This document shows, one piece after another, positions 1 through 64,000 of a stretch of DNA of 64,000 nt; the first letter of the stretch is position 1, and every line of letters begins with the position of its first letter. A program made the position numbers and the translations under genes. The notes beneath the pieces are model-generated. The model saw only the letters and a list, made by a program, of their open reading frames with translations, was not told the DNA's origin and ran no database searches. The stretch covers positions 7,251,241 to 7,315,240 of the forward strand of contig NZ_JAUSQZ010000001.1 in assembly GCF_030811555.1 (NCBI RefSeq), read 5' to 3'. The DNA is from Kineosporia succinea (lineage in GTDB: Bacteria; Actinomycetota; Actinomycetes; Actinomycetales; Kineosporiaceae).

Positions 1-1201
1 CGGCACCGACGACGGTGGTGTTCCCGAGCCTCTCGCCGGGCTTGAACGCCCCCAGCGTCTCGTCGTAGGCCAGCGCACCCCGCACATGGCTGAACAGGTG
101 CGCGGTGGGGTTCCAGCCGCCGGAGACCAGGAGCAGGTCGCAGCTGAGGCCGAACTCCTTGCCGTCGGCGTCGACCACGGCGACGGACGCGATGCGCCCC
201 TGCGTCTGCGGGGTGGCGTCGGCGGGGAGGAGGGCACGGGTGGAGACGACGCGGGCACCCCGGTGGGTCCTCACCCCCGTCTCGGGACCTGCGGCGCGGG
301 TCTCGATCACCGTCACGTCCGCCCCCGCCGCCGCCAGGTCCTCGGCCGCCCGGTAGGCCGCGTCGTCACTGGTGAACACCACCACCTGGCGCCCGGCGAG
401 AACGCCGTAACGGTGCAGGAAGTCACGAGCGGAGGCTGCGAGCATGATGCCCGGCCGGTCGTTGTCGGCGAACACGATGGGACGCTCGTGAGCACCGGTC
501 GCGACCACCACGTGCTTGGCCCGCACCCGGTGCACCCGCTGACGGGAACGGTTCACGGGCGGCTGCGCCAGGTGGTCGGTGCGCCGCTCCAGCGCCAGCA
601 CGAAACCGTCGTCGTAGTGCCCGATCGCGGTGGTACGGGGCAGGTACTCGAACTCCGGGTAGGTGCCGAGCTCGTGCAGGACACCCTCGACGAAACCGAG
701 AGACGGCTCCCCGTGCACCGTCTCGCTCCCGGTGAGTGACCCACCCGCGTCGGGACGATCGTCCACCATCAACACCCGCTCACCCCGGCGGGCCGCGGTG
801 AGCGCCGCGAGCAGACCGGAGGGACCGGCCCCGACCACGAGAGTGTCGACGTGGTGGTACTTCCGGTCGTAGCGCGCCGTGTCGGGCACGTCGGCGAGAC
901 GGCCCTGGCCGTTGAGGCCACGCACCACCAGGCCGTCTACCAGCTCGACCGTCGAGGCCAGCAGCATCGGCTCGGGGAAGGGCTCCTCGATCTGCACCAG
1001 ACCGGTCGGGTCCTCGCTCCACGATGCGGTGATTCCGCGCGGGCGGCCCAGTTTCACGCTGGTGCCGATCTTCGTCACCCCGTGGGCCAGCAGCGCCGAG
1101 GCGACCGTGTCACCCGGGTGCCCGGTGTACGCGCGGCCGTCGAAGGTGAAGCTGATGGTCCTCGAGCGGTCGACCCGCCCGAACCCGTCGACGCGGCTCA
1201 T
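1..1201 (-). CDS. soxA: Sarcosine oxidase alpha subunit, 5'-terminal part (runs off the window)
   Basis: Large subunit of heterotetrameric sarcosine oxidase, which oxidatively demethylates sarcosine to glycine with transfer of the one-carbon unit to tetrahydrofolate. The ATG at 1201 overlaps the soxD stop. About 400 codons are visible, against roughly 950-1000 in the family. The first ~100 residues match the ferredoxin-like N-terminal domain (FDGRAYTGHPGDTVASALLA, about residues 20-39), followed by a dinucleotide-binding motif (VVGAGPSGLLAA, about 122-133) and the ATGAHERPIVFADNDRPGIM segment typical of SoxA. The aminomethyltransferase-like C-terminal half lies outside the window. Third in the sox operon. 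Confidence 0.93.
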   Translation of the reverse strand, partial: MSRVDGFGRVDRSRTISFTFDGRAYTGHPGDTVASALLAHGVTKIGTSVKLGRPRGITASWSEDPTGLVQIEEPFPEPMLLASTVELVDGLVVRGLNGQGRLADVPDTARYDRKYHHVDTLVVGAGPSGLLAALTAARRGERVLMVDDRPDAGGSLTGSETVHGEPSLGFVEGVLHELGTYPEFEYLPRTTAIGHYDDGFVLALERRTDHLAQPPVNRSRQRVHRVRAKHVVVATGAHERPIVFADNDRPGIMLAASARDFLHRYGVLAGRQVVVFTSDDAAYRAAEDLAAAGADVTVIETRAAGPETGVRTHRGARVVSTRALLPADATPQTQGRIASVAVVDADGKEFGLSCDLLLVSGGWNPTAHLFSHVRGALAYDETLGAFKPGERLGNTTVVGA

Positions 1202-1464
1202 GGCTTCTCACCGATCCGGTAGGTGGAGTGGAAGGCGTAGGTACGGGTGTCGCGCACCGCGTTGAACCACCGGCGGCAACCCCCGCTGTGGCTCCATCGC
1301 TCGGCGAACTCGCCCTTGGTGTTGTCGCGGAAGAAGACGTACCGGGCCCACTCCTCGTCACTCAGCTCGGAGGGCGTCTCCGGGTAGGCGATGTGCGCCT
1401 GTCCTCCGTAGTGGAACTCGACCTCCTCGCGAGGGCCGCAGTACGGGCATTCGATCAGTTGCAT
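1198..1464 (-). CDS. soxD: Sarcosine oxidase delta subunit
   Basis: Small zinc-binding subunit of heterotetrameric sarcosine oxidase, 88 residues, the usual family length. The zinc site is readable as CPYCG near the N-terminus, the QAHIAYP segment in the middle and HSGGCRRWF at about residues 59-67, the standard Cys-Cys-His-Cys arrangement. It lies 12 nt after soxB and its TGA overlaps the soxA ATG, so the three subunits are probably translationally coupled and made in equal amounts. Nothing unusual was seen. Confidence 0.95.
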   Translation of the reverse strand: MQLIECPYCGPREEVEFHYGGQAHIAYPETPSELSDEEWARYVFFRDNTKGEFAERWSHSGGCRRWFNAVRDTRTYAFHSTYRIGEKP

Positions 1465-1476
1465 CAGCTGACTCCC

Positions 1477-2712
1477 TCAGTGCGCCACGGCGGCGGCGCC
1501 GTGCTCGTCGACGAGTGCCCCGGAGACGAATCGGTCGAGGGCGAAGGGCGCGACGTACTCGTGCGGCCGGCCGTTGGCCACGGTGTCGGCCAGGCACCAG
1601 CCGATGCCCGGGGTGGCCTTGAAACCGCCCGTTCCCCAGCCGGAGTTGACGAACAGGTTGCGGTAGGGCGTGTGCCCGACGACGGGCGACGCGTCGGGCG
1701 TCACGTCGACGATGCCGCCCCAGGTGCGCAGCAGGTGGGCGCGGGCGAACACCGGGAACAGCTCGACGGCCGCGGCCATCTGGCGCTCGATGACGTGGAA
1801 CGCGCCGCGCTGGCCGTACCCGTTGTACGAGTCGACGCCCGCGCCCATCACCAGCTCACCCTTGTGGGCCTGGGAGACGTAGACGTGCACGGCGTTGGAC
1901 ATCACGATGGTCGGGTGCACCGGCTCGAGCAGCTCGGAGACCAGCGCCTGCAGGGGGTGCGACTGCAGCGGCGCCCTGACGCCGAGCATGTCGAGCAGCG
2001 TCGAGGTGTGCCCGGCCGAGCAGAGAGCGACCGTGCCGCAGCCGATGTCACCCCTGGAGGTCCGTACCCCGGTGACCGTGTCGCCGTCGGTGATGAAGCC
2101 GGTGACCTCGCAGTCCTGGATCAGGTCGACGCCGGCCTCGTCCGCCCGGCGGGCGAAACCCCAGGCCACCCAGTCGTGCTTGGCGATACCGGCGCGGGGC
2201 TGGTAGGTGGCGCCCTGCACCGGGTACCGGATGTCGTCGGAGATGTTCACGATCGGGCAGATCTTGGCGACCTCGTCGGGCGTCAGCCACTCCGCGTCGA
2301 TGCCGTTGAGCTTGTTGGCCTCGACCCGGCGCACCGAGTCGCGCACGTCCTGCTCGGTGTGGGCCAGGTTCAGCACGCCGCGCTGCGAGAACAGGATCGG
2401 GTAGCCGAGGTCTTCCTCCAGCCCCTCCCAGAGCTTGAGCGCGTGCTCGTAGATGGCCGCCGACTCGTCCCACAGGTAGTTGGACCGGATCAGCGTGGTG
2501 TTGCGGGCCATGTTGCCGCCGGCCAGCCAGCCCTTCTCGAGCACCGCGACGTTCGTGATGCCGTGGTTCCTGGCCAGGTAGTGCGCGGTGGCCAGGCCGT
2601 GGCCGCCGCCCCCGACGATGACCACGTCGTAGGTCCTCTTCGGTTCCGGGTTGCGCCAGAGGAAGTCGGCGTGCTCGGGAAGGTGCGCACCGGGCGGGGT
2701 TTCGTGGGTCAC
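1477..2712 (-). CDS. soxB: Sarcosine oxidase beta subunit
   Basis: FAD/FMN-binding catalytic subunit of heterotetrameric sarcosine oxidase, 411 residues, full length. The Rossmann motif [17 protein letters not shown] sits at residues 31-47. His179 in the [12 protein letters not shown] segment is in the place where the family carries its covalently bound FMN. A second flavin-binding stretch ([15 protein letters not shown]) lies near the C-terminus. Its ATG overlaps the stop of the upstream glyA relic in an ATGA arrangement, so translation coupling to the head of the operon survives even though the upstream gene is broken. Confidence 0.96.
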
Positions 2713-3064
2713 GGCTGCAGCTCCGGGGAGAGGGGGTGGCGGGCGGCGAGCCGGCGGACGCGCCGGTGGAGCTGGTCGACGTCGGCTCGCGTCCGGAGGG
2801 TCGCGGCGATGGTGTCGGCGATGGTGTCGGCGACCTCCTCGAAGTCACCGACCAGGGATCCCCGGTCCGCGAGCGCCGGGGTGCCGGCGTACGTGCCGGT
2901 GGGCGCCGCCCCCTGGGCCTGCGTGACGGCCGGCGGGGCGACGTTCTCGTCGGCGATCATCCCCAGCGTGTCGCGCTGACGGCCGGGTTCCGCCACGGCC
3001 TGCACCTCGGATCGGCCGCGCGCAGGTGCTGGTTCAGGACGTGGGGCGGGCCAGTGGACGGCAC
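2709..3064 (-). pseudogene. glyA: Internally deleted and frameshifted serine hydroxymethyltransferase (glyA relic)
   Basis: Remnant of the SHMT gene that normally heads actinobacterial sox operons. From a GTG at 3064, placed 5 nt after a GGAGGAGG ribosome site, one frame reads VLNQHLRAADP, the usual SHMT N-terminus. Near 3010 the homology jumps to another frame, as if one base were lost, and continues DTLGMIADENVAPPAVTQAQ, the conserved ENF..AV..AQG region. After TGTYA it jumps directly to GTPALADRG and the C-terminal domain ending [10 protein letters not shown]. About 330-350 codons are missing, including the PLP lysine region. A GTG at 3005 leaves a 98-codon open frame that ends in the soxB ATGA overlap. 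Confidence 0.8.
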
Positions 3065-3100
3065 CGGTGCCTCCTCCGGCGGGAATGACTGACGTACAAC

Positions 3101-3110
3101 TGATATATCA
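3101..3110. promoter_or_regulatory. TGATATATCA palindrome in the sox operon promoter region
   Basis: A 10-bp AT-rich perfect palindrome 37 bp upstream of the ancestral glyA start, in the gap between the sox operon and the divergent sigma-factor gene. AT-rich palindromes are rare in this sequence. It could be a regulator site (GntR-type regulators often control sarcosine genes) or include a -10 element. Inference only. Confidence 0.35.
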
Positions 3111-3207
3111 AACCCGGGTCAGATGCCAGGGGTTGACCCCGGCGGCTTTTCGGTGACCATGGAAAATCTCTGGCGCGGTGGACGGAACGCCGGCCCGCGA
3201 GCCGGAC

Positions 3208-3810
3208 ATGAGAACAGGTGTGAGGAACTCTGACGACGCGTTCCGGCAGCTCTACACGGCCAACTTCACCGCGATCCTGAACTTCGCGCTGCGCCGGGTG
3301 GACACGGCCGAGGACGCGGCCGACCTGGTCGCCGAGACCTTCCTGGTGGCCTGGCGGCGCCGCGACGAGATGCCTCACGACGCCCAGGCCCGGCTGTGGC
3401 TGTTCGGCGTGGCCCGGCTCCTGCTGGCCAACCACTCCCGGGGCGAGCAGCGCCGGGGTCAGCTCGGCGAGCGGCTGCGGCGCGAGTTCCGCGACGACCC
3501 CACGCTCAACGACCCGGCCGCCGACCTGGTCGAGGTCCTGGCCGTGGACGCGGCGCTGGGCGCGCTGGCCCCCACCGACCGGGAGGTGCTGGAACTGACC
3601 GTCTGGGACCAGCTCACGCCCCGCGAGATCGGTGTGCTGCTCGGGCTTCCGGCCCGGGTGGTGCGTTCCCGGCTCTTCCGGGCCCGGGCCCACCTGCGTG
3701 AGCAGATCACCCCGGCGGCCGCGCGTGACGGACGGGCCTCACCCGGACATGTACCGGACGACCGCATCCGCTCGCACCCAGGCCTGAGCAGCACGGAGGG
3801 CAAGGCATGA
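3208..3810 (+). CDS. ECF-type RNA polymerase sigma factor
   Basis: Sigma-70 family factor of the extracytoplasmic-function type, about 200 residues. Region 2 is seen at DDAFRQLYTANFTAILNFAL and the following AEDAADLVAETFLVAW; region 4 at LAPTDREVLELTVWDQLTPR with its helix-turn-helix (EIGVLLGLPARVVRSRLFRA). I chose the ATG at 3208; an in-frame GTG at 3178 would add ten residues without domain content. The stop overlaps the next ATG (ATGA), so it is coupled to a membrane protein of the kind that partners such sigma factors. The ~35-residue tail after region 4 is unstructured. Confidence 0.88.
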   Translation: MRTGVRNSDDAFRQLYTANFTAILNFALRRVDTAEDAADLVAETFLVAWRRRDEMPHDAQARLWLFGVARLLLANHSRGEQRRGQLGERLRREFRDDPTLNDPAADLVEVLAVDAALGALAPTDREVLELTVWDQLTPREIGVLLGLPARVVRSRLFRARAHLREQITPAAARDGRASPGHVPDDRIRSHPGLSSTEGKA

Positions 3811-4844
3811 ACCAGCCGGAGATCGACGACCTCATGCGCCGGGTGCGCCCCGTCGCCGCGCCGTCCCGCCTGCACCAGGCCGGGCAGGAGCTCCTGGAGG
3901 AGATCATGTCCAGCACCGACGACATCCCCGACGTCACGCCCATCCCGTGGCGCCGCCGCACCCCGCCGAGGGTCTGGTGGCTCGTCGGGGTGGCCGCCGC
4001 CCTCGCCCTCGTCGTCCCGCTGGCCCTGACCACGCTCGCCCGCGGGCGCGATCACGCCGCGCCCGCGTCCCCGCCGGAGCGTCCGCCCTACTCCGTCCCG
4101 GGGAACCCCTGGCTGGTCCTGGACGCCACGGGCTGGCAGCTGGAGTCGCTGTACCAGGGGTCCGAGCGGGACGGCTCGATGATCTACCGACGCGGCCAGG
4201 GGCAGGAACGCCTCACGATCTCCTGGCTGCCGGTCGCGTTGCAGCGCAGGACTCTCGAACGCCTGACCGAGGACGCGAAGCCCACGAAGACGATCGGCTA
4301 CCTGGGGCACCGGGCGACGATCTACGACGGGCCGGGCACCTGGGTGACGGTGCTGCCTCTCGGTCAGGTCTCGGTCTCGCTCCGGGCCACCGGGCTGACG
4401 TCCGCCGAGGACTTCGACAACCTGCTCGGCAACCTGACCCACCTCGACGAGAAGACCTGGCCGGACCACCTGGGCGACACGGTGGTGACCCCCCGGGAGT
4501 CGGCCGCCGAGGCGGTGCGGGTCACGGCCGACATCAAGCTCCCCGCCGGCGTCGAGGCCGCTGACCTCAGGGGCGAATTTCCCCAGGACCGCTACTACTT
4601 CGGCATGGACGTGCTCAACGTGGTGGCCTGCGGCTGGCTCGAGGACTACACCCGGGCCCGGAGGGCCGGTGACGAGAGGACCATGGCCGAGGCCGATGCC
4701 GCACTGGGCGAGTACCCGCACTGGACCCTGCTGCAGGAGATGAACCGCACCGGCGACTGGGGCATGGCCATACCGGTGTACGCCACCAGGGTCGCGTCCC
4801 GGAGTGACGTCTCCGACTACCCGGACACCTTCGTCTGCGACTGA
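3807..4844 (+). CDS. Anti-sigma-like single-pass membrane protein (CU044_5270-type)
   Basis: 345 residues. The first ~50 residues (MNQPEIDDLMRRVRPVAAPS) are charged and cytoplasmic, followed by one transmembrane segment at about 55-73 (VWWLVGVAAALALVVPLALT) and a large extracytoplasmic domain. This layout, encoded directly behind an ECF sigma factor with overlapping start and stop, is that of the CU044_5270 family, which is often encoded next to sigma factors. I infer that it holds or releases the sigma factor in response to an envelope signal. No zinc-binding anti-sigma motif (HxxxCxxC) is visible, so regulation would differ from the ZAS class. Confidence 0.65.
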   Translation: MNQPEIDDLMRRVRPVAAPSRLHQAGQELLEEIMSSTDDIPDVTPIPWRRRTPPRVWWLVGVAAALALVVPLALTTLARGRDHAAPASPPERPPYSVPGNPWLVLDATGWQLESLYQGSERDGSMIYRRGQGQERLTISWLPVALQRRTLERLTEDAKPTKTIGYLGHRATIYDGPGTWVTVLPLGQVSVSLRATGLTSAEDFDNLLGNLTHLDEKTWPDHLGDTVVTPRESAAEAVRVTADIKLPAGVEAADLRGEFPQDRYYFGMDVLNVVACGWLEDYTRARRAGDERTMAEADAALGEYPHWTLLQEMNRTGDWGMAIPVYATRVASRSDVSDYPDTFVCD

Positions 4845-4847
4845 GCT

Positions 4848-5480
4848 CTACGGCCTCAGCTGCGCCAGCGAGCTGATGAGCCGTTCCTCGATGCCCTCGG
4901 GCCAGGGGAACGCCGCGGTGGAGGCCCGCTGGTGCGCCAGGCCGTGCAGTCCCAGCCAGAGGGCCACCACGTCGACCGACGGGTCGGCGGTCGATTCCCC
5001 CGCCTCCACACAGGCCGCCAGCGCCGTGCCCAGGATCGCGAAACTCTCGTCGCCCAGCGTCTGCATGTCCTCGCGCCTCACCGAGGTCTCCTCGCTGAGG
5101 TTCGGCACCCAGAGCCCGCCGAACATCGTGCGGTAGCGCTGCGGATGCGTCCTGGCGAAGTCCAGGTACGCGTGGCACACACCCTCGAGACGCTGCCGGG
5201 GCCCGGCGCCCGGCCGCTCCCCCGCCTCGCGCAGCACCACGTTCAGCTCGGCCAGGGCGCTGCGCACCACGGCCAGCATGATCGCGGGCTGGTCGGGGAA
5301 GTGCTTGTAGATCGAGGGAGCCGCGATCCCGGCCTGCCGCGCGATCGAGCGCAGGGTCAGCGTGCGCTCGTCACCGCTCTCGTCGAGCAGCTCGATCGCC
5401 GCCAGCACGATCTCGTCACGCAGGCGGCCACCCTCACCCCGGCGGTTACGGGTGCGCGTCCCCTTCTCCACTTTCTCCAC
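4848..5480 (-). CDS. TetR/AcrR family transcriptional regulator
   Basis: 210 residues. The N-terminal helix-turn-helix reads LTLRSIARQAGIAAPSIYKH (about residues 41-60), followed by a C-terminal ligand-binding domain of the WHG type (FARTHPQRYRTMFGG). A basic N-terminal stretch (KGTRTRNRRGEGGRLRDEI) precedes it. The gene ends three bases from the convergent anti-sigma-like gene. Its target is unknown; the region just upstream of its start holds an imperfect inverted repeat that could be an autoregulatory site. Confidence 0.9.
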   Translation of the reverse strand: MEKVEKGTRTRNRRGEGGRLRDEIVLAAIELLDESGDERTLTLRSIARQAGIAAPSIYKHFPDQPAIMLAVVRSALAELNVVLREAGERPGAGPRQRLEGVCHAYLDFARTHPQRYRTMFGGLWVPNLSEETSVRREDMQTLGDESFAILGTALAACVEAGESTADPSVDVVALWLGLHGLAHQRASTAAFPWPEGIEERLISSLAQLRP

Positions 5481-5725
5481 CCGGCCACCCTACGCCACGT
5501 AACCTTTCAAGCGTTAGGCAAGGCTGGACGCACGCGAGGGTTCAGCATCACCCGGTGCAGCGGGCGCCGTCAGCAGCGCGAGCAGCTCGTGGGTGAGGGC
5601 GACCAGCGGCAGATCCAGTTCACCGCTGGTCGTGGCGCCGCCGGGCGAACGTCGTCGGGGCACGTCCTGTTCGACGGTGAACGTCTGGCTTGATCGCATC
5701 CAGCGCCACGTGTCTACTGCGAGAC
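5481..5725. other. Intergenic region with a possible TetR operator and a possible gene remnant
   Basis: Divergent promoter space between the TetR gene and the acyltransferase operon. At 5500-5516 there is TAAC-9 bp-GTTA, 20 bp from the TetR start, a candidate operator. On the minus strand 5514-5699 is open; its residues GELDLPLVALTHELLALLTA resemble the C-terminal end of 3-hydroxyisobutyrate-dehydrogenase-type enzymes, so this may be a degraded gene end. Both readings are weak. Confidence 0.3.
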
Positions 5726-7333
5726 ATGACGTACGACTTCTCCCCGTGGACCTACGTCCAGTCCGGTGACCAGGCCGAGGCGGGAGCCCGCGCGCAGCAG
5801 GAGCGGCATCAGCGCGAGCTCGGGTTCGACTTCGGCGAGCACTGTTTCGTCTCGACCCGGGCCGAGGTGCAGAACACCGAACTCGTTCTCGGCGACCGCG
5901 GTTACGTCGCGGCCGGGGCCTACCTGACCGGCCGGCTGCGGGCCGGTCGCGACGTGTCGGTGAACGCGTACGCGGTGGTGCGGGGTGAGGTGAGGCTGGG
6001 CGACGCGGTGCGCATCGGCGCGCACACCTCGATCCTGGCGTTCAACCACACGTTCGACGATCCCGAGGTCGAGGTCTTCCGCCAGCCGATGAGCACGCGC
6101 GGGGTCACGGTCGGGAACGACGTCTGGATCGGCTCGCACGTCGTGGTGCTCGACGGGGTCACGGTCGGCGACCGCGCGGTGCTGGCCGCCGGGGCCGTGG
6201 TGACGAAGGACGTCCCCGCCGGGGCGGTGGTCGGCGGCAACCCGGCCCGGCTGATCCGCTGGCGGGTGCCCCCGGCCGATCCCGCGACGGGAGCGATCGG
6301 CACCGACCTGGCCACCCGCCTGCGCACCTTCGCCGACACCGTGCGAGCCCAGGCCCCGGGCTTTCTCGAGCGCAGCTGGGACCCCGCGAGCCGTCTCTTC
6401 ACCGACCGACCGGGCGCGCCCGCCACCGTCCGCGCCCAGTGCGACGCCGTCGAGATCGCCGACCTGCTGCTGAACCGGGCTCCCGACCAGCTGCCCGCCG
6501 CCGAGCAGATCAGCCGTCTGCGCGACGGGCAGGACCCGGCGACCGGCCTGGTTCCCGAGCTGACCCGGCCTCTTTCCGACCGGGGCCTGCACGATCCCAC
6601 CGCCGCGTACCACGTGCTCTGCGTCGGCTACGCCCTCGACCTCCTCGGCAGCTCGTTCGCGCACCCGATCGCCGACCTGGGCCTCGTCACCCGCCTCGAC
6701 GACCTGCCCTGGGCCCGGAACGCCTGGCAGGCGGGGCATCTCGTCGACGGCGCGGGCACCGCCCTGCTCTGGAACCGCAGGCTCGGGGTGACGAACCCGG
6801 GCGCGGCCGAGTCGCTGTTCGGATGGCTGTACCTGAACGCCGACCCGCGCAGCGGCCTCTGGGGCGATCCGGCTCCGGACAGCGGCCTGCTGCAGCCCGT
6901 GAACGGTTTCTACCGGGCCTCCCGCGGCACGTTCGCGCAGTTCGGCCGTCCCCTGCTGCACCCGGAGCGCGTGATCGACACCGTGCTCGAGCACGCCCGC
7001 GACGCCCGGTACTTCCGGCCCGAGCACCAGAATGCCTGCAACGTGCTGGATGTCGCACACCCGCTGTGGCTGACCCGGGCCACCGGGCACCGCGCCGACG
7101 AGGTGCACACCCTGGCCCGGCGCCTGCTCACCGACGCTCTCGGGCACTTCACCGACGGCGAGGGTTTCGGGTTCCGGGCGCCCGGGGCGAAGGGTCTGCC
7201 CGAGACGGAGCCCGGACTGCAGGGCACCGAGATGTGGCTCGCCACGATCTGGCTCCTCGCCGACATCGCCGGTGTGTCAGCAGCTCTCGGCTACCGGCCG
7301 AGAGGTGTGCACCGGCCGGAGCCCGCCGCGTGA
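5726..7333 (+). CDS. Hexapeptide-repeat acyltransferase fused to an alpha-toroid domain
   Basis: 535 residues from the ATG at 5726; an in-frame TTG at 5690 is less likely. Residues ~45-185 form a left-handed beta-helix acyltransferase: repeated [IV]G hexapeptides ([18 protein letters not shown]), a probable catalytic His in LAFNHTFDD and the closing [13 protein letters not shown] signature of maltose/galactoside O-acetyltransferase relatives. Residues ~210-525 are a separate helical domain with repeats such as [19 protein letters not shown], resembling (alpha/alpha) toroid proteins of the prenyltransferase/terpenoid-cyclase-like fold. The stop overlaps the next start (GTGA). The substrate is unknown; the operon suggests sugar-derivative metabolism. 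Confidence 0.75.
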
Positions 7334-8310
7334 CCCGCGCCCGGGTGGTCATGGACCCCGAGCTCTGGGCCCGGCAGTCGAGCGCCGCGCACCGGGCCCG
7401 GCTGCACGAGCTGGCAGTGGTCGACTCCCCCACCTGCGTGGCCGGTTTCGAGGGCCTGGACGACGTGGAGGTCCTGATCACCGGATGGGGCACCCCGACC
7501 CTCGACGCGGCGGCGCTCGACCGGCTCCCGGCCCTGCGGGCGGTGCTCCACAGCGCGGGCACCGTGCGCAGGCTCACAACCCCGGCGGTCTGGGAACGAG
7601 GCATCCAGGTGTCCAGCGGCGCCGCGGTGAACGCCGAGCCAGTGGCGCAGTTCACTCTCGCGGCGGTCCTCATGGCGGGCAAGAAGGCCCCGTTCCTGGC
7701 CGCCCACGACGGTCTCACCTGGTCGTCGGCCGCCCGGGAGGTCTACGGCCCTCTCGGCAACGCGGCCCTGACGATCGGCATCGTGGGCCACTCACACATC
7801 GGCCGGCGGGTGCTGGAGCTCGTGCGGACGGTGCTTCCCGACGCCCGTTGCCTGGTCAGCGACCCGTTCGCCGACCCCCGGCAGCTGCGCGGCGCCGAAG
7901 CCGCGCCCCTCCCCGAGATGCTCCCGCAGCTCGACATCCTGACGATCCACGCCCCCGAACTGCCCAGCACCCGGCACCTCATCGGGGCCGGCGAGCTCGC
8001 CCGGCTGCCCGACCACAGCACGATCATCAACACAGCTCGTGGCAGCTTGATCGACACTTCCGCACTTGAGGCCGAATGCGGGTCCGGACGGCTCAACGCA
8101 ATCCTCGATGTCACCGATCCGGAGCCCCTGCCCGCGCGCTCCCGGCTGAGAAACCTGCCGAATGTGATGATCACTCCGCACATAGCGGGTTCCACGGGGT
8201 CCGAGACCCTGCGGATGACCGACGCGGTGCTCGACGAACTCGCCCGATACATGGCCGGACAGCCGCTGGCGCGGCCGGTACGGCAGGAAGATCTGGTGCA
8301 CAGTGCCTGA
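7330..8310 (+). CDS. D-isomer-specific 2-hydroxyacid dehydrogenase
   Basis: 326 residues from a GTG that overlaps the preceding stop. NAD-binding motif [17 protein letters not shown] at about residues 155-171, then the family active-site elements: [13 protein letters not shown] with Arg (about 238), a Glu-containing loop near VTDPEPLP and His in [13 protein letters not shown] (about 283). It should interconvert a 2-keto acid and a D-2-hydroxy acid in the cytoplasm. The next gene starts eight bases before this one ends. Phosphoglycerate-dehydrogenase-like proteins in such cassettes are mostly of unknown substrate, and I cannot narrow it further. Confidence 0.88.
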
Positions 8311-9163
8311 GAATCTGCGTCCGGGCCTGTGCTCGGTCACCTTTCGTTCACTACCGGCGGACGCGGTGGTCGCGCGGGCGGCGGATGCCGGCCTGCGCTG
8401 CATCGAGTGGGGCGGGGACGTGCACGTCCCACCGGGGCGGCCCGACATCGCCCGCCGGGTGCGCGCCCTGACCGAGGACGCGGGCCTGGCGGTCGCGTCG
8501 TACGGGTCGTACTTCCGGACCGGAACGGATGTGGATTCCGCTGCGCAGTTCGGCCTCGTGCTGGAATCCGCCCGGGCGCTCGGCGCGCCGAGGATCCGGA
8601 TCTGGGCCGGGTCGGAGGGTTCCGCGCAGACATCCGGCCTTTCTGATCTCGTCAGAATGACGCGTAAAGCTCTGCTCGAGGCGGATAGGCGGACCGCGGA
8701 TGAGGGAATTGATCTGGCGTTCGAATTTCACGGCGGTACGTTCACTGACACCGCAGAGTCGGCTTTACGACTGATCGCTTCCGTGGACCAACCGCGTATT
8801 GGTTCGTACTGGCAACCACCTAACGGAATGCCCGACGCCGGGGCCCTCGAAGGATTGCGCCTTCTTCTGCCCGTGCTGCGCGGAGTTCACGTGTTCTCGT
8901 GGTGGCCGGACACCGAGCGCCTGCCTCTGACGGCCCGCGCGGACCTGTGGCGAGCGGCGATCTCCGAGCTCACCGACCACGGGCAGGACCTGGATCTGCT
9001 GCTGGAGTTCGTGCCGGACGACGACCCGGACGTCTTGCGCCGCGAGGCCGCCACGCTGCGCTCCTGGATCACCGAGGCGCGGCGCGACCGTGAGGCCCGG
9101 CACGAGCCCGAGGCCGGGGCCAGGCACGAGGGCGGGGCCGGCCAGGAGCGTGAGGCCCGGTAA
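8303..9163 (+). CDS. Sugar phosphate isomerase/epimerase-like TIM-barrel protein
   Basis: 286 residues, GTG start inside the end of the dehydrogenase gene. Xylose-isomerase-like TIM barrel (AP_endonuc_2 family): metal-ligand candidates are Glu in RCIEWGGDVH, Glu/His in LAFEFHGGTF, His in RGVHVFSWWP and Glu in DLLLEFVPDDD. The last ~25 residues are a charged repeat of EARHE/GARHE type not expected in the family, probably a low-complexity extension. Third gene of a three-gene operon with the acyltransferase fusion and a hydroxyacid dehydrogenase; the reaction is likely isomerisation or dehydration of a sugar-like molecule. Confidence 0.8.
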   Translation: MPENLRPGLCSVTFRSLPADAVVARAADAGLRCIEWGGDVHVPPGRPDIARRVRALTEDAGLAVASYGSYFRTGTDVDSAAQFGLVLESARALGAPRIRIWAGSEGSAQTSGLSDLVRMTRKALLEADRRTADEGIDLAFEFHGGTFTDTAESALRLIASVDQPRIGSYWQPPNGMPDAGALEGLRLLLPVLRGVHVFSWWPDTERLPLTARADLWRAAISELTDHGQDLDLLLEFVPDDDPDVLRREAATLRSWITEARRDREARHEPEAGARHEGGAGQEREAR

Positions 9164-9200
9164 GCACCCAGGTCAGACCAACCAGGCCGGACCGAGCAGG

Positions 9201-9413
9201 TCAGGCCGGGTCGGCCACCAGGTGGTCACGGATGGCCCGCAGACGGGCGAGACGGGAGCCCGGGTCGTCGGAACGGGACACGTCGACACCGGTGTGGGGC
9301 CTGACCACGGCGCTGGGCTCCCAGCGAAGGTCGGACGAGTCGGCCGGCCGGCCCTTCGCCGCGAGAGCGCGGCGAGCGAGACGTCGGACGGACGGACGCG
9401 AGCTGATCTCCAT
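9201..9413 (-). CDS. Small basic protein of unknown function
   Basis: 70 residues from the ATG at 9413 (MEISSRPSVRRLARRALAAK), ending with RLARLRAIRDHLVADPA. I do not recognise a family. Codon use is strongly G/C at third positions, as in neighbouring real genes, and a weak purine-rich site lies upstream. It is rich in Arg and has no membrane segment. It lies about 110 bp downstream of the cspA terminator in the same orientation, so it probably has its own promoter. A longer frame starting at 9536 would run through the terminator and is unlikely. Confidence 0.45.
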   Translation of the reverse strand: MEISSRPSVRRLARRALAAKGRPADSSDLRWEPSAVVRPHTGVDVSRSDDPGSRLARLRAIRDHLVADPA

Positions 9414-9521
9414 CCGGTAACGATCTCGTCCCGGCGGGAAGGATTCAAGGGGCTGGGCCCGATTTGATCTTGCCTTACGTGTGCCATCACTGCTCGAAAG
9501 GGTCATTCGGGGACAAACGAA

Positions 9522-9565
9522 GCAAGCTCCGCCCACACCACAGCTGTGATGTGAACGGAGCTTGC
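9522..9565 (-). terminator. Stem-loop terminator behind cspA
   Basis: GCAAGCTCCG (9522-9531) pairs with CGGAGCTTGC (9556-9565), a 10-bp stem; a smaller palindrome CACAGCTGTG (9539-9548) sits in the loop. It lies 14 bp after the cspA stop, in the right orientation to end its transcript, with a short T-rich stretch after it on the minus strand. Confidence 0.7.
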
Positions 9566-9579
9566 CCGAAGACGATGTG

Positions 9580-9786
9580 TCAGGAGCCGAGCCGCACGGC
9601 CTCAGCCTGCGGACCCTTCTGACCCTGGGTCACCTCGAACTCCACGCGCTGACCCTCGTCCAGCGCCCGGTAGCCGTCCATCTGGATGGCGGACCAGTGG
9701 ACGAAGACGTCAGCACCGCCCCCGTCAACCGAGATGAAGCCGAAACCCTTTTCGGCGTTGAACCACTTGACCGTACCCTGTGCCAT
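9580..9786 (-). CDS. cspA: Cold-shock protein, CspA family
   Basis: 68-residue single cold-shock domain (OB fold) that binds single-stranded RNA/DNA. RNP1 (KGFGFI) and RNP2 (VFVHWSAI) are intact, as is the N-terminal AQGTVKWFN. The ATG at 9786 has GGAG five bases upstream; an upstream in-frame ATG at 9846 is not supported. Actinobacterial genomes carry several such genes and many are constitutive, so cold induction cannot be assumed. A stem-loop terminator follows. Confidence 0.95.
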
Positions 9787-10274
9787 GTTTCTCCAAAAAC
9801 CATGGTGTCCACTTGGCCTTGTGCCCTGCGGACGCAGAGCAAGCATAAGCCCTCACCGGCCTGCAAGTGCCATAGGCCGTGCGACCGAATGTTGTGGATC
9901 ACCTCTGAACAAGTTCTGAGCGGCCGTATCCGACCCGTTCCGTCCACCGAAGCAGCCGGAATGAGCAAGATGCGACTCATGCCCCAGGGGCAACTTGTCG
10001 AACCCTCCGGAACATCCGTCAGCCTATCCCGCGCCGACCCAAAGCGCGAACAAGATTCGGTTACGGAATGCCGGACCCCCGGACCCCGGCGAGCGGGAGG
10101 ACCGCGAATCCGCGCCCGTCCGGTCGGGTCCGGCCCACCGTCAGGGCCCGCTTCCACGGAACCGGCCGACCCGCGCAGAGATTCGGTATCCCCCTCCCCC
10201 ACAGTCGTTTTCCGGAAGTTCCAGCGGTTCAATCGGTTTCGTGGCGAACCCGAAACCTTCGCCGAACAGCCGAA
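9787..10274. other. Gene-free stretch with the cspA leader and promoter
   Basis: About 490 bp with no convincing gene on either strand. Base composition is visibly less G/C-rich than neighbours, with stretches such as CGAATGTTGTGGATCA. The half nearest cspA must contain its promoter and 5' leader; cold-shock genes often have long leaders. The remainder is downstream space of the RND gene. Confidence 0.5.
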
Positions 10275-10307
10275 AAGGGGTGACGCCGGACATCGGCGCC
10301 ACCCCTT
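10275..10307 (-). terminator. Terminator of the RND exporter transcript
   Basis: AAGGGGTG-A-CGCCG (10275-10288) pairs with CGGCG-C-CACCCCTT (10294-10307) across a 5-nt loop, 19 bp downstream of the exporter stop on the minus strand. Confidence 0.75.
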
Positions 10308-10325
10308 CCCGGTCGTGCTGGCGGG

Positions 10326-13300
10326 CTACGCGTCCGCCGGAACCTCCGGAGCGGCCTTGGCCGCCTTCCGGGCCGCCCGCCGCTCCTGACGCCCCTCGAC
10401 GAGGGTGTAGAGGCTCGGCACCAGCACCAGTGTGAGCAGCGTCGCGGTGATCAGGCCACCGATCACCACCACGGCCAGGGGCTGCGAGATGAAACCGCCG
10501 TGGCCGGTGATCCCGAGCGCCATCGGCAGCAGCGCGAAGATCGTGGCCAGGGCCGTCATGAGAATCGGCCGCAGCCGGTGCCTTCCGCCCTCGACCACGG
10601 CCTCGGTCAGCGGCATCCCGTCGCGCCGGTACTGGTTCACCAGATCGATGAGCACGATCGCGTTGGTGACCACGATGCCGACCAGCATGAGCATGCCGAT
10701 CAGCGCCGCGACGCCCAGCGGGGTCCCGGTGACCACGAGCAGCAGGATCGCACCGGTCGCGGCGAACGGGATGGAGACCAGCAGCACCAGCGGCTGCACC
10801 AGGCTGCGGAAGGTCGCCACCATCACCACGAACACGATGACGATCGCGGCCAGCAGCGCCAGGCCGAGCTGCCCGAAGGCCTCGTCCTGCTCGGCCGTGG
10901 CCCCACCCAGCGTGTAGCTCGCGCCGGCGGGCAGCGTGAGCGCGTCGAGCTTCTTCGTCACCGCACCGCTCGCCGCCCCGAGATTGTCCGGGTCGGTGGG
11001 GGTTCCGCTCACCGTGGCACTGCGGGCGCCGTCGATGCGGGTGACCGAGACCGGCCCGTCCACCGTCTTGACGTCCGCGATCTGCGACAGCTTCTGCACC
11101 CCGCCGGCCGTGGGGATCGCCAGCGCCTTCACCGCGTCCACCGTGGCGGGGGCCTGCGCGCCGCTGCTGATGACGATGCCCTGACGGCTGCCGTCGACGG
11201 TCAGCTCACCGGCGCTGGTGCCCCGGAAGGCGTTGGCCACCAGGGCGCCGACCGCCTGCTCGGAGAGACCGAGACGCGCTGCGGCGGCGGGCTTCACGTC
11301 GATCTCGACGCGCGGCACCTGCTCGGACAGGTCGCTGGTGACGTCCTTGAGGTCCTCGACCTCGGCCACTGCGTCCTGCACCTGCTGGGTGGCCTGCGCC
11401 AGCACCTCGGCGTCCCCGGCCTGCACCTGCACCTCGACGTCGGTGGCGCCGAAACCGGCCTGCGCGCCACCGACCACGACCTCGCCGGCGTCACTCAGCT
11501 CGCCCAGCTCGGTCTCGATCCGGCTCTGCACCGCCTCGACGTCGGCGTCCTCGTCCACCGTCAGCGAGAAGGTGGCGCTGTTGGCCGCGCCGCCCAGACC
11601 GGGAATCGCGCCGCCGCCGACGGTCACCTGGTACGACTCCAGGTCGTCCTCCTGCGCGAGCACCGCCTCGACCTTCTGCGCGGCCTCGTCGGTGGCCTGC
11701 AGGCTGGTGCCGACCGGCAGGGTCTGCGTGACGTTGACCGTGTTCTGGCCGGAGGAGTCGATGAAGTTGGTCTTCAGCAGCGGCACCATGGCGAGGGTGG
11801 CGATGAGGATGACGACCGACAGGGCCACGGTGGTCCAGCGCCGCCGCACCGCGAAGTGGATCACGGGGACGTAGGTGCGCTGCAGGAAGCTGCGGCGCTC
11901 CTTCTCCTCGGCCGCCGCGCGGATCTGCGCCGCCTGCTCCTGTTCCTGCGCACTCGGCTGCCTGAGGAACCAGAAGGCCAGCACCGGCACGATCGTCAGC
12001 GACACCAGCAGCGAGGCCAGCAGCGCCACCGTGACGGTCACGCCGAACGGCCGGAACAGCTCCCCGATGATGCCGCCGACCAGGGTCAGCGGCAGGAACA
12101 CGGCGACGGTGGTGATGGTGGACGCGGTGATGGCACCGGACACCTCACGCACCCCGTCGAAGATGGCGTGCAGCTTCTCCTCGCCGTAGCCGAGGTGGCG
12201 TTTGATGTTCTCCAGCACCACGATCGAGTCGTCGACCACCCGGCCGACCGCGATGGTGAGACCGCCCAGCGAGAGCACGTTGAGCGAGATCCCGTCGACC
12301 CACATGGCGATCAGCGCGATGAGCACCGACAGCGGGATGGAGACGGCGGTGACGAGCGTGGAGCGCACCGAGGCGAGGAACACCAGGATCACGATCACGG
12401 CCATGACCAGGCCGAGCAGCCCCTCGACGGCGAGCGACTCGATCGACTGCTCGATGAACGGGGCCTGGTCGAAAACCGTGACCAGGGCGGAACCCTGGCC
12501 CAGAGCGGCCTCCCACTCGCCCACCCGGTCGGCGATCGCGTGCGAGATCTCCACGGCGTTGCCGTCCGGCGTCATCGTCACCGAGATGCCCAGGCTGTCC
12601 TGGCCGTCGGTGCGGGTGAGGGACGTGGCCGGCACGGTCACCGACTCGACGGTCGCCAGCGAGCCCAGCGGCTCGTCGCCCACGTAGACGTCGCGCAGCT
12701 CGTCGAGCGTGGTGACGGCCCCACCGGCCTGCACGGTCAGCGACCGCGTGCCGTCGGTGACGGAACCGGCCGGGATGGCGGTACCGGCGCTCTGCAGCGC
12801 GTTCTGGATCGCCTCGATGTCGGCCCCGGCCTTCGGGGTGACCACGATCTGCTTCTCCGGGGCCCCGGTCAGCTGGGCCGCGCGCACACCGTCGATCTCC
12901 GAGATCGCCGGCAGCACCTGCTCCTCGAGCCGGGTGGCCAGGGCGCTGGTGTCCTCGCCCCCGCTGGCCGAGAGCAGGACAGCGGGCAGGATGTCGTCGG
13001 TGCTGCCGGCGAGCACCTGCGGGTCGGCGCCCTCCGGCAGCTGGGAGCTGATCCGGCTGATCGCCGTCTGCATCCGGTTGCTGGCCTGGTCGATGTCGGT
13101 GCCGTACTCCAGCTCCACCTGCACGGTGGCGAAACCCTCGCTGGCGGTGGACACCACGCCGGTCACGCCCTGGACGCCGCGCACGGCCTCCTCGAGCGGT
13201 TCGGCGAGCTGGGTCTCCACCACGTCGGGTGCCGCACCGGTGTAGGTGGCGGTGACGAACGCGGCGGGCAGCTGCAGGGAGGGCAGCAGCTGCTGTTTGA

Positions 13301-13397
13301 GGGACGGCACGGCCAGAAGGCCGAACCCGGTGATCGCTATCGACACCAGCAGGACCAACGCGCGGTTGGCCAGACTGAGCCGGGTCAGGACGGACAT
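10326..13397 (-). CDS. HAE-type RND efflux transporter
   Basis: 1023-residue inner-membrane exporter of the AcrB/HAE superfamily, driven by proton influx. N-terminal TM1 (LVLLVSIAITGFGLLAVP) is followed by a large porter domain, TM2-6 from about residue 330, a second porter domain and TM8-12 (LVLLVSIPFAATGAILLLVV). The proton-relay aspartate pair is present in TM4 (VGRVVDDSIVVLENI). In a Gram-positive cell there is no TolC partner; such proteins export hydrophobic compounds or lipids. It follows a TetR gene by 24 bp and is presumably controlled by it. A ~20-residue basic Ala-rich C-terminal tail is present. Confidence 0.9.
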   Translation of the reverse strand: MSVLTRLSLANRALVLLVSIAITGFGLLAVPSLKQQLLPSLQLPAAFVTATYTGAAPDVVETQLAEPLEEAVRGVQGVTGVVSTASEGFATVQVELEYGTDIDQASNRMQTAISRISSQLPEGADPQVLAGSTDDILPAVLLSASGGEDTSALATRLEEQVLPAISEIDGVRAAQLTGAPEKQIVVTPKAGADIEAIQNALQSAGTAIPAGSVTDGTRSLTVQAGGAVTTLDELRDVYVGDEPLGSLATVESVTVPATSLTRTDGQDSLGISVTMTPDGNAVEISHAIADRVGEWEAALGQGSALVTVFDQAPFIEQSIESLAVEGLLGLVMAVIVILVFLASVRSTLVTAVSIPLSVLIALIAMWVDGISLNVLSLGGLTIAVGRVVDDSIVVLENIKRHLGYGEEKLHAIFDGVREVSGAITASTITTVAVFLPLTLVGGIIGELFRPFGVTVTVALLASLLVSLTIVPVLAFWFLRQPSAQEQEQAAQIRAAAEEKERRSFLQRTYVPVIHFAVRRRWTTVALSVVILIATLAMVPLLKTNFIDSSGQNTVNVTQTLPVGTSLQATDEAAQKVEAVLAQEDDLESYQVTVGGGAIPGLGGAANSATFSLTVDEDADVEAVQSRIETELGELSDAGEVVVGGAQAGFGATDVEVQVQAGDAEVLAQATQQVQDAVAEVEDLKDVTSDLSEQVPRVEIDVKPAAAARLGLSEQAVGALVANAFRGTSAGELTVDGSRQGIVISSGAQAPATVDAVKALAIPTAGGVQKLSQIADVKTVDGPVSVTRIDGARSATVSGTPTDPDNLGAASGAVTKKLDALTLPAGASYTLGGATAEQDEAFGQLGLALLAAIVIVFVVMVATFRSLVQPLVLLVSIPFAATGAILLLVVTGTPLGVAALIGMLMLVGIVVTNAIVLIDLVNQYRRDGMPLTEAVVEGGRHRLRPILMTALATIFALLPMALGITGHGGFISQPLAVVVIGGLITATLLTLVLVPSLYTLVEGRQERRAARKAAKAAPEVPADA

Positions 13398-13421
13398 GCC
13401 TGCTCTCTCTGTGGTTGTGGT

Positions 13422-14075
13422 TTACGCCGAAGGGTCTTCGGGATCCGGAAGGCCGGCCGCGAGCAGGTCGAAGGCCTGGGCCAGGTGGTCGCCGAGCGCA
13501 CCGGGGCGCCCGGCCTTGTGCCACTTGAGCACGGTGGCGTGGAAGACGGTGGCGCCGGTGATGGCGAACAGGCCCGGGAACGCGTGGTCGGGGGCCACCC
13601 CGACGCGCTCGGCGACGGCCTCGGTGAGCTCGCGGATGGCCGACTCGCTGCTGGCCATCATCCGCGGGAACAGCGACGGGGTGCGCTCGAGCACGGTCAT
13701 GCGCAGCGTCAGCGTCTCGGGATGATCCTCAATCTCCTGGATCTCGGCCCGCAACGCCGCCCGCAGGGCTTCCAGCGTGCTCAGGCCGGCCGGGAGCGTG
13801 CGCAGCTGGTGGCAGACGCGGGCGATGCTGTCGCTCGAGTCGTCCACCACCGCGTCCTCTTTCGAGGCGAAGTAGTTGAAGAAGGTGCGCTCGGAGACGC
13901 CGGCGACCTCGGCGATGGCCTCGACGGTGACGTGGTCGAGGCCGTGCTCGGCGACCAGCTGGAGGGCGGCGTCGGCCAGGGCCCGGCGGGTGGCGCGCTT
14001 GCGGCGCTCACGCAGGCCGAGCCGGGGTTCACCGGCTGCGGGCGCGCCCGGCCGTGCGGGCCCGTCGGTCGTCAC
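13422..14075 (-). CDS. TetR family repressor of the RND exporter
   Basis: 217 residues. Helix-turn-helix at about residues 48-67 (VTVEAIAEVAGVSERTFFNY) in an N-terminal domain rich in Arg, and an all-helical C-terminal ligand domain of the MftR-like type (SLFPRMMASSESAIRELTEA). The gene is directly upstream of and co-oriented with the RND exporter, so one promoter probably serves both. Two overlapping palindromes 20-58 bp upstream of its start are the likely operator, giving autorepression relieved by an exported ligand. Confidence 0.88.
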   Translation of the reverse strand: MTTDGPARPGAPAAGEPRLGLRERRKRATRRALADAALQLVAEHGLDHVTVEAIAEVAGVSERTFFNYFASKEDAVVDDSSDSIARVCHQLRTLPAGLSTLEALRAALRAEIQEIEDHPETLTLRMTVLERTPSLFPRMMASSESAIRELTEAVAERVGVAPDHAFPGLFAITGATVFHATVLKWHKAGRPGALGDHLAQAFDLLAAGLPDPEDPSA

Positions 14076-14095
14076 GGACCACGACCCTAGGAGCT

Positions 14096-14133
14096 AACTT
14101 GCAGGCTCTGCAACTTTGCAGAGCCTGCAAGTT
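14096..14133. promoter_or_regulatory. Tandem palindromic operator for the TetR/RND operon
   Basis: A 38-bp inverted repeat: AACTTGCAGGCTCTGCA (14096-14112), spacer ACTT, then its exact complement (14117-14133). Each half is itself a 15-bp palindrome of the form TTGCAG-3-CTGCAA (14099-14113 and 14116-14130), the size of one TetR dimer site. It lies 20 bp upstream of the TetR start and just after the AI-2E-type permease stop, so the RNA could also fold as a terminator for that gene. Confidence 0.65.
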
Positions 14134-14137
14134 GCGG

Positions 14138-15259
14138 TCAGTCGCCGGGCTGGGCCGCCTCCAGGGACTCCTCGTCGATCTCGGCGTCCTCCGGCGAGGG
14201 CTCGGCCTCCGGTTCGGCCAGCTGCTCGCGCAGGTAGCCCCAGAGCACCGCGATCACCCCGGCCACCGGCACGGCGAGCAGGCTCCCGACGATGCCGGCC
14301 AGGCTGCCGCCCAGGGTCACGGCCAGCAGCACGACGGCCGCGTGCAGTCCCAGGCCCTTGCTCTGGATCATCGGCTGGAAGACGTTCCCCTCGAGCTGCT
14401 GCACCGCCAGGATGATGGCGAGCACGATCAGGGCGGCGGTGAAACCGTTGAACACCAGCGCGATCAGCACCGCGACGAAGCCCGCGAAGAGCGCACCCAC
14501 GATCGGCACGAACGCCGCCAGGAACGTCAGCACGGCCAGGGGCAGCACCAGCGGCACCCCGACCAGCCACAGGCCGATCCCGATGAACACGGCGTCGAGC
14601 GCGCCGACGAAGGCCTGCGAGCGCACGAACGAGCCGAGCATGGCCCAGCTGCGGCCGGCGACGACGGGCACGTCCTCGGACAGGCGGCCGGGCAGCTGCT
14701 GACGCAGCCAGGGCAGGAAGCGGTGGCCGTCCTTGAGGAAGAAGAACATCAGGAACACCGCGAGCACGGCGTTGACGACGCCGTTGACCACGGTGCTGAC
14801 GCCGGACAGGCCGATGTTGATGATGTCGCTGACGCGTTCCTGGAGCTGGGCGACGCCGGAGTCGAGGGCGGCGGTGAGCTGGTCGTCCCCGATGTTCAGC
14901 GGCGGCCCGGCGGCCCACTCGCGCAGCTGGGCGATCCCCTGCTCGACGCCGGTGACCAGCTCGGACGACTGGGAGGCGACCGGCACGACGATCAGCACCA
15001 GGGCGCCGATCACGACCAGCAGCGAGAGCACGGTGACCGTGGCCGCGGCCAGGGCGGGCTTGAATCCGTGGTTGCGCAGCCACCGGCTCGGCGGCTCGGT
15101 CAGCGTGGTGAGCAGCAGCGCGATGACCAGGGGCCAGACCACCGACCAGGCGATGCCGAGCAGGCGCAGGCCGACCCAGATCGCCAGCAGCACGGCGAGG
15201 ATCTGGACGCTGGTGAGGGCGGCGGTCGCGAGTGCGGACCGGGTCTTCGTGGAGCTCAT
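14138..15259 (-). CDS. AI-2E family transporter (PerM-like permease)
   Basis: 373 residues from the ATG at 15259 (MSSTKTRSALATAALTSVQI); longer in-frame starts lack support. Eight predicted membrane segments in the usual pattern: two near the N-terminus (VQILAVLLAIWVGLRLLGIA), one after residue 65 (VTVLSLLVVIGALVLIVVPV), and a C-terminal cluster containing VPIVGALFAGFVAVLIALV and the family motif QQLEGNVFQPMIQ. Acidic tail. Family members move diverse small molecules or act as Na+/H+ antiporters; quorum-signal export is not implied here. Confidence 0.88.
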   Translation of the reverse strand: MSSTKTRSALATAALTSVQILAVLLAIWVGLRLLGIAWSVVWPLVIALLLTTLTEPPSRWLRNHGFKPALAAATVTVLSLLVVIGALVLIVVPVASQSSELVTGVEQGIAQLREWAAGPPLNIGDDQLTAALDSGVAQLQERVSDIINIGLSGVSTVVNGVVNAVLAVFLMFFFLKDGHRFLPWLRQQLPGRLSEDVPVVAGRSWAMLGSFVRSQAFVGALDAVFIGIGLWLVGVPLVLPLAVLTFLAAFVPIVGALFAGFVAVLIALVFNGFTAALIVLAIILAVQQLEGNVFQPMIQSKGLGLHAAVVLLAVTLGGSLAGIVGSLLAVPVAGVIAVLWGYLREQLAEPEAEPSPEDAEIDEESLEAAQPGD

Positions 15260-15291
15260 CGTCCTTGGGATCACGCCGGATGATCCCGTGG

Positions 15292-15564
15292 TCAGGAGGC
15301 GCGCGCATCCTCGAGGGGCGGTGTGTCGGTTTTTTCCGGCTCCCCGACCCTGATCAGGCCACATTCGTAGGCCAGGATCACGAGCTGGGCGCGGTCGCGG
15401 CAGCCCGACTTCATCATGGCCCGGTTCACGTGGGTCTTGGCCGTGGCGTAGCTGATGTGCAGCCGGCGGCCGATCTCGTCGTTGGACAGGCCGCGGGCGA
15501 CGAGGAGGGTGACCTCGCGCTCGCGGGCGGTGAGGGAGAACAGGGCCTGGTGGCGGATGTGCAT
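15292..15564 (-). CDS. Stand-alone LuxR-type helix-turn-helix protein (probably truncated response regulator)
   Basis: 90 residues consisting almost only of a LuxR/NarL DNA-binding domain: LTAREREVTLLVARGLSNDE, then IGRRLHISYATAKTHVNRAM. The receiver domain and linker found in NarL-family response regulators are missing. The start is only 20 nt after a strong terminator that closes the MFS gene upstream, leaving little room for a promoter. It may be a decayed response regulator or a small autonomous regulator like GerE. Ribosome site weak (AAGG, 9 nt spacing). Confidence 0.6.
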   Translation of the reverse strand: MHIRHQALFSLTAREREVTLLVARGLSNDEIGRRLHISYATAKTHVNRAMMKSGCRDRAQLVILAYECGLIRVGEPEKTDTPPLEDARAS

Positions 15565-15583
15565 GGTGGCGCCTTCGGTCCAG

Positions 15584-15626
15584 GTGCGGCCGGTGCGTCC
15601 GCCGATGACGGACGCACCGGCCGCAC
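15584..15626 (-). terminator. Strong stem-loop terminator of the MFS gene
   Basis: An 18-bp perfect stem: GTGCGGCCGGTGCGTCCG (15584-15601) with its complement at 15609-15626 and a 7-nt loop, 8 bp after the MFS stop. Self-complementary in both directions but the neighbouring genes are both on the minus strand. Confidence 0.75.
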
Positions 15627-15634
15627 GAGGGTGA

Positions 15635-17089
15635 TCAGTGCACTTCCGCCGGGGAGGCGGCCGGGGCCTGCTCGGGCGCGGCCGCTTCGGGGGCGGCGGC
15701 GGGCGCGGGCGGGATCAGCGCCGCGACCACGGCCGAGAGCAGGGCGACGACGCCGCCGATGCCCAGGGCGACCCGGAAGCCGTTCTCCGAGGCCAGTTCC
15801 ACCGGGCCGAAGCTGGTGGTCATCTGGGCCAGCACGACACCGATGACGGCCGAGCCGATGGTGGTGCCGAGCGAGCGCATCAGCGTGTTGAAGCCGTTGG
15901 CGGCCGCGGTCTCGGACTGCGGCACGGCCCGCATGATGAGCGCGGGCATCGAGCCGTAGGCGAACGCGACGCCGGTGCTGATGATGAGGCCGGCGACCAT
16001 CAGGCCGAAGGCCGAGCCCATGAGGAACTGGGCGACGCCGTAGCCGGCGGCCAGGATCACGGCGCCGAGCACGAGAGCGGTCTTGGGGCCGCGGGAGTCG
16101 ATGAGCTTCCCGCCGAGCGGCGAGACGACCATCATGACGATGCCGGCCGGGGCCATCCACAGGCCGGCGGCGAGCATGGACTGGCCGAGGCCGTAGCCGG
16201 TCTGGGCCGGGAACTGCAGCAGCTGCGGGAAGACGAGCATCTGCGCGTACATGCCGATGCCGATGAAGATCGAGGCGATGTTGGTCATCAGCACCCGGGG
16301 GCGGGCGGTGGTGCGCAGGTCGACCAGCGGCTCGGTGGTGCGGGTCTCGTAGAAGCCCCACGACAGCAGCACCACCACGGCGCCGACGAGCAGGCCGAGG
16401 GTGCTGCCCGAGGTCCAGCCCCAGTCGGCGCCCTTGGAGATGCCGAGCAGCAGGCAGACCAGGCCGACGGCGAGGCCGATGGCCCCGGCGAAGTCGAAGC
16501 GCTGCCCCTTGGCCCCGGGCGGGGTGGCGGGGATGAAGGTGTAGACGAGCACCAGGATGATGGTGGCCAGCACGGCCGAGCCCCAGAACAGCACGCGCCA
16601 GTTGGAGTACTGCGCCACGGCCGAGGCGATCGGCAGGCCGAGGCCACCGCCGATGCCCATGGAGGCGCTGACCAGGGCGATGGAGCCGCTGAGCTTGGCC
16701 GGCGGGACGACGTCGCGCAGCAGCGCGATGCCGAGCGGGATCATGCCCATGCCCATGCCCTGCAGGCCGCGCCCGACGATCATCGGGATCAGCGATCCGG
16801 CCAGGGCGCAGACGACCGACCCGGCGATCAGGGGCACGCAGCAGGCGAGCAGCATGAGGCGCTTGCCGACCAGGTCACCCAGGCGCCCGGCGATCGGCAC
16901 GCAGACGCCGGCGACGAGCAGCGTGACGGTGATGACCCACGCGGCGTTGGAGGAGGAGGTGTTCAGGATCCGCGGCAGCTCGGCGATGAGCGGCGTGACG
17001 AGGGTCTGCATGATCGCGGCGGTGGTGCCGGCGAAGGCCAGCGTGGCCACCACGGCACCGGTGCGTGCAGGGGGTTGAGGGGTGCTCAA
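15635..17089 (-). CDS. MFS multidrug exporter, EmrB/QacA-like
   Basis: 484 residues with about 14 membrane segments. Start taken at the TTG at 17089 because AAGGAG lies six bases upstream; an upstream GTG would add 17 residues. Motif A is seen as GRLGDLVGKRLMLLACC and motif C-like glycine-rich helix as GIGGGLGLPIASAVAQYSNWR (antiporter signature region). The C-terminus is an Ala/Pro/Glu tail. The MarR gene 17240-17689 is divergent and probably controls it. Drug efflux by proton antiport is the family role; the substrate is not predictable. Confidence 0.9.
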   Translation of the reverse strand: MSTPQPPARTGAVVATLAFAGTTAAIMQTLVTPLIAELPRILNTSSSNAAWVITVTLLVAGVCVPIAGRLGDLVGKRLMLLACCVPLIAGSVVCALAGSLIPMIVGRGLQGMGMGMIPLGIALLRDVVPPAKLSGSIALVSASMGIGGGLGLPIASAVAQYSNWRVLFWGSAVLATIILVLVYTFIPATPPGAKGQRFDFAGAIGLAVGLVCLLLGISKGADWGWTSGSTLGLLVGAVVVLLSWGFYETRTTEPLVDLRTTARPRVLMTNIASIFIGIGMYAQMLVFPQLLQFPAQTGYGLGQSMLAAGLWMAPAGIVMMVVSPLGGKLIDSRGPKTALVLGAVILAAGYGVAQFLMGSAFGLMVAGLIISTGVAFAYGSMPALIMRAVPQSETAAANGFNTLMRSLGTTIGSAVIGVVLAQMTTSFGPVELASENGFRVALGIGGVVALLSAVVAALIPPAPAAAPEAAAPEQAPAASPAEVH

Positions 17090-17138
17090 GCCGAGCTCCT
17101 TGGGAGTGACGGTTAACGAAGGCACATCGTGCCCCCAA

Positions 17139-17175
17139 TATGTATAGCGCACATCATGTGTATCTTGCACAATGT
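17139..17175. promoter_or_regulatory. Candidate MarR operator between the MFS exporter and its regulator
   Basis: AT-rich segment in the divergent promoter gap. CACATCATGTG at 17150-17160 is a 5+1+5 palindrome flanked by TGTATA and TATCTT, which look like -10 boxes on the two strands. MarR dimers bind palindromes of this size. Confidence 0.45.
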
Positions 17176-17239
17176 TTCGACGGCGGAAGTACGCGAGACT
17201 TGAGGACGCGGGTCGCCCGGCCCGCTCGAGGAGGAACAC

Positions 17240-17689
17240 GTGAGGCGCACGGCGGCGGTCGAGTACGAGCAGATGCTCCTGGCCCGGCACTCCCTGTCGT
17301 CCATCAAGCGGGCGCACCACCTCGACCGCAGCGCCTACATCCTGCTGAGCCTGATGCAGGCCCAGGGCCCGATGTCGATCAGCGAGCTGAGTGACGTGCT
17401 GGGTCTCGACGCGTCCACCCTCAACCGGCAGACGTCGTCGGCCAAGCGCGCGGGACTGCTCGACCGCATCCCCGACCCGGACGGCGGCATCGCCCGCAAG
17501 TTCGCGGTGACCCCCGAGGGGGCGGAGCAGCTGAACACCCAGCGCGACGAGATCCGGGCCGGCCTCGACAAGGTGATGCACGCCTGGTCGGACGACGAGA
17601 TCGCCGCGTTCGCGGGTTTCCTGCGGCGCTTCAACGGCGACATCGAGGCCCTGGCCGGCCGGGTCTGGCCCCGGCCGCAAGATCGGTGA
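17240..17689 (+). CDS. MarR family transcriptional regulator
   Basis: 149 residues, GTG start with GAGGAGGAA nine bases upstream. Winged helix: MSISELSDVLGLDASTLNRQ (recognition helix region about residues 45-64) and wing around DPDGGIARKFAVTPEG. Divergent from the MFS exporter, the classical arrangement for an efflux repressor. It is followed after 12 bp by an esterase gene in the same direction, which may share its transcript. Confidence 0.9.
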   Translation: MRRTAAVEYEQMLLARHSLSSIKRAHHLDRSAYILLSLMQAQGPMSISELSDVLGLDASTLNRQTSSAKRAGLLDRIPDPDGGIARKFAVTPEGAEQLNTQRDEIRAGLDKVMHAWSDDEIAAFAGFLRRFNGDIEALAGRVWPRPQDR

Positions 17690-17701
17690 CTTAATGGCGC
17701 G

Positions 17702-18601
17702 ATGAGCGTCGTCACGGAAGACCACGTCGTTCCCGGACCTCACGGTGCCGTACCGGTGCGGTTCCACCGGCCGTCCGAGCCCACGGACGCCGCGCTCGTG
17801 TGGGCGCACGGCGGCGCCTGGGTGGGTGGGGACCTCGAGATGCCCGAGAGCGACTGGGTCGCCCGGCAACTCGCCTGCCGCGGGGTCACGGTGCTGACCG
17901 TCGACTACCGGCTCGCACCGCTGCCGGACTGGATGGCGAACGGGCTCGCGAGCAACCTGGCCCCGCGCCCGGCGCAGAACCACCCCTACCCGGTCGCCTC
18001 GCAGGAGCTGACCGCCGTCTTCCGGTGGGCCACCCGGGCCGAGCCCGGACTGCGGTGGACGCTCGGCGGGGCCAGCGCCGGGGGCAACCTGGCCGCCGGG
18101 GCCGCCCTGCGGCTGCGTGACGAAGGCGACCAGGCCGACCCGGGCGAGGCCGACCCGGGCGACGAGGGCGCGGTTCAGCCCGTCTCCCTGCTCCTGGTCT
18201 ACCCGGTCGCGCACGCCGAACTGCCCCCGCTGACCCCCGAGCTGGAGGACAGGGCCCGGCAGCACCCGGAGCTGGACGAGTTCCGCCCCGAGGCGGTGAC
18301 CGCGATGAACCTCAACTACGTCCGCGACGCCGAGCGGCTCGCGGACGCCTACGCCTTCCCGGGCGGTCACGACCTGAGCGCACTGCCGCCCACATTCGTC
18401 CTCACGTCCGACCTGGACCTGCTGCGCGCCTCGGGGCAGGCGTTCGGCGCGGAGCTGGCCGCGGCGGGCGTGGATGTTCTCGTGGTGCGTGAGAACGGTG
18501 CCCGCCACGGCCATCTCAACGTTCCCGACGACCCGGCGGCGGCCCGGAGCATCGAGCGGATCGCGAACTGGCTGCTCTCTCCCCTACACCGGCCCCGCTG
18601 A
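17702..18601 (+). CDS. Alpha/beta hydrolase, HSL/esterase type
   Basis: 299-residue esterase or lipase of the hormone-sensitive-lipase group. The oxyanion motif HGGAW is at about residue 36, the nucleophile elbow GGASAGG at about 122, a catalytic Asp in LTSDLDLLRAS and His in GARHGHLN near the C-terminus. No signal peptide, so cytoplasmic. An Asp/Glu/Gly-rich insert (DQADPGEADPGDEG) sits between strands and is probably a surface loop. Its last 18 bp overlap the convergent monooxygenase gene. Confidence 0.87.
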   Translation: MSVVTEDHVVPGPHGAVPVRFHRPSEPTDAALVWAHGGAWVGGDLEMPESDWVARQLACRGVTVLTVDYRLAPLPDWMANGLASNLAPRPAQNHPYPVASQELTAVFRWATRAEPGLRWTLGGASAGGNLAAGAALRLRDEGDQADPGEADPGDEGAVQPVSLLLVYPVAHAELPPLTPELEDRARQHPELDEFRPEAVTAMNLNYVRDAERLADAYAFPGGHDLSALPPTFVLTSDLDLLRASGQAFGAELAAAGVDVLVVRENGARHGHLNVPDDPAAARSIERIANWLLSPLHRPR

Positions 18602-19783
18602 AGCCGCCCGCTCCATCTCGCGCAGCGGTGACTGCGGCTGGGCCCGGTTCAGCAGCACCCGGTCGGTCAGCCGGCGGGCCGGCGCGGTCGCGCTCAGACG
18701 GTGGGCCAGGCTGAGCACCCGCAGCCCGGTCTTCGTCCGCGGGAAGAACAGCCGCGGCACGCCCGGCGGGAAGTCCTGGGCCTTCTCCGCGTACGGGCGC
18801 ATCAGGCGCTCGTAGGCGGCGAACGCCTCCGGCAGCGGCCGCTCGCGCAACTGCTCCCCCAGGACGTAGGCGCCCACCAGGCCCAGGGTCGTCCCCAGGC
18901 CCGAGGGCCCCGAGGCCCAGGCCGCGTCGCCGACCAGGGCGACGCGTCCCCTCGTCCACGACGGAAGACGCACCTGCTCGAAGCGCTCCAGATAGAACTC
19001 CTCCGGACGGGCGGCGAAGCCGTCGAGAACCCGCTGCGCCTGCGGCACGTCCGCGTAACGCGCTCGCAGCGCGTGCATCTGGGCGTCGAACCCGAGCGAG
19101 TCCAGCCCCAGGGGCGGCGCCAGGAAGGCCAGCGTGGCGCGCATCGTACCCTTGGCGTCGGGACGCACGCTCACCATCCGGCTGCCCGTCGCCGTGAGCC
19201 ACTCCCACCAGTCGTCGTCGGGCGGGAGCCGGTCGATCGTGCCGTAGGCGACGTACTCCCCCAGGTCGCGGTAACCCACCTCGTCGCCGAACAGCAGGCC
19301 GCGGGTCTTCGAGCGGCGCCCCTCCGCGACCACCAGCAGGTCGTAGCGCTCCTGCTTCCCCGAGGCCAGGGTGACGTCGACGCCGGACGCGTCCTGCGCC
19401 AGCGCCGTGACGTGATCGCCGTAGCGGTGCGGGATCTCGTCGCGGGTCAGGCCGAGCAGCAGCTCGGCGAGGTCGCCACGCAGGATCTCGAGCTCGGCCG
19501 TCGGGCCGTCGCGGCCCTCCTCGACCGGGAACCGCGCGTCCACGCGTCCCTCATGATTCACGAACCGGGTACCCAGCTCACCGGTGCGGGCCGCGAGAAC
19601 GGCGTCGCGCAGGCCCATCCGGTCGATCACGGTGCGCCCGTCCTCGCGGATGTCGACGTTCTGACCCGCCGTACGCGCTCGCGGCGCCCGCTCCAGCAGA
19701 ACCGGTTGCAGCCCGGCCTGTTTCAGGGCCCAGGCGGTGGCCGGACCGGCGATGCTGCCCCCGGTGACCAGGACGGACCTCAT
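18584..19783 (-). CDS. FAD-dependent monooxygenase (PHBH fold)
   Basis: 399 residues. FAD-binding GxGxxG variant at the N-terminus (VLVTGGSIAGPATAWALKQA), the DG motif region around LLVVAEGRRSKTR, and the second FAD motif RVALVGDAAWASGPSGLGTT at about 285-304. This is the group-A flavoprotein hydroxylase layout used on aromatic and polyketide substrates and in tetracycline-modifying enzymes; resistance or catabolism are both possible. A MarR gene is divergent from it with tandem palindromes in between, so it is probably induced by its substrate. Confidence 0.87.
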   Translation of the reverse strand: MRSVLVTGGSIAGPATAWALKQAGLQPVLLERAPRARTAGQNVDIREDGRTVIDRMGLRDAVLAARTGELGTRFVNHEGRVDARFPVEEGRDGPTAELEILRGDLAELLLGLTRDEIPHRYGDHVTALAQDASGVDVTLASGKQERYDLLVVAEGRRSKTRGLLFGDEVGYRDLGEYVAYGTIDRLPPDDDWWEWLTATGSRMVSVRPDAKGTMRATLAFLAPPLGLDSLGFDAQMHALRARYADVPQAQRVLDGFAARPEEFYLERFEQVRLPSWTRGRVALVGDAAWASGPSGLGTTLGLVGAYVLGEQLRERPLPEAFAAYERLMRPYAEKAQDFPPGVPRLFFPRTKTGLRVLSLAHRLSATAPARRLTDRVLLNRAQPQSPLREMERAASAGPV

Positions 19784-19806
19784 GGCATTACCTCCCGAGA
19801 AGAAGA

Positions 19807-19834
19807 CTTCACCATGAAGTTACCTCACTCGTGA
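19807..19834. promoter_or_regulatory. Tandem MarR operator in the monooxygenase/MarR divergent promoter
   Basis: ACTTCACCATGAAGT (19807-19821) is a perfect 6+3+6 palindrome; a second, weaker copy TCAC-TC-GTGA lies at 19825-19834, and a half-site TGAAGT follows at 19850-19855. All lie in the 80-bp gap between the two divergent starts. Confidence 0.6.
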
Positions 19835-19865
19835 AGTTTTGCATCTCCTGAAGTATGGTCGCCCC

Positions 19866-20357
19866 ATGGAGCACAGGTTCCCCGAGGTGCTGGAGCCCGG
19901 GCCGCGTCAGCAACTGCTCGACGCCCTGCGGCTGTACGCGGGTGAGTACGCCGAGACCAGCCGGCACTCCGCCCAGGCGCTGTCGCTGCACGTCACCGAC
20001 GCGAACGCGCTGGTCGAGATCCTCTGGGCCGAGCGCCTGGGCGACCCACTCTCCCCGGCGCGGCTCGCGCAGCGGGTGGGCCTCACCTCCGGGGCCACGA
20101 ACGCGCTGGTCAACCGCCTGGAGACGGCCGGTTACGCCGCCCGCAGCCGGGAGCACACCGACCGGCGGCAGGTCACCCTGCGCGCCACCGACCTCGCCCG
20201 GGAACGCACGCAGCGCCTGCTGCGCCGGCCGGCCGAGGTGCTGGAGGCCGCCCTCGACCAGCTGGGGCCCGACACCATCGCCACACTCAACGCCGCCCTG
20301 CCCGTGCTCACGTCGGCACTGGCCCAGGTGAACTCTGAACTGGCACATCCCGGCTGA
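19866..20357 (+). CDS. MarR family transcriptional regulator
   Basis: 163 residues from the ATG at 19866; an earlier in-frame start at 19839 would lie over the operator. Winged helix with SPARLAQRVGLTSGATNALV as helix-turn-helix and SREHTDRRQVTLRATDLARE as wing, the conserved D-x-R-x5-LT pattern of MarR. Divergent from the FAD monooxygenase, which it probably represses. Confidence 0.88.
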   Translation: MEHRFPEVLEPGPRQQLLDALRLYAGEYAETSRHSAQALSLHVTDANALVEILWAERLGDPLSPARLAQRVGLTSGATNALVNRLETAGYAARSREHTDRRQVTLRATDLARERTQRLLRRPAEVLEAALDQLGPDTIATLNAALPVLTSALAQVNSELAHPG

Positions 20358-20368
20358 TCACCTGCATC

Positions 20369-20734
20369 ATGGGACACGTGGCCGTATCCCTGTACCTCGT
20401 GCTGGCTGATCAGCTGACGGCGAGGATCCAGGGCGGGCACTACCCCTCCGGCTCGGCGCTACCGACCGCGTACGACCTGGAGCACGAGGGCCATCCCGTG
20501 CGGGTCGCCCGCGACGCCCTGCGCTGGCTCGTCAAGCACGGCTGGGCCGAGGCCGGGCCCGGCGGCGCCCTGCACGTCGCCGCCGACACCCACGACCACG
20601 GCCTCGACTGGGACCACCTGACCTCGGTGGTCGACTCCCTGGTCCAGGGTCACGCCGGGCTGCGGCCGGCGTCCTCGCTGATGCTGAACACCGCGTCCAC
20701 GGCCTCGAGCACGGCGGCCTCCGCCCCCGGGTAG
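20369..20734 (+). CDS. Mini GntR-type winged-helix protein
   Basis: 121 residues. The first ~70 match the GntR DNA-binding domain: LYLVLADQLTARIQGGHYPS, then GSALPTAYDLEHEG..RVARDALRWLVKHGW. No FadR, HutC or YtrA effector domain follows; the C-terminal ~45 residues are Ser/Ala-rich without homology I recognise. Its last 85 bp are antisense to the 3' end of the HisC-like gene. It could be a real small regulator, or a domain whose reading frame ran on into the neighbour. Confidence 0.6.
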   Translation: MGHVAVSLYLVLADQLTARIQGGHYPSGSALPTAYDLEHEGHPVRVARDALRWLVKHGWAEAGPGGALHVAADTHDHGLDWDHLTSVVDSLVQGHAGLRPASSLMLNTASTASSTAASAPG

Positions 20735-21735
20735 CCCATGGTCACGCGCACACCGTCACCGGCGAACGCGCGCACCGCCACTCCCCGTGCGGCACAGGCC
20801 TGCTCGAGTTCCAGCGCGCGATCCGCCACGGGCAGGAACACGAAGTTCGCCTGCGACGGCGGCACGTCCAGACCCCGCTCCCGCAGCTCCTTCTCGAACG
20901 CCTCCCGGCTCTGACACACCGACGCCACGATGTGCGTGGTGTGCTCCGGGTCGTCCAGGGCCGCGAGCGCCGCGGCCTCGGCCACCGCACTGAGCAGGAA
21001 CGGCGGCGCCACGGCCCGCATCGACGTCATGATCGACCCCGAGCCCAGCGCGTAGCCGGCCCGCAGCCCGGCCAGGCCGTAGGCCTTGGAGAACGTGCGG
21101 AACACGATGAGGTTCTCGTACCGGCCCACGAGATCGGCCACGTCGAGACGACTTTCGCCGAACTCCCGGTAGGCCTCGTCGAGCAGCACCACCACGTCGC
21201 GGGGCACCGCCTCGATCATCCGCAGCACCTCGTCGTCCGGAAGGGCCGTGCCGGTGGGGTTGTTCGGGTTGCAGATCATCACGGCGGCGGTGCGCGGGGT
21301 GATCGCGGCCAGCATCGCGTCGACGTCGTGCCGGTGCGCGGCGTCGAGCGGGACCGGCACCCGGTCGGCGTCGGCGATGCTGATCAGGATCGGGTAGGCC
21401 TCGTAACTGCGCCAGGCGTGCACCACTTCGGTACCCGAGCCGGTGAAGGCCGTGAGCGCGAGCTGCAGCAGCGAGAGCGACCCGCCCCCGACGACCACCT
21501 GCTCCGGCGAGACACCCACCCGGGCGCTCACCGCGTCCGTCAGTTCCTCGCCGGTCAGGGTCGGGTACAGGTGAGCCTGCGCGCCCGCGCGCGTGATCGC
21601 CTCCAGGATGGCCGGACTCGGCGGGACGGTGGACTCGTTCGACGACACGTTCCAGGTCACGGCCCGGCCCGCGGCGGCCCGCGAGTACTGCGGTATGGCC
21701 TTGACCTTGGCGCGGGGCTGGGGGCGCGCGCTCAC
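20650..21735 (-). CDS. HisC-like PLP-dependent aminotransferase
   Basis: 361 residues, class I/II aminotransferase of the histidinol-phosphate/aromatic (Pat) group. Cofactor residues: NPNNPTGTALP (Asn), LLDEAYREF (Asp and Tyr) and FRTFSKAYGLAGLRAGYA with the Schiff-base Lys; Arg near VRVTMGYP for the carboxylate. Its start overlaps the hutH stop by four bases (ATGA), so the two are co-translated. In a catabolic operon with histidine ammonia-lyase, transamination between histidine and imidazolepyruvate is more likely than a biosynthetic role, but aromatic amino acids are also possible substrates. Confidence 0.85.
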   Translation of the reverse strand: MSARPQPRAKVKAIPQYSRAAAGRAVTWNVSSNESTVPPSPAILEAITRAGAQAHLYPTLTGEELTDAVSARVGVSPEQVVVGGGSLSLLQLALTAFTGSGTEVVHAWRSYEAYPILISIADADRVPVPLDAAHRHDVDAMLAAITPRTAAVMICNPNNPTGTALPDDEVLRMIEAVPRDVVVLLDEAYREFGESRLDVADLVGRYENLIVFRTFSKAYGLAGLRAGYALGSGSIMTSMRAVAPPFLLSAVAEAAALAALDDPEHTTHIVASVCQSREAFEKELRERGLDVPPSQANFVFLPVADRALELEQACAARGVAVRAFAGDGVRVTMGYPGAEAAVLEAVDAVFSISEDAGRSPA

Positions 21736-23273
21736 CGGAGGGTCCCGGTGATCCGCTCGGCCGCGGCCACCAGCTCACCCGAGACGGCCAGCTGCACCAC
21801 GGCCTCGATCTCGGGAGCCAGGTAGCGGTCGGTTCCCGGACCCTCCACGTGCTCACGCAGCACGCTCTTCACGGCGGCGGTCGCGGGCGCCGGCTCCAGC
21901 GGGGCCCGCAGGTCGAGAGCCCGCGCGGCGGTGAGGATCTCGATCGAGATGACGCGACGCAGGCCGTCGATCGAGCGGCGCAGCTTGCGTGCGGCCGACC
22001 AGCCCATCGACACGTGGTCCTCCTGCATGGCCGACGAGGGGATCGAGTCGACGCTCGCCGGCACGGCCAGGCGCTTGAGCTCGGAGACGATGGCGGCCTG
22101 GGTGTACTGGGCGATCATGTGACCGGAGTCCACGCCCGGGTCGTCGGCCAGGAACGCGGGCAGGCCGTGGCTGCGCGCCGGGTCGAGCATGCGGTCGGTG
22201 CGGCGCTCGCTGATGCCGGCCAGGTCGGCCGTGGCGATGGCCAGGAAGTCGAGCACGTAGGCCACCGGGGCGCCGTGGAAGTTGCCGTTCGACTCCACCC
22301 GGCCGTCGGGCGTCACCACGGGATTGTCCACGGCGGAGGCCAGTTCGCGGGCGGCGACGCTGCGGGCGTGCGCGGCGGTGTCCCGCACGGCGCCGGCGAC
22401 CTGGGGGGCGCAGCGCAGCGAGTAGGCGTCCTGCACGATGCCGCAGACCTCGCGGTGGCTGAGCACGACCTGCGACTTGGCCAGGATGTCGGTCATGTTC
22501 GCGGCCGCCGCCGCCTGACCCGGGTGCGGGCGCAGGGCCTGCAGGTCGGCGGCGAACACCCGGTCGGTGCCGAGCAGGGCCTCGACGCTCATGGCGGCGG
22601 CGATGTCGGCGAGACGGGTGAGCTGGTCGAGGTCGGCCAGGGCGAGCACGAGCTGGCCGAGCATGCCGTCGGTGCCGTTGATGAGGGCCAGGCCCTCCTT
22701 CTCGGCGAGGACGACGGGCTCGATTCCCGCTGCTTCCAGGGCCTGGGAGGCCTCGAGTGCCTGCCCCCGGTGGTCGCGGACGGTCCCCTCACCGATCAGC
22801 GCCAGGGCCACGTGGGCCAGCGGGGCGAGATCGCCCGAGCAGCCCAGGCTTCCGTACTCGTGCACGATCGGGGTGATGCCCGCCGACAGCACGGCCGCGT
22901 AGGTCTCGGCGACCTCGAGGCGCACGCCGGTGCGGCCGGTGGCGAGCGTGGACAGGCGCAGCAGCATCAGCGCGCGCACGACCTCCCGCTCCACCTCCGG
23001 CCCGGAACCGGCGGCGTGCGAGCGGATCAGGCTGCGCTGCAGCTGGGCCCGCAGTTCGGTGGGGATGTGCCGGCTGGCCAGAGCGCCGAAACCGGTGGAC
23101 ACGCCGTAGACCGGGGTCGGGTTGTTGGCGAGGTCCTCGATGCGGGCGCGGGAGGTGGCGACGGCCCGCCGGGCTTCTTCGGTGAGCTCGACCGGGGCGC
23201 CGTGACGCGCGACGGCGACGAGGTCTTCCTCGGAGACGGGGCCGGTGCCCACCTGGACGGTTGCCTGGCTCAT
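21732..23273 (-). CDS. hutH: Histidine ammonia-lyase
   Basis: 513 residues from the ATG at 23273. Converts histidine to urocanate and ammonia, the first step of histidine degradation. The MIO-forming tripeptide is CSG in YGSLGCSGDLAPLAH rather than the commoner ASG; the same variant is familiar from actinobacterial HutH. YGVSTGFG, SHAAGSG, LINGTDG, YSLRCAPQV and SAMQEDHVS mark the active site; the Glu of the SENK position is kept (SELK). It heads a two-gene unit with the HisC-like gene and has an IclR-type palindrome 30-45 bp upstream. No hutU, hutI or hutF is in the window. Confidence 0.9.
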   Translation of the reverse strand: MSQATVQVGTGPVSEEDLVAVARHGAPVELTEEARRAVATSRARIEDLANNPTPVYGVSTGFGALASRHIPTELRAQLQRSLIRSHAAGSGPEVEREVVRALMLLRLSTLATGRTGVRLEVAETYAAVLSAGITPIVHEYGSLGCSGDLAPLAHVALALIGEGTVRDHRGQALEASQALEAAGIEPVVLAEKEGLALINGTDGMLGQLVLALADLDQLTRLADIAAAMSVEALLGTDRVFAADLQALRPHPGQAAAAANMTDILAKSQVVLSHREVCGIVQDAYSLRCAPQVAGAVRDTAAHARSVAARELASAVDNPVVTPDGRVESNGNFHGAPVAYVLDFLAIATADLAGISERRTDRMLDPARSHGLPAFLADDPGVDSGHMIAQYTQAAIVSELKRLAVPASVDSIPSSAMQEDHVSMGWSAARKLRRSIDGLRRVISIEILTAARALDLRAPLEPAPATAAVKSVLREHVEGPGTDRYLAPEIEAVVQLAVSGELVAAAERITGTLR

Positions 23274-23302
23274 GCGTTCATTCCTCAAAGTTGTCTTAGA
23301 AC

Positions 23303-23318
23303 CGAGACTTGAGTCTCG
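23303..23318. promoter_or_regulatory. IclR-type operator upstream of hutH
   Basis: CGAGACTTGAGTCTCG, arms of 7 bp with a 2-bp centre, 30 bp before the hutH start. The same sequence, with one arm mismatch, lies in the hisD/iclR gap and in weaker copies before 28442, so it most likely defines the regulon of the local IclR protein. Confidence 0.7.
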
Positions 23319-23370
23319 AAGGACGGAGACCGGCAGCCCTCTCCACGTTTCGCGGAGAGGGCTGCGGTGG

Positions 23371-24579
23371 TCAGCGCCGGATCAGCAGGTCCTCTGCGGA
23401 CTTCAGCGCCTCGATCGTGGTCACACCGTTCAGCTGCATCGTGCGCTTGAGCTGGTCGGCCAGGAGCTGGATCACCTTCGACACCCCGGGCTGCCCGGCG
23501 GCCGCGAGGCCCCACAGGTAGGGCCGGCCGACGAAGCAGGCGTCCGCCCCCAGGGCCAGGGCGACCGCGATGTCGGCGCCGTGCCGCACCCCGGAGTCGA
23601 CGAGCACCGTGGCGTCCGGCCCGAGTGCCGCCCGCACCGGGGCGACCAGGTCGATCGGGGCCACCGTGCGGTCGAGCTGACGTCCGCCGTGGTTGGACAG
23701 GTGCACGCCGTCGACGCCCAGGGAAGCCGCCCTCACCGCGTCCGTGGCCGAGACCGGGCCCTTCAGCAACAGTTTGCCGGGCCAGACCTCGCGGATGCGG
23801 GCGATGTCGTCCCAGCTGACGGCCGGGTCGAACTGCGAGGTGATGTTGGCGATGGTGTAACCGCCACCGCTCATCGCGTCGGTCAGATTGGCGAACTCCA
23901 GCGACGGGCTGCGGAGCATGCCGGTCCAGTAACGGGGCCGCAGGCCGATGTCGACCAGGCCGCCCAGTGTCAGGGACGGCGGGATGGTGAAGCCGTTGCG
24001 CACGTCGCGCACCCGGTAGCCCGAGACGGCCGTGTCCACGGCGATCTCGAGCACCCGGTAATCGGCCGCCGCCGCCCGTTCGACCAGCTTCAGCGCCATC
24101 TCGCGGTCTTTCCAGACGTAGAGCTGGAACCACCGGTCGAGATCGGGCGCCTGGCGGGCCAGTTCCTCGAGCGAGGTCGTGGCCATGGTCGAGAGCACGT
24201 ACGGGATCCCCGCCGCGGCCGCGGCCCGGGCCACGGCCGGCTCCCCCAGGGGCGAGATCATGCGGGTGTAACCGGTCGGCGACAGGCCCAGCGGCAGCGC
24301 GACCCGCTCCCCGAGAACGGAACCTTCGAGCGAAGGTGCCGAAACGTCCACCAGTGAGCGGGGACTGAAGCGCCACTGCCGGAACGCATCGACGTTGCCG
24401 GTCAGGCTCAGCTCGTCGTCGGCCCCGCCGTCGACGTAGTCGAGCACACTGCGCGGCAGCGAGCGGCGTGCGAACCGGTGCAGGTCCTCCACCGTCCTGG
24501 CCGCCGCCAGACGGCGTTCCACCTGGTCCAGCGCCGGGGGCCTGAGCTGGATGAGTTCCCGGATCTCGCGGGGCTTCAC
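23371..24579 (-). CDS. FMN-dependent alpha-hydroxy-acid dehydrogenase (LldD/mandelate family)
   Basis: 402 residues from the GTG at 24579, which overlaps the permease stop (GTGA). FMN-dependent TIM barrel: LSPTGYTRMISPLGE, catalytic His and Arg in SNHGGRQLDRTVAP, and phosphate-binding VDSGVRHGADIAVALALGAD followed by GRPYLWGLAA. It oxidises an L-2-hydroxy acid to the 2-keto acid. Lactate is the default annotation; the company of hutH, a HisC-like aminotransferase and hutD makes imidazolelactate an attractive alternative (inference). Confidence 0.87.
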   Translation of the reverse strand: MKPREIRELIQLRPPALDQVERRLAAARTVEDLHRFARRSLPRSVLDYVDGGADDELSLTGNVDAFRQWRFSPRSLVDVSAPSLEGSVLGERVALPLGLSPTGYTRMISPLGEPAVARAAAAAGIPYVLSTMATTSLEELARQAPDLDRWFQLYVWKDREMALKLVERAAAADYRVLEIAVDTAVSGYRVRDVRNGFTIPPSLTLGGLVDIGLRPRYWTGMLRSPSLEFANLTDAMSGGGYTIANITSQFDPAVSWDDIARIREVWPGKLLLKGPVSATDAVRAASLGVDGVHLSNHGGRQLDRTVAPIDLVAPVRAALGPDATVLVDSGVRHGADIAVALALGADACFVGRPYLWGLAAAGQPGVSKVIQLLADQLKRTMQLNGVTTIEALKSAEDLLIRR

Positions 24580-25979
24580 GAGGCCACCGGCGCATCGCCC
24601 CGCAGCGCGTCGAATCCGCGCCGCACCGGGTACTTCGTCATCAGGGCCCAGTACAGGCCACCGGCCACGAAGATGCCGATGATCCACGAGACGTCCGCGC
24701 CGCCGAGGGGTTCCACGAACGGGCCGGCGTAGAAGTCGGAGCTGACGAACGGCAGCTCGATCGCGATGCCGACCAGGTAGGCGGTCATCGCGCGCCAGTC
24801 CACACCACCGTAACGCCCGGTGGCGCTGAAGATGTCGTCGATGACGTAGCGCTCCTTCCGCACCAGGTAGAAGTCCACGAGGTTGATGGACGTCCACGGG
24901 ATCAGGAAGTAGGCCAGCAGCAGGATGAAGTTGGTGAAGTTGCCCAGGAAGTTCTCCCGTCCGACCACCGCGATCACCGTTCCGACCACCGCGCCGAGCA
25001 GGATCAGGCCCGTCCGCAGGGCGGGGCCGACCCTGCTGGTGCCCAGGGCCGTCAGCGTGGTGGTGGTCGACATGAACATGCCGTAGAGGTTCAGGGCGTT
25101 GACCGCGCCGTTGCCCGCCAGGATCACCAGCAGGAACAGCCAGACCGGGGCGCCGCCGAGACCGGCGATGAAGTCGACCGAGCCGCCGTCGAACGCCCCG
25201 GCCGCGGCCGACGTGGCCACCGCGCCGAACGCGAACATCCAGCTGGAGGCCAGCACGGTGCCGGTGTAGGTGTACCAGAAGGCCGCGCGCACCGACGTGG
25301 CCTCGGGCAGGTACCGCGAGTAGTCGGCCACGTAGGGCGCGTAGGTCAGCTGCCAGGTCGCCGCGATGGCGACGGCCAGCAGGAACAGGCCGACGTCGAA
25401 CTCACCGGAACCGGTGTCACCCAGGCCGTAGGTGCGCAGCAGCTGGATGGACAGCACGGCGAACGCGATGCCGCTGATGGCCGAGAGCCACTTCTCGGTC
25501 GCGTGCAGCAGGCGGTAGCCGAAGATGGTCAGGGCCGCGGTGAACGCGTTCGCGACCACGATGGCGACGTCGACCGGAAGGCCCGTCAGCGAGGCCAGCG
25601 CCTGCCCGTTGAGCACGGCGCTGCTCGCGAAGTACCCGACGTACATCAGCACCACGAGCAGCAGGGGAAGCACCGCGCCCAGGTAACCGAACTGGGCCCG
25701 GCTCTGGATCATCTGCGGGATACCGAGTTTCGGCCCCTGCGCGGAATGCAGCGCCATGAACACGGCACCCAGCAGGTGGCCGAGCACCGAGGCCAGCAGC
25801 GCCCACCCCAGCGGCAGGCCGACGGCGACCGCGATCGCGCCGGCCGCCACCGCGGTGACCTGCATGTTGCCGCCGAACCAGAGCGTGAACAGGCTCCGGA
25901 CCGAACCGTGACGCTCGGTCTCGGGGACGAAGTCGATGGTGCGGGTCTCGACCGTCACGGCCGAGGTGGGCGTGGACAT
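24576..25979 (-). CDS. NCS1 family permease (cytosine/hydantoin-type)
   Basis: 467 residues from the ATG at 25979, about 12 membrane segments. NCS1 features: LFTLWFGGNMQVTAVAAGAI in TM1, the Gln/Gly-rich ALHSAQGPKLGIPQMIQSRA loop, YAPYVADYSRYLP in the middle and FLIPWTSINLVDFYLVRK in TM10. The family imports nucleobases, hydantoins, allantoin and related ring compounds with Na+ or H+. Positioned between hisD-like and hydroxyacid dehydrogenase genes with overlapping ends (TGATG and GTGA), it is probably the uptake system for the substrate of this cluster, plausibly an imidazole. Confidence 0.88.
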   Translation of the reverse strand: MSTPTSAVTVETRTIDFVPETERHGSVRSLFTLWFGGNMQVTAVAAGAIAVAVGLPLGWALLASVLGHLLGAVFMALHSAQGPKLGIPQMIQSRAQFGYLGAVLPLLLVVLMYVGYFASSAVLNGQALASLTGLPVDVAIVVANAFTAALTIFGYRLLHATEKWLSAISGIAFAVLSIQLLRTYGLGDTGSGEFDVGLFLLAVAIAATWQLTYAPYVADYSRYLPEATSVRAAFWYTYTGTVLASSWMFAFGAVATSAAAGAFDGGSVDFIAGLGGAPVWLFLLVILAGNGAVNALNLYGMFMSTTTTLTALGTSRVGPALRTGLILLGAVVGTVIAVVGRENFLGNFTNFILLLAYFLIPWTSINLVDFYLVRKERYVIDDIFSATGRYGGVDWRAMTAYLVGIAIELPFVSSDFYAGPFVEPLGGADVSWIIGIFVAGGLYWALMTKYPVRRGFDALRGDAPVAS

Positions 25980-27316
25980 CAGGGGGCCGTTCGCGCGGTG
26001 ATGGTGGCGCCGTGGGCCGGGAAACCCTCGTGCTCGCAGAACGTGAGAACGGTCTTGGCCGAGCGCTCCAGGGCGCCGCGGTCGGCCTTGGCCACCGCCG
26101 ACCACTTGCGGAAGGCGTTGGCCGTGACGCCGCTCGAGACCTTGGCGTAGCCGCTGGTCGGGAGCGAGGCCGGGCAGCCGATGAAGAAGTTGGCCATGGC
26201 CACGGTGGTGTTCTGGCCGAGCAGGATCTCCGCGGCGTCGTGCAGCAGGTCGAGGACCCTGTCCTCGTCACGGGCCACGAGCTGCATGTGCTCGGGCGCG
26301 AAGGCGTTCGCCACCTGGGCGCCCTCCACCAGGTCACGCACGAGCACCACGCCGCCGTTGGTGCCGAGGGCCGTGGCCGCGTACTCGTCGCGCGGCGTGG
26401 GGAGCCGGTCGATCTGGGTGGCGAGCTCGGCCTGCACGGCGGCCAGCAGCGACGTGCTGTCGGTGACGAGCACGCTGGTCGAGTCCGGGCCGTGCTCGGC
26501 CTCGTTCAGCAGGTCGGCGGCGAGCAGGCGGGGATCGGCCGAGTCGTCGGCGAGGATCAGGCTCTCGCTCGGGCCGAGCAGCATCACGCTGGCCACGCCG
26601 AAGCGCTGCACCTCGACCTGGGCGGCGGTGACGGGTGGGCTGCCCGGGCCGCAGATCTTGCGCACGGCCGGGATGCTCTCGGTGCCGAACGCCAGGGCCG
26701 CGATCCCGGCCGGGCCGTTGGTGCGGAACACGTCGTGGATACCGAGCTCGTCGGCGGCGACCAGGACGGCCGGGTCGACCTTGCCGTTGCTGCCCGGGAT
26801 CGGCGGCACGACCACGGCGATCTGCGGTACGCCCGCGACCACGGCCGGCACCGCGAGCTGGATGAGGACGGACGGGTACGACCCCTTGCCGCTCGGCACG
26901 AACAGGCCGGCGCTGGCGATCGGGCTGGCCTTCTCGCCGACCCGCAGGCCCGGCTCGCTCTCGAACGACCAGTCACCGTGATGGCTGACGAGCTGCTCGT
27001 TGAAACTGCGCACGTGGGCGATGCTGTCGCGGATCGCCTCGATCATGTCCTCGCTGATCTCGGAGCGCGCGGCCGCGAACTCGGCCTCGGACACCTTGAT
27101 CTGGTCGGCCGTGATGACCGTCTTGTCGAACTTCTCCAGCGCCCGCAGCACCGCCGCGTCGCCGTGGGCCCGCACGTCCTCGAGCAGCTCGAGGATGCCC
27201 TCGCGCAGCTTCGGGTCGAAGATCGCCGCGCTGCCGCGCGTGGTGAGGTCGGCGCGCGACGGAAGGTCCATCTCGTGCCAGTAGCCGCGCTCGCGCAGAA
27301 CACCGGTGTCGGCCAT
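25979..27316 (-). CDS. Histidinol dehydrogenase-like NAD-dependent dehydrogenase (divergent active site)
   Basis: 445 residues. HisD fold: GLFVPSGKGSYPSVLIQLAV, ICGPGSPPVTAAQ for NAD, LLNEAEHGPDS, and the catalytic Glu-His pair in NAFAPEHMQL. Against E. coli HisD, His262 and His419 zinc ligands are kept, but Gln259 is Glu and Asp360 is Asn, and the GTNHVLPT substrate motif is GCPASLPT, losing its His. Such changes suggest a relative acting on another alcohol, as known for sulfopropanediol dehydrogenase. First gene of a three-gene unit with the permease and hydroxyacid dehydrogenase, preceded by an IclR-type operator. Confidence 0.82.
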   Translation of the reverse strand: MADTGVLRERGYWHEMDLPSRADLTTRGSAAIFDPKLREGILELLEDVRAHGDAAVLRALEKFDKTVITADQIKVSEAEFAAARSEISEDMIEAIRDSIAHVRSFNEQLVSHHGDWSFESEPGLRVGEKASPIASAGLFVPSGKGSYPSVLIQLAVPAVVAGVPQIAVVVPPIPGSNGKVDPAVLVAADELGIHDVFRTNGPAGIAALAFGTESIPAVRKICGPGSPPVTAAQVEVQRFGVASVMLLGPSESLILADDSADPRLLAADLLNEAEHGPDSTSVLVTDSTSLLAAVQAELATQIDRLPTPRDEYAATALGTNGGVVLVRDLVEGAQVANAFAPEHMQLVARDEDRVLDLLHDAAEILLGQNTTVAMANFFIGCPASLPTSGYAKVSSGVTANAFRKWSAVAKADRGALERSAKTVLTFCEHEGFPAHGATITARTAP

Positions 27317-27398
27317 GGGTGGATCAGCTCCTCAACAAACTCGGGAGAACGTGCGTCCCCTATATTCGGCGACTCTTCCAGAGGCACAGTCTCAAATA

Positions 27399-27414
27399 CC
27401 AGACTCAAGTCTCG
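27399..27414. promoter_or_regulatory. IclR-type operator between hisD-like and iclR genes
   Basis: CCAGACTCAAGTCTCG, the reverse complement of the hutH site with one mismatch in one arm. It lies 83 bp from the hisD-like start and 111 bp from the iclR start, so it can act on both divergent promoters. A further half-site AGTCTC is at 27389-27394. Confidence 0.65.
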
Positions 27415-27525
27415 GCTTTACGATTTCCAGGAGTGTAGGGCACCTCAAGACGTTTGCGAAGGGGGCACTTTCACCCCGATGCTCTACGGAACGTCGACCC
27501 GGACAGAGCAGGAGCAACACTTCCG

Positions 27526-28335
27526 ATGACTGGCAGCAGCAGCCGTGTGAAGTCCGCCGAGCGGGTGCTGGCGGTGCTCGACCTCCTCGCCCGGCACGCC
27601 GGCCCGGTGACGACGGCCGCCGTCTCGTCCGAGCTCGAACTGCCCAAGAGCACCACCCACCACCTGCTCAACGTCATGCTGCGCCAGCGGTACGTGGCCT
27701 ACTGGCCCGACATCCGGATGTGGACGCTGGGCGTGGCGGCCTTCGAGATCGGCGCGGCCTACCACCGCAGCGGCCACCTGCAGCATGCCGCCCAGCGGTA
27801 CCTCAGCGACCTCACCGCGCGCACCGGGCACACCAGCCATCTCGCCGTCCTGCAGGGCAATGACGTCATCTACCTGGACAAACGCGAACCTCGGGGCTCC
27901 GGCATCCGGCTGGTCACCGACGTCGGCACCCGGCTTCCGGCCCACCTGACGGCGGTCGGACGGTCACTGCTGTCCACCCTCGGTACCGACGCGCTGGTGT
28001 CGATGTACACCGGCTACGACTGGCCCCAGCGCACCGACGTGCGGGTCGCGTCGCTGGGCGACCTGCTGCCCGCCCTGGACGACGTCCGGCGGCAGGGATA
28101 CGCCCTGGAACTGGGCGCGACCACCGATGGCATCGAGTGCATCGCGGCCCCGGTGCTGGTCGCCGACGGCAGTGCGGTGGCCGCCGTCGGGATCGCGATG
28201 GTCGCCGGAACGGGTGTCGACGCGAGTGCCCTGACCGCTTCGGTGCTGGACGCCGCCCGCTCGTTCTCGAACTCCCTGACGAATGAGAACAGCGGCTCCG
28301 GAAACACCGACGCAATCAACGAAACAGAGATTTAA
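27526..28335 (+). CDS. IclR family transcriptional regulator of the histidine-related cluster
   Basis: 269 residues from the ATG at 27526 (MTGSSSRVKSAERVLAVLDL). N-terminal winged helix-turn-helix (VTTAAVSSELELPKSTTHHL, about 29-48) and C-terminal IclR effector domain with the usual GTRLPAHLTAVGRSLLSTL, GIECIAAPVLVADG and AVGIAMVAG elements. It is divergent from the hisD-like operon and is followed by the MDR/SDR/hutD unit; near-identical palindromes precede each unit. Repression relieved by the imported substrate or an intermediate is the likely mode. The last ~20 residues are Ser/Asn-rich. Confidence 0.9.
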   Translation: MTGSSSRVKSAERVLAVLDLLARHAGPVTTAAVSSELELPKSTTHHLLNVMLRQRYVAYWPDIRMWTLGVAAFEIGAAYHRSGHLQHAAQRYLSDLTARTGHTSHLAVLQGNDVIYLDKREPRGSGIRLVTDVGTRLPAHLTAVGRSLLSTLGTDALVSMYTGYDWPQRTDVRVASLGDLLPALDDVRRQGYALELGATTDGIECIAAPVLVADGSAVAAVGIAMVAGTGVDASALTASVLDAARSFSNSLTNENSGSGNTDAINETEI

Positions 28336-28344
28336 CGCCGAGCC

Positions 28345-28398
28345 CGGCTCTTGAGTCCCGCGCAGGAGCCGTGTGTATATTCCAAGACCCAAGTCTGA
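28345..28398. promoter_or_regulatory. Two weak IclR-type sites before the MDR/SDR/hutD unit
   Basis: CGGCTCTTGAGTCCCG (28345-28360) and CAAGACCCAAGTCTGA (28383-28398) each match the 16-bp operator at 12 positions, in opposite orientation, on either side of a TGTATAT sequence that looks like a -10 box. Confidence 0.5.
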
Positions 28399-28441
28399 GA
28401 AACGAGACCAAGAACGTTTCCGGATCACGGAGGGCAACCCC

Positions 28442-29419
28442 ATGAAGCGCACGACACCGGCGTTGATGCTCCAGCAGGACCTCACCTACGAGATCGGTAC
28501 CCGCGAGCTGGCTCCCCGCGAGCCCGGCGAGGTGCTGGTGGAGGTCGCCTGGGCCGGGATCTGCGGCTCCGACCTGCACGTGGTGAACACCGGGGCCTGG
28601 GTCAGCTACTGGCCCGCCACGATCGGCCACGAGGTGACGGGGCGGGTGCTGGAGTCCGACAACCCGGCGCTGCCCGTGGGCACCGGCGTGGTGCTTGACT
28701 CCCGGATCCCCCGCCGCCGCGACGACGGCGCGCTGCGCGCCGACCGGCTCGACGCCGACCTGGCCTGGCTGGGCGAGGAACGCCCGGGGGGTTTCGCCGG
28801 GCTCGTCACCGTTCCGGCCGAAAGCGCCTTCCCGGTGCCGGATTCCCTGGATCTTGAGGACGCGGTGCTCGCCGAGCCGCTCGCGGTCACCCTGTGCGCG
28901 CTGGACGGCGTCCGATCCGCACCGGACCGGCTGCTCGTGCTCGGTTTCGGGCCGATCGGCGCCCTCACCGCCGCCGCCGCGCGCCGGCGCTGGCCGTCGT
29001 GCGCCGTCGAGGTGGTCGAACCCGGCGCCGGACGTGCGGAACTGGCCCGGAGCATGGGCTTCACCGTCCTTGACGCCCCCGAGGGACTTTTCGACGTGGT
29101 GGTGGACGCCGCCGGTTACCCGGGTGCCCTCCAGGCCGCGGTCCGGGCCACCCGCAACGGCGGTGCGGTCCTGCTCATCGCCCTGGCCCACGGCCCCAGC
29201 AGCGTCGAGTCGGCGATGATCGTGGAGCGCAGCCTCTCGCTGACCGGCAGCCACGGCTTCGACGACGAGCACCTGCGGCAGGCCATCACGTTCCTGGCCG
29301 AGGCCCCGCACGAGTTCCGCCCGGTCGTGTCCCACCGTCTGCGGCTCGCCGAACTGCCCGGCTTCCTCACCCACGGCCGCCCCGACGCGGTCAAGGTCCT
29401 GATCAAGGGGCAGCCATGA
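28442..29419 (+). CDS. MDR-family dehydrogenase lacking the structural-zinc loop
   Basis: 325 residues. Catalytic-zinc Cys in AGICGSDLHVV and the GHEVTGRV motif are present, and LVLGFGPIGALTAAAA is the dinucleotide site. The lobe that normally carries four cysteines for structural zinc is replaced by a polar stretch (RIPRRRDDGALRADRLDADL) with no Cys. Related to sorbitol/threonine-type dehydrogenases. The stop overlaps the next start (ATGA), so it is co-translated with an SDR. It probably oxidises an alcohol intermediate of the imidazole/histidine route (inference). Confidence 0.8.
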   Translation: MKRTTPALMLQQDLTYEIGTRELAPREPGEVLVEVAWAGICGSDLHVVNTGAWVSYWPATIGHEVTGRVLESDNPALPVGTGVVLDSRIPRRRDDGALRADRLDADLAWLGEERPGGFAGLVTVPAESAFPVPDSLDLEDAVLAEPLAVTLCALDGVRSAPDRLLVLGFGPIGALTAAAARRRWPSCAVEVVEPGAGRAELARSMGFTVLDAPEGLFDVVVDAAGYPGALQAAVRATRNGGAVLLIALAHGPSSVESAMIVERSLSLTGSHGFDDEHLRQAITFLAEAPHEFRPVVSHRLRLAELPGFLTHGRPDAVKVLIKGQP

Positions 29420-30138
29420 CCCGGCGTTATCTCGTCACCGGCGGCACCAGCGGCATCGGGGCGGCCGTCGCACGGCATCTGGCCGACGAGGGGGCCGCGG
29501 TCTGGATCACCGGAACCCGGCGCGAGACACTGGATCCCGCCCTGTCCGGTTCCGGTGTGGCGGGTGGCAGTGTCTGCGACGTCGCGTCCGCCTCCGCCGT
29601 TTCCCAGGCTTTCGAGGACGCGTCGGCGAACCTCGGTGGACTGGACGGGGTTTTCGTCAACGCGGGCATCGACGGGCAGGGCGTCGCGGCGGAAAGCCTC
29701 GACCCCGAGCAGTTCACCAGGCTGCTGGCGGTGAACGTGACCGGGATCCTCCTGTGCGCCCAGGCGGCCCACGCGCGTCTGGCGCGCCCGGGCGCGATCG
29801 TGATCAACGCGTCCGTCAATGCGGTTCGGCCCGAGACGCACTTCGCCGACTACAACGCGAGCAAGGCCGCGGCCGAGTCGCTGGCCAGGTCGTTCGCGCT
29901 GGAGTGGAGCGCGCAGGGGCTGTGCGTCACGAGCGTGCTGCCCGGTTACTTCCCCTCCCGGATGACGTCGCCCTACCTCGAGGACCCGCAGACCCGGGCC
30001 GAGCTGCTGGCCCGGATCCCGGCCGGGCGCTTCGGCGAGGGGGCGGAGATCGGCGCCACGGTGTCGTTCCTGCTGTCCGGCCAGGCGCAGTTCCTGTCCG
30101 GGGCGAGCATCGCGATCGCGGGTGCGAGCAACATCTGA
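29416..30138 (+). CDS. Short-chain dehydrogenase/reductase
   Basis: 240-residue classical SDR. Cofactor motif TGGTSGIGAAVARHL at the N-terminus, NAG at FVNAGIDG, catalytic Ser in VINASVNAV and the YNASK tetrad (Tyr, Lys) at about residue 150, then PGYFPSRMTSPY. NAD preference is suggested by the acidic/Arg region after strand 2 but is not certain. Overlaps the MDR gene before it (ATGA) and hutD after it (TGATG), giving a tightly coupled three-gene unit under the IclR-type sites. Confidence 0.88.
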   Translation: MTRRYLVTGGTSGIGAAVARHLADEGAAVWITGTRRETLDPALSGSGVAGGSVCDVASASAVSQAFEDASANLGGLDGVFVNAGIDGQGVAAESLDPEQFTRLLAVNVTGILLCAQAAHARLARPGAIVINASVNAVRPETHFADYNASKAAAESLARSFALEWSAQGLCVTSVLPGYFPSRMTSPYLEDPQTRAELLARIPAGRFGEGAEIGATVSFLLSGQAQFLSGASIAIAGASNI

Positions 30139-30629
30139 TGCTGCACCGCTACGCGTCCGCACCCGACGAGCCCTGGAAGAACGGCGCCGGCACCACGCGC
30201 CGCCTCTACGCCGACGCCGGCCTCCGGGTCAGCGTCGCGACCATCGCCCAGGACGGCCCCTTCTCGGTCTTCCCGGGCCTGGAGCGGGTTTTCATACCGG
30301 TGGACGCGGCGGTCGCCCTGGCCGTCGACGGCGTCGTGTCTCGCGCGGAACCGTGGACCGCGACCCGCTTCCCGGGGGACGCGACGGTGTCCGCGGGCCT
30401 TCTCGAGGGGCCCACCCGCGTCCTCAATCTGATGTTCGACCCGGCCCTGCTCACGCTCGGCGTGCGGATCGAGCCGGTGCACGGACCGGTCGCGGACGCG
30501 GTTCTCCTGACGGGCGAGGGCCTCTCGAGCGACGGCGAGCCCGTGAGCCCGCTCGACCTGGTCCTGGGTGAGGCCGGGCTCCACGGCCTGGTCGCACGGA
30601 TCAGCCGTCGACCGCCGGCCTGCGACTGA
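30138..30629 (+). CDS. hutD: HutD family protein
   Basis: 163 residues, ATG overlapping the SDR stop. HutD cupin-like family: the signature WKNGAGTTRRLYADAG near the N-terminus, ATIAQDGPFSVFPGLERVFI and a C-terminal half with MFDPALLTLGVRIEP. HutD occurs in hut operons of proteobacteria and actinobacteria, where it has been proposed to limit or sense urocanate/formimino intermediates. Its presence is the second independent tie, besides hutH, between this cluster and histidine breakdown. Confidence 0.87.
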   Translation: MLHRYASAPDEPWKNGAGTTRRLYADAGLRVSVATIAQDGPFSVFPGLERVFIPVDAAVALAVDGVVSRAEPWTATRFPGDATVSAGLLEGPTRVLNLMFDPALLTLGVRIEPVHGPVADAVLLTGEGLSSDGEPVSPLDLVLGEAGLHGLVARISRRPPACD

Positions 30630-30802
30630 AGACCCAGACCAGTTCATCGACGGCCGAGACACCGAACACACACTCACTGGAACCAATCTGACGCGCTGCT
30701 TCGGCGGCGCCGAAGGCGCGCACGCATCGACGAGCTGGTCAGCGCCGAGGTCCCGCCGGAAGTCCGCACCCGCGGATGACGCCGTGGGCCTAGGGTCGGG
30801 GC

Positions 30803-31165
30803 ATGGCTCTTCGATGGGAACAGGTGATCGTGCACGCCGAGGATCCGGCGGCACTGGGGCAGTGGTGGGCGGACGCGCTGGGCTGGGTGGTCGACTTCGC
30901 CGGCGACGACGAGTTCGAGATCCTGCCGGCGCCCGGCCGCAGACCCGGCATCGACTTCGTGCGGCTCGCGGAGGCGAAGCAGGGCAAGAGCCGTCTGCAC
31001 CTCGACTTCCGGCCCGACGACCAGGCCGCCGAGGTGGCCCGGCTGGAGGGGCTCGGGGCGAGGCGCGTCGACATCGGGCAGGGCGATGCGTCGTGGGTCG
31101 TGCTGGCCGATCCGGAGGGCAACGAGTTCTGCGTGCTGGGGGCGCGAGCCGCCACCGACGGCTGA
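30803..31165 (+). CDS. VOC-family (glyoxalase/bleomycin-resistance-like) protein
   Basis: 120 residues with the paired beta-alpha-beta-beta-beta modules of the vicinal-oxygen-chelate superfamily: WEQVIVHAEDPAALGQWWAD, the central KSRLHLDFRPDD and the final SWVVLADPEGNEFCVLG. His in the first strand, His in LHLDF and Glu in GNEFCVL could bind metal. Members with this short single-domain form are often of unknown substrate. It is preceded by about 170 bp (30630-30802) without a recognisable gene; a 38-codon minus-strand frame there ends within hutD and was not called. Confidence 0.8.
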   Translation: MALRWEQVIVHAEDPAALGQWWADALGWVVDFAGDDEFEILPAPGRRPGIDFVRLAEAKQGKSRLHLDFRPDDQAAEVARLEGLGARRVDIGQGDASWVVLADPEGNEFCVLGARAATDG

Positions 31166-31228
31166 GCCGCCGCCCAGCGGTGAGGGGGGTTCTGCCGGAC
31201 CCTCCTCCCAGCTGGGCCTCCCACCCGC

Positions 31229-31265
31229 GCTGAACAGCAGGTTTGATCGTGACGACCTGTTCAGC
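31229..31265. promoter_or_regulatory. Inverted repeat upstream of the zinc alcohol dehydrogenase
   Basis: GCTGAACAG (31229-31237) is complementary to CTGTTCAGC (31257-31265), arms of 9 bp, centre 36 bp before the start at 31283. AGGT/ACCT extend the arms after one mismatch. Likely a regulator site; the regulator is not adjacent. Confidence 0.45.
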
Positions 31266-31282
31266 CGGAAGGACCAACGCTC

Positions 31283-32299
31283 ATGCGCGCCACGATCATG
31301 CACGGCCCCCGCGACGTCCGCGTCGAGACCGTCGACGACCCCACGATCCTCGAGCCGACCGACGCGATCATCCGCCTGGCCGCCGCCTGCGTCTGCGGAT
31401 CCGACCTGTGGCCCTACCGCGGTCACGACCACACCGCCGGGCCCACCGCGATGGGCCACGAGTACGCCGGCACCGTCGTCGAGACCGGCAGCGCCGTCAC
31501 CACCGTCGAACCCGGCCAGTTCGTCGTCGGCTCGTTCTTCGCCTCCGACAACACCTGCGAGATCTGCCGCTCCGGCTACCAGAGCGGCTGCGTGCACCGC
31601 CAGGGCATCGGCGGCTCCCAGGCCGAGCTCATGCGCGTCCCCCTGGCCGACGGCACCCTCGTGGCCACCCCCCAGACGCCCGAGACCCGGCACGTCCCCG
31701 GCCTCCTGGCCGCCTCCGACGTCCTCGGCACCGGCTGGTTCGCGGCCCACGCCGCCCAGGCCGGACCGGGCCGCACCGTCGCCGTCGTGGGTGACGGCGC
31801 CGTCGGCCTGCTCGGGGTGCTGGCCGCCCGGCAACTCGGCGCCGAGCGCATCATCGCGATGAGCCGGCACGAGTCCCGGCAGAACCTGGCCCGTGAGTTC
31901 GGGGCCACCGACATCGTCACCGAACGCGGCGACGAGGGCGTGCGGCGCATCAAGGACCTGACGAACGGCCTGGGCGCACACAGCGTCATCGAGGCCGTCG
32001 GCACCCAGGAGTCCATGCTCCAGGCCGTCCGCTCCACCCGCGCCGGGGGCCACGTCGGCTACGTCGGTGTCTCCCACGACGTGAACCTGCCCGGCCTGGA
32101 ACTGTTCTTCTCCCACGTGCACCTGCACGGCGGCCCGGCCCCGGTGCGCCAGTACCTGCCCGAGCTCATCGACCTGATCCTGGCCGACAAGATCGACCCG
32201 GGCCGGGTCTTCGACCTGACGCTCCCCCTCGACGAGGCGGCGGAGGCCTACCGGGCGATGGACGAGCGGCGCGCGATCAAGGTGCTCCTGCAGCCCTGA
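31283..32299 (+). CDS. Zinc-dependent alcohol dehydrogenase
   Basis: 338-residue MDR enzyme. Catalytic zinc residues in ACVCGSDLWPYRG and MGHEYAGTV, structural-zinc region NTCEICRSGYQSGC (three of four Cys seen in this form), and NAD(P)-binding VAVVGDGAVGLLGVLAARQL. The CGSDLWPY variant and high similarity show it is a paralogue of the gene at 53037-54068. Followed by a strong terminator, so it is monocistronic. An inverted repeat just upstream suggests inducible expression. Confidence 0.88.
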   Translation: MRATIMHGPRDVRVETVDDPTILEPTDAIIRLAAACVCGSDLWPYRGHDHTAGPTAMGHEYAGTVVETGSAVTTVEPGQFVVGSFFASDNTCEICRSGYQSGCVHRQGIGGSQAELMRVPLADGTLVATPQTPETRHVPGLLAASDVLGTGWFAAHAAQAGPGRTVAVVGDGAVGLLGVLAARQLGAERIIAMSRHESRQNLAREFGATDIVTERGDEGVRRIKDLTNGLGAHSVIEAVGTQESMLQAVRSTRAGGHVGYVGVSHDVNLPGLELFFSHVHLHGGPAPVRQYLPELIDLILADKIDPGRVFDLTLPLDEAAEAYRAMDERRAIKVLLQP

Positions 32300-32308
32300 C
32301 GCCTCACC

Positions 32309-32340
32309 GAACGGCCGGTCCTCGCGAGGGCCGGCCGTTC
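32309..32340 (+). terminator. Terminator of the zinc alcohol dehydrogenase gene
   Basis: GAACGGCCGG (32309-32318) pairs with CCGGCCGTTC (32331-32340); CCTCGCGAGG inside prolongs the stem. It begins 10 bp after the stop. Confidence 0.75.
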
Positions 32341-32486
32341 GCCGTTTGCCGAGGATCCGGAGAAACCCAGGCTTTCCGGAGCCCACCAGGGCTTATTTTG
32401 TCCGGACTCTGGAGAAACCAAAACTTAATAGCGGGCTATCAATCGGGATATTGACCGCTAACTGTCGGAACGAGGATGGTTCCGGC

Positions 32487-33644
32487 ATGTCAATCATGTC
32501 CGGCTCCCGCGGCCTCGGCGCCCTGCGCGCCGTCAACCGCCGTCGGCTGCTGGACCTGCTGCGCGAGCACGGCGAGATCAGCCGCGCCGACCTGGCCCGG
32601 CTCACCGAGCTGTCGGCCACCACCGTCTCCAGCCTGGTCACCGAGCTGGCCGCCGAGGGCGTCGTCACCGAGGCCGGTCTCGAGAACCCGCGGCGAACGG
32701 GCAGAACCGGGCGTCCGGGGCGCCTGGTCCGGCTGGTCGGCGGGCGCGGTCTCGTCGTGGCCCTCGACCTCAGCCGTGAGCAGGTGCAGGCCGCCGTCTG
32801 CGACCTGTCCGGCGCCGTCGTCACCGAGCGGCGCTGGCCCCTGCCGGTGCACGACATCGAGAACCTGCCCCGCATCGCCGAACTCGTCAACGAGCTGGCC
32901 GAGGGCCCCCGCGATCTGGTCTCGCGCCTGGTCGTGGCCGTGCCCGGGGTGGTCGACACCCGCACCGGGCAGGTGAACTCGGCCCGCCTGCCGAGCTGGC
33001 AGCACATCGCGCCGGGTCCGGTGCTGGCCGCCGCCACCGGCCTGGAGACGTTCGTCGAGAACGACGCCGACCTGTGCGCCCTGGGCGAGCGGGCCTTCGG
33101 CGCGGCCGTCGGGCTGAGCGACGTGGTCTACCTCAAGGCGTCGTCGGGCATCGGTGTCGGCCTGGTGCTGACAGGGCACCTGTACCGCGGGAAGCACGGC
33201 GGCACGGGCGAACTCGGGCACGTGCAGGTGGACGAGTTCGGTGACCTCTGCCTGTGCGGCAACCGGGGGTGCCTGGAGACGCTCGCGTCGGTGGACGTGG
33301 TGCTCACCGCCCTGCGCGTCGTGCGTCCCGAGGTGCAGACACCCGCCGACCTGGCCGATCTGGTGCGCGCGGGCGATCGGGCCGCGATCCGTGTGGTCAC
33401 CGACGCCGGCGCCGCGATCGGCAAGGCCGTGGCCGCGCTCTGCAACGTGCTCGCCCCGCAGGCCGTGGTGGTCGGCGGCGAACTGGCCGACGGCGGAACG
33501 CATCTGGCCGGGGCCGTGCGCGACGCCGTGAACCGCTACACCAAACCCCTGACCGCCGAGGGCATCGCCGTACTGCCCGCGGAACTCGGACGCCGCGCCG
33601 CTCTGCTGGGTGCTGTCACCACCGCGGTGGAGGCCGTCCAGTAG
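32487..33644 (+). CDS. ROK family transcriptional repressor
   Basis: 385 residues from the ATG at 32487; an ATG nine bases later is also possible. N-terminal winged helix (ISRADLARLTELSATTVSSL) and C-terminal ROK sugar-kinase-like domain with ENDADLCALGERAFG, GTGELGHVQVDE and the zinc motif CLCGNRGCLE. The sugar site EXGH is conserved, so a sugar ligand probably lifts repression. It stands directly before a sugar ABC importer and hexosaminidase, so its targets are probably those genes. Upstream, TCCGGA-containing repeats (32354-32415) include GGAGAAACC twice. Confidence 0.88.
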   Translation: MSIMSGSRGLGALRAVNRRRLLDLLREHGEISRADLARLTELSATTVSSLVTELAAEGVVTEAGLENPRRTGRTGRPGRLVRLVGGRGLVVALDLSREQVQAAVCDLSGAVVTERRWPLPVHDIENLPRIAELVNELAEGPRDLVSRLVVAVPGVVDTRTGQVNSARLPSWQHIAPGPVLAAATGLETFVENDADLCALGERAFGAAVGLSDVVYLKASSGIGVGLVLTGHLYRGKHGGTGELGHVQVDEFGDLCLCGNRGCLETLASVDVVLTALRVVRPEVQTPADLADLVRAGDRAAIRVVTDAGAAIGKAVAALCNVLAPQAVVVGGELADGGTHLAGAVRDAVNRYTKPLTAEGIAVLPAELGRRAALLGAVTTAVEAVQ

Positions 33645-33650
33645 CTCCTC

Positions 33651-33673
33651 CCTTCACACCTGCCAGGTGAAGG
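33651..33673. promoter_or_regulatory. Inverted repeat before the sugar-binding protein gene
   Basis: CCTTCAC (33651-33657) and GTGAAGG (33667-33673) flank a centre that holds the smaller palindrome CCTG-C-CAGG. It lies between the ROK gene and the binding-protein gene and could be the ROK operator or a weak attenuating hairpin. Confidence 0.45.
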
Positions 33674-33710
33674 TGCCGTTCAGTCACGCCATCTCAAAGG
33701 AGTCCCACCC

Positions 33711-35027
33711 GTGAATCCCCAGCGTTCGGCCGTCGCGATCGGTATCGCCGCGGCTCTGACCCTGACCGCCTGCGCCAGCACCGGTTCCAGCTCCGACACC
33801 GCCGCCGACACCTCGGCCAAGACCGTCCCCGCGGCCAAGGGCGACGGCAAGACCCTCACCGTCTGGACGATGAACGGCGACTACACCGAGGCCACCATCG
33901 AGGCCATCAACGCCGAGTTCACCCGGCAGACCGGGGCGAAGGTCGACGTCCAGATCCAGGAGTGGGACGGCATCACCACCCGGATCAGCACGGCGCTGTC
34001 CACCGCGAACACCCCGGACGTGCTCGACCTCGGCAACACCCAGGTCGCCAGCTTCGCCGCCAACGGCGGCCTGGTCGACCTCACCGCCTACAAGGAAGAC
34101 CTGGCCGGGGGCCGCACCTGGCTCGCCGGTCTGGAAGAGCCCGCCACCGTGGACGGTTCGCTCTACGCCGTGCCGGGCTTCGCGGGCGCCCGGGCGGTCG
34201 TCTACAACAAGAAGATCTGGGCGGACGCCGGGGTCACCGAGGTGCCCGCCACCTACGACGAGCTCACCGCGGCCCTGGACAAGGTGAAGGCCGCGAACAC
34301 CGCGAGCGATTTCTCCGCGTTCTACCTGCCGGGCCAGTACTGGGCCGCGGGCATGCAGTGGGTGTGGGACGCCGGCGGCGAGATCGCCACGAACTCGGGC
34401 GACACCTGGACCGGTGGTTTCGAGACGCCCGAGGCGCAGAAGGGCCTCAACGACTTCAAGGCCTTCCAGGACGCCTACTCCAGCAAGGCGTCCAAGGCCC
34501 TGCACACCGACAACCCCGACTTCAACCAGCTGTTCGCCGACGAGAAGGCCTCGGCCATCCTCACCACCACCGGCAGCATCGCCAAGGCGCTCGAGATCAA
34601 CCCGAAGATGAAGAGCGAGGACATCGGCACCTTCCCGCTGCCCGGCATCTCCGGCAAGACCCAGCCGGCCATGCTCGGCGGCTCGGACTGGGGCATCGCG
34701 GCCAAGAGTGACGCCGTCGACCTGGCCCTGGTCTGGACGAAGATCGCCACCAGCCCCGACTTCCAGGACAAGTACGTCTTCGGCAAGGACGGCTGGATCC
34801 CGAACAGCACCGAGGGCATCGAGGCCGCCCAGGCCACCACCAGCGAGCAGCTGAAGGGCTTCTTCACCGCGGCCCTGAACTCCAAGGCCACGCCGGCCGC
34901 CGCGCAGTGGGCCGCGATCGAGGGCGACAAGAGCATCAACCAGCTCTTCTCCTCGATCGCCACCGGTGACAAGACGCCGGAGGAAGCCGCCAAGACCTTC
35001 GACGCGCACCTCACCGACACGCTGTGA
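33711..35027 (+). CDS. Sugar ABC transporter, solute-binding lipoprotein
   Basis: 438 residues, GTG start after AAAGGAG. Signal peptide with lipobox ending at Cys21 (LTLTACAS), Thr/Ser-rich linker, then an extracellular binding protein of family 1: LTVWTMNGDYTEATIEAINA, VVYNKKIWADAGVTEVPATY, and KASAILTT(T)G-like strand around residue 280. It captures sugar outside the membrane and hands it to the two permeases encoded next. With GH20 in the same operon, N,N'-diacetylchitobiose or GlcNAc oligomers are the probable ligands. Confidence 0.9.
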   Translation: MNPQRSAVAIGIAAALTLTACASTGSSSDTAADTSAKTVPAAKGDGKTLTVWTMNGDYTEATIEAINAEFTRQTGAKVDVQIQEWDGITTRISTALSTANTPDVLDLGNTQVASFAANGGLVDLTAYKEDLAGGRTWLAGLEEPATVDGSLYAVPGFAGARAVVYNKKIWADAGVTEVPATYDELTAALDKVKAANTASDFSAFYLPGQYWAAGMQWVWDAGGEIATNSGDTWTGGFETPEAQKGLNDFKAFQDAYSSKASKALHTDNPDFNQLFADEKASAILTTTGSIAKALEINPKMKSEDIGTFPLPGISGKTQPAMLGGSDWGIAAKSDAVDLALVWTKIATSPDFQDKYVFGKDGWIPNSTEGIEAAQATTSEQLKGFFTAALNSKATPAAAQWAAIEGDKSINQLFSSIATGDKTPEEAAKTFDAHLTDTL

Positions 35028-35977
35028 CCGTCGAAACTCCCACCGGTACTCAGAAAGAGACCGCCCCCGCGCCCAGCGCGCGGGGGCGGCGCCCCGATCT
35101 GACCCCGCTCTGGCTCCTCACCCCGGCCGGCGTGGTGATCACGCTGGTCACCCTGCTGCCGATCGTCTACCTGGTCTACACGTCGTTCACGAACTACGAC
35201 CAGAAGACGCTGTTCACCGGCGAGTTCCGCTACACCGGGCTCGAGCAGTACACGAGTCTGCTGAGCAGTGGCGCGTTCTGGCGCTCGCTGCTGCGCACCG
35301 TGCTCTTCACGGCGGCGATGGTGGCCGGCAGCATGGTCATCGGGATGGCCGTGTCGCACCTGCTCACCCGGGTCAGCCGGTTCTGGCGGCACACCACCAC
35401 GGTCGTGCTGATCCTGGCCTGGGCGATGCCGAACGTGGCCTCGTCGCTGGTCTGGAACTGGCTCTTCCAGCCCGGCTACGGCGTGGTCAACTGGGCCCTG
35501 GCCCAGGTGCGGGTCTTCGGCGACACCACCAGCCTGAACTGGGCCGGTGACCCGGCGCTGGCCTACACCGCGATCTGGCTGCTGATCGTCTGGCAGGCGG
35601 TGCCCTTCATCGCCCTGACCCTGAACGCGGCCGAGCAGCAGGTGCCCCCGGAGTACCAGGAGGCCGCCCGGCTCGACGGGGCGAGCGAGTTCACCGTCTA
35701 CCGGGTGATCACGCTGACGTTCCTGCGCCCGACGCTCCTGCTCGTCACCATCCTGTCGGTGATCTGGGACTACAACGTGTTCAACCAGATCTGGCTGTTC
35801 TCCGGCGGTGGCCCCGGCGACTCCACGTCGACCCTGGGCGTCTACACCTACAAGACCGCGTTCGTCGGGTTCCAGATCGGCCAGGGCGCTGCCATCTCCG
35901 TGATCACGACGGTGCTGCTGCTCGGTCTGACCGCCCTCTACATCCGTAACCTGCTCCGGTCGGGAGAAGATCTGTGA
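35024..35977 (+). CDS. Sugar ABC transporter permease, MalF type
   Basis: 317 residues with six membrane segments; the GTG overlaps the previous stop. EAA loop reads EYQEAARLDGASEFTVYRVI, the docking site for the ATPase. Short cytoplasmic N-terminus rich in Pro/Arg before TM1 (LWLLTPAGVVITLVTLLPIV). First of the permease pair. No ATPase gene is present, as is usual in actinobacteria, where a shared MsiK-type ATPase serves many importers. Confidence 0.92.
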   Translation: MTVETPTGTQKETAPAPSARGRRPDLTPLWLLTPAGVVITLVTLLPIVYLVYTSFTNYDQKTLFTGEFRYTGLEQYTSLLSSGAFWRSLLRTVLFTAAMVAGSMVIGMAVSHLLTRVSRFWRHTTTVVLILAWAMPNVASSLVWNWLFQPGYGVVNWALAQVRVFGDTTSLNWAGDPALAYTAIWLLIVWQAVPFIALTLNAAEQQVPPEYQEAARLDGASEFTVYRVITLTFLRPTLLLVTILSVIWDYNVFNQIWLFSGGGPGDSTSTLGVYTYKTAFVGFQIGQGAAISVITTVLLLGLTALYIRNLLRSGEDL

Positions 35978-36795
35978 GCCGACCCCGCCTCTCGAATGTC
36001 CTCGCCGCGATCTTCTGCCTGGTCTGGGTCTTCCCGGTCTACTGGATGATCAACAGCGCCTTCAAGCCGCGTTCCGAACTGCTCACCACGTCACCGCACT
36101 TCGTGCCGTACCACCCGACGTTCGACAACTTCGTCACCGCCGTGACGCAGGCGAACTTCCTGACCAACCTGCGCAACAGCGTGATCGTGGTCTCGGTCAC
36201 CGTGGTGCTGTCGATCGTGGTCGGCATCTTCGCCGCGGCGGCACTCTCGCGGTTCCGGTTCACCGGCCGCCGGGCGATCCTCGTGGTGATCCTGGCGGTG
36301 CAGATGCTGCCCGGAACCGCGCTGCTCATCCCCATGTTCGCGTTGTTCAACACGGCCAACCTGCTCGGCACCTACTTCGCGCTGATCCTGGCGTATCTCG
36401 CCACCACGCTGCCGTTCTCGATCTGGGTGATGCGCGGCTTCTTCGTGGCCATCCCGAAGGAGATCGAGGAGGCCGCCCGCTGCGACGGCGCCGGCACCTG
36501 GCGCATCCTCGTCAGCGTGCTGTTCCCGCTGGTCGGACCGGGCGTGATCGCCACCAGCATCTTCGCGTTCATCGCGGCCTGGAACGACTACCTGGTCGCC
36601 TACACCTTCATGCAGGACCAGAGCCGGTACACGCTGCCGGTGTGGCTGGCATCGTTCACCAACCCCATCTCCGGCACCGACTACGGCGGCCAGATGGCCG
36701 CTTCCGTCATCTTCTCGCTGCCCGTCGTCGTCTTCTTCCTCTTCATCCAGCGCAACCTGGTCGCCGGCATGTCCGCCGGCGCCGTGAAGGGCTGA
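35974..36795 (+). CDS. Sugar ABC transporter permease, MalG type
   Basis: 273 residues, six membrane segments; GTG overlapping the previous stop by four bases. EAA loop EIEEAARCDGAGTWRILVSV followed by LFPLVGPGVIATSIFAFIAA. Second permease of the importer. The next gene begins six bases after its stop, so transport and hydrolysis of the sugar are encoded on one transcript. Confidence 0.92.
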   Translation: MSRPRLSNVLAAIFCLVWVFPVYWMINSAFKPRSELLTTSPHFVPYHPTFDNFVTAVTQANFLTNLRNSVIVVSVTVVLSIVVGIFAAAALSRFRFTGRRAILVVILAVQMLPGTALLIPMFALFNTANLLGTYFALILAYLATTLPFSIWVMRGFFVAIPKEIEEAARCDGAGTWRILVSVLFPLVGPGVIATSIFAFIAAWNDYLVAYTFMQDQSRYTLPVWLASFTNPISGTDYGGQMAASVIFSLPVVVFFLFIQRNLVAGMSAGAVKG

Positions 36796-36801
36796 TCCAC
36801 C

Positions 36802-38406
36802 ATGATCCCCCGCGCCACCACACAGACCGCCTCCGACGGCTTCCTCGTCCTCGACAGCGTGACCACGCTCGAGGCACCCGACGAGCTCACCGGCGTCCTC
36901 ACCTGGTTCCAGTCGGCCCTGAGGCCCGCCACCGGTCTCCCGTTCCGCGAGAAGGCCGGTGGCACGATCCGCCTGGCGCTCTCGAGCGAGATGGCGGACG
37001 AGGCGTACCGTCTCGTGGTCACCCCCACCGGTGCGGTGGTCACCGGCGGCGGGCCGGCCGGGGTCTTCTACGGCTGCCAGGCGTTCCTGCAGCTCCTGCC
37101 GCCCGAGATCCACCGTCGGGGACTCGTGACCGGCGTCCGCTGGGAGGCCGCGGCCGGCACTCTCGACGACGCCCCGCGCTTCGGCTGGCGCGGTGTGATG
37201 CTCGATGTGGCGCGGCATTTCATGCCCAAGCACGACGTGCTGCGATTCATCGACCTGATGGCCCTGCACCGCCTGAACACACTGCACTGGCACCTGACCG
37301 AAGACCAGGGCTGGCGGCTCGAGATCAAGCGCTACCCGCGCCTGACCGAGGTCGGCGCCTGGCGCAGCAGCAGCCAGGTCGGGGCCGAGCGCGAAGGCGC
37401 TCCCGAGAACGGGCGCCCGCACGGGGGTTTCTACACGCAGGACGATGTGCGCGAGATCGTCGCCTACGCCGCCGAGCGTTTCATCACGGTGGTGCCGGAG
37501 ATCGAGACGCCCGGTCACGTGCAGTCCGTGCTGGCCGCCTACCCGGAGCTCGGGGTGCACGGGAAGCCGGTGGAGGTGTGGACCCGCTGGGGTATCAGCC
37601 GTGACGTGCTGAACCTGGAGGAGTCGACGGTCGAGTTCTTCCTGAACGTGTTCGACGAGGTCATGGACCTGTTCCCGTCGACGTTCATCGGGATCGGCGG
37701 TGACGAGTGCCCGCGCGACCAGTGGGAGAAGGACCCCCGCACCCAGGAGCGCATGGCCGAGCTCGGCCTGACCCGCGAGGCCGACCTGCAGACCTGGTTC
37801 GTGCGGCGTCTCGACGACCACCTGACCGCCGCCGGGAGAAGGGTTTTCGGCTGGGACGAGATCCTCGAGGGCGACCTGGCACCGGGCGCGACCGTGGCCT
37901 CGTGGCGGGGCATGGCCGGTGCGGTCTCGGCCGCGCGGCGCGGTCACGACGTGATCGCCTGCCCCGACGACGTGGTCTACCTCGACTACCGGCAGTCCGA
38001 ATCGCCGGACGAGCCGATCCCGGTGGCCATTCCGCTGACGCTCGAGGACGTGTACCGGTTCGAGCCGGTGCCCGCGGAACTCTCGGCCGACGAGGCCCGG
38101 CACGTGCTCGGCGGGCAGGCCAACATCTGGACCGAGCACGCCGACAACCCCCGCGCCGTGGACTATCTCGTGTTCCCCCGGCTGTGTGCGGTGGCCGAGG
38201 CGCTGTGGAGCACCCAGCCCCGCGACTTCGCCGACTTCAGCGCCCGGCTGGAGCAGCACCTGGAGCGGCTCGACGCGATCGGCGTGGAGTACCGGCACGC
38301 CGACGGGCCGCGGCCGTGGCAGAAGCGGCCGGGCGTGGCGGGCCGGCCGTCGACCCGCCAGGAGCGGGCCGAGCACATCGCCGCCCTGGTCGCGAACATT
38401 CGGTAA
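36802..38406 (+). CDS. GH20 beta-N-acetylhexosaminidase
   Basis: 534 residues without signal peptide, so intracellular. N-terminal GH20b domain (about 10-120), then the catalytic TIM barrel: RFGWRGVMLDVARHFMP, LHWHLTEDQGWRLEI, VPEIETPGHVQSVL and the Asp-Glu catalytic pair in IGIGGDECPRDQWEKD; WDEILEGDLAPGATVASWRG and NIWTEHADN line the sugar site. It removes terminal GlcNAc/GalNAc by substrate-assisted catalysis. In this operon it would split imported chitobiose to GlcNAc. Confidence 0.93.
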   Translation: MIPRATTQTASDGFLVLDSVTTLEAPDELTGVLTWFQSALRPATGLPFREKAGGTIRLALSSEMADEAYRLVVTPTGAVVTGGGPAGVFYGCQAFLQLLPPEIHRRGLVTGVRWEAAAGTLDDAPRFGWRGVMLDVARHFMPKHDVLRFIDLMALHRLNTLHWHLTEDQGWRLEIKRYPRLTEVGAWRSSSQVGAEREGAPENGRPHGGFYTQDDVREIVAYAAERFITVVPEIETPGHVQSVLAAYPELGVHGKPVEVWTRWGISRDVLNLEESTVEFFLNVFDEVMDLFPSTFIGIGGDECPRDQWEKDPRTQERMAELGLTREADLQTWFVRRLDDHLTAAGRRVFGWDEILEGDLAPGATVASWRGMAGAVSAARRGHDVIACPDDVVYLDYRQSESPDEPIPVAIPLTLEDVYRFEPVPAELSADEARHVLGGQANIWTEHADNPRAVDYLVFPRLCAVAEALWSTQPRDFADFSARLEQHLERLDAIGVEYRHADGPRPWQKRPGVAGRPSTRQERAEHIAALVANIR

Positions 38407-38430
38407 TTCCTCTCGAGAGGTAGCGTTTCC

Positions 38431-39657
38431 ATGGACGGAAAGCATGGCGCGTCCCGGCGGCAGATGCTGCTGGGCGGTCTGGGCGGCGCGGCGGTCGTTG
38501 CCGGCCTGGCCCGGCCTTCGATAGCTTCGGCGGCCGTGACCCCGGCCGCCGTGTCCCCCGACCCGGTGCGGCGGGCCTACGCGTTCCTGTCCGCGAAGTT
38601 CGACGAGTTCGGCAGCGGTTCGGACCTGCGGGTGCCGCGCAGCTACACGGGTGGGTTCTTCCAGACGCCGACCTGGGACTTCGTCTCGTCGTTCGCCTAC
38701 GACGACGCGCTGGTGATCATGGCCTGGCTGGCGGGCGGTGACGTGCGGCGCGCCACGATCCTGGGCGACACCCTGCTCTACGCCCAGGAACACGACCCGA
38801 TCGGTGACGGGCGCACCCGGGCGTCTTACCAGCCCGACTCGTTCACCACCCTCAACGGCTCGCTCGACATCGGCTCCCCGGCGGCGTTCACGGGGAACCA
38901 GGCGTGGGTGGGCATGGCGTTCGCGCACCTGTACGCCCGCACCCGCCAGAAGCGTTTCCTGGAAGGGGCTCTCGCCGAGGCCGAGTGGATCCAGGACAGG
39001 ACCTACGACGTCGTGCGGGCGCCGTACGGGTACACCGGCGGCCGCAACGCGGCGGACGAGCCGAACACGTTCAAGGCGACCGAGCACAACATCGACGTGG
39101 GCGCGTTCTTCACCATGCTGGCCTCGCTCACGGGCCGGCCGGTGTGGCGGCAGCGGGCCCGGGTCGCCTTCGGTTTCGTGGAGGCGATGCAGGACGCGTC
39201 GGACGGGCACCTGTGGACCGGAACCGATCCCGACGGGGTCACCACCAACACCCGCCCGATCCCGGAAGACGTTCAGACGTGGGCCTACCTGGCCACGCTC
39301 GACCGGCGGTACAGCCGCTCGGTCGACTGGACCCTCGCGAACCTGGCCGCGACCGACGCCGGGATCACCGGGGTCAGTTACAGCGACGCAGACGTGAGCA
39401 AGGTCTGGCTGGAGGGCACGGCCCAGACGGCGCTGGCGCTCAGGGCCCGGGGGTCGGCGAAGGCGGCGCGGCCACTGCTGGCCGCGATCGAGAAGGCTCA
39501 GGCGACCACCGAACACGGTGACGGACGGGGGATCCCGGCCGCGTCGTCCGACGGTCTGGACACCGGCTTCGGCGATCTCTACCACGCCAGCCTGCACACC
39601 GGGGCCACGGCCTGGTACCTGCTGGCGGCGAAGGGGTGGAACCCGTTCCGGCTCTAG
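38431..39657 (+). CDS. Tat-exported (alpha/alpha) toroid protein, probable glycan-active enzyme
   Basis: 408 residues. Twin-arginine signal peptide (SRRQMLLGGLGGAAVVAGLA, residues 8-27). The mature part is helical with repeated Trp/Tyr-rich segments (FVSSFAYDDALVIMAWLAGG, AFTGNQAWVGMAFAHLYART, ATAWYLLAAKGWNPF) as in six-hairpin glycosidase-like folds (GH8/GH88/GH105-like toroids). I cannot assign a family. As last gene of the hexosaminidase operon it may act outside the cell on the same polymer. Confidence 0.7.
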   Translation: MDGKHGASRRQMLLGGLGGAAVVAGLARPSIASAAVTPAAVSPDPVRRAYAFLSAKFDEFGSGSDLRVPRSYTGGFFQTPTWDFVSSFAYDDALVIMAWLAGGDVRRATILGDTLLYAQEHDPIGDGRTRASYQPDSFTTLNGSLDIGSPAAFTGNQAWVGMAFAHLYARTRQKRFLEGALAEAEWIQDRTYDVVRAPYGYTGGRNAADEPNTFKATEHNIDVGAFFTMLASLTGRPVWRQRARVAFGFVEAMQDASDGHLWTGTDPDGVTTNTRPIPEDVQTWAYLATLDRRYSRSVDWTLANLAATDAGITGVSYSDADVSKVWLEGTAQTALALRARGSAKAARPLLAAIEKAQATTEHGDGRGIPAASSDGLDTGFGDLYHASLHTGATAWYLLAAKGWNPFRL

Positions 39658-41465
39658 GCCGTGTCGCAGGCCGTTGCTGAGTGGGCGGGGAGGCGGACGG
39701 TGAAGGTCGTCCCCTCCCCCAGCCTGCTCTCCACCTCGATCGTGCCGTCGTGCAGTTCGGTGATCTGGCGCACGACGGCCAGGCCCAGCCCACTGCCGCC
39801 GCTCGCCCGGGTGCGGGAGGTGTCGGCGCGCCAGAAGCGGTCGAAGACCTTGTCCAGGTGCTCGGGAGCGATGCCGGTGCCGGTGTCCTCCACCGCGACG
39901 GTGACGAGATCGCCGTCGCTGCGGGCGTTCACCGTCACCGTCCCCCCGGCCGGGGTGTAACGCAGACCGTTCGAGACCAGGTTGCCGACCAGCTGACGCA
40001 GCCTCACCGCGTCCGCCGTCAGGGTCGGCTCCCCCTCGACGTCCGCCCGCAGCACGACACCGGCCGCGTCGGCCGCCCCTTGGTGCGCCTCGAGCACGGG
40101 CACCAGCACGTCGTTGAGCTCGAGGGGTTCGCGGTGCACGCGGAAGGTGCCGGCGTCGGCCGCGGCGAGATCGGCCAGATCGTCGATCACGTGCTGCAGC
40201 AGCATGGTCTCGTCGTGCAGGAGGTCGACGAGCGGACGGTCGGTGGGGGTCAGGCCGTCCTGGGCCGCCTCCAGCCAGCCGCGGATGGTGGTCAGCGGGT
40301 TGCGCAGCTCGTGGGCGACGTCGCCGACCATGGCCCGGCGCTGCGCCTCGGAACGGTCGCGGCGCTCCCGGGCCTCATTGAGAGCCCGCGCGAGATAGGC
40401 GAACTCGTCCTTCGACGTGAGGGTCACCGGCTCCTGCCGGGCGGCGCCGTCGGTCAGTGCCCGCAGCGGGCGCACCAGGCGGCGGCCCAGCAGCACCGTG
40501 ACCAGGATGGTCGCGAGCAGCACGCCGCCGGTCACGGCGACGATGCGCACGACGTTGCCGTTCGAGAGCGTGAAGGCGGTGCCGGCCTGCCCGGTGTCGG
40601 GATCGGTGACGAAGAGCTGAACGGCCGGGGCCACGTAGGGCTGCAGCTGCTCGCGGCGGGCCTGCTCGAGGCAGGTGCGGGCCTGGGCGGTGTCCGGGCC
40701 GGTGTACCAGGAGTCCTGGTCGAGGAGCACGCTGGTGGCCGTGGTCGCGCGCGGGACGGTGACCGGGCGCCGGGTCGTGCCGCCCGCCCCGAGGCAGTCT
40801 GTGACCAGCCGCCCGAGGTCGAGCAGGGCGGCGCGCTCGGTGGCCGTGACCGGGCTCGGGTTGCGTGCGCGGCAGTCGGCGAGCACGGCCGCGTCGACGC
40901 CCGCGGCCGTCTCGACCGTGGGGCGGCCGCTCGCCGCCCTCACGATCTCCACGTCGTCCAGGTCCACTCCCCCGGTCGCGGTCAGGCAGCGCATCAGGCT
41001 CACCGCGGCGTCGTCGAGGGCCGCGCTCTCCTGGTCGGTGAGGACGTACGGGCCGAGCACGCGCGCGTCGATGCGGCTGCTGCCACCGGTGAGGGTGGTG
41101 TCGATGCGCAGCGGGTCGACGGTCGCGGAGGGCTGGGTGCCGGCGGGAGGGGCCGGTCCCGCCGAGGACTGGGCCACGACCGCGCCGTCGGTGAGGGCGG
41201 TCAGGGTGATGCGGCGGTCGAGGTCGTCGGCCCGCTCGGCCAGCAGTGGGCGCACGCCGGACCAGTCGCGACGGGTGGCCGCGTAGTCGATGAGGGTGTC
41301 GTAGAGAGCCTTCTCGCCGGCCAGCGAGCGCCCCTGCTCCTGGCGGATGGCCTGGGTGGCGGTGCGGGTGGCGAGCCAGGCGGTGGCGGCGACCGAGATC
41401 ACGGCGATGGCGACGGACATCACCAGCAGGCGGGCGACGAGGCTGTGGCGCAGGGGGACGCTCAC
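39654..41465 (-). CDS. Sensor histidine kinase
   Basis: 603 residues, GTG start overlapping the response-regulator stop. TM1 at about 12-32, a ~270-residue extracytoplasmic sensor domain with several Cys, TM2 (VVRIVAVTGGVLLATILVTV), HAMP, then HisKA with phospho-acceptor His in DVAHELRNPLTTIRGWLE and HATPase_c with NLVSNGLRYTP, EDTGTGIAPEH, FDRFWRADTSR and GSGLGLAVVRQI. Divergent from a three-gene MacB-like exporter, which suggests that it senses a compound exported by that system. Confidence 0.92.
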   Translation of the reverse strand: MSVPLRHSLVARLLVMSVAIAVISVAATAWLATRTATQAIRQEQGRSLAGEKALYDTLIDYAATRRDWSGVRPLLAERADDLDRRITLTALTDGAVVAQSSAGPAPPAGTQPSATVDPLRIDTTLTGGSSRIDARVLGPYVLTDQESAALDDAAVSLMRCLTATGGVDLDDVEIVRAASGRPTVETAAGVDAAVLADCRARNPSPVTATERAALLDLGRLVTDCLGAGGTTRRPVTVPRATTATSVLLDQDSWYTGPDTAQARTCLEQARREQLQPYVAPAVQLFVTDPDTGQAGTAFTLSNGNVVRIVAVTGGVLLATILVTVLLGRRLVRPLRALTDGAARQEPVTLTSKDEFAYLARALNEARERRDRSEAQRRAMVGDVAHELRNPLTTIRGWLEAAQDGLTPTDRPLVDLLHDETMLLQHVIDDLADLAAADAGTFRVHREPLELNDVLVPVLEAHQGAADAAGVVLRADVEGEPTLTADAVRLRQLVGNLVSNGLRYTPAGGTVTVNARSDGDLVTVAVEDTGTGIAPEHLDKVFDRFWRADTSRTRASGGSGLGLAVVRQITELHDGTIEVESRLGEGTTFTVRLPAHSATACDTA

Positions 41466-42196
41466 GGCTGCCCGGGGCCGGGGCGGACGTCGGCGTTCAT
41501 CCGGTAGCCGATGCCGAAGACCGTGAGCAGGTAGGCGGGACGGCGGGGGTTCTGCTCGATCTTGCGGCGCAGGTTCATGACGTGCACGTCGATGGTGCGC
41601 TCGGTGGAGCTGCGGTCGAGGCCGTTGGTGTGCACGAGCAGCTGGGCGCGGGTGAAGACCCGGCCGGGGGCGGCGGCGAGCGTCTCCAGGATCGCGAACT
41701 CGCCCGGGGTGCAGTCGATCTGGGAGCCGGCCAGGGTGACCTGGTGCCGGGCCGGGTCGACGGTGAGGTCACCGATGCCGAAGGTGCGGTCTTCCGGGTC
41801 GTTCGGGGGTTTCGAGGGGTTCGGCCGGGGCACGGTGACGCGGCGCAGGAGGGTGCGGACGCGGGCCATGAACTCGCGGGGGCTGTAGGGCTTGGTGAGG
41901 TAGTCGTCGGCGCCGGTGTCGAGGCCGCGTACGAGGTCGTCCAGGGTGGCGCGGGCGGTGAGCATGAGGATGGGGACGGCCGATTCCTCCCGTAGTGCCC
42001 GGCACACCGAAAGGCCGTCCAGTCCGGGCATCATCACGTCGAGCACGAGCAGGTCGGGGGCGGCGGCGCGGGCCTGCTGCAGCGCACTGGCGCCGTCGTG
42101 CACGACCGTGGCCGTGTGCCCTTCCGCCGCGAGGTAGCGGCGGAGCATCTCGGCCTGCCGGGCGTCGTCCTCGGCCACCAGTACGTGAGCTCCCAC
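41462..42196 (-). CDS. OmpR/PhoB-type response regulator
   Basis: 244 residues. Receiver domain with acidic pair EDD near residue 10, phospho-acceptor Asp in LLVLDVMMPG and Lys in YLTKPYSPREF; C-terminal winged helix with CTPGEFAILETLAAAPGRVF, TERTIDVHVMNLRRKI and GIGYRMN. Stop overlaps the kinase start (GTGA). Its start is 84 bp from the divergent exporter operon, so the intervening DNA probably holds its binding sites. Confidence 0.94.
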   Translation of the reverse strand: MGAHVLVAEDDARQAEMLRRYLAAEGHTATVVHDGASALQQARAAAPDLLVLDVMMPGLDGLSVCRALREESAVPILMLTARATLDDLVRGLDTGADDYLTKPYSPREFMARVRTLLRRVTVPRPNPSKPPNDPEDRTFGIGDLTVDPARHQVTLAGSQIDCTPGEFAILETLAAAPGRVFTRAQLLVHTNGLDRSSTERTIDVHVMNLRRKIEQNPRRPAYLLTVFGIGYRMNADVRPGPGQP

Positions 42197-42280
42197 CCGG
42201 CCGATGCTAAACGTTCGCGGCGGCCGGAATTCGATCGAGGCCGAAACCTGACAAGTTCCTCAAAAGTCCTGACCAGCCTG

Positions 42281-43438
42281 ATGGCCATGTCGAGCAGCTC
42301 TGCCTCCCCGCCCCCGCCCGAGGGGCGCCGACGGGCGTTCCGGACCGCCGCGTCCATCATTCTCGTGGCCCTGGTCGCGACCGGCGGCTATCTGGTCGTG
42401 CGGCACGAACCGGCCCGGGCCACCGAGGCGGCGACGCCGCCGGCGAGCACGGCGCAGCTGGAACGCCGGGACCTCTCGACCGGGCAGACGCTCACTGGTC
42501 AGGTGGGGTACGGCACCGCGTTCGAGCTCACGGGGCGGGGCGGGGGCACGGTGACCTGGCTGCCGGAGCCGGGGGCGACGGTGACGCTGGGACAGTCGCT
42601 GTACCGCAACGACGACCAGCCGGTGGCCCTGTTCTACGGCAGGCTGCCGCTGTACCGGCCGCTGTCGGAGGTGGGCCTGGTGGGGCGCGACGTGAAGATC
42701 GTGGCGGACAACCTGGAGGCGCTGGGGTACGACATCGGCTCGGGTACCGGTGCTTCCCCGGGGTCGGTGCGGGGTGCGGACCGGTCGGTGACCGGCAGTG
42801 GTGAGGCGGTGCTCACGGCGGATCTGAAGGCGGCGATCAGGCGCTGGCAGGAGGACACCGGTCGCGAGCCGACCGGGGGGATCGAGATCGGTGACGTGGA
42901 GGTCCGGTCCGGGCCGGTGCGGGTGGAGTCCGTGCTGGTGCAGACCGGGGCGGAGGTCGAGCAGCCGCTGCTGGGGCTGACGTCGACGGGCAAGGCCGTG
43001 ACCGTGATGGCGACGATGACCGAGGCGGGCGGCATCAACCGGGGCGATCGGGTGGACGTGGTGCTCCCCGACGGATCCGATGTCGCCGGGAAGGTGACGG
43101 GGAAGGGTCGGGTGCTCACCGCGTCCTCCGGCTCGGGGGTTCCGGGCGGTTCCGACGAGGCCCAGAAGCTGGCGGTGACGATCACCCTCGACCGGCTCAA
43201 GCCGCTGGCGAAGATCGATGCGGCCGATGTCGAGGTCACGTTCACGGCCCGCACGATCGAGGACGCGTTGGTCGCCCCGGTCGAGGCCCTGGTTTCGTTG
43301 CGTGAGGGCGGGTATGCGGTCGAGCCGGCCGACGGCCGGGGGCTGATCGGGGTGGAGACCGGCATGTTCGCCGACGGGATGGTCGAGGTCAGCGGGTCCG
43401 GGCTCGCCGAGGGGCTTTCCGTGGTGGTGGCGCAGTGA
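42281..43438 (+). CDS. Efflux adaptor (HlyD/MacA-like) with peptidoglycan-binding segment
   Basis: 385 residues from the ATG at 42281 (a second ATG follows at 42287). One N-terminal membrane anchor ([20 protein letters not shown]), lipoyl-like beta domain ([20 protein letters not shown]), a peptidoglycan-binding-like helix pair ([20 protein letters not shown]) and beta-barrel/membrane-proximal domains with [12 protein letters not shown]. This is the actinobacterial form of MacA-type adaptors, anchored outside the membrane. Overlaps the ATPase gene (GTGA). Confidence 0.85.
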
Positions 43439-44142
43439 GCGTGATGGGTGGAGTGGCTGGGACGGGTGGAGTGACGGGGATGGCTGCGGTGCTGGACGTG
43501 CGGTCGGCCTCGGTGGTCTATCCGGGCGGGGTGACGGCGCTGGACGCGGTGTCGCTGACGGTGTCGGCCGGTGAGTTCGTGGGCATCGTGGGGCCTTCCG
43601 GGTCGGGCAAGTCGACGTTGCTGCACATCATGGGAACGCTGGAGCACCCGACGAGTGGGTCGGTGTGGATCTCCGGGCAGGACGTGTCGAGGCTGGGTGA
43701 CCGGGCGCTGTCGGCGTTGAGGGCGCGGGAGCTGGGGTTCGTCTTCCAGCAGTTCCACCTGACCGACGGGCTGAGTGCGGTGGCCCAGGTGGAGACGGCT
43801 CTGCTGTACGGGGGTGTGGCGCGGCGCCGGCGGCGTCCGCTGGCGCTGGAGGCGCTGGACCGGGTGGGGCTGGCGGCGCGGGCGGGGCACCGGCCGCAGC
43901 AGTTGTCCGGGGGTGAGCGGCAGCGGGTGGCGATCGCGAGGGCGCTGGTGAACCGGCCGTCGCTGGTGCTGGCCGACGAGCCGACCGGGGCGCTGGACAC
44001 CGCGAACGGGCAGGCCGTGCTCGGGCTGCTGCGGCGGCTGAACGAGGAGGGCACGACGATCGCGCTGATCACGCACGACCGGGAGATCGCGGCGGCGCTG
44101 CCGCGGCGGGTCGAGATCCGGGACGGGCGGCTGGCCGCGTGA
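43435..44142 (+). CDS. ABC transporter ATPase, MacB/LolD-like
   Basis: 235 residues, GTG start. Walker [10 protein letters not shown] (about residue 54), Q-loop FVFQQFHL, signature [15 protein letters not shown], Walker [13 protein letters not shown] and H-loop ITHD. The first ~17 residues are a Gly-rich extension; the ATG at 43480 could be the true start. Powers the permease encoded immediately downstream (GTGA overlap). Confidence 0.93.
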
Positions 44143-45299
44143 AGATCCTGGACACACTGAGCCTGGGTGCCCTCGGTATCCGGGTGCGCAGGGCCCGGGC
44201 CGGGCTGTCGGCGCTGGGCATCTCGATCGGGATCGCCACGATGATCGTGGTCACCGCCGTCCCCGCCTCCAGCCAGGCCGACCTGATGCGGCAGCTGTCG
44301 GCGCTGGGCACGAACCTGCTGCAGGTCACGGCGGTGCCCGACCAGGACCCGCCGGCGCGGATCCCGGAGTCGGCGGTGGCCATGGTGTCGCGGATCCAGC
44401 CGGTGACCGAGGTCAGCGCGGTCGGGAACACGCACACCCCGGTGCGGCGCAACGCCGAGATCGCGGCGGACGCCAATCCCGACCTGGCGGTGCTGGCCGC
44501 CGCGCCCGGGCTGATGCCGGCGGTCGGGGGTTCCCTGGCCGCCGGGCACTGGCTCGATCCCGGCCTTCCGACGACCGTGCTCGGGGCGCGGACGGCGGCG
44601 CGGCTGGGCATCACCTCGCTCGACCATGCGCCGCTGGTGACGATCGGGAGCACCGAGTTCGCGGTCGTCGGCCTGCTGGAGCCGGTGGCGCTGACGCCGG
44701 ACCTGGACTACGCGGCGCTGGTCGGCTGGCCGGTCGCCACCCACACGCTCGGGTTCGACGGCCACCCGACGGCCCTGTACGTGCGCAGCGTCGAGGCCCA
44801 GCTCGAGGCGGTGAGGTCGGTGCTGGCGACGACGGTGGCGCCGGAGCGCCCGGGCGACGTGACGGTGAGCCGCCCCTCCGACGCTCTGGCCGCGAAACGG
44901 GCGACGCAGCAGAATTTCTCGGTCCTGTTCCTGGGCCTGGCCGGCGTCGCCCTGGTGGTCGGCGGAATCGGCGTGGCCAACACCATGGTGATCTCGGTGC
45001 TCGAACGCCGCGCGGAGATCGGGCTGCGACGAGCGCTGGGAGCCACCCGGGGACAGATCCGCAGCCAGTTCCTCACCGAGTCGGTGATGCTGGCCGGGCT
45101 CGGAGGCCTGGCCGGAACCCTGCTCGGTGTGCTGGCCACGGCCGGTTACGCCTCCTGGAACGGCTGGCCCGTCGTGATCCCGGCCGCCGCCGCGCTGGCC
45201 GGCGTGATCGGCGCGGTAGCCGTAGGAGTCCTGGCGGGCCTGTACCCCGCGGTCCGGGCATCCCGCCTCACCCCCACGGTCGCCCTGGCCTCCACGTAG
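44139..45299 (+). CDS. MacB-like ABC permease (FtsX domain)
   Basis: 386 residues, GTG start. TM1 near the N-terminus ([20 protein letters not shown]), a MacB_PCD periplasmic-type domain (about 50-240), then the FtsX three-helix domain: [40 protein letters not shown] and [20 protein letters not shown]. Last gene of the adaptor-ATPase-permease operon. Members export peptides, antibiotics or lipoproteins by a mechanotransmission mechanism. No terminator directly after the stop; a repeat-rich region follows. Confidence 0.9.
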
Positions 45300-45339
45300 C
45301 CCCAACCCCACGCCCCCTCAGCCCCAGCCCTCATCAGCC

Positions 45340-45690
45340 CCGTACCCGTACCCGTACCCGTACCCGATCCTCCGACTCCCGTCCGGCCCCGAACCATCCG
45401 ACCCCGAACTGCACCCGCCCCCTGAATCATCTGACTCCCGAACCGCACCGCCCCTCTGCACCATCCGGCCCCGAACCTCACCCACCCCCGAACCGTCTGG
45501 CCCGAACCACACCCGCCCCTCTGACTCCCGAGCCACGCCCGCCCCCCCTGACTCCCGAGCCACGCCCGCCCCCCTGACTCCCGAGCCACGCCCGCCCCTG
45601 CGTCGTCCAGCCCCGAACCGCACCCGCCCCTGCACCTTCCAGCCCTGAGCCGTCCGTCCCCTTGAAACAGCCCTGCCCCACAGGAAACCG
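45340..45690. repeat. C-rich low-complexity region with short tandem repeats
   Basis: Four copies of CCCGTA at 45340-45363, then about 300 bp of degenerate repeats built from CCCGAACCGCACCCGCCCC-like units. The clearest block is three copies of CTGACTCCCGAGCCACGC, starting at 45523, 45550 and 45576 (period 26-27 bp). Open frames cross it on both strands but encode only the repeat; I regard it as non-coding. The rest of 45300-45860 holds no gene. Confidence 0.7.
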
Positions 45691-45860
45691 GCCCCCTGGA
45701 TCCCCGTGACCCGCTGCTCCGCTGCCCGCTGCCCGCTGCCCGCTGCGAAGCTCGTTAGGCGCCAGGCCCAGCTCGACCCACTCGGCCACGCTGCTGCCGG
45801 AGTGATCAGATGGCCGGGCCACGGCTCGGGCGGACCGCTGTCCTCTCATGGCCCGGCAGG

Positions 45861-45906
45861 GAAGCGTGGTGCTTTCGATTATCGATAATCGAAAGCACCA
45901 CGCTTC
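45861..45906. repeat. Perfect 46-bp palindrome
   Basis: Positions 45861-45883 are exactly complementary to 45884-45906 with no spacer. The outer part is GAAGCGTGGTGC and the inner part is AT-rich, with TATCGATA at the centre. It lies 87 bp before the 17-bp minisatellite and 560 bp after the exporter operon. It could be a terminator, a protein-binding site or a recombination site; there is no T-run next to it. Confidence 0.85.
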
Positions 45907-45992
45907 TTCTCCTCGGACGAGGTGGCCCCCAGGACGCGAGTTACCGATCCATTCGCGAGGTGCCGTTCCACCGGCGAGATGCGTCGGGGGGG

Positions 45993-46111
45993 TTGCCGAC
46001 GGGCGTAAGTCGCCGACGGGCGCGAGTCACCAACAAGCGCGACCCACCAACAAGCGTAAGTCGCCAACAAGCGCGACCCACCAACAGGCGCAAGTAGCCA
46101 ACAAGCGCGAC
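45993..46111. repeat. 17-bp minisatellite, left part (7 units)
   Basis: Seven head-to-tail 17-bp units beginning with TTGCCGACGGGCGTAAG and including TCGCCAACAAGCGCGAC, CCACCAACAGGCGCAAG and TAGCCAACAAGCGCGAC. The array stops where the insertion sequence begins and resumes on its far side in phase, so it was one array before the insertion. Confidence 0.9.
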
Positions 46112-46121
46112 CTGACCCGCG

Positions 46122-47117
46122 TCAAGTAGTTGGCAGACTTTTTGGGTCGGGAAAGTTGGGTGTTGCCGGGTCGGCGAGGCCGAGGTGGACTTCGAGCGGG
46201 CGGTTCCAGGCGATGGCCTCGTGAGGCCTGAGGGTGTTGTATTCGAGCCGGTAGGCCTCGGCCTGCTCGGCCAGGGCCGGGCCGTGGTCGATGTCGTGGC
46301 GGTAGAGCCACTCGTATTTCAGCGTGCCGAAGCCACGTTCGCGGGTGCCGTTCTGTCCGGGCGTGCGGACTCGGGTGCGCACGTGTGCCAGTTCGGGTCG
46401 GGTCTTGATGTAGTGCTCGAACCTGAAGGAGCGGAACGGTCCGCCGTTGTCGGTCACGATCACGACGGGTGAGATCAGCCCGGTGGAACGATCGACGACC
46501 TGTTCGAGCAGGTCAAGGCCGTCGGCGAGGCGTTCGGCCTCGGTGGTGGCCAGGTCGATCGAGGCGATCGCGTCGTGCTGGTTCGCGGTGGGTGACAGGT
46601 GCCAGCCGAACTCGTATTTCGACCAGTAGTCGCGGCAGGCAGCCAGTCTCCAGGTTCCTCCCTTTCGCGTTTCGAACTCCGAGAAGTCAAGCTGCCAGAC
46701 CTGGTTCGGTCCGGTCGGTGGGTTCACGAAGGCGGCCTTGCGGGCGGCTGCCAGTTGGCGGCGTTCGCGTTGATAGGTGGCTGGCAGGAGCAGGCCGCGT
46801 CGGCGCATGATCCGCAGAACTGTTGCCTGGGAGACGCTCACGCCGTCGTAGCGGGTCATGGCCCAGATCTTTCGGTGGCCCCAGGCCGGGTGCTCCTGCG
46901 CGTGCTTGGCCACGATCGGTTCGGCGGCCTGCGAGACCGGCATCGGCCACGGGCCGCGAGGCGGCTGGTCGGTTTTGGCGCGGGCTTGCCAGCGGCGCCA
47001 GGTTCTTTCGGGCATGCCGATCATGTCGGTAAACCTCGTGGTCGGTATGCCCGCCTGGCAGCGGATCACCTCGAGGTCTTCGAAGGGCCCAGGCGGTGCT
47101 CGGCCGACTTCTTCCAC
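46122..47117 (-). CDS. IS3-family transposase OrfB (DDE integrase core)
   Basis: 331 residues; catalytic part of the transposase. HTH_21-like segment (HPAWGHRKIWAMTRYDGVSV) followed by an rve integrase core with DDE residues: Asp in QVWQLDFSEFETRKGG, Asp in VIVTDNGGPFRSF and Glu in GTRERGFGTLKYEWL. It starts inside the end of OrfA in the -1 frame and is probably made as an OrfAB fusion by ribosomal slippage, although no A-run is visible at the overlap; the GTG at 47117 could also start it directly. Confidence 0.9.
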   Translation of the reverse strand: MEEVGRAPPGPFEDLEVIRCQAGIPTTRFTDMIGMPERTWRRWQARAKTDQPPRGPWPMPVSQAAEPIVAKHAQEHPAWGHRKIWAMTRYDGVSVSQATVLRIMRRRGLLLPATYQRERRQLAAARKAAFVNPPTGPNQVWQLDFSEFETRKGGTWRLAACRDYWSKYEFGWHLSPTANQHDAIASIDLATTEAERLADGLDLLEQVVDRSTGLISPVVIVTDNGGPFRSFRFEHYIKTRPELAHVRTRVRTPGQNGTRERGFGTLKYEWLYRHDIDHGPALAEQAEAYRLEYNTLRPHEAIAWNRPLEVHLGLADPATPNFPDPKSLPTT

Positions 47118-47392
47118 ACCCGCAGCTCGACCGCGGCCTCGCCCAGCGCCGTAGTCAGGTCCGCGACCTCGGCCTCGAGTTGCTGCTCTCGGCTGGAGGC
47201 CCGGTTCGAGGACGACGACAGGCCGGCCAGGCCGGCCTCGAGGAACTGCCGCTTCCAGGTCCCGACTGACTGCTCGGAGACCTTGGCCTGGCGGGCGGCC
47301 TGAGCAACGGTCATCTCGCCGGCCAGGATCGACAGGATGATCCGCTGCTTCTCGGCCGGTGGCAGAGACGGTGGACGAGGCATGATCGACAT
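47066..47392 (-). CDS. IS3-family OrfA (helix-turn-helix protein)
   Basis: 108 residues from the ATG at 47392, with GGGAG just upstream. The N-terminal helix-turn-helix (MTVAQAARQAKVSEQSVGTW) recognises the IS ends; the C-terminal half (SREQQLEAEVADLTTALGEA) is a leucine-zipper-like coiled coil for dimerisation. Overlaps OrfB by 52 bp. Confidence 0.87.
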   Translation of the reverse strand: MSIMPRPPSLPPAEKQRIILSILAGEMTVAQAARQAKVSEQSVGTWKRQFLEAGLAGLSSSSNRASSREQQLEAEVADLTTALGEAAVELRVWKKSAEHRLGPSKTSR

Positions 47393-47455
47393 GCTCCCTT
47401 GCTGGTCAGAGGGACAAGAAACTACCTCTGCCAAGAATCATGACGCGGGTCAGAC

Positions 47456-47676
47456 CCACCAACAGGCGCAAGTAGCCAACAAGCGCGACCCACCAACAGG
47501 CGCAAGTAGCCAACGAGCGCGGGCCGCCAACAGGCGTAAGTCGCCGACGAGTCTGGGTCGCCGACGAGTCTGGGTTGCCGACGAGTCTGGGTTGCCGACG
47601 AGTCTGGGTTGCCGACGAGTCTGGGTTGCCGACGAGTCTGGGTTGCCGACGAGTCTGGGTTGCCGACGAGTGTCGC
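47456..47676. repeat. 17-bp minisatellite, right part (13 units)
   Basis: Thirteen 17-bp units continue the array beyond the insertion sequence. The first five resemble the left part (CCACCAACAGGCGCAAG, TAGCCAACAAGCGCGAC); the next seven are almost identical (TCGCCGACGAGTCTGGG twice, TTGCCGACGAGTCTGGG five times) and the last is degenerate. The homogeneous block points to recent expansion. Because 17 is not a multiple of 3, any translation would cycle through all frames. Confidence 0.9.
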
Positions 47677-47738
47677 GTCGAGTTCTGGGCTGCGACCGGG
47701 ATGTGCAGCCGGGCTCGAGGCGGTGGGGGCGACGCCGA

Positions 47739-47802
47739 GAGGGGCGGATCGGGCCTGATCGCCGGCGGGCGTTCGCCCGTGGTCAGGGCCGATCCGCCCC
47801 TC
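47739..47802. terminator. Long stem-loop, probable terminator of the lipoprotein gene
   Basis: GAGGGGCGGATCGG (47739-47752) pairs with CCGATCCGCCCCTC (47789-47802); an inner hairpin CGGGCG-TT-CGCCCG caps it. It lies about 80 bp downstream of the minus-strand lipoprotein gene, separated by a G-rich repeat. Confidence 0.6.
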
Positions 47803-47810
47803 TTCCGGCG

Positions 47811-47874
47811 GGTGGTGGGCGGGGCTGGTGGTGGGCGGGGCTGGTGGTGGGCGGGGCTGGTGGTGGGCGGGGCA
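47811..47874. repeat. Four tandem copies of a G-rich 16-mer
   Basis: GGTGGTGGGCGGGGCT repeated at 47811, 47827, 47843 and 47859 (last base differs). It begins 6 bp after the end of the lipoprotein gene and has enough G-runs to form G-quadruplexes on the plus strand. Confidence 0.85.
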
Positions 47875-47880
47875 GGGCGG

Positions 47881-48447
47881 TTACTTCTGGGCGGCGGCCT
47901 CGCGCTCGCACTCGTTCATGTACTGCAGGCCCAGCTCGATGGACCGGGCGTCGTTCTTGGCGCCGCCGAGGGACAGGCCGACGCCGTCCTCGTTGACCTC
48001 GACGTAGCGAATACCCCTGTCCTTCAGGCAGTCGCGGACGTGACCGGCGAAGGTGCGGGCCTCCGGGTTGGCGGGGTCGAGCTCCCAGGCGGGCAGGGGC
48101 AGGAGGTCTTCGCAGGCCTCGTTGGCGGCGTCCGTCTTGTCGTTCACCGTTCCGCGGGACTTCATCACGTCGACGCCGTTCTCCTTCATGCAGTCCAGGT
48201 ACGGCTGCTGGAGGGCGTCGCGCTCGGCCTCGGTCATGTCGATGCGCTCCCTCAGCTGCTTGGACGTGCCGGCCGGGGAGCTGCCGGCGGCGGTCCGGGC
48301 GTCCTGCGTCACCAGGCTGGCGACGCTCGGGGCCGTCCCGGCGGCCGACGAGGAACCCGACGAGCACGCCGCCATGGAGACAGCGAGGAAGACGGCCGCG
48401 GTGCCGGCCGGCAGAACGGTTCCGGCCTGAAAAGCTTTCCTGCGCAA
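47881..48447 (-). CDS. Secreted lipoprotein of unknown function
   Basis: 188 residues from the TTG at 48447, nine bases after GGAGG; upstream in-frame starts have no ribosome site. Signal peptide LPAGTAAVFLAVSMAAC with lipobox (S-M-A-A-C), Ser-rich linker, then a soluble domain with four conserved-looking Cys: LDCMKENGVDV, NEACEDLLPL, VRDCLKDRGIR and MNECEREAAA. The repeated CMKENGVDV/CLKDRGIR pattern is seen in small actinobacterial secreted proteins of unknown role. Confidence 0.7.
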   Translation of the reverse strand: MRRKAFQAGTVLPAGTAAVFLAVSMAACSSGSSSAAGTAPSVASLVTQDARTAAGSSPAGTSKQLRERIDMTEAERDALQQPYLDCMKENGVDVMKSRGTVNDKTDAANEACEDLLPLPAWELDPANPEARTFAGHVRDCLKDRGIRYVEVNEDGVGLSLGGAKNDARSIELGLQYMNECEREAAAQK

Positions 48448-48548
48448 GGGAAGAAGCCTCCTTCGATCCCCGCCGGGCCTTCCTGCGGGTGAGATCGAGA
48501 CTCGCAGGCAGTTTTTAGGTTCTTGTGAGGTGCTGCCAGGATGTTCGC

Positions 48549-49115
48549 GTGACGTTGAAGCCCTCACCCGACACCCCGGCCGCCGCGTGGATCATGGAGG
48601 CCGAGGAGGACTGGACGCAGGTCGCCGGGTTCGGCCCGGGCGGCTTCCCGGGGTACGTGCGAGTGCGTTTCCTGCCCGACCCGGAGCGGCCGCTGCAGAG
48701 CGCGAGCGAGGTGCCGTCCGCTGCGAACAGCGAGCCTGAGCAGACCCGGCGAGTGCTCGAGGTGCTCGCGCGGCACACCGGCACCCCCGCCACCGCATGG
48801 TTCTGCCTGTGGGAGGGCTGGGGCACGCAGATTCCCGGCTTCAAGCCGATGGTGATGATCCCCAACCGCGCCTACTACCTGTTCACGGGCCCGCTCGCCG
48901 ACGCCGGGCAGTGGGACGTGCCCGGCAGCACCGACGAAGACCTCGAGGCTGCCCTGGTCTGGCCGGAAGACCACTCCTGGTGCCTGGCCAAGGACGTCGA
49001 CCACCACTGGCTCGGCGTCGGCGCCTCCGAGGCCGCGATCCAGGAGCTGCTCGCCACCCCGGGTCTCGACGTCGTGCGCGCCGACCCGGAGCAGCAGCAG
49101 CCGTTCTACCTGTAG
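48549..49115 (+). CDS. Conserved hypothetical protein
   Basis: 188 residues from the GTG at 48549. I know no function. The sequence is acidic and Trp-rich with recognisable blocks WIMEAEEDWTQVAGFGPGGF, RVLEVLARHTGTPATAWFCL, NRAYYLFTGPLADAGQW and HSWCLAKDVDHHWLGVGASE, and ends QQQPFYL. This pattern is shared by many uncharacterised actinobacterial proteins that look like immunity or SMI1-type single-domain proteins, but I cannot confirm that. No signal peptide. Divergent from the lipoprotein gene. Confidence 0.75.
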   Translation: MTLKPSPDTPAAAWIMEAEEDWTQVAGFGPGGFPGYVRVRFLPDPERPLQSASEVPSAANSEPEQTRRVLEVLARHTGTPATAWFCLWEGWGTQIPGFKPMVMIPNRAYYLFTGPLADAGQWDVPGSTDEDLEAALVWPEDHSWCLAKDVDHHWLGVGASEAAIQELLATPGLDVVRADPEQQQPFYL

Positions 49116-49127
49116 GTCACCGCCGGC

Positions 49128-50105
49128 TCAGGGCTTGAGCAGGACCTTGCCGTCGCGTCCAGCGGTGAAGTTCGCCGTGCTGGCCTCGCGCACCTTCTCG
49201 AACGGGAACACCGCGTCGACCGGCAGGGTCAGCGAGCCGTCGGCGGCGCGGGTGATCAGCTCGGTGATGAGCTCGCGGCGCTTCTCGGGGGCCATCTTCT
49301 TGCTGACCTGGCTGCCCCAGAAGCCCCGCACCGTGAGGTCGCGGAAGATGATGGCGCCCGAGGGCAGCTCCATCGTGGGCGAGGCCATCGCGCCGAACAC
49401 CACGAGGGTGCCGCCGTCACCGAGGAGCGAGACCACGTCGCCGGCGGCGGAGCCACCCACGGAGTCGACGCCGGTCAGCGCCACCGCGTCACCGGTGATC
49501 GCGCGGGCCTTCTCCTGCCAGCCCTCGACACCGGTCGCGACCACGTTGCCGATGCCGTGCGCCTCCAGCTCGGTGACCGCCTCGGCCCGGCGCACCAGCC
49601 CGAGCACGTTGATGCCGCGGGGCTTCGCCAGCTGCGCCACCAGCCGGCCGACCGCCCCGTTGGCGGCGTTCTGCACGATCCAGTCACCCTCCTTCAGCCC
49701 GAGGAAGTCGATCAGGCTGAGCGCGGAGAACGGCATCGCGACGAGCTGGGCCGCGGCCTCGTCGGAGATCGCGTCGGGCACCGGGATCAGCTGCGCGGCC
49801 CGGGCCACGAAGTACTCCGACCACACCCCGAAAACCGTGCTGACGGCGACCCTCTGCCCGATCTGGACACCCTCGGTCCCCTCACCGAGCGCGTCCACGA
49901 CCCCCACGGCCTCGGTGCCGGCCCGGGCGGGCAGCTCCGGCTTGAACCCGTAGGTACCCCGGATCGTCCACAGGTCGTGGTTGTGCACCGCGGACAGCAC
50001 CGTGCGCACCCGCACCTCGCCCGGGCCGGGTTCGGGGGTGGGCACCTCTTCCACGGCCAGAACCTCGGTGGGCTCGCCGAATTCGTGGTGGACGACTGCG
50101 CGCAT
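49128..50105 (-). CDS. NADPH-dependent quinone/enoyl reductase (MDR family, zinc-free)
   Basis: 325 residues. QOR/MECR-type MDR protein: GTEAVGVVDALGEGTEGVQI, the NADPH-binding QNAANGAVGRLVAQLAKPRG and Arg-rich RRAEAVTELEAHG. No catalytic or structural zinc cysteines. Such enzymes reduce quinones or 2-enoyl thioesters. It ends 12 bp from the convergent hypothetical gene and follows a TetR gene by about 30 bp in the same direction, so it is probably part of a TetR-controlled stress unit. Confidence 0.87.
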   Translation of the reverse strand: MRAVVHHEFGEPTEVLAVEEVPTPEPGPGEVRVRTVLSAVHNHDLWTIRGTYGFKPELPARAGTEAVGVVDALGEGTEGVQIGQRVAVSTVFGVWSEYFVARAAQLIPVPDAISDEAAAQLVAMPFSALSLIDFLGLKEGDWIVQNAANGAVGRLVAQLAKPRGINVLGLVRRAEAVTELEAHGIGNVVATGVEGWQEKARAITGDAVALTGVDSVGGSAAGDVVSLLGDGGTLVVFGAMASPTMELPSGAIIFRDLTVRGFWGSQVSKKMAPEKRRELITELITRAADGSLTLPVDAVFPFEKVREASTANFTAGRDGKVLLKP

Positions 50106-50137
50106 GGCTTCTTCTCAACTCTCGCTCGAGGTTCGGT

Positions 50138-50683
50138 TCAGTTCGGTTCAGACGTGAGGACGACGCCGAAAACCGCTTCCAGCCCGGGCGTCACGTCGCT
50201 GGGCTCCCCCGCGCGCACGGCGTGCAGGTGCCGGGTCATCACCCAGACCCAGCCCGCGGCCAGGAATTCCCAGAACACGTCGTCGCGCTCTCCCCAGACG
50301 GCCAGCGCCGGCTCGCGCCGCAACCGCAGCGCCCGGTGCCGCACCAGCTCGGCCTGGAACAGCTGCCCACCCGGGCCCGCGGAGATGCGGCAGTAGAACT
50401 CCAGGTGCGGCAGCATGCGATCGACGCTCGCCGTGAACGTCCCGACGAGGGAGCCGCCCGGCTCCAGACCGTCCAGATCTCCCGCCAGCCGGGCCAGCCC
50501 GGCCGACGCGAACAGCGCCCCCAGGTCGGCGAAGTGCTGGTAGAAGGTCGGCCGGCTCATCCCGGCCCGCTCGCAGACGTCCTTGACCGAGACGGCCGCG
50601 GCCTCCCGCTCGTCGAGCAGCTCGGTGGCCGCCCCGACCAGGGCGGCCCGGGACCGGAGGACGATCGGGTTCGTCTTACTCAC
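50138..50683 (-). CDS. TetR family regulator
   Basis: 181 residues, GTG start at 50683. Helix-turn-helix VSVKDVCERAGMSRPTFYQH at about residues 32-51; short C-terminal ligand domain. Directly upstream of the quinone reductase gene, which it probably represses together with itself through the palindrome at 50694-50705. Confidence 0.88.
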   Translation of the reverse strand: MSKTNPIVLRSRAALVGAATELLDEREAAAVSVKDVCERAGMSRPTFYQHFADLGALFASAGLARLAGDLDGLEPGGSLVGTFTASVDRMLPHLEFYCRISAGPGGQLFQAELVRHRALRLRREPALAVWGERDDVFWEFLAAGWVWVMTRHLHAVRAGEPSDVTPGLEAVFGVVLTSEPN

Positions 50684-50693
50684 GTCAATAGTT

Positions 50694-50705
50694 TTACAAC
50701 TGTAA
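50694..50705. promoter_or_regulatory. TetR operator candidate TTACA-AC-TGTAA
   Basis: A 5+2+5 palindrome 11 bp upstream of the TetR start. AT-rich in a GC-rich setting and overlapping the expected promoter. Confidence 0.55.
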
Positions 50706-50741
50706 GAGCTGAGATCGCAACCGCAGGCGCCCCGGACAGCA

Positions 50742-50780
50742 CAGCGCCCCTCCCCGGATCGTCTCCGGGAAGGGGCGCTG
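50742..50780 (-). terminator. Terminator of motB
   Basis: CAGCGCCCCT-c-CCCGGA (50742-50758) pairs with the complementary segment ending AGGGGCGCTG (50763-50780), one mismatch, 24 bp after the motB stop on the minus strand. It may work in both directions. Confidence 0.7.
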
Positions 50781-50804
50781 CGACGAGGAGCCGGCCAGGT
50801 GCGG

Positions 50805-51863
50805 CTACGGGGTGATGACGTGGGGGTTGACGACGTCCGGCGACGGCTTGACCCGCGTCGTCGAGGCGTCGGTCGAGGCGTCGGAAGAGGTAGAGGTGGA
50901 CGTGGACGTGGCGCTGCCCGCGGTACCGCTGCTCGGGGAGGCAGTACCCGAGGAGGACGAGCTGGTCTGGTCGGTCGAACCCAGCTCCTGCACCGCCCGG
51001 CCGCTGGAGTCGTCCACCCGCGCCAGCACCACGATCTCGACGCGCCGGTTCACCACGAGCGCCCGCGGGTCACTGGCCGCCAGACGGGGCTGCGTGTCCG
51101 CGAACCCGGCGAAGCCCATCCGCTTGAACGGGATCGCGTCCTCCCGCTTGAGGTAGCGCAGCACGTTCGACGCCCGTGCCCCGGACAGCTCCCAGTTCGA
51201 CGGGTACTGCGCCGTGTTGATCGGGATCGAGTTGGTGTGACCCTCGATGCTCAGCCGGTTCGGCAGCCCTCGCAGCGTCGGGCCGAGCGCCTTGAGGATC
51301 TTCTCGCCGCGCGGCATCAGCTCCGCGCTGCCGCTCGCGAAAAGCACGTTGTCCGTGGCGATCGTGACCACCAGACCACGCTCGTCGATCCGCAGCGAGG
51401 CCCCGTTCCTCATGCCGGCCTTCACCAGCGCGTTGCGCAGCTTCAGCTGCGCCCGCTGCAGGTTCTTGACCTCTTCGAGCACCTGCGAGCGCTCGGTCGC
51501 GTTGACGAGTTCGGCGACCTTCTCGGCGTCCAGCGGCGCCACGCCGGTGGTGACGGCGTTCGGGTTCTCACGCTGCACCCCGGCCGAGCCGGACAGGTTC
51601 AGCGAGTCCGGCGCCACCGAGCCACCCGGGTCGAGCAGCCCGCTGCCCCCCGGCATGATCGTCGTCGGCGACCCGAAACCCGAGGCCAGGCCGGTCTTCA
51701 GGGCCTGGAACTTCACCACGTCGACCTGGCTGATGGCCCACAGCACGATGAACAGCGCGACCAGCAGCGTCATCATGTCCGCGTAGCTGATCATCCAGCG
51801 TTCGTGGTTCTCGTGCTCCTCGGCCTCTTCCTCGTGCCCGCGCCGTGCCCTGCCGCTGCTCAT
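50805..51863 (-). CDS. motB: Flagellar motor protein MotB (orphan)
   Basis: 352 residues. Cytoplasmic basic N-terminus, single transmembrane helix with the proton-binding Asp (WMISYADMMTLLVALFIVLW), a plug/linker and an OmpA-type peptidoglycan-binding domain (LSIEGHTNSIPI, NWELSGARASNVLRYL, NRRVEIVV). These are the hallmarks of the stator subunit MotB. The C-terminal ~65 residues are a Ser/Thr repeat tail. No motA or other flagellar gene is near, which is unusual because motA normally precedes motB. It implies a motile cell or zoospore stage. Confidence 0.87.
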   Translation of the reverse strand: MSSGRARRGHEEEAEEHENHERWMISYADMMTLLVALFIVLWAISQVDVVKFQALKTGLASGFGSPTTIMPGGSGLLDPGGSVAPDSLNLSGSAGVQRENPNAVTTGVAPLDAEKVAELVNATERSQVLEEVKNLQRAQLKLRNALVKAGMRNGASLRIDERGLVVTIATDNVLFASGSAELMPRGEKILKALGPTLRGLPNRLSIEGHTNSIPINTAQYPSNWELSGARASNVLRYLKREDAIPFKRMGFAGFADTQPRLAASDPRALVVNRRVEIVVLARVDDSSGRAVQELGSTDQTSSSSSGTASPSSGTAGSATSTSTSTSSDASTDASTTRVKPSPDVVNPHVITP

Positions 51864-52064
51864 ACCGCGTCCTCACGTCCCGCCGAAACGTCGCCCGCAG
51901 CACATCGACCGCGCCGCCCGCCAGATCCTGTCCAGATGACCGATCGGTCGGGCCCCGCGACTTTCAAGCACTTTCCGGGTGGTGACGAACGTGATGCACA
52001 CCTCGGTCAAGCTCGTACCGGGATGGCGACGCAGGTCCTTTTCGCGGCCGGTGTCCCGTCGCCC

Positions 52065-52934
52065 TCAGGTGGCCACCGACGCCGACCAGCTCGCCAGCAA
52101 CCTCAGCCTCTCCTCGTCCGCCGACTCCGGAGCAGCCGTGCAGACCGTCAGCATCGCCGCCTCCCGCACCGAGAACGGCAGCTCCATCGAGTGGTACGCC
52201 AGCTCCAGCCCACCCACCGTCGGATGCCGGAACAGCTTCACGCCCCGGTTGTGCATCACGATGTGGTGCGCGTCCCACAGCTCCCGGAACTCCGCGCTCG
52301 AACGGCTGAGAACCTCGACCACCTCACCGATCCGGGGGTCGCAGTGCGCCCGCCCGGCCTCGGCCCGCAGCAGGCCCACGAGCACCTCCGCCGTCACGTC
52401 CCAGTTGCCGTAGAAGTCCCGCGACCCCGGATCGAGGAAGTGGTACAGCGCCAGGTTCGCCCGTCCGTGCTCGTGCGTGGCCGGGCTCGCGAACATCGGT
52501 GAGTACAGCGCCCGGCCCAGCGGGTTGATCGCCAGCACGTCGAGCCGCTTGTCGCTCACCATCGCGCTGGAGAGCGTCATGCTGTCGAGCAGCCACTGCA
52601 CCGTCGGCGGCAGCTCGGTCTCGGTGAACACGCACTCCCGGGACGGTGCCTCGTCGCGTGCCGTGCGGGCCAGGTCGAACAGGTAGATGCGTTCCCCGTC
52701 GTCGAGCCGCAGCGCCCGGGCCACCGCGTCGAGCACGTCGTAGGAGACCTCGGCGATGTGCCCCTTCTCCAGCCGCACGTACCACTCGGTGCTCACCCCG
52801 GCCAGCACCGCGACCTCCTCACGACGCAGCCCGGGCACCCGGCGGCGGGCGGTGCCGGGCAGCCCGGCCTGGGCCGGCGTGATCCGGGCCCGGCGGCTGA
52901 TCAGGAAGTCACGGACGGCGGTGCGGTTGTTCAC
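52065..52934 (-). CDS. XRE-family regulator with MmyB-like ligand domain
   Basis: 289 residues from the GTG at 52934. N-terminal helix-turn-helix (VPGLRREEVAVLAGVSTEWY) preceded by LISRRARITPAQAGLP, then an MmyB-type sensor domain (LDVLAINPLGRALYSPMFAS, NLALYHFLDPGSRDFYGNWD, ELWDAHHIVMHNRGVKLFRH). Divergent from the zinc dehydrogenase at 53037, the standard regulator-oxidoreductase pair for this family. Closely similar to the second copy at 55850-56809. About 200 bp (51864-52064) between motB and this gene hold nothing I recognise. Confidence 0.9.
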   Translation of the reverse strand: MNNRTAVRDFLISRRARITPAQAGLPGTARRRVPGLRREEVAVLAGVSTEWYVRLEKGHIAEVSYDVLDAVARALRLDDGERIYLFDLARTARDEAPSRECVFTETELPPTVQWLLDSMTLSSAMVSDKRLDVLAINPLGRALYSPMFASPATHEHGRANLALYHFLDPGSRDFYGNWDVTAEVLVGLLRAEAGRAHCDPRIGEVVEVLSRSSAEFRELWDAHHIVMHNRGVKLFRHPTVGGLELAYHSMELPFSVREAAMLTVCTAAPESADEERLRLLASWSASVAT

Positions 52935-52960
52935 ACCCCCACCGTACGATCCGAAGCTCA

Positions 52961-52983
52961 GGACAAGGGGGTGGCGTCTGTCC
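52961..52983. promoter_or_regulatory. Inverted repeat in the XRE/dehydrogenase divergent promoter
   Basis: GGACA (52961-52965) and TGTCC (52979-52983) flank AGGGGGTGGCGTC, between the two divergent starts. Candidate XRE operator; short arms, so weak. Confidence 0.35.
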
Positions 52984-53036
52984 CCCCGATGAGCTCGCTC
53001 TGCCGCCCCCGGCCGGCGGCGTCTTGTCTGGACGCC

Positions 53037-54068
53037 ATGAGAGCAACTCTTCTGCACGGCCCCCACGACATCCGCGTCGAGAGCGTCCCCGACCCCCGCG
53101 TCCTGCGTTCCACCGACGCCGTCGTGCGCGTCACCGCCGCCTGCGTCTGTGGTTCCGACCTGTGGCCCTACGCCAGTCACACGGGCGCCCCGGCCCGGAT
53201 GGGCCACGAGTTCGTCGGCGTGGTCGAGGACACCGGCCCCGACGTCACCACTGTCGCCAGGGGCGACCTCGTCGTCGCACCCTGGGTGTTCAGCGACGGC
53301 ACCTGCGAGTTCTGCCGGGAGGGCCTGACCACCTCGTGCCCGCACGGCGGCATGTGGGGCTACGGTGACGCGGACGGCGCGCAGGCCGAGGCGGTCCGGG
53401 TCCCGTTCGCCGACGGCACCCTGTTCAGGATCCCGGGTCCGGCCGACAGCGAGCTCGTCCCGTCACTGCTCACGCTCTCCGACGTGTACGGCACCGGGCA
53501 CCACGCGGCCGTGCGGGGCGGCGTCACCCAGGGGTCGAGCGTCACGGTCATCGGTGACGGCGCGGTCGGGCTCCTCGGGGTGCTCGCGGCGAGGCAGCTC
53601 GGCGCCGGGCAGATCATCCTGATGGGCCGGCACCGGGCCCGCACCGATCTGGGCCGCGAGTTCGGGGCGAGCGAGGTGGTGGCCGCCCGGGGCGAGGAGG
53701 GCGTCGAGGCGGTGCGCGCGCTGACGAACGGGCAGGGCACGTCCGTCGTGATCGAGGCCGTGGGCACCCGTCCCGCCTACGACCAGGCCGTGGGCGCGGT
53801 GCGCAGCGGCGGCACGATCAGCCGGGTCGGGGTGCCGCAGTACGAGGAGGCCCCGATCGGGACGGGCAGCCTGTTCTTCCGGAACGTGCGGCTCACCGGA
53901 GGGGCTGCGCCGACCCGCTCGTACATGGAGCGGCTGCTCCCGGCGGTGCTCGACGGGACCGTCGAGCCGGGCCGGGTCTTCGACGTCACCACCGACCTCG
54001 ACGGCATCGCCGACGGTTACCGGCAGATGGCCGACCGCAAGAGCCTCAAGGTGCTGGTGCGTCCGTAG
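53037..54068 (+). CDS. Zinc-dependent alcohol dehydrogenase (second copy)
   Basis: 343 residues from the ATG at 53037. Same architecture as the gene at 31283: AACVCGSDLWPYASH, MGHEFVGVVED, structural-zinc region GTCEFCREGLTTSCPHGG, VTVIGDGAVGLLGVLAARQL and the C-terminal YRQMADRKSLKVLVRP. The two share long identical stretches, so they are recent paralogues or products of transfer. Divergent from the XRE/MmyB regulator and closed by a strong terminator. Confidence 0.9.
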   Translation: MRATLLHGPHDIRVESVPDPRVLRSTDAVVRVTAACVCGSDLWPYASHTGAPARMGHEFVGVVEDTGPDVTTVARGDLVVAPWVFSDGTCEFCREGLTTSCPHGGMWGYGDADGAQAEAVRVPFADGTLFRIPGPADSELVPSLLTLSDVYGTGHHAAVRGGVTQGSSVTVIGDGAVGLLGVLAARQLGAGQIILMGRHRARTDLGREFGASEVVAARGEEGVEAVRALTNGQGTSVVIEAVGTRPAYDQAVGAVRSGGTISRVGVPQYEEAPIGTGSLFFRNVRLTGGAAPTRSYMERLLPAVLDGTVEPGRVFDVTTDLDGIADGYRQMADRKSLKVLVRP

Positions 54069-54077
54069 TCTCGAAAT

Positions 54078-54120
54078 GGGGGACGCGCCTGCGCACCTGA
54101 GGTGCGCGGGCGCGTCCCCC
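54078..54120 (+). terminator. Strong terminator after the second zinc dehydrogenase
   Basis: Arms 54078-54097 and 54101-54120 are complementary apart from one mismatch, 20-bp stem with a TGA loop, starting 9 bp after the stop. The following 54121-54268 contains no recognisable gene. Confidence 0.8.
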
Positions 54121-54268
54121 GTTTCCGGAGACTCAAGTCGTGCGGCACCGACCGGGGGCCCGGGTGAGCACCCGGATCGTCGGCAGCTCGGTGTCCACCG
54201 GCGAGGATCCGTTCGCGGGCCGGACGTCGGGGGTGGGAGCCCGCGTGCGCGGGATTCCCGGACGGCTT

Positions 54269-54829
54269 CTAGGCCAGGGCCGGGCCCAGGGCCTCGGTGA
54301 ACCGGCCGTAGGTCTGGTCGATCTCACCCTCGACGCTCCGGACGGTGCGGGTGCCGGGGCGCTGCGCGATCACGTCGAGCAGACGCTGGTACATCAGCCG
54401 CAGCTCCTCCTCGCCACCGGTGCGGGCCTGCAGCGCGGCGGCGTCCCGGTGCTCGGCCGTGACCGGTTGCCGGGAGCGCCGCCCGAACCGCGCCACCGCC
54501 TCCTCGACGTCGGAAACCAGCGCGACCTCGACGAACCCGGTCCCGGCCTCCCCGGCCGCCTCGGCCAGCCGGAGCGCGAAGTCGATGCGGCCGAGATACT
54601 GCGGCACCACCACGTCGTGCCCGGCGCGCAGGTGCCCGCGGATCATGGCGAGCGCGAGTTCCCGGGCCGCGAGCCCGGACTCGGTGGGCCGCTCGAGCCA
54701 CCCGCCGAGCAGCCCGCGCACGGTGTCGATGTCCAGGGCGAGCGTCATCGGGTGCTCGTCGGCGTAACGCCGGGCCAGGGTCGACTTTCCGCTGCCGGGC
54801 GCGCCGTTCAGCAGGATCAGGCGAGGCAC
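54269..54829 (-). CDS. P-loop kinase-like ATPase (AAA_33 type)
   Basis: 186 residues. Walker A in LILLNGAPGSGKSTLARRYA (about residues 4-23), Asp-containing LALDIDTVRGLLGG, and the lid region RFGRRSRQPVTAEHRDA. Family members phosphorylate small molecules or nucleotides (shikimate-kinase-like, chloramphenicol or zeta-toxin-like kinases). No antitoxin gene is adjacent, so a toxin role is not supported. Substrate unknown. Confidence 0.8.
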   Translation of the reverse strand: MPRLILLNGAPGSGKSTLARRYADEHPMTLALDIDTVRGLLGGWLERPTESGLAARELALAMIRGHLRAGHDVVVPQYLGRIDFALRLAEAAGEAGTGFVEVALVSDVEEAVARFGRRSRQPVTAEHRDAAALQARTGGEEELRLMYQRLLDVIAQRPGTRTVRSVEGEIDQTYGRFTEALGPALA

Positions 54830-54844
54830 GCGACCAGGCTAGCC

Positions 54845-54970
54845 TCACCGGCGCGGTTCCCGGCGGAACATCCGGGCGGCCAGGGCCACGGACACGGCGC
54901 CCCAGGCGAGTGTGGGGAGCAGCAGGATCAGGGAGCCGGTGACCGGGGTCCGGCACGAGGCGGCCCGGTA
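54845..54970 (-). pseudogene. C-terminal remnant of a membrane permease (ABC-2-like)
   Basis: An open stretch ending in TGA at 54845 reads TPVTGSLILLLPTLAWGAVS, then VALAARMFRREPRR: a final transmembrane helix with a basic tail, as at the C-terminus of ABC-2-type permeases. No start codon or upstream homology remains; the esterase gene begins within 75 bp. Likely the surviving end of a deleted transporter gene. Confidence 0.35.
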
Positions 54971-55041
54971 CGCGCGGGAGCACGACCGGCTCTGACGCCC
55001 GGGTCTCGATCCCCGGCCGGATCTGGGGCAGGCTGGTGATC

Positions 55042-55947
55042 ATGTCCACCCCGTCCGCTCTGCCCCGTCCGGCCCGTCACGGCGACCTGCGGCGCTGGCG
55101 GGCGGTGGAGTACGCGTCCGTGCCCGGTTACCGGCCCCTGCTGCTCGACCTGCTGCGTCCCGACACCGCGGGTGCGGTGCCGCTGGTGGTCTTCCTGCAC
55201 GGGGGTGGCTGGCACGGGGGCAGCCGGTCGGTGTTCGTGCCCACGCTGCACGACTGGGACCCGGACCCGTTCGAGCGGATCGCGGCGGCCGGGTTCGCGG
55301 TGGCCTCGGTCGACTACCGGCTCAGCGGGGAGGCCCCCTTCCCGGCGCAGCTCGAGGACGTGAGCGCCGCCCTCACCTGGCTGCGGGAGCACGCGGGAGA
55401 GCTGGGGCTGGATCCGGGCCGGGTCGCGGTGTGGGGCGAGTCGGCCGGTGGGCACCTGGCCGCGCTGCTCGGCCTGACCGCCGAGGGGGTGGGGGCGGTG
55501 GTCGACTGGTACGGCCCCTCCGATCTGCGGGCCTTTGCGGACGACTCGCTCGCCTCGGGCATCTCCCTCGCCGACGCGTCGGCTCCCGACGCGCGCGAGG
55601 CCCAGCTGCTCGGCGCCACCGCCCGGGAGGCGCCCGGCCGGGCGGCCCTGGCGTCACCGGTCGACCGGGTGCACGCGCAGGCGCCGCCGTTCCTGCTGAT
55701 CCACGGCACCCGAGACCGGTACGTCCCGCACCGGCAGTCCGAGCGGCTGGAAGCCGCGCTGAGAGAGCAGGGTGCCCACGTCGTCCTGAAGCTGGTGGAG
55801 GGGGCCGACCACATGTGGCTCGGGTCGCCGGAGACGGCCCACGAGGTGTTCAGGCTGAGTCTGGACTTCCTGCGGGAGCGGATCGGGCTGGTTCGTCCGG
55901 GTTCTCGTCAGAGCTCTCGACAGAGCTCTCGTCAGGGCGGGGACTGA
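55042..55947 (+). CDS. Alpha/beta hydrolase (esterase, prolyl-oligopeptidase-like)
   Basis: 301 residues from the ATG at 55042. Oxyanion motif FLHGGGWHGGSR, nucleophile elbow VAVWGESAGGHLAALL, Asp in LIHGTRDRYVPHRQ and His in VEGADHMWLGS complete the triad. No signal peptide. The C-terminus is a low-complexity SRQSSRQSSRQGGD repeat whose coding DNA overlaps the convergent XRE gene by 98 bp. Confidence 0.87.
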   Translation: MSTPSALPRPARHGDLRRWRAVEYASVPGYRPLLLDLLRPDTAGAVPLVVFLHGGGWHGGSRSVFVPTLHDWDPDPFERIAAAGFAVASVDYRLSGEAPFPAQLEDVSAALTWLREHAGELGLDPGRVAVWGESAGGHLAALLGLTAEGVGAVVDWYGPSDLRAFADDSLASGISLADASAPDAREAQLLGATAREAPGRAALASPVDRVHAQAPPFLLIHGTRDRYVPHRQSERLEAALREQGAHVVLKLVEGADHMWLGSPETAHEVFRLSLDFLRERIGLVRPGSRQSSRQSSRQGGD

Positions 55948-56809
55948 CCTGGGTCGCGGCCCAGCTGGCCAGCAGCTGCAGCTGTTCCGCGTCCCGGGAG
56001 CCGGGCTCGGCGGTGTAGACGGTCATGGTGAGGCCGTCGTCGGCGGGCAGCTCCATCGCCTCGAACGCCACCGACAGCTCCCCCACCACCGGGTGCCGGA
56101 ACCGTTTGAGCCCGGCCCGGTGGTGACGCACGTCGTGGGCGGCCCAGCGCCGGGCGAAGTTCTCGCTGCGGGTGCACAGCTCACCCACCAGGTCGGTGAG
56201 CCGGCGGTCGTGCGGACGGCGCCCGGCCTCGGCCCGCAGCAGCTGCACCGAGGTGTTCTCGGAGGTCTCGCGGTCGGGGAAGAAGTCCGGGCCGGCCGGG
56301 TCGAGGAAGTGGAACCGCGCGATGTTCGGCGGGGAGCCCGGCGAGGGACGCGTCGGGCTGTCGAAGACCGGTGAGTAGAGCGCCCGGGCCAGTGCATTCG
56401 TGCCCAGGACGTCGAGCCGGCCGTTGCGCACGAAGGCGGCCGCGGAGTTCATCGAGTCGAGCACCAGCTGCAGCGAGGGACGGATCGTGGTCGGCGGCAG
56501 CCGCCGCGGACGGGGGCCGTGCGTGTTCGCGGCCCGGGCCAGGTCGTACAGGTAGACGCGCTCGGCCTCGCCCAGCTGCAAGGCCGAGGCCACCGCGTCG
56601 AGCACCCCGTCGGAGACGCCGCCCAGATTGCCCTTCTCGAGCCGGGCGTAGTAGTCGGCGGAGACCCCGGCGAGCATCGCGACCTCCTCGCGGCGCAGCC
56701 CCGGCACCCGCCGCTGCCCGCCGTAACGCTTCAGGCCGGCCTGCTCGGGCGTCACCCGGGCGCGCCGTGTGGCCAGGAAGTGCCGGGCCTCCTCGTTCCT
56801 GCCGCTCAT
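55850..56809 (-). CDS. XRE-family regulator with MmyB-like ligand domain (second copy)
   Basis: 319 residues from the ATG at 56809. Helix-turn-helix VPGLRREEVAMLAGVSADYY after FLATRRARVTPEQAGL, followed by the MmyB-type domain (LDVLGTNALARALYSPVFDS, IARFHFLDPAGPDFFPDRET, AAHDVRHHRAGLKRFRHPVV). A Ser/Glu/Asp-rich extension of ~30 residues ends the protein and is encoded in the overlap with the esterase. Same family as 52065-52934. No oxidoreductase is divergent from it; the nearest divergent gene is the GH16-like one, 400 bp away. Confidence 0.88.
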   Translation of the reverse strand: MSGRNEEARHFLATRRARVTPEQAGLKRYGGQRRVPGLRREEVAMLAGVSADYYARLEKGNLGGVSDGVLDAVASALQLGEAERVYLYDLARAANTHGPRPRRLPPTTIRPSLQLVLDSMNSAAAFVRNGRLDVLGTNALARALYSPVFDSPTRPSPGSPPNIARFHFLDPAGPDFFPDRETSENTSVQLLRAEAGRRPHDRRLTDLVGELCTRSENFARRWAAHDVRHHRAGLKRFRHPVVGELSVAFEAMELPADDGLTMTVYTAEPGSRDAEQLQLLASWAATQVSPRPDESSVESSDENPDEPARSAPAGSPDSA

Positions 56810-57211
56810 GCCGTTCACCGTAGGGCCACCCGCCCGGGCGTGACAGGTCCTGGCAGACCCCCGGAAGCAGCCACGCCGGACCCCGTCACCCGGGTGAACC
56901 TGCCCGCGGGCGCCCCGGCCCGGCTCATGGTGTTCACCGGACTCGCCGGACCGGCCGTGGTGATCGCGCTCTCTCATCGACGCCGCGCCCGCGCCGCCGG
57001 CCGGCACCGCGAGCGGAGACCCCAACACCGGGTGGCCCATCTTTCCGGGTCCTTCCCAACGCTTTTCCGGGCCCGTGGTTCCACCCGCCGGCATCACGTC
57101 ACCGGGATCTATCCGCCCCTTATCGGCAGCTTAGGCCTGCTCGACCGGCGGGTTCCCTACGGTGAGATCTCCGGAACCGTTCGCCAGGAATCCGTTCGAG
57201 GGAGAGACATC
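56810..57211. other. Intergenic region without a recognisable gene
   Basis: About 400 bp. GGTC-CTGGCA-GACC at 56846-56859 is a small inverted repeat near the XRE start and may be its operator. A plus-strand frame includes one hydrophobic stretch (LMVFTGLAGPAVVIALSH) but has no start site or homology I recognise; it may be a remnant. Confidence 0.4.
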
Positions 57212-57991
57212 GTGAGAGCCCAGGGTCGGCGGATCACCGCCGGTGTCGCGACCGCCCTGGTCGTGGTCGGCACCGTCACCGCGGTTCAGGCGCAGGCCTC
57301 CGAGCCGGCGCACCGGGCACGCCAGCGGCCCAGCGCCACGTCCACCACCACCCCGGCGACCAGCCCGGCCACCTCGCCGTCAGCCACCGGGGTCCTGTTC
57401 CGCGACGACTTCACGTCTTTCGACACGACGAACTGGAGCTGCGAGTACGACTGCCCGGTCATCGAGGGCGAGAAGGCGCGCTACCGGCTGAGGTCCGGCG
57501 TCGCCCCCGACAACTACGGCTCCTGGTCGAAGTCGCGCTACAAGGGGCAGCGCTTCACCGAGGGCACGTTCACGGTATCGTTCTCGCTGACCGAGCGCCC
57601 GAAGCAGAACGTCTGGTGGGGCGTCGCCCTCTGGGACCAGACCAGGGGCGAGGACCAGTTCAACGAGATCAACTTCGGCTACACCACGAACCAGAGCTAC
57701 ACGAACACCCAGCTGCTGTTCGAGAGCGCGAAGCGGGGCCAGGCCAGGTCGGTCAAGGTCGACACCGGGGTGGACCTCTACGACGGCCAGTACCACGAGG
57801 CCACCCTGCAGTACGACAGGTCCGCGGTGAAGTTCTTCCTCGACGGCACGCTGCTGTCGACGATCAGCGACCCGCAGTACATCCCGACCGACCCGATGGA
57901 CCTCGTCCTCGGGCCGCGCCTGGTCACCGGCAGCCAGCCGCTGACGTCGGGCTTCACCCAGTCGATCGACCGGGTCGAGATCTCCCGGTAG
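57212..57991 (+). CDS. Secreted GH16-like (concanavalin A-like) protein with altered catalytic motif
   Basis: 259 residues, GTG start after GAGGGAGAG. Signal peptide (ITAGVATALVVVGTVTAVQA), Ser/Thr/Pro linker, then a jelly-roll domain of the GH16/laminarinase type: FRDDFTSFDTTNWSCEYDCP, GTFTVSFSLTERPKQNVWWG, YDGQYHEATLQYDRSAVKFF and a closing IDRVEIS strand. GH16 enzymes carry ExDxxE; here the corresponding place reads NEINFGY, keeping the first Glu but losing Asp and the second Glu. It is therefore probably a binding protein or an enzyme of unusual mechanism. Confidence 0.75.
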   Translation: MRAQGRRITAGVATALVVVGTVTAVQAQASEPAHRARQRPSATSTTTPATSPATSPSATGVLFRDDFTSFDTTNWSCEYDCPVIEGEKARYRLRSGVAPDNYGSWSKSRYKGQRFTEGTFTVSFSLTERPKQNVWWGVALWDQTRGEDQFNEINFGYTTNQSYTNTQLLFESAKRGQARSVKVDTGVDLYDGQYHEATLQYDRSAVKFFLDGTLLSTISDPQYIPTDPMDLVLGPRLVTGSQPLTSGFTQSIDRVEISR

Positions 57992-57994
57992 CAC

Positions 57995-58026
57995 CCGGGG
58001 GCTCCCGCCCCCGCGGGAGCCCCCGG
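57995..58026. terminator. Bidirectional terminator between the GH16-like and DDAH-type genes
   Basis: CCGGGGGCTCCCG (57995-58007) and CGGGAGCCCCCGG (58014-58026) form a perfect 13-bp stem between two convergent stops. Confidence 0.8.
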
Positions 58027-58029
58027 CCG

Positions 58030-58866
58030 TCAGTGCAGTTCGAGCGTGCAGCACTTCACGCTGCCGCCGCTCTTGATCAGCTCGGACATGTCCAGGCCGA
58101 TCGGGTTGAACCCGCGCGCCCGCAGCTGCTCCATCAGATTCGTGGCCCGGTGCGACACCACGACGTTCAGCCCGTCGGACATCACGTTCAGCCCGAACCC
58201 GCAGGCGTCTTCCTCGCTCGCCCGGATCGCGCCCGGGAAGAGCTGCTCGATGATGGTGACGCCCGCCGCCGTGAAAGCGCCCGGATAGTAGGCCACCGTG
58301 CTCTCGTCGAGCACCCCCAGGGCGGTGTCGAGGTGGTAGAAGCGCGGGTCGGTGAGCTCCAGCGGGATCACCGGCACCCCGAAGTACGCCCGCAGCTCGT
58401 CGTGCGCGGCCAGGGTGGTGCGAGAACCCACGGACGCCAGCAGGTACCGGCCGACGGTGAGCACGTCGCCCTCGCCCTCGTTGATCTCCCGCGCGATCGC
58501 GCTGCGCCCGTAGCCCGACCGCTCGAACCAGCGCAGGAACTCGGCACTCTCCGGCTGCCGCTCGCGGTACGCGAAATTCGCGACGAGCACGCGTCCTTCG
58601 CGCACCACGGCGGCATTGGCGGCGAACACCATGTCGGGCAGGCCGAGCGTTCCCGGCATGACCTCGACCTGATGCCCCAGCTCGCCGTAGACCTCGCGCA
58701 ACCGTGACCATTGTTCGCGGGCCCGGTCGCGGTCGACGGGGTCGCTGGGGTCCATCCAGTGATTGATCGAGTAGGTCACGTCGTAGTGCTCGGGATCGCA
58801 CATCAGCAGACGCCGGGTGGTCGCGTGCCGAACGACCTGCTCGGACGGGGAAAAGGTCGAGGTCAT
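58030..58866 (-). CDS. Dimethylarginine dimethylaminohydrolase/amidinohydrolase-type enzyme
   Basis: 278 residues from the ATG at 58866. Guanidino-group-modifying fold: substrate-binding LGLPDMVFAANAAVV near residue 72, EINEGEGDVL, catalytic His in DPRFYHLDTALGVLD and catalytic Cys in GGSVKCCTLELH at the very C-terminus. DDAH hydrolyses methylated arginines to citrulline; related enzymes act on arginine or ornithine-lactam compounds. It is probably monocistronic; the gap to GAPDH (58867-58981) shows no regulator. Confidence 0.85.
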   Translation of the reverse strand: MTSTFSPSEQVVRHATTRRLLMCDPEHYDVTYSINHWMDPSDPVDRDRAREQWSRLREVYGELGHQVEVMPGTLGLPDMVFAANAAVVREGRVLVANFAYRERQPESAEFLRWFERSGYGRSAIAREINEGEGDVLTVGRYLLASVGSRTTLAAHDELRAYFGVPVIPLELTDPRFYHLDTALGVLDESTVAYYPGAFTAAGVTIIEQLFPGAIRASEEDACGFGLNVMSDGLNVVVSHRATNLMEQLRARGFNPIGLDMSELIKSGGSVKCCTLELH

Positions 58867-58981
58867 GGCAATCTCAGCCCTCCTTGGCGGGGTGGCCATC
58901 CGTGGCCGGTTGCCCGGAAACGCTAAGCACTGCCTGGTGAACCATCAATCCCCCGGCCAGCCCTGGTACTGCAGTCCGGGG

Positions 58982-59977
58982 TCAGCCCGCCATGAGCTCC
59001 AGGGTGTCGACGACCCGATGGCTGAAGCCCCACTCGTTGTCGTACCAGGCCACGACCTTGACGTGCTTCCCGTCCACGCGGGTCAGGGCGGCGTCGAAGA
59101 CGGCGGACGCGGGTCGCCCGGTGATGTCGCTGCTCACCAGGGGCTCGTCGACGTACTCGAGAATGCCCCGCAGCTCACCGTCGGCGGCCTCACGGTAGGC
59201 GGCGAGCACCTCCTCACGCGAAACCTCCTTCTCGACCGTGGTGTTGAGCTCGACCAGCGAACCGACCGGCACCGGTACCCGGATCGAGTCACCCGAGAGC
59301 CTGCCGTCGAGCCGGGGCAGCACCTTGCCGATGGCCTTCGCCGCGCCCGTGGTGGTGGGCACGATGTTGACGCCCGCGGCGCGGGCGCGGCGAAGGTCCC
59401 GGTGCGGGCCGTCCTGCAGGTTCTGCTCCTGCGTGTAGGCGTGCACCGTGGTCATGAAGCCGTGCTCGACATGCGCCAGCTGGTCGAGCACGGCAGCCAG
59501 GGGAGCCAGCGCGTTCGTCGTGCACGAGGCACTGGAGACGATGACGTGCTGCTCGGGGTCGTACACCTCGGTGTTCACACCGTAGGCCAGGGTCACGTCG
59601 GCCCCCTCGGAAGGGGCGCTGACCAGTACCTTTCGCGCTCCGGCGGTGATGTGGGCGCGAGCCGCGCCGGCCGAGGTGAAGCGGCCGGTCGACTCCAGCA
59701 CCAGGTCGACACCCAGCTCGGCCCAGGGCAGGGCCGCCGGGTCGCGCTCGGCCAGCACGCGGATGCGGCGCTCCCCCACCACCAGGTCGTCGCCGTCGAG
59801 GCTGACCGGCTGCGCCAGCCGCCCGAGGGCACTGTCGTACGTGAGGAGATGCGCCAGGGCCGACGGGGCGGACAGGTCGTTGACCGCCACGACCTCGAGC
59901 TTGCTGTCGCGTTCCAGTAGAGCGCGCAGGGTGTTTCGGCCGATGCGGCCGAATCCGTTCACGGCGATGCGGGTCAT
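58982..59977 (-). CDS. gap: Glyceraldehyde-3-phosphate dehydrogenase, type I
   Basis: 331 residues from the ATG at 59977 with GGAGGGG upstream. NAD site AVNGFGRIGRNTLRALLER, catalytic Cys in SSASCTTNALAPLA, phosphate-binding TTVHAYT and His-containing regions, and WYDNEWGFSHR near the C-terminus. Glycolytic/gluconeogenic. It is not next to pgk or tpi, so this is probably a secondary copy. No terminator or partner gene seen. Confidence 0.95.
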   Translation of the reverse strand: MTRIAVNGFGRIGRNTLRALLERDSKLEVVAVNDLSAPSALAHLLTYDSALGRLAQPVSLDGDDLVVGERRIRVLAERDPAALPWAELGVDLVLESTGRFTSAGAARAHITAGARKVLVSAPSEGADVTLAYGVNTEVYDPEQHVIVSSASCTTNALAPLAAVLDQLAHVEHGFMTTVHAYTQEQNLQDGPHRDLRRARAAGVNIVPTTTGAAKAIGKVLPRLDGRLSGDSIRVPVPVGSLVELNTTVEKEVSREEVLAAYREAADGELRGILEYVDEPLVSSDITGRPASAVFDAALTRVDGKHVKVVAWYDNEWGFSHRVVDTLELMAG

Positions 59978-60184
59978 GTCCGCCCCTCCTTCTCGTTCGT
60001 GCCTCCCATCCTGCGGACCGGACGACGCCCTCGACAGTGGCGCGGTCGCCAGGGTGCGAAAGGATTTGGCCAGTAGTTTTGCCATTTACCGCGAGGATCT
60101 GGCCACACAGGCGACGTGACCAGGGCCGGAACGCCGCCGAGAGCAGGACCGGCGCCCCTGGCCCGCCCCCTAGAGTCCTCGACC

Positions 60185-60838
60185 ATGAGCGACCTGAGGC
60201 AATACCTGCGCACCCTGAAGGTTTTCGAGGGTGATCTGCCCACCTTCGACCCGGCCACCGCCCCCGACCACCCGGAGGACCTCTTCGTCGAATGGCTGCA
60301 CCTCGCGGTCTCCGGCGGCGTCCGGGAACCGCACGCCCTCACCCTGTCGACCACGGGCCTCGACGGTCTCCCCTCCGCCCGGGTGCTGATCCTGAAGAAC
60401 CTCGACGAGCACGGCTGGCAGTTCGCGGTTCATGCCGCCAGCCCGAAAGGCCGTGAACTGCAGGCCACTGCGTCAGCGGCCCTGACCTTCCACTGGCGCG
60501 AGCAGGCCCGGCAGATCCGGGTCCGCGGGCCGGTCGTGGCGGCAGATCCCGGCGACAGCGCCGCCGACTTCCTCGCCCGGCCGGCGGGCTCCCGGGCCGA
60601 GGCCCTGATCGGACGGCAGAGCCAGGTGCTCGGCTCACCGGCCGAACTGGGGGCGGCGAGCGACCGGGCCCGCGAACGCCTCGCGGAGCGGCCCGATCTC
60701 GTGGAGCCGGCCTGGACCCTCTACTCGCTCCGGGCCCGCACGGTCGAGTTCTGGCAGGGGGATGCCGAGAGGCGCCACGTGCGGCTGCGTTTCACCGCTA
60801 CCGGAACGGGCTGGGAGAAGGAACGTCTCTGGCCGTGA
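60185..60838 (+). CDS. Pyridoxamine 5'-phosphate oxidase family protein
   Basis: 217 residues. FMN-binding split-barrel protein of the PdxH type: LTLSTTGLDGLPSARVLILK, FHWREQARQIRVRGPVVAAD, the dimerisation C-terminus EFWQGDAERRHVRLRF with W and R positions of PNPOx. It could oxidise pyridoxamine/pyridoxine phosphate, but relatives such as PhzG share these motifs, so the substrate is not certain. Its 3' end overlaps the convergent regulator gene by 41 bp. Confidence 0.85.
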   Translation: MSDLRQYLRTLKVFEGDLPTFDPATAPDHPEDLFVEWLHLAVSGGVREPHALTLSTTGLDGLPSARVLILKNLDEHGWQFAVHAASPKGRELQATASAALTFHWREQARQIRVRGPVVAADPGDSAADFLARPAGSRAEALIGRQSQVLGSPAELGAASDRARERLAERPDLVEPAWTLYSLRARTVEFWQGDAERRHVRLRFTATGTGWEKERLWP

Positions 60839-61775
60839 AGGTGTGCCGGTACTCGCTCGGCGACGTGCCCAGGATGCGCTGGAAGTGCAGCCGCAGATTG
60901 GCGCCGGTGCCCACGCCGACCCGCGCCGCGATCTCCTCCACGCCGAGGTCGGAACGTTCGAGGAGCTCGCGGGCGGCGTCGATGCGGGCCCGCAGCACCC
61001 ACCGCATCGGCGCGTGCCCGGTGGTCTGGGCGAACCGCCGCGAGAACGTGCGCACCGACACGCCCGCGTGCCGGGCCAGGTCGTCGAGAGTGATGTGCTC
61101 GCCCAGCCTTTCGAGAGCCCACTGCCGGGTGTCGGCGAACAGCTCACCCACCGTCTCGGGCACCACGCGCGGCACGTACTGGGCCTGGCCACCGCTGCGG
61201 AACGGGGCCGCGACCACCCGCCGGGCCACCTCGTTGGACAGGGCCACGCCGTGGTCGGTGCGCACCAGGTGCAGGCACAGGTCGATACCCGACGCGGCAC
61301 CCGCCGAGGTGAGCACCGGGCCCTCGTCGACGAAGAGCACGTTCTCGTCGACCCGGACCAGCGGGTGCCTCGCGGCCAGCGCCCGGGTGTAGTGCCAGTG
61401 GGTGGTGGCGCGCCGGCCGTCGAGCAGGCCGGTGGCAGCCAGGGCGAAGGCGCCGGTGGAGATCGCGGCCAGGCGGGTGCCGCGCTCACGGGCCTCGAGC
61501 AGGGCACCGACGACGGACGCGGGCGGCGCCGTGGTGGCCGGGTCGCGGTAGCCGGGGATGAAGACGGTGTCGGCCTGCTCCAGCGCCTCGAGCCCCTCGG
61601 CCACGTGGTACGAGAGCCCGTCGCCGCCGGTGACCAGCCCGGGCGCCGCCCCGCAGACCCGCACCTCGTAGGGCATGGTCGGGCGGTTCGCGAACACCTG
61701 GGCGGGAATGCCCACGTCGAGCGGTTTCGCGCCTTCGAGCACGAGGACGGCGATGCGGTGACGGCGGTCGCTCAC
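60798..61775 (-). CDS. GlxA-family AraC regulator (DJ-1/PfpI domain plus AraC helix-turn-helix)
   Basis: 325 residues, GTG start at 61775. Residues ~5-190 are a DJ-1/PfpI-like domain; its nucleophile-elbow motif is AISTGAFALAATGLLDGRRA, with Ser where relatives usually have Cys, so it senses rather than catalyses. Residues ~215-315 carry two AraC-type helix-turn-helices (ITLDDLARHAGVSVRTFSRR and LGVEEIAARVGVGTGANLRL). Divergent from the GH3 gene and convergent with the PdxH-like gene. Confidence 0.9.
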   Translation of the reverse strand: MSDRRHRIAVLVLEGAKPLDVGIPAQVFANRPTMPYEVRVCGAAPGLVTGGDGLSYHVAEGLEALEQADTVFIPGYRDPATTAPPASVVGALLEARERGTRLAAISTGAFALAATGLLDGRRATTHWHYTRALAARHPLVRVDENVLFVDEGPVLTSAGAASGIDLCLHLVRTDHGVALSNEVARRVVAAPFRSGGQAQYVPRVVPETVGELFADTRQWALERLGEHITLDDLARHAGVSVRTFSRRFAQTTGHAPMRWVLRARIDAARELLERSDLGVEEIAARVGVGTGANLRLHFQRILGTSPSEYRHTFTARDVPSPSPFR

Positions 61776-61822
61776 ACCTCACGATCTCACGACCCGTTCG
61801 GCGCACCCGCGTTGCCAACCTA

Positions 61823-61841
61823 ATTCTTCCACTGTAAGAAT
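61823..61841. promoter_or_regulatory. ATTCTT-7-AAGAAT inverted repeat before the GH3 gene
   Basis: Arms 61823-61828 and 61836-61841, AT-rich, 41-59 bp upstream of the GH3 start and about 50 bp from the divergent AraC-type gene. Candidate promoter or operator. Confidence 0.4.
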
Positions 61842-61881
61842 CTCTCTGTCGGCAATGGCGCGTCCCTCTTTGGAGCCCCTC

Positions 61882-64000
61882 ATGCATCACCTCGTCGCCC
61901 AGCTCACCCTCGAGGAGAAGGCCGCCTTGCTCTCGGGCGCCTCCGTCTGGAAGACCGCCGCGATCGAGCGCCTCGGCGTCGAGCCGGCCCTGCTCTCCGA
62001 CGGCCCGCACGGCCTGCGGTTCCAGGAGGAGACCGGCGACCACCTGGGCCTCAACCACAGCGAACCCGCCACCGCGTTCCCCACCGCCGCGGCCACCGGC
62101 TCCACCTGGGACCCGGAGCTGCTGCACGAGATGGGCGAGGCACTGGGCCGCGAGTCACGGGCCTTCGGCGTCGACGTGCTGCTCGGGCCGGGCGTCAACA
62201 TCAAGCGCTCGCCGCTGTGCGGCCGTAACTTCGAGTACTTCTCCGAGGACCCGGTGCTGGCGGGCGAGCTGGGCGCCGCCTGGGTGAACGGCGTGCAGTC
62301 GCAGGGAGTCGGGGCGTCGCTCAAGCACTTCGCCGCGAACAACCAGGAGACCGAGCGCATGCGGGTCAGCGCCGAGGTCGACGAGCGCACGCTGCGCGAG
62401 ATCTACCTGCCCGCCTTCGAGCACACCGTGAAGACGGCGAACCCGGCCACGATCATGGCCTCGTACAACAAGATCAACGGCACCTACGTCACCGAGAACA
62501 CCTGGCTGCTGGAAGACGTGCTGCGCGGCGAGTGGGGTTTCAAGGGTTACGTGGTGTCGGACTGGGGCGCGGTCGGCAACCCGGCGCGCGGCGTCGCGGG
62601 CGGCACCGACCTGACCATGCCGGCCGCCGGCGGTCACGCCGAGGAGGTGCTCGAGGCGGTCAAGGCCGGTGACCTCGACGAGGCCGTCCTCGACCGCGCC
62701 GTGTCGCGCCTGCTCACCGTGCACGACCGGCTGCGCGCGGCCCAGAAGCCCGGTGTCACCGTGGATCACGCCGCTCACCACGAGCTGGCGCGCCGGGTGG
62801 CGGCCGCCAGCTCGGTGCTGCTGGCCAACAACGGCGTGCTGCCGCTGAGCGCCACCGAGGGCGGCGCCATCGCCGTGATCGGCGAGTTCGCGCGCACCCC
62901 GCGGTTCCAGGGGGCGGGCAGCTCGCACATCATCCCGACGCAGCTCGAGCGCGCCCTCGACCGGATCCGGGCCGCGGCGCAGCGAGAGGTCACGTTCTCG
63001 GCGGGGTTCCGGCTCGACGGCACGGTGGACGAGGCCCTGATCGCCGAGGCGGTCGCGGCGGCGAAGGCCGCGGGCACCGTGGTGCTGTTCCTCGGCCTGT
63101 CCGACAAGGAGGAGTCCGAGGGCTTCGACCGCGAGCACCTCGACCTGCCGCCGAACCAGCTGGCGCTGCTCGAGGCGCTCGCCGAGGTTCGCGACGACGT
63201 CGTGGTGGTGCTCAGCAACGGCTCGGTCGTCGACCTCACGCCGGCGATCGGGCGCACCGGGGCGATTCTCGAGACCTGGCTCGGTGGGCAGGCTTCCGGT
63301 GCCGCGACGGCCGACGTGCTGTTCGGGACGGCCGAGCCGGGCGGCCGCCTGGCCGAGACCGTGCCGCTGCGCCTGGCCGACAACCCGTCGTACGTGAACT
63401 GGCCCGGCACCCCGCAGCAGGTGCACTACGGCGAGCGGATCTACGTGGGCTACCGCTGGTACGACCGCACCGACAAGGACGTGGCCTTCCCGTTCGGATT
63501 CGGCCTGTCGTACACCACGTTCGCGATCAGTGACGTGGCGGTGAGCGTGGCCGACCCCGCGCAGGCGAAGGCCGTGGTGACGGCGACCGTGACGAACACC
63601 GGCGAGCGGGCCGGCAGCGAGGTCGTCCAGGTCTACGTCGGTGACCCGAGCGCGTCCGCCGACCGACCCGTCCGTGAACTCAAGGCGTTCGCGAAGGTGA
63701 CGCTGGAGCCCGGCGACCGCACCGTCCTCACTTTCGAGCTGTCGGAGAGGGATTTCGCGTTCTGGGCCGACGGCTGGACGGTCGAGCCGGGCGACTTCGT
63801 GATCGAGGTGGGCACCTCGTCGCGGGACATCGCGGCCACCGAGATCATCACGCTCGACGTGCCGGTCGCGACGGTCGTGCTCGACACCGACTCCACGGTC
63901 GGCGACTGGCTGAAGCACCCCCAGGGCGCTGCCCTGCTGCAGGAGCAGGTCTCGAAGCTGGGGGCCGGTTTCGCGTCGGCGCTGTTCGAGGACGAGGAGG
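61882..64000 (+). CDS. GH3 beta-glucosidase, 3'-truncated by the window end
   Basis: At least 706 residues from the ATG at 61882 (GGAG six bases upstream); no stop before the window ends. No signal peptide, so intracellular. N-terminal GH3 barrel: LLSDGPHGLRFQEE, LLGPGVNIKRSPLCGRNFEY, SLKHFAANNQETERMRVSAE and nucleophile Asp in GYVVSDWGAVGN. C-terminal GH3 domain (VLLANNGVLPLS, EESEGFDREHLDLPPNQLAL) and fibronectin-III-like domain (NTGERAGSEVVQVYVGD). Cleaves terminal beta-glucose or related sugars; the AraC-type neighbour may control it. Confidence 0.93.
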   Translation, partial: MHHLVAQLTLEEKAALLSGASVWKTAAIERLGVEPALLSDGPHGLRFQEETGDHLGLNHSEPATAFPTAAATGSTWDPELLHEMGEALGRESRAFGVDVLLGPGVNIKRSPLCGRNFEYFSEDPVLAGELGAAWVNGVQSQGVGASLKHFAANNQETERMRVSAEVDERTLREIYLPAFEHTVKTANPATIMASYNKINGTYVTENTWLLEDVLRGEWGFKGYVVSDWGAVGNPARGVAGGTDLTMPAAGGHAEEVLEAVKAGDLDEAVLDRAVSRLLTVHDRLRAAQKPGVTVDHAAHHELARRVAAASSVLLANNGVLPLSATEGGAIAVIGEFARTPRFQGAGSSHIIPTQLERALDRIRAAAQREVTFSAGFRLDGTVDEALIAEAVAAAKAAGTVVLFLGLSDKEESEGFDREHLDLPPNQLALLEALAEVRDDVVVVLSNGSVVDLTPAIGRTGAILETWLGGQASGAATADVLFGTAEPGGRLAETVPLRLADNPSYVNWPGTPQQVHYGERIYVGYRWYDRTDKDVAFPFGFGLSYTTFAISDVAVSVADPAQAKAVVTATVTNTGERAGSEVVQVYVGDPSASADRPVRELKAFAKVTLEPGDRTVLTFELSERDFAFWADGWTVEPGDFVIEVGTSSRDIAATEIITLDVPVATVVLDTDSTVGDWLKHPQGAALLQEQVSKLGAGFASALFEDEE

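Follow-up and report, generated by a model that had tools for sequence, protein, structure and literature searches.

A hut-linked gene cluster in Kineosporia succinea as a probable side entry of an imidazole compound into histidine utilization

What kind of substrate would call for a histidine ammonia-lyase together with a HisD-like dehydrogenase, an aminotransferase, an FMN-dependent alpha-hydroxyacid dehydrogenase, two further dehydrogenases and an NCS1-family permease is the question raised by a cluster of nine genes in the window (i.e. the whole 64,000-nucleotide stretch of Kineosporia succinea DNA that was analysed). The positions and families assigned to these genes in the first-pass annotation are borne out by open frames and profile scores, and the nine genes form three coupled units:

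20650..21735, minus strand: PLP aminotransferase, HisC/Pat-like (PF00155, class I/II)
21732..23288 (probable ATG 23273), minus strand: HutH, histidine ammonia-lyase (TIGR01225)
23371..24582, minus strand: FMN alpha-hydroxyacid dehydrogenase (PF01070)
24576..~25979, minus strand: NCS1-family permease (PF02133)
25979..27316, minus strand: HisD-like dehydrogenase of the histidinol dehydrogenase family (TIGR00069)
27454..28335 (ATG possibly 27526), plus strand: IclR-family regulator (PF01614, PF09339)
28373..29419 (probable ATG 28442), plus strand: MDR (zinc-type) dehydrogenase (PF08240/PF00107)
29416..30138, plus strand: SDR dehydrogenase (PF13561/PF00106)
30138..30629, plus strand: HutD (PF05962, 91.8 bits)

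According to the frame coordinates, stops and starts overlap from the HisD-like gene into the NCS1 gene, from NCS1 into the FMN enzyme, from hutH into the aminotransferase, from MDR into SDR and from SDR into hutD; hutH is preceded by a gap of about 97 bp, the hisD-like gene and iclR are 137-209 bp apart, and a further gap of about 106 bp leads up to the MDR gene, these sizes depending on start codons chosen by judgement within the longest frames.

The gene set is more than chance, because it recurs across actinobacterial families, being found in Streptomyces, Nocardia and Mycobacteriaceae. Recurrence was counted in 32 related loci in which the HisD-like gene is flanked by no less than 4 kb in each direction: SDR, MDR and FMN enzyme all adjoin it in 18 (the core loci), and the full core is wanting in 14. 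Core loci carry an IclR gene in 17 of 18 cases, a match to an NCS1 or binding-protein ABC importer also in 17, and an aminotransferase in 13. The first-pass annotation had let its reading depend on whether homologous clusters keep hutH and hutD; hutH indeed accompanies 14/32 flanked loci and 11/18 core loci (hutU: 11/32 and 8/18, respectively), but HutD relatives lie near just 2 of 56 related loci (L016 and L034), so that the expectation holds for the former gene and largely fails for the latter. Within the stretch covered, seven of the 18 core loci are without hutH and five without an aminotransferase; such loci may have copies elsewhere or may send the product to another fate, a TPP enzyme being encoded close to the module in L018, L020 and L021. 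Related modules include a kinase (8/32) or a HisB relative (9/32), neither of which has a use in the scheme proposed below. Thirteen other HisD loci served as a control: MDR, FMN, HutH, HutU and IclR matches are absent from all of them, one has an SDR match, and five each have aminotransferase and HisB matches, as expected from his operons.

The HisD-like enzyme reaches the family score (TIGR00069, 376.6 versus 243.8 bits), a profile that cannot tell HisD from HpsN, since an HpsN-type protein of Leisingera also passes it (444.3 bits). Its gene lies outside any his operon, and its product is 35% identical to the other HisD of the genome, encoded at 4684847 with a HisC-like frame about 3 kb off. 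When aligned to E. coli HisD, whose zinc-ligand positions we take as the reference, the HisD-like protein presents Glu, His, Asn and His in the columns where canonical HisD has Gln, His, Asp and His; HpsN also has Gln and Asp where Glu and Asn are found here, so that neither the HisD nor the HpsN precedent transfers directly. Membership of HpsN itself was ruled out by a G-K-G-S-Y stretch in place of the HpsN motif G-R-Y-A/S-H, and by a tree in which the HisD-like branch (40 rows) stands apart from HpsN with support 100/98. A structure model of the protein lies nearest to HisD, with HpsN next.

In the sulfopropanediol (DHPS) operon of Cupriavidus and Roseobacteraceae, as described in the accessible parts of PMC11382572 and PMC11131964, a diol is converted to the corresponding lactate by HpsN (HisD-like), HpsO (SDR) and HpsP (MDR). 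A set of HisD, SDR, MDR and FMN enzymes fits such diol-to-lactate-to-pyruvate chemistry, so that histidinol is no likelier to be the entry compound than an imidazolyl-1,2-diol. We consider that the cluster is probably a peripheral branch of histidine utilization, carrying an imidazole compound through histidine to urocanate. The NCS1 permease would take up an imidazole compound whose side chain has three carbons; the HpsP-like MDR and HpsO-like SDR would deal with its secondary-alcohol or stereochemical forms, and the HisD-like enzyme would turn the primary alcohol into the acid in a four-electron oxidation, giving imidazolelactate, a division of labour like that of HpsP, HpsO and HpsN on the sulfopropanediol enantiomers. 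The FMN enzyme would then produce imidazolepyruvate, the aminotransferase histidine, and HutH urocanate, to be finished by a hutU-M20-hutF-hutI operon elsewhere in the genome, with the IclR protein acting on three composite operators to govern each of the three units. The gene set, its families and motifs, the predicted operators, the recurrence and the hut link can be read from the sequence; what we infer is each single reaction, the order imidazolyl-propanediol, imidazolelactate, imidazolepyruvate, histidine, urocanate and, above all, the starting substrate, most likely imidazolyl-1,2-propanediol or imidazolelactate.

The best-surviving alternative, which we regard as unlikely though deserving serious attention, is that the HisD-like enzyme makes histidine from L-histidinol, the FMN enzyme and aminotransferase forming a second entry for imidazolelactate and the MDR and SDR serving stereoisomers. 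Besides the structural nearness to HisD, the composition of the branch speaks for it: a hisB relative directly follows the HisD-like gene in both archaea and bacteria (L066, L072, L075, L078, L080-L082 and L084), and in ten small genomes, whose completeness is not stated, the HisD-like and HisB-like genes are the sole HisD and HisB, which together point to histidinol as an ancestral substrate. An inducible histidinol-oxidising Arthrobacter, which was not found in our literature search, is counted on the same side. Histidinol, however, requires HisD and HutH only, which would leave the MDR, SDR, FMN enzyme and aminotransferase without a clear role, even though the first three are kept beside the HisD-like gene in 18/32 loci and the last in 13/18. 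As to the HisB-like gene, a full-length HisA/HisF match in nine of the same ten genomes, along with the sole HisB and HisD, suggests that it may be biosynthetic there, and the view of it as a purely catabolic part was dropped.

The remaining hut genes, which the first-pass annotation had noted as absent from the window, are indeed not among the frames of its 18.5-33 kb portion and are located elsewhere: in a whole-genome profile search a single hutU and a single hutI scored above the cut-off. The two lie a long way from the window and enclose genes for an M20 amidohydrolase and HutF; a second hutH is found elsewhere. Among ten other IclR matches of the genome, the one divergent from hutU is nearest to the cluster IclR (138.9 bits; next paralogue 73.3 bits), a comparison made among paralogues within this genome. 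Each cluster gap contains a predicted composite operator of HutR type:

23293..23316, plus strand: predicted composite operator 1, upstream of hutH and the aminotransferase gene, GTCTTAGAACCGAGACTTGAGTCT
27389..27412, plus strand: predicted composite operator 2, between hisD-like and iclR, GTCTCAAATACCAGACTCAAGTCT
28385..28408, minus strand: predicted composite operator 3, upstream of MDR-SDR-hutD, GTCTCGTTTCTCAGACTTGGGTCT

The composite pattern, GTCT-N8-AGAC-N4-GTCT, occurs at three places in the 8.07-Mb genome, one per cluster gap, and the reversed-pattern control at none. The count within the window (three) is weak evidence, because the pattern was first noticed by inspecting these very gaps and 6 of 100 shuffles reach three; a degenerate HutR-like pattern with three mismatches is likewise in no excess in the window (5 found, 6.93 expected). 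In a set of 129 loci, the composite operator was found in 14, namely nine related clusters (L009-L015, L028 and L050, L009 being that of Streptomyces shenzhenensis) and five loci of this cluster itself. The operator motif of HutR, an IclR-type regulator of histidine utilization, is given as GTCTGWWATWCCAGAC in the accessible parts of PMC3350403 and PMC8222616. The first 16 bp of operator 2 match it at 15/16 positions (at 27389) and operator 3 at 13/16 (at 28393); operator 1 (23293) is absent among matches with up to three mismatches and keeps the outer half-sites, the fit of operators 1 and 3 being poor between these half-sites. Furthermore, GTCTCGGATTCGAGAC lies between the hut IclR gene and hutU in this genome, and also upstream of hutU in L012 and L014. 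The relaxed motif TCTNNNATNCNAGA has four places in the genome, two of which are hutU and this cluster; no hut gene was recognised, by eye, among the frames adjoining the other two. The control by IclR and the flow through histidine to urocanate put forward in the first-pass annotation have gained independent support from HutR-type sites predicted in each of the gaps and before hutU, from the kinship to the hut IclR, and from hutH, hutU and hutI beside related clusters; the link to hut is, on sequence grounds, well supported, and a chance neighbourhood was ruled out by recurrence and operators combined.

The cluster hutH might instead be the organism's main inducible hutH, with only loosely related neighbours. 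Just a distant HutH relative (30%) lies near the hutU-M20-hutF-hutI operon, and a GTCT-N8-AGAC site was not found in the 205 bp before the isolated hutH at 674573, both of which would fit; the composite operator is, however, common to all three units and the whole set recurs in three actinobacterial groups, so that we hold this explanation to be improbable.

That the ring is not imidazole at all but aryl, indolyl or hydantoin, hutH acting on another aromatic amino acid, is a more doubtful proposition still, for which some of the closest relatives can be adduced. The best PDB matches of the FMN enzyme, which retains the catalytic SNHGGRQL and the LLKGP motifs, are both (S)-mandelate dehydrogenases (6bfg and 1huv). 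The best match of the aminotransferase is a putative phenylalanine aminotransferase (4r2n); this protein passes NF002878 (377.6 bits, cut-off 374) and stays under the hisC equivalog cut-off of TIGR01141 (266.8 versus 276.55 bits). NCS1 permeases have varied ring substrates, and the one found here scores 220.3 bits with PF02133 and misses the TIGR00800 cut-off (153 versus 353.1). Of the other dehydrogenases, the MDR (motifs GICGSD and GHE) matches 14 PDB sequences at 1e-15, including the zinc-containing alcohol dehydrogenase 8wwd, and the SDR has TsaC (8sy8) as its single PDB match at 1e-30 and no match to plasmid sequences at the same threshold. Against a different ring stands HutH itself, which is over the hutH equivalog cut-off (TIGR01225, 657.1 versus 539.15 bits), shares 71% identity with the genome's other HutH and 77% with its counterpart in an annotated Tsukamurella hut cluster, and carries the MIO motif GSLGCSGDLAP and the RSH motif, present in 20 of 25 HutH stretches compared (repeats included), whose Ser-His pair determines substrate selectivity. 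Related clusters, moreover, adjoin hutU, hutI and hutF, and regulation points the same way, through the HutR-type operators predicted here and through HutC-type repressors in rhizobial modules. Related modules indeed lie on rhizobial plasmids, beside hutC, and on Klebsiella plasmids; the HutC-type proteins encoded in modules of Sinorhizobium and Phyllobacterium score above the TIGR02018 cut-off and below that of a second HutC model, NF011575 (222.6 and 244.5 versus 424). At the DNA level, eight plasmid records match through hutH or a short permease stretch only, the cluster being absent from them.

A reverse direction, in which transamination and reduction of histidine would yield imidazolelactate or an alcohol to be exported, HutH being merely co-regulated, is very improbable. 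In its favour, aminotransferases and NAD dehydrogenases are reversible; against it, FMN hydroxyacid dehydrogenases and HisD-type four-electron oxidations are oxidative, importer matches accompany 17/18 core loci, and regulation of the hutU type fits catabolism.

Beyond the peripheral branch proposed for this genome, a broader picture can be sketched, which we put forward tentatively and at somewhat below even chances: a widespread pathway for unphosphorylated imidazole-C3 alcohols, built on the distinct Glu/Asn branch of HisD, occurring in at least three forms and draining into hut. The alcohols concerned would be imidazolyl-propanediol, imidazoleacetol and imidazoleglycerol, and the chemistry would mirror the last steps of histidine biosynthesis; the forms would be that with NCS1 found here, one with a kinase in Microbacteriaceae, rhizobia and Klebsiella plasmids, and one with a HisB-like protein in Solirubrobacterales and their kin. 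For one member of the sister-module kinases, nothing was matched in Pfam (1e-5), in NCBIfam (1e-30) or among PDB sequences (up to E 0.1); its structure model gave weak phosphotransferase matches (best E 1.9e-5), the top TM on query being 0.44 among the 50 matches listed.

Should the proposal be correct, an upstream arm would be added to hut, among the oldest studied catabolic pathways; actinobacterial genes, and genes of rhizobial and Klebsiella plasmids, that are labelled histidinol dehydrogenase, histidinol-phosphate transaminase or glucose 1-dehydrogenase would be given a role; and imidazole alcohols or imidazolelactate would be real nutrients in the environment. The sulfopropanediol gate of HisD-like, SDR, MDR and FMN enzymes would be found on a second head group, and the HisD family would have a second, directly testable, set of zinc ligands. 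Among the papers listed for histidinol, imidazolelactate, imidazoleglycerol and kindred terms, judged by title and opening of the abstract, none describes this gene set.

Three known systems come close. The DHPS system also brings HisD-like, SDR and MDR enzymes together in one operon, and a Leisingera plasmid operon (TRAP-HisD(GRYSH)-SDR-MDR-comDE-FMN alpha-hydroxy acid oxidase) adds the FMN oxidase; the present cluster differs in being without sulfopyruvate enzymes, in having an aminotransferase and HutH instead, and in its HisD-like protein, where G-R-Y-A/S-H is missing and two of the zinc-ligand positions are occupied by Glu and Asn. Histidine biosynthesis shares the families of its HisC and HisD with the aminotransferase and the HisD-like enzyme, but the cluster lies outside a his operon, has other zinc-ligand residues and resides in a genome with another HisD. 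Finally, hut of Corynebacterium resistens shares HutH, a GTCTGWWATWCCAGAC-type operator and an IclR-family regulator (PMC3350403, PMC8222616); as far as the accessible parts of these sources go, HutR belongs to the hut genes, whereas here a paralogue of the hut IclR accompanies an upstream feeder set, with predicted operators that have an external third half-site, a layout known from the same sources for PcaU, PobR and HmgR.

The cluster at 20650-30629, which the first-pass annotation read as nine genes funnelling an imidazole compound through histidine to urocanate under IclR control, is borne out in the coordinates and family identities of all nine (open frames and family profile matches): HisC/Pat-like aminotransferase, hutH, FMN enzyme, NCS1 permease, HisD-like dehydrogenase, iclR, MDR and SDR dehydrogenases and hutD. 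The overlapping starts and stops it described are likewise found, the coordinates giving five junctions with stop/start overlap. Two of the genes lie as follows:

21732-23288 (-), hutH
25979-27316 (-), HisD-like gene

Three gaps are left, by coordinates, 5' of hutH, between the hisD-like gene and iclR, and 5' of the MDR gene. Judging from the sequence, start codons probably lie inside the longest frames of the permease (about 25979), hutH (23273), iclR (27526) and MDR (28442) genes. Directly 3' of the cluster, at 30803-33644, translations judged by eye indicate three frames: a small glyoxalase-like one, one for a further zinc-type dehydrogenase (31283-32299) and one for a ROK-like regulator.

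The surrounding genome is a single contig of 8.07 Mb. A second HisD lies at genome position 4684847 (35% identity to the window copy), with a HisC-like frame about 3 kb from it, and other HutH proteins are encoded at 674573 (71% identity) and, more distantly related, at 1977281 (31%), so that the HisD-like and HutH proteins of the cluster are extra copies. Since a hut operon (iclR|hutU-M20-hutF-hutI) is found around 1984-1990 kb, the downstream pathway is present in the genome. The HutH relative near this operon is only a distant one, and no GTCT-N8-AGAC site was found just upstream of the isolated second hutH (674573); the hutH of the cluster may, therefore, be the inducible one. Within the order, HisD-like matches at E <=1e-100 are rare: of 396 genomes drawn, 3 have one, including the genome of the window.

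The comparison of gene neighbourhoods proposed in the first-pass annotation was carried out on the best 80 of 119 relatives from a single search of named genomes that took the HisD-like protein as query and in which peptide patterns were used, so that the stretches found are a biased sample. Counting was confined to L009-L060 (52 of the 80), leaving out L061-L088, all at <=50% identity to the window protein; removing 20 loci whose shorter flank did not reach 4 kb left 32, in which neighbours were tblastn matches at E 1e-12 within the flanks covered (up to 10 kb on each side of the gene). SDR was matched in 23, FMN enzyme in 21, MDR in 19, IclR in 18, HutH and aminotransferase in 14 each, HutU in 11 and HutI in 8. 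SDR, MDR and FMN enzyme occur together in 18 loci, this full core being missing in the other 14; beside the core are found HutH (11 of 18), aminotransferase (13), IclR (17), HutU (8) and an NCS1 or ABC importer match (17). In 13 control HisD loci, from the same genome and the genomes of the set (in the tree, 10 with canonical HisD and 2 with HpsN; L122 outside it), the same search gave no MDR, FMN enzyme, HutH, HutU or IclR match, with SDR in one, aminotransferase in five and HisB in five. A HisB relative accompanies 9 of the 32 loci and a kinase 8, never both (13, 18 and none, respectively, in all 52). The order IclR-MDR-SDR-HisD-NCS1-FMN-HutH-AT is common to Nocardia and Mycobacteriaceae (L010-L014); L015 lacks HutH and the aminotransferase, and in Streptomyces shenzhenensis (L009) the gene set is the same, iclR lying on the opposite strand.

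By alignment, the positions of the Gln and Asp zinc ligands of E. coli HisD and of HpsN are occupied by Glu and Asn in the HisD-like protein. The HpsN positions are those given in PMC11131964/PMC11382572. Among 92 aligned sequences both His ligands are kept in all, Glu in 88 and Asn in 87, counts biased by two of the search patterns, of which one spanned the Glu and the other the Asn; Glu/Asn is also seen in six plasmid modules that were retrieved without any pattern. Gln and Asp together occur in four (the second HisD of the genome, the Leisingera HpsN-type protein, and Paracoccus and Klebsiella michiganensis sequences), and L063 has Ser at the Asn position. In a tree of 55 hand-chosen rows, the HisD-like branch stands apart from canonical HisD and HpsN (support 100/98), with actinobacterial and plasmid proteins as two separate groups within it. 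The AlphaFold model (mean pLDDT 92.7) has HisD (6an0, 1kae), then HpsN, as nearest structures. The branch with the paired exchange spans actinobacteria to archaea and includes enzymes beside hisB. Ten small actinobacterial genomes (G396-G405; L036, L037, L039-L043, L049, L054, L057) have a member of this branch as their sole HisD and a divergent relative adjoining it as their sole HisB; nine have a full-length HisA/HisF match.

Sister modules are carried by plasmids. Rhizobial ones (Sinorhizobium, Shinella) combine SDR, ABC importer, HisD-like, MDR, hutC, kinase and FMN oxidase genes, with a divergent aminotransferase; those of Klebsiella (L106/L108, L113) comprise FMN oxidase, ABC importer, HisD-like, kinase, MDR and SDR. 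A gene annotated hutC is present in each of the rhizobial and related modules (L111, L112, L104, L105), and the Sinorhizobium and Phyllobacterium products score 257.5 and 289.8 against TIGR02018 (cut-off 220) and fall below the NF011575 cut-off. Module genes are annotated as histidinol dehydrogenase, glucose 1-dehydrogenase or hypothetical protein, and in L105 the FMN enzyme as two pieces. The kinase is homologous between rhizobial/Klebsiella plasmids and Microbacteriaceae (best matches 46-53%); a kinase-like protein with an HGDxHxxN loop is conserved with the module in Actinomycetota, in rhizobia and on Klebsiella plasmids, and Pfam gave no match for the single member scanned:

L016, 13501-14799, kinase-like protein
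L111, 11087-12379, kinase-like protein
L113, 13232-14527, kinase-like protein

As to control, a palindrome with an extra half-site was first noticed by inspection of the three gaps. GTCT-N8-AGAC occurs at three places in the 64 kb (23293, 27389, 28393), a number reached anywhere by 6 of 100 shuffles. The composite GTCT-N8-AGAC-N4-GTCT occurs at three places in the whole genome, all in the cluster (reversed-pattern control, 0), and in 14 of 129 loci; nine of these are related clusters (L009-L015, L028, L050) and the other five are loci of the present cluster. The published motif of HutR, an IclR-type histidine-utilization regulator, is GTCTGWWATWCCAGAC (PMC8222616), and is matched at 15 of 16 positions by site 27389 and 13 of 16 by site 28393; site 23293 was not found among matches with up to three mismatches. 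A degenerate HutR-like pattern with three mismatches was not enriched in the 64-kb window, which counts against a HutR-type reading. In L034 a one-mismatch HutR-motif site (15298) lies upstream of hutH, and GTCTCGGATTCGAGAC lies between IclR and hutU of the genome's own hut operon, as well as 5' of hutU in L012 and L014; the IclR of that operon is the nearest of ten other IclR matches in the genome (138.9 bits; next 73.3). According to PMC8222616, an external direct half-site belongs to some IclR-family motifs and has been shown to be needed for PcaU binding; this layout is seen at the candidate sites too.

The HutH of the cluster passes the cut-off of its family profile, and both the MIO and the RSH motif are conserved in it. 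Of 25 HutH stretches compared (three being repeats of others), 20 gave a match to RSH; L055, L056, L063 and the distant HutH copy of this genome did not. Among PDB sequences, the FMN enzyme is nearest to (S)-mandelate dehydrogenases and the aminotransferase to a putative phenylalanine aminotransferase.

According to PMC11131964 and PMC11382572, the enantiomers of sulfopropanediol (DHPS) are oxidized by HpsO (SDR), HpsP (MDR) and HpsN (HisD-like), HpsO and HpsP being 2-dehydrogenases that interconvert enantiomers in one account vs enzymes taking the primary alcohol to the aldehyde in the other; either role would fit the SDR and MDR of the cluster. At the zinc, HpsN places the sulfonate where HisD places the imidazole (PMC11131964/PMC11382572), which means that either head group can be accommodated in this family. 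On the basis of this and of the DHPS-type gene set, we propose a route in which a diol (or hydroxy acid) would be converted to imidazolelactate, this to imidazolepyruvate, then to histidine and finally to urocanate. Histidinol as substrate of the HisD-like enzyme is a serious rival; with HpsN, L-histidinol is reported to give no detectable activity (PMC11131964/PMC11382572). Among the papers listed for the pathway or its compounds (titles and abstract starts, mostly outside the subscription literature), none described the gene set.

A Leisingera plasmid operon (L109) encodes a HisD with the HpsN motif, SDR, MDR, comDE and FMN oxidase; in this sulfopropanediol-type operon an FMN alpha-hydroxy acid oxidase stands together with sulfopyruvate decarboxylase. 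Close to their FMN enzyme, L018 (13562-15250), L020, L021 and the short locus L102 have a thiamine-diphosphate enzyme, possibly a decarboxylase of the keto acid, paralleling comDE; neither hutH nor aminotransferase was found within the stretches of L018, L020 and L021 examined. Since the Leisingera SDR and MDR gave no tblastn match to those of the window at E 1e-12, the likeness is one of families and layout: the two share the same families, and the window has an aminotransferase and HutH where Leisingera has comDE.
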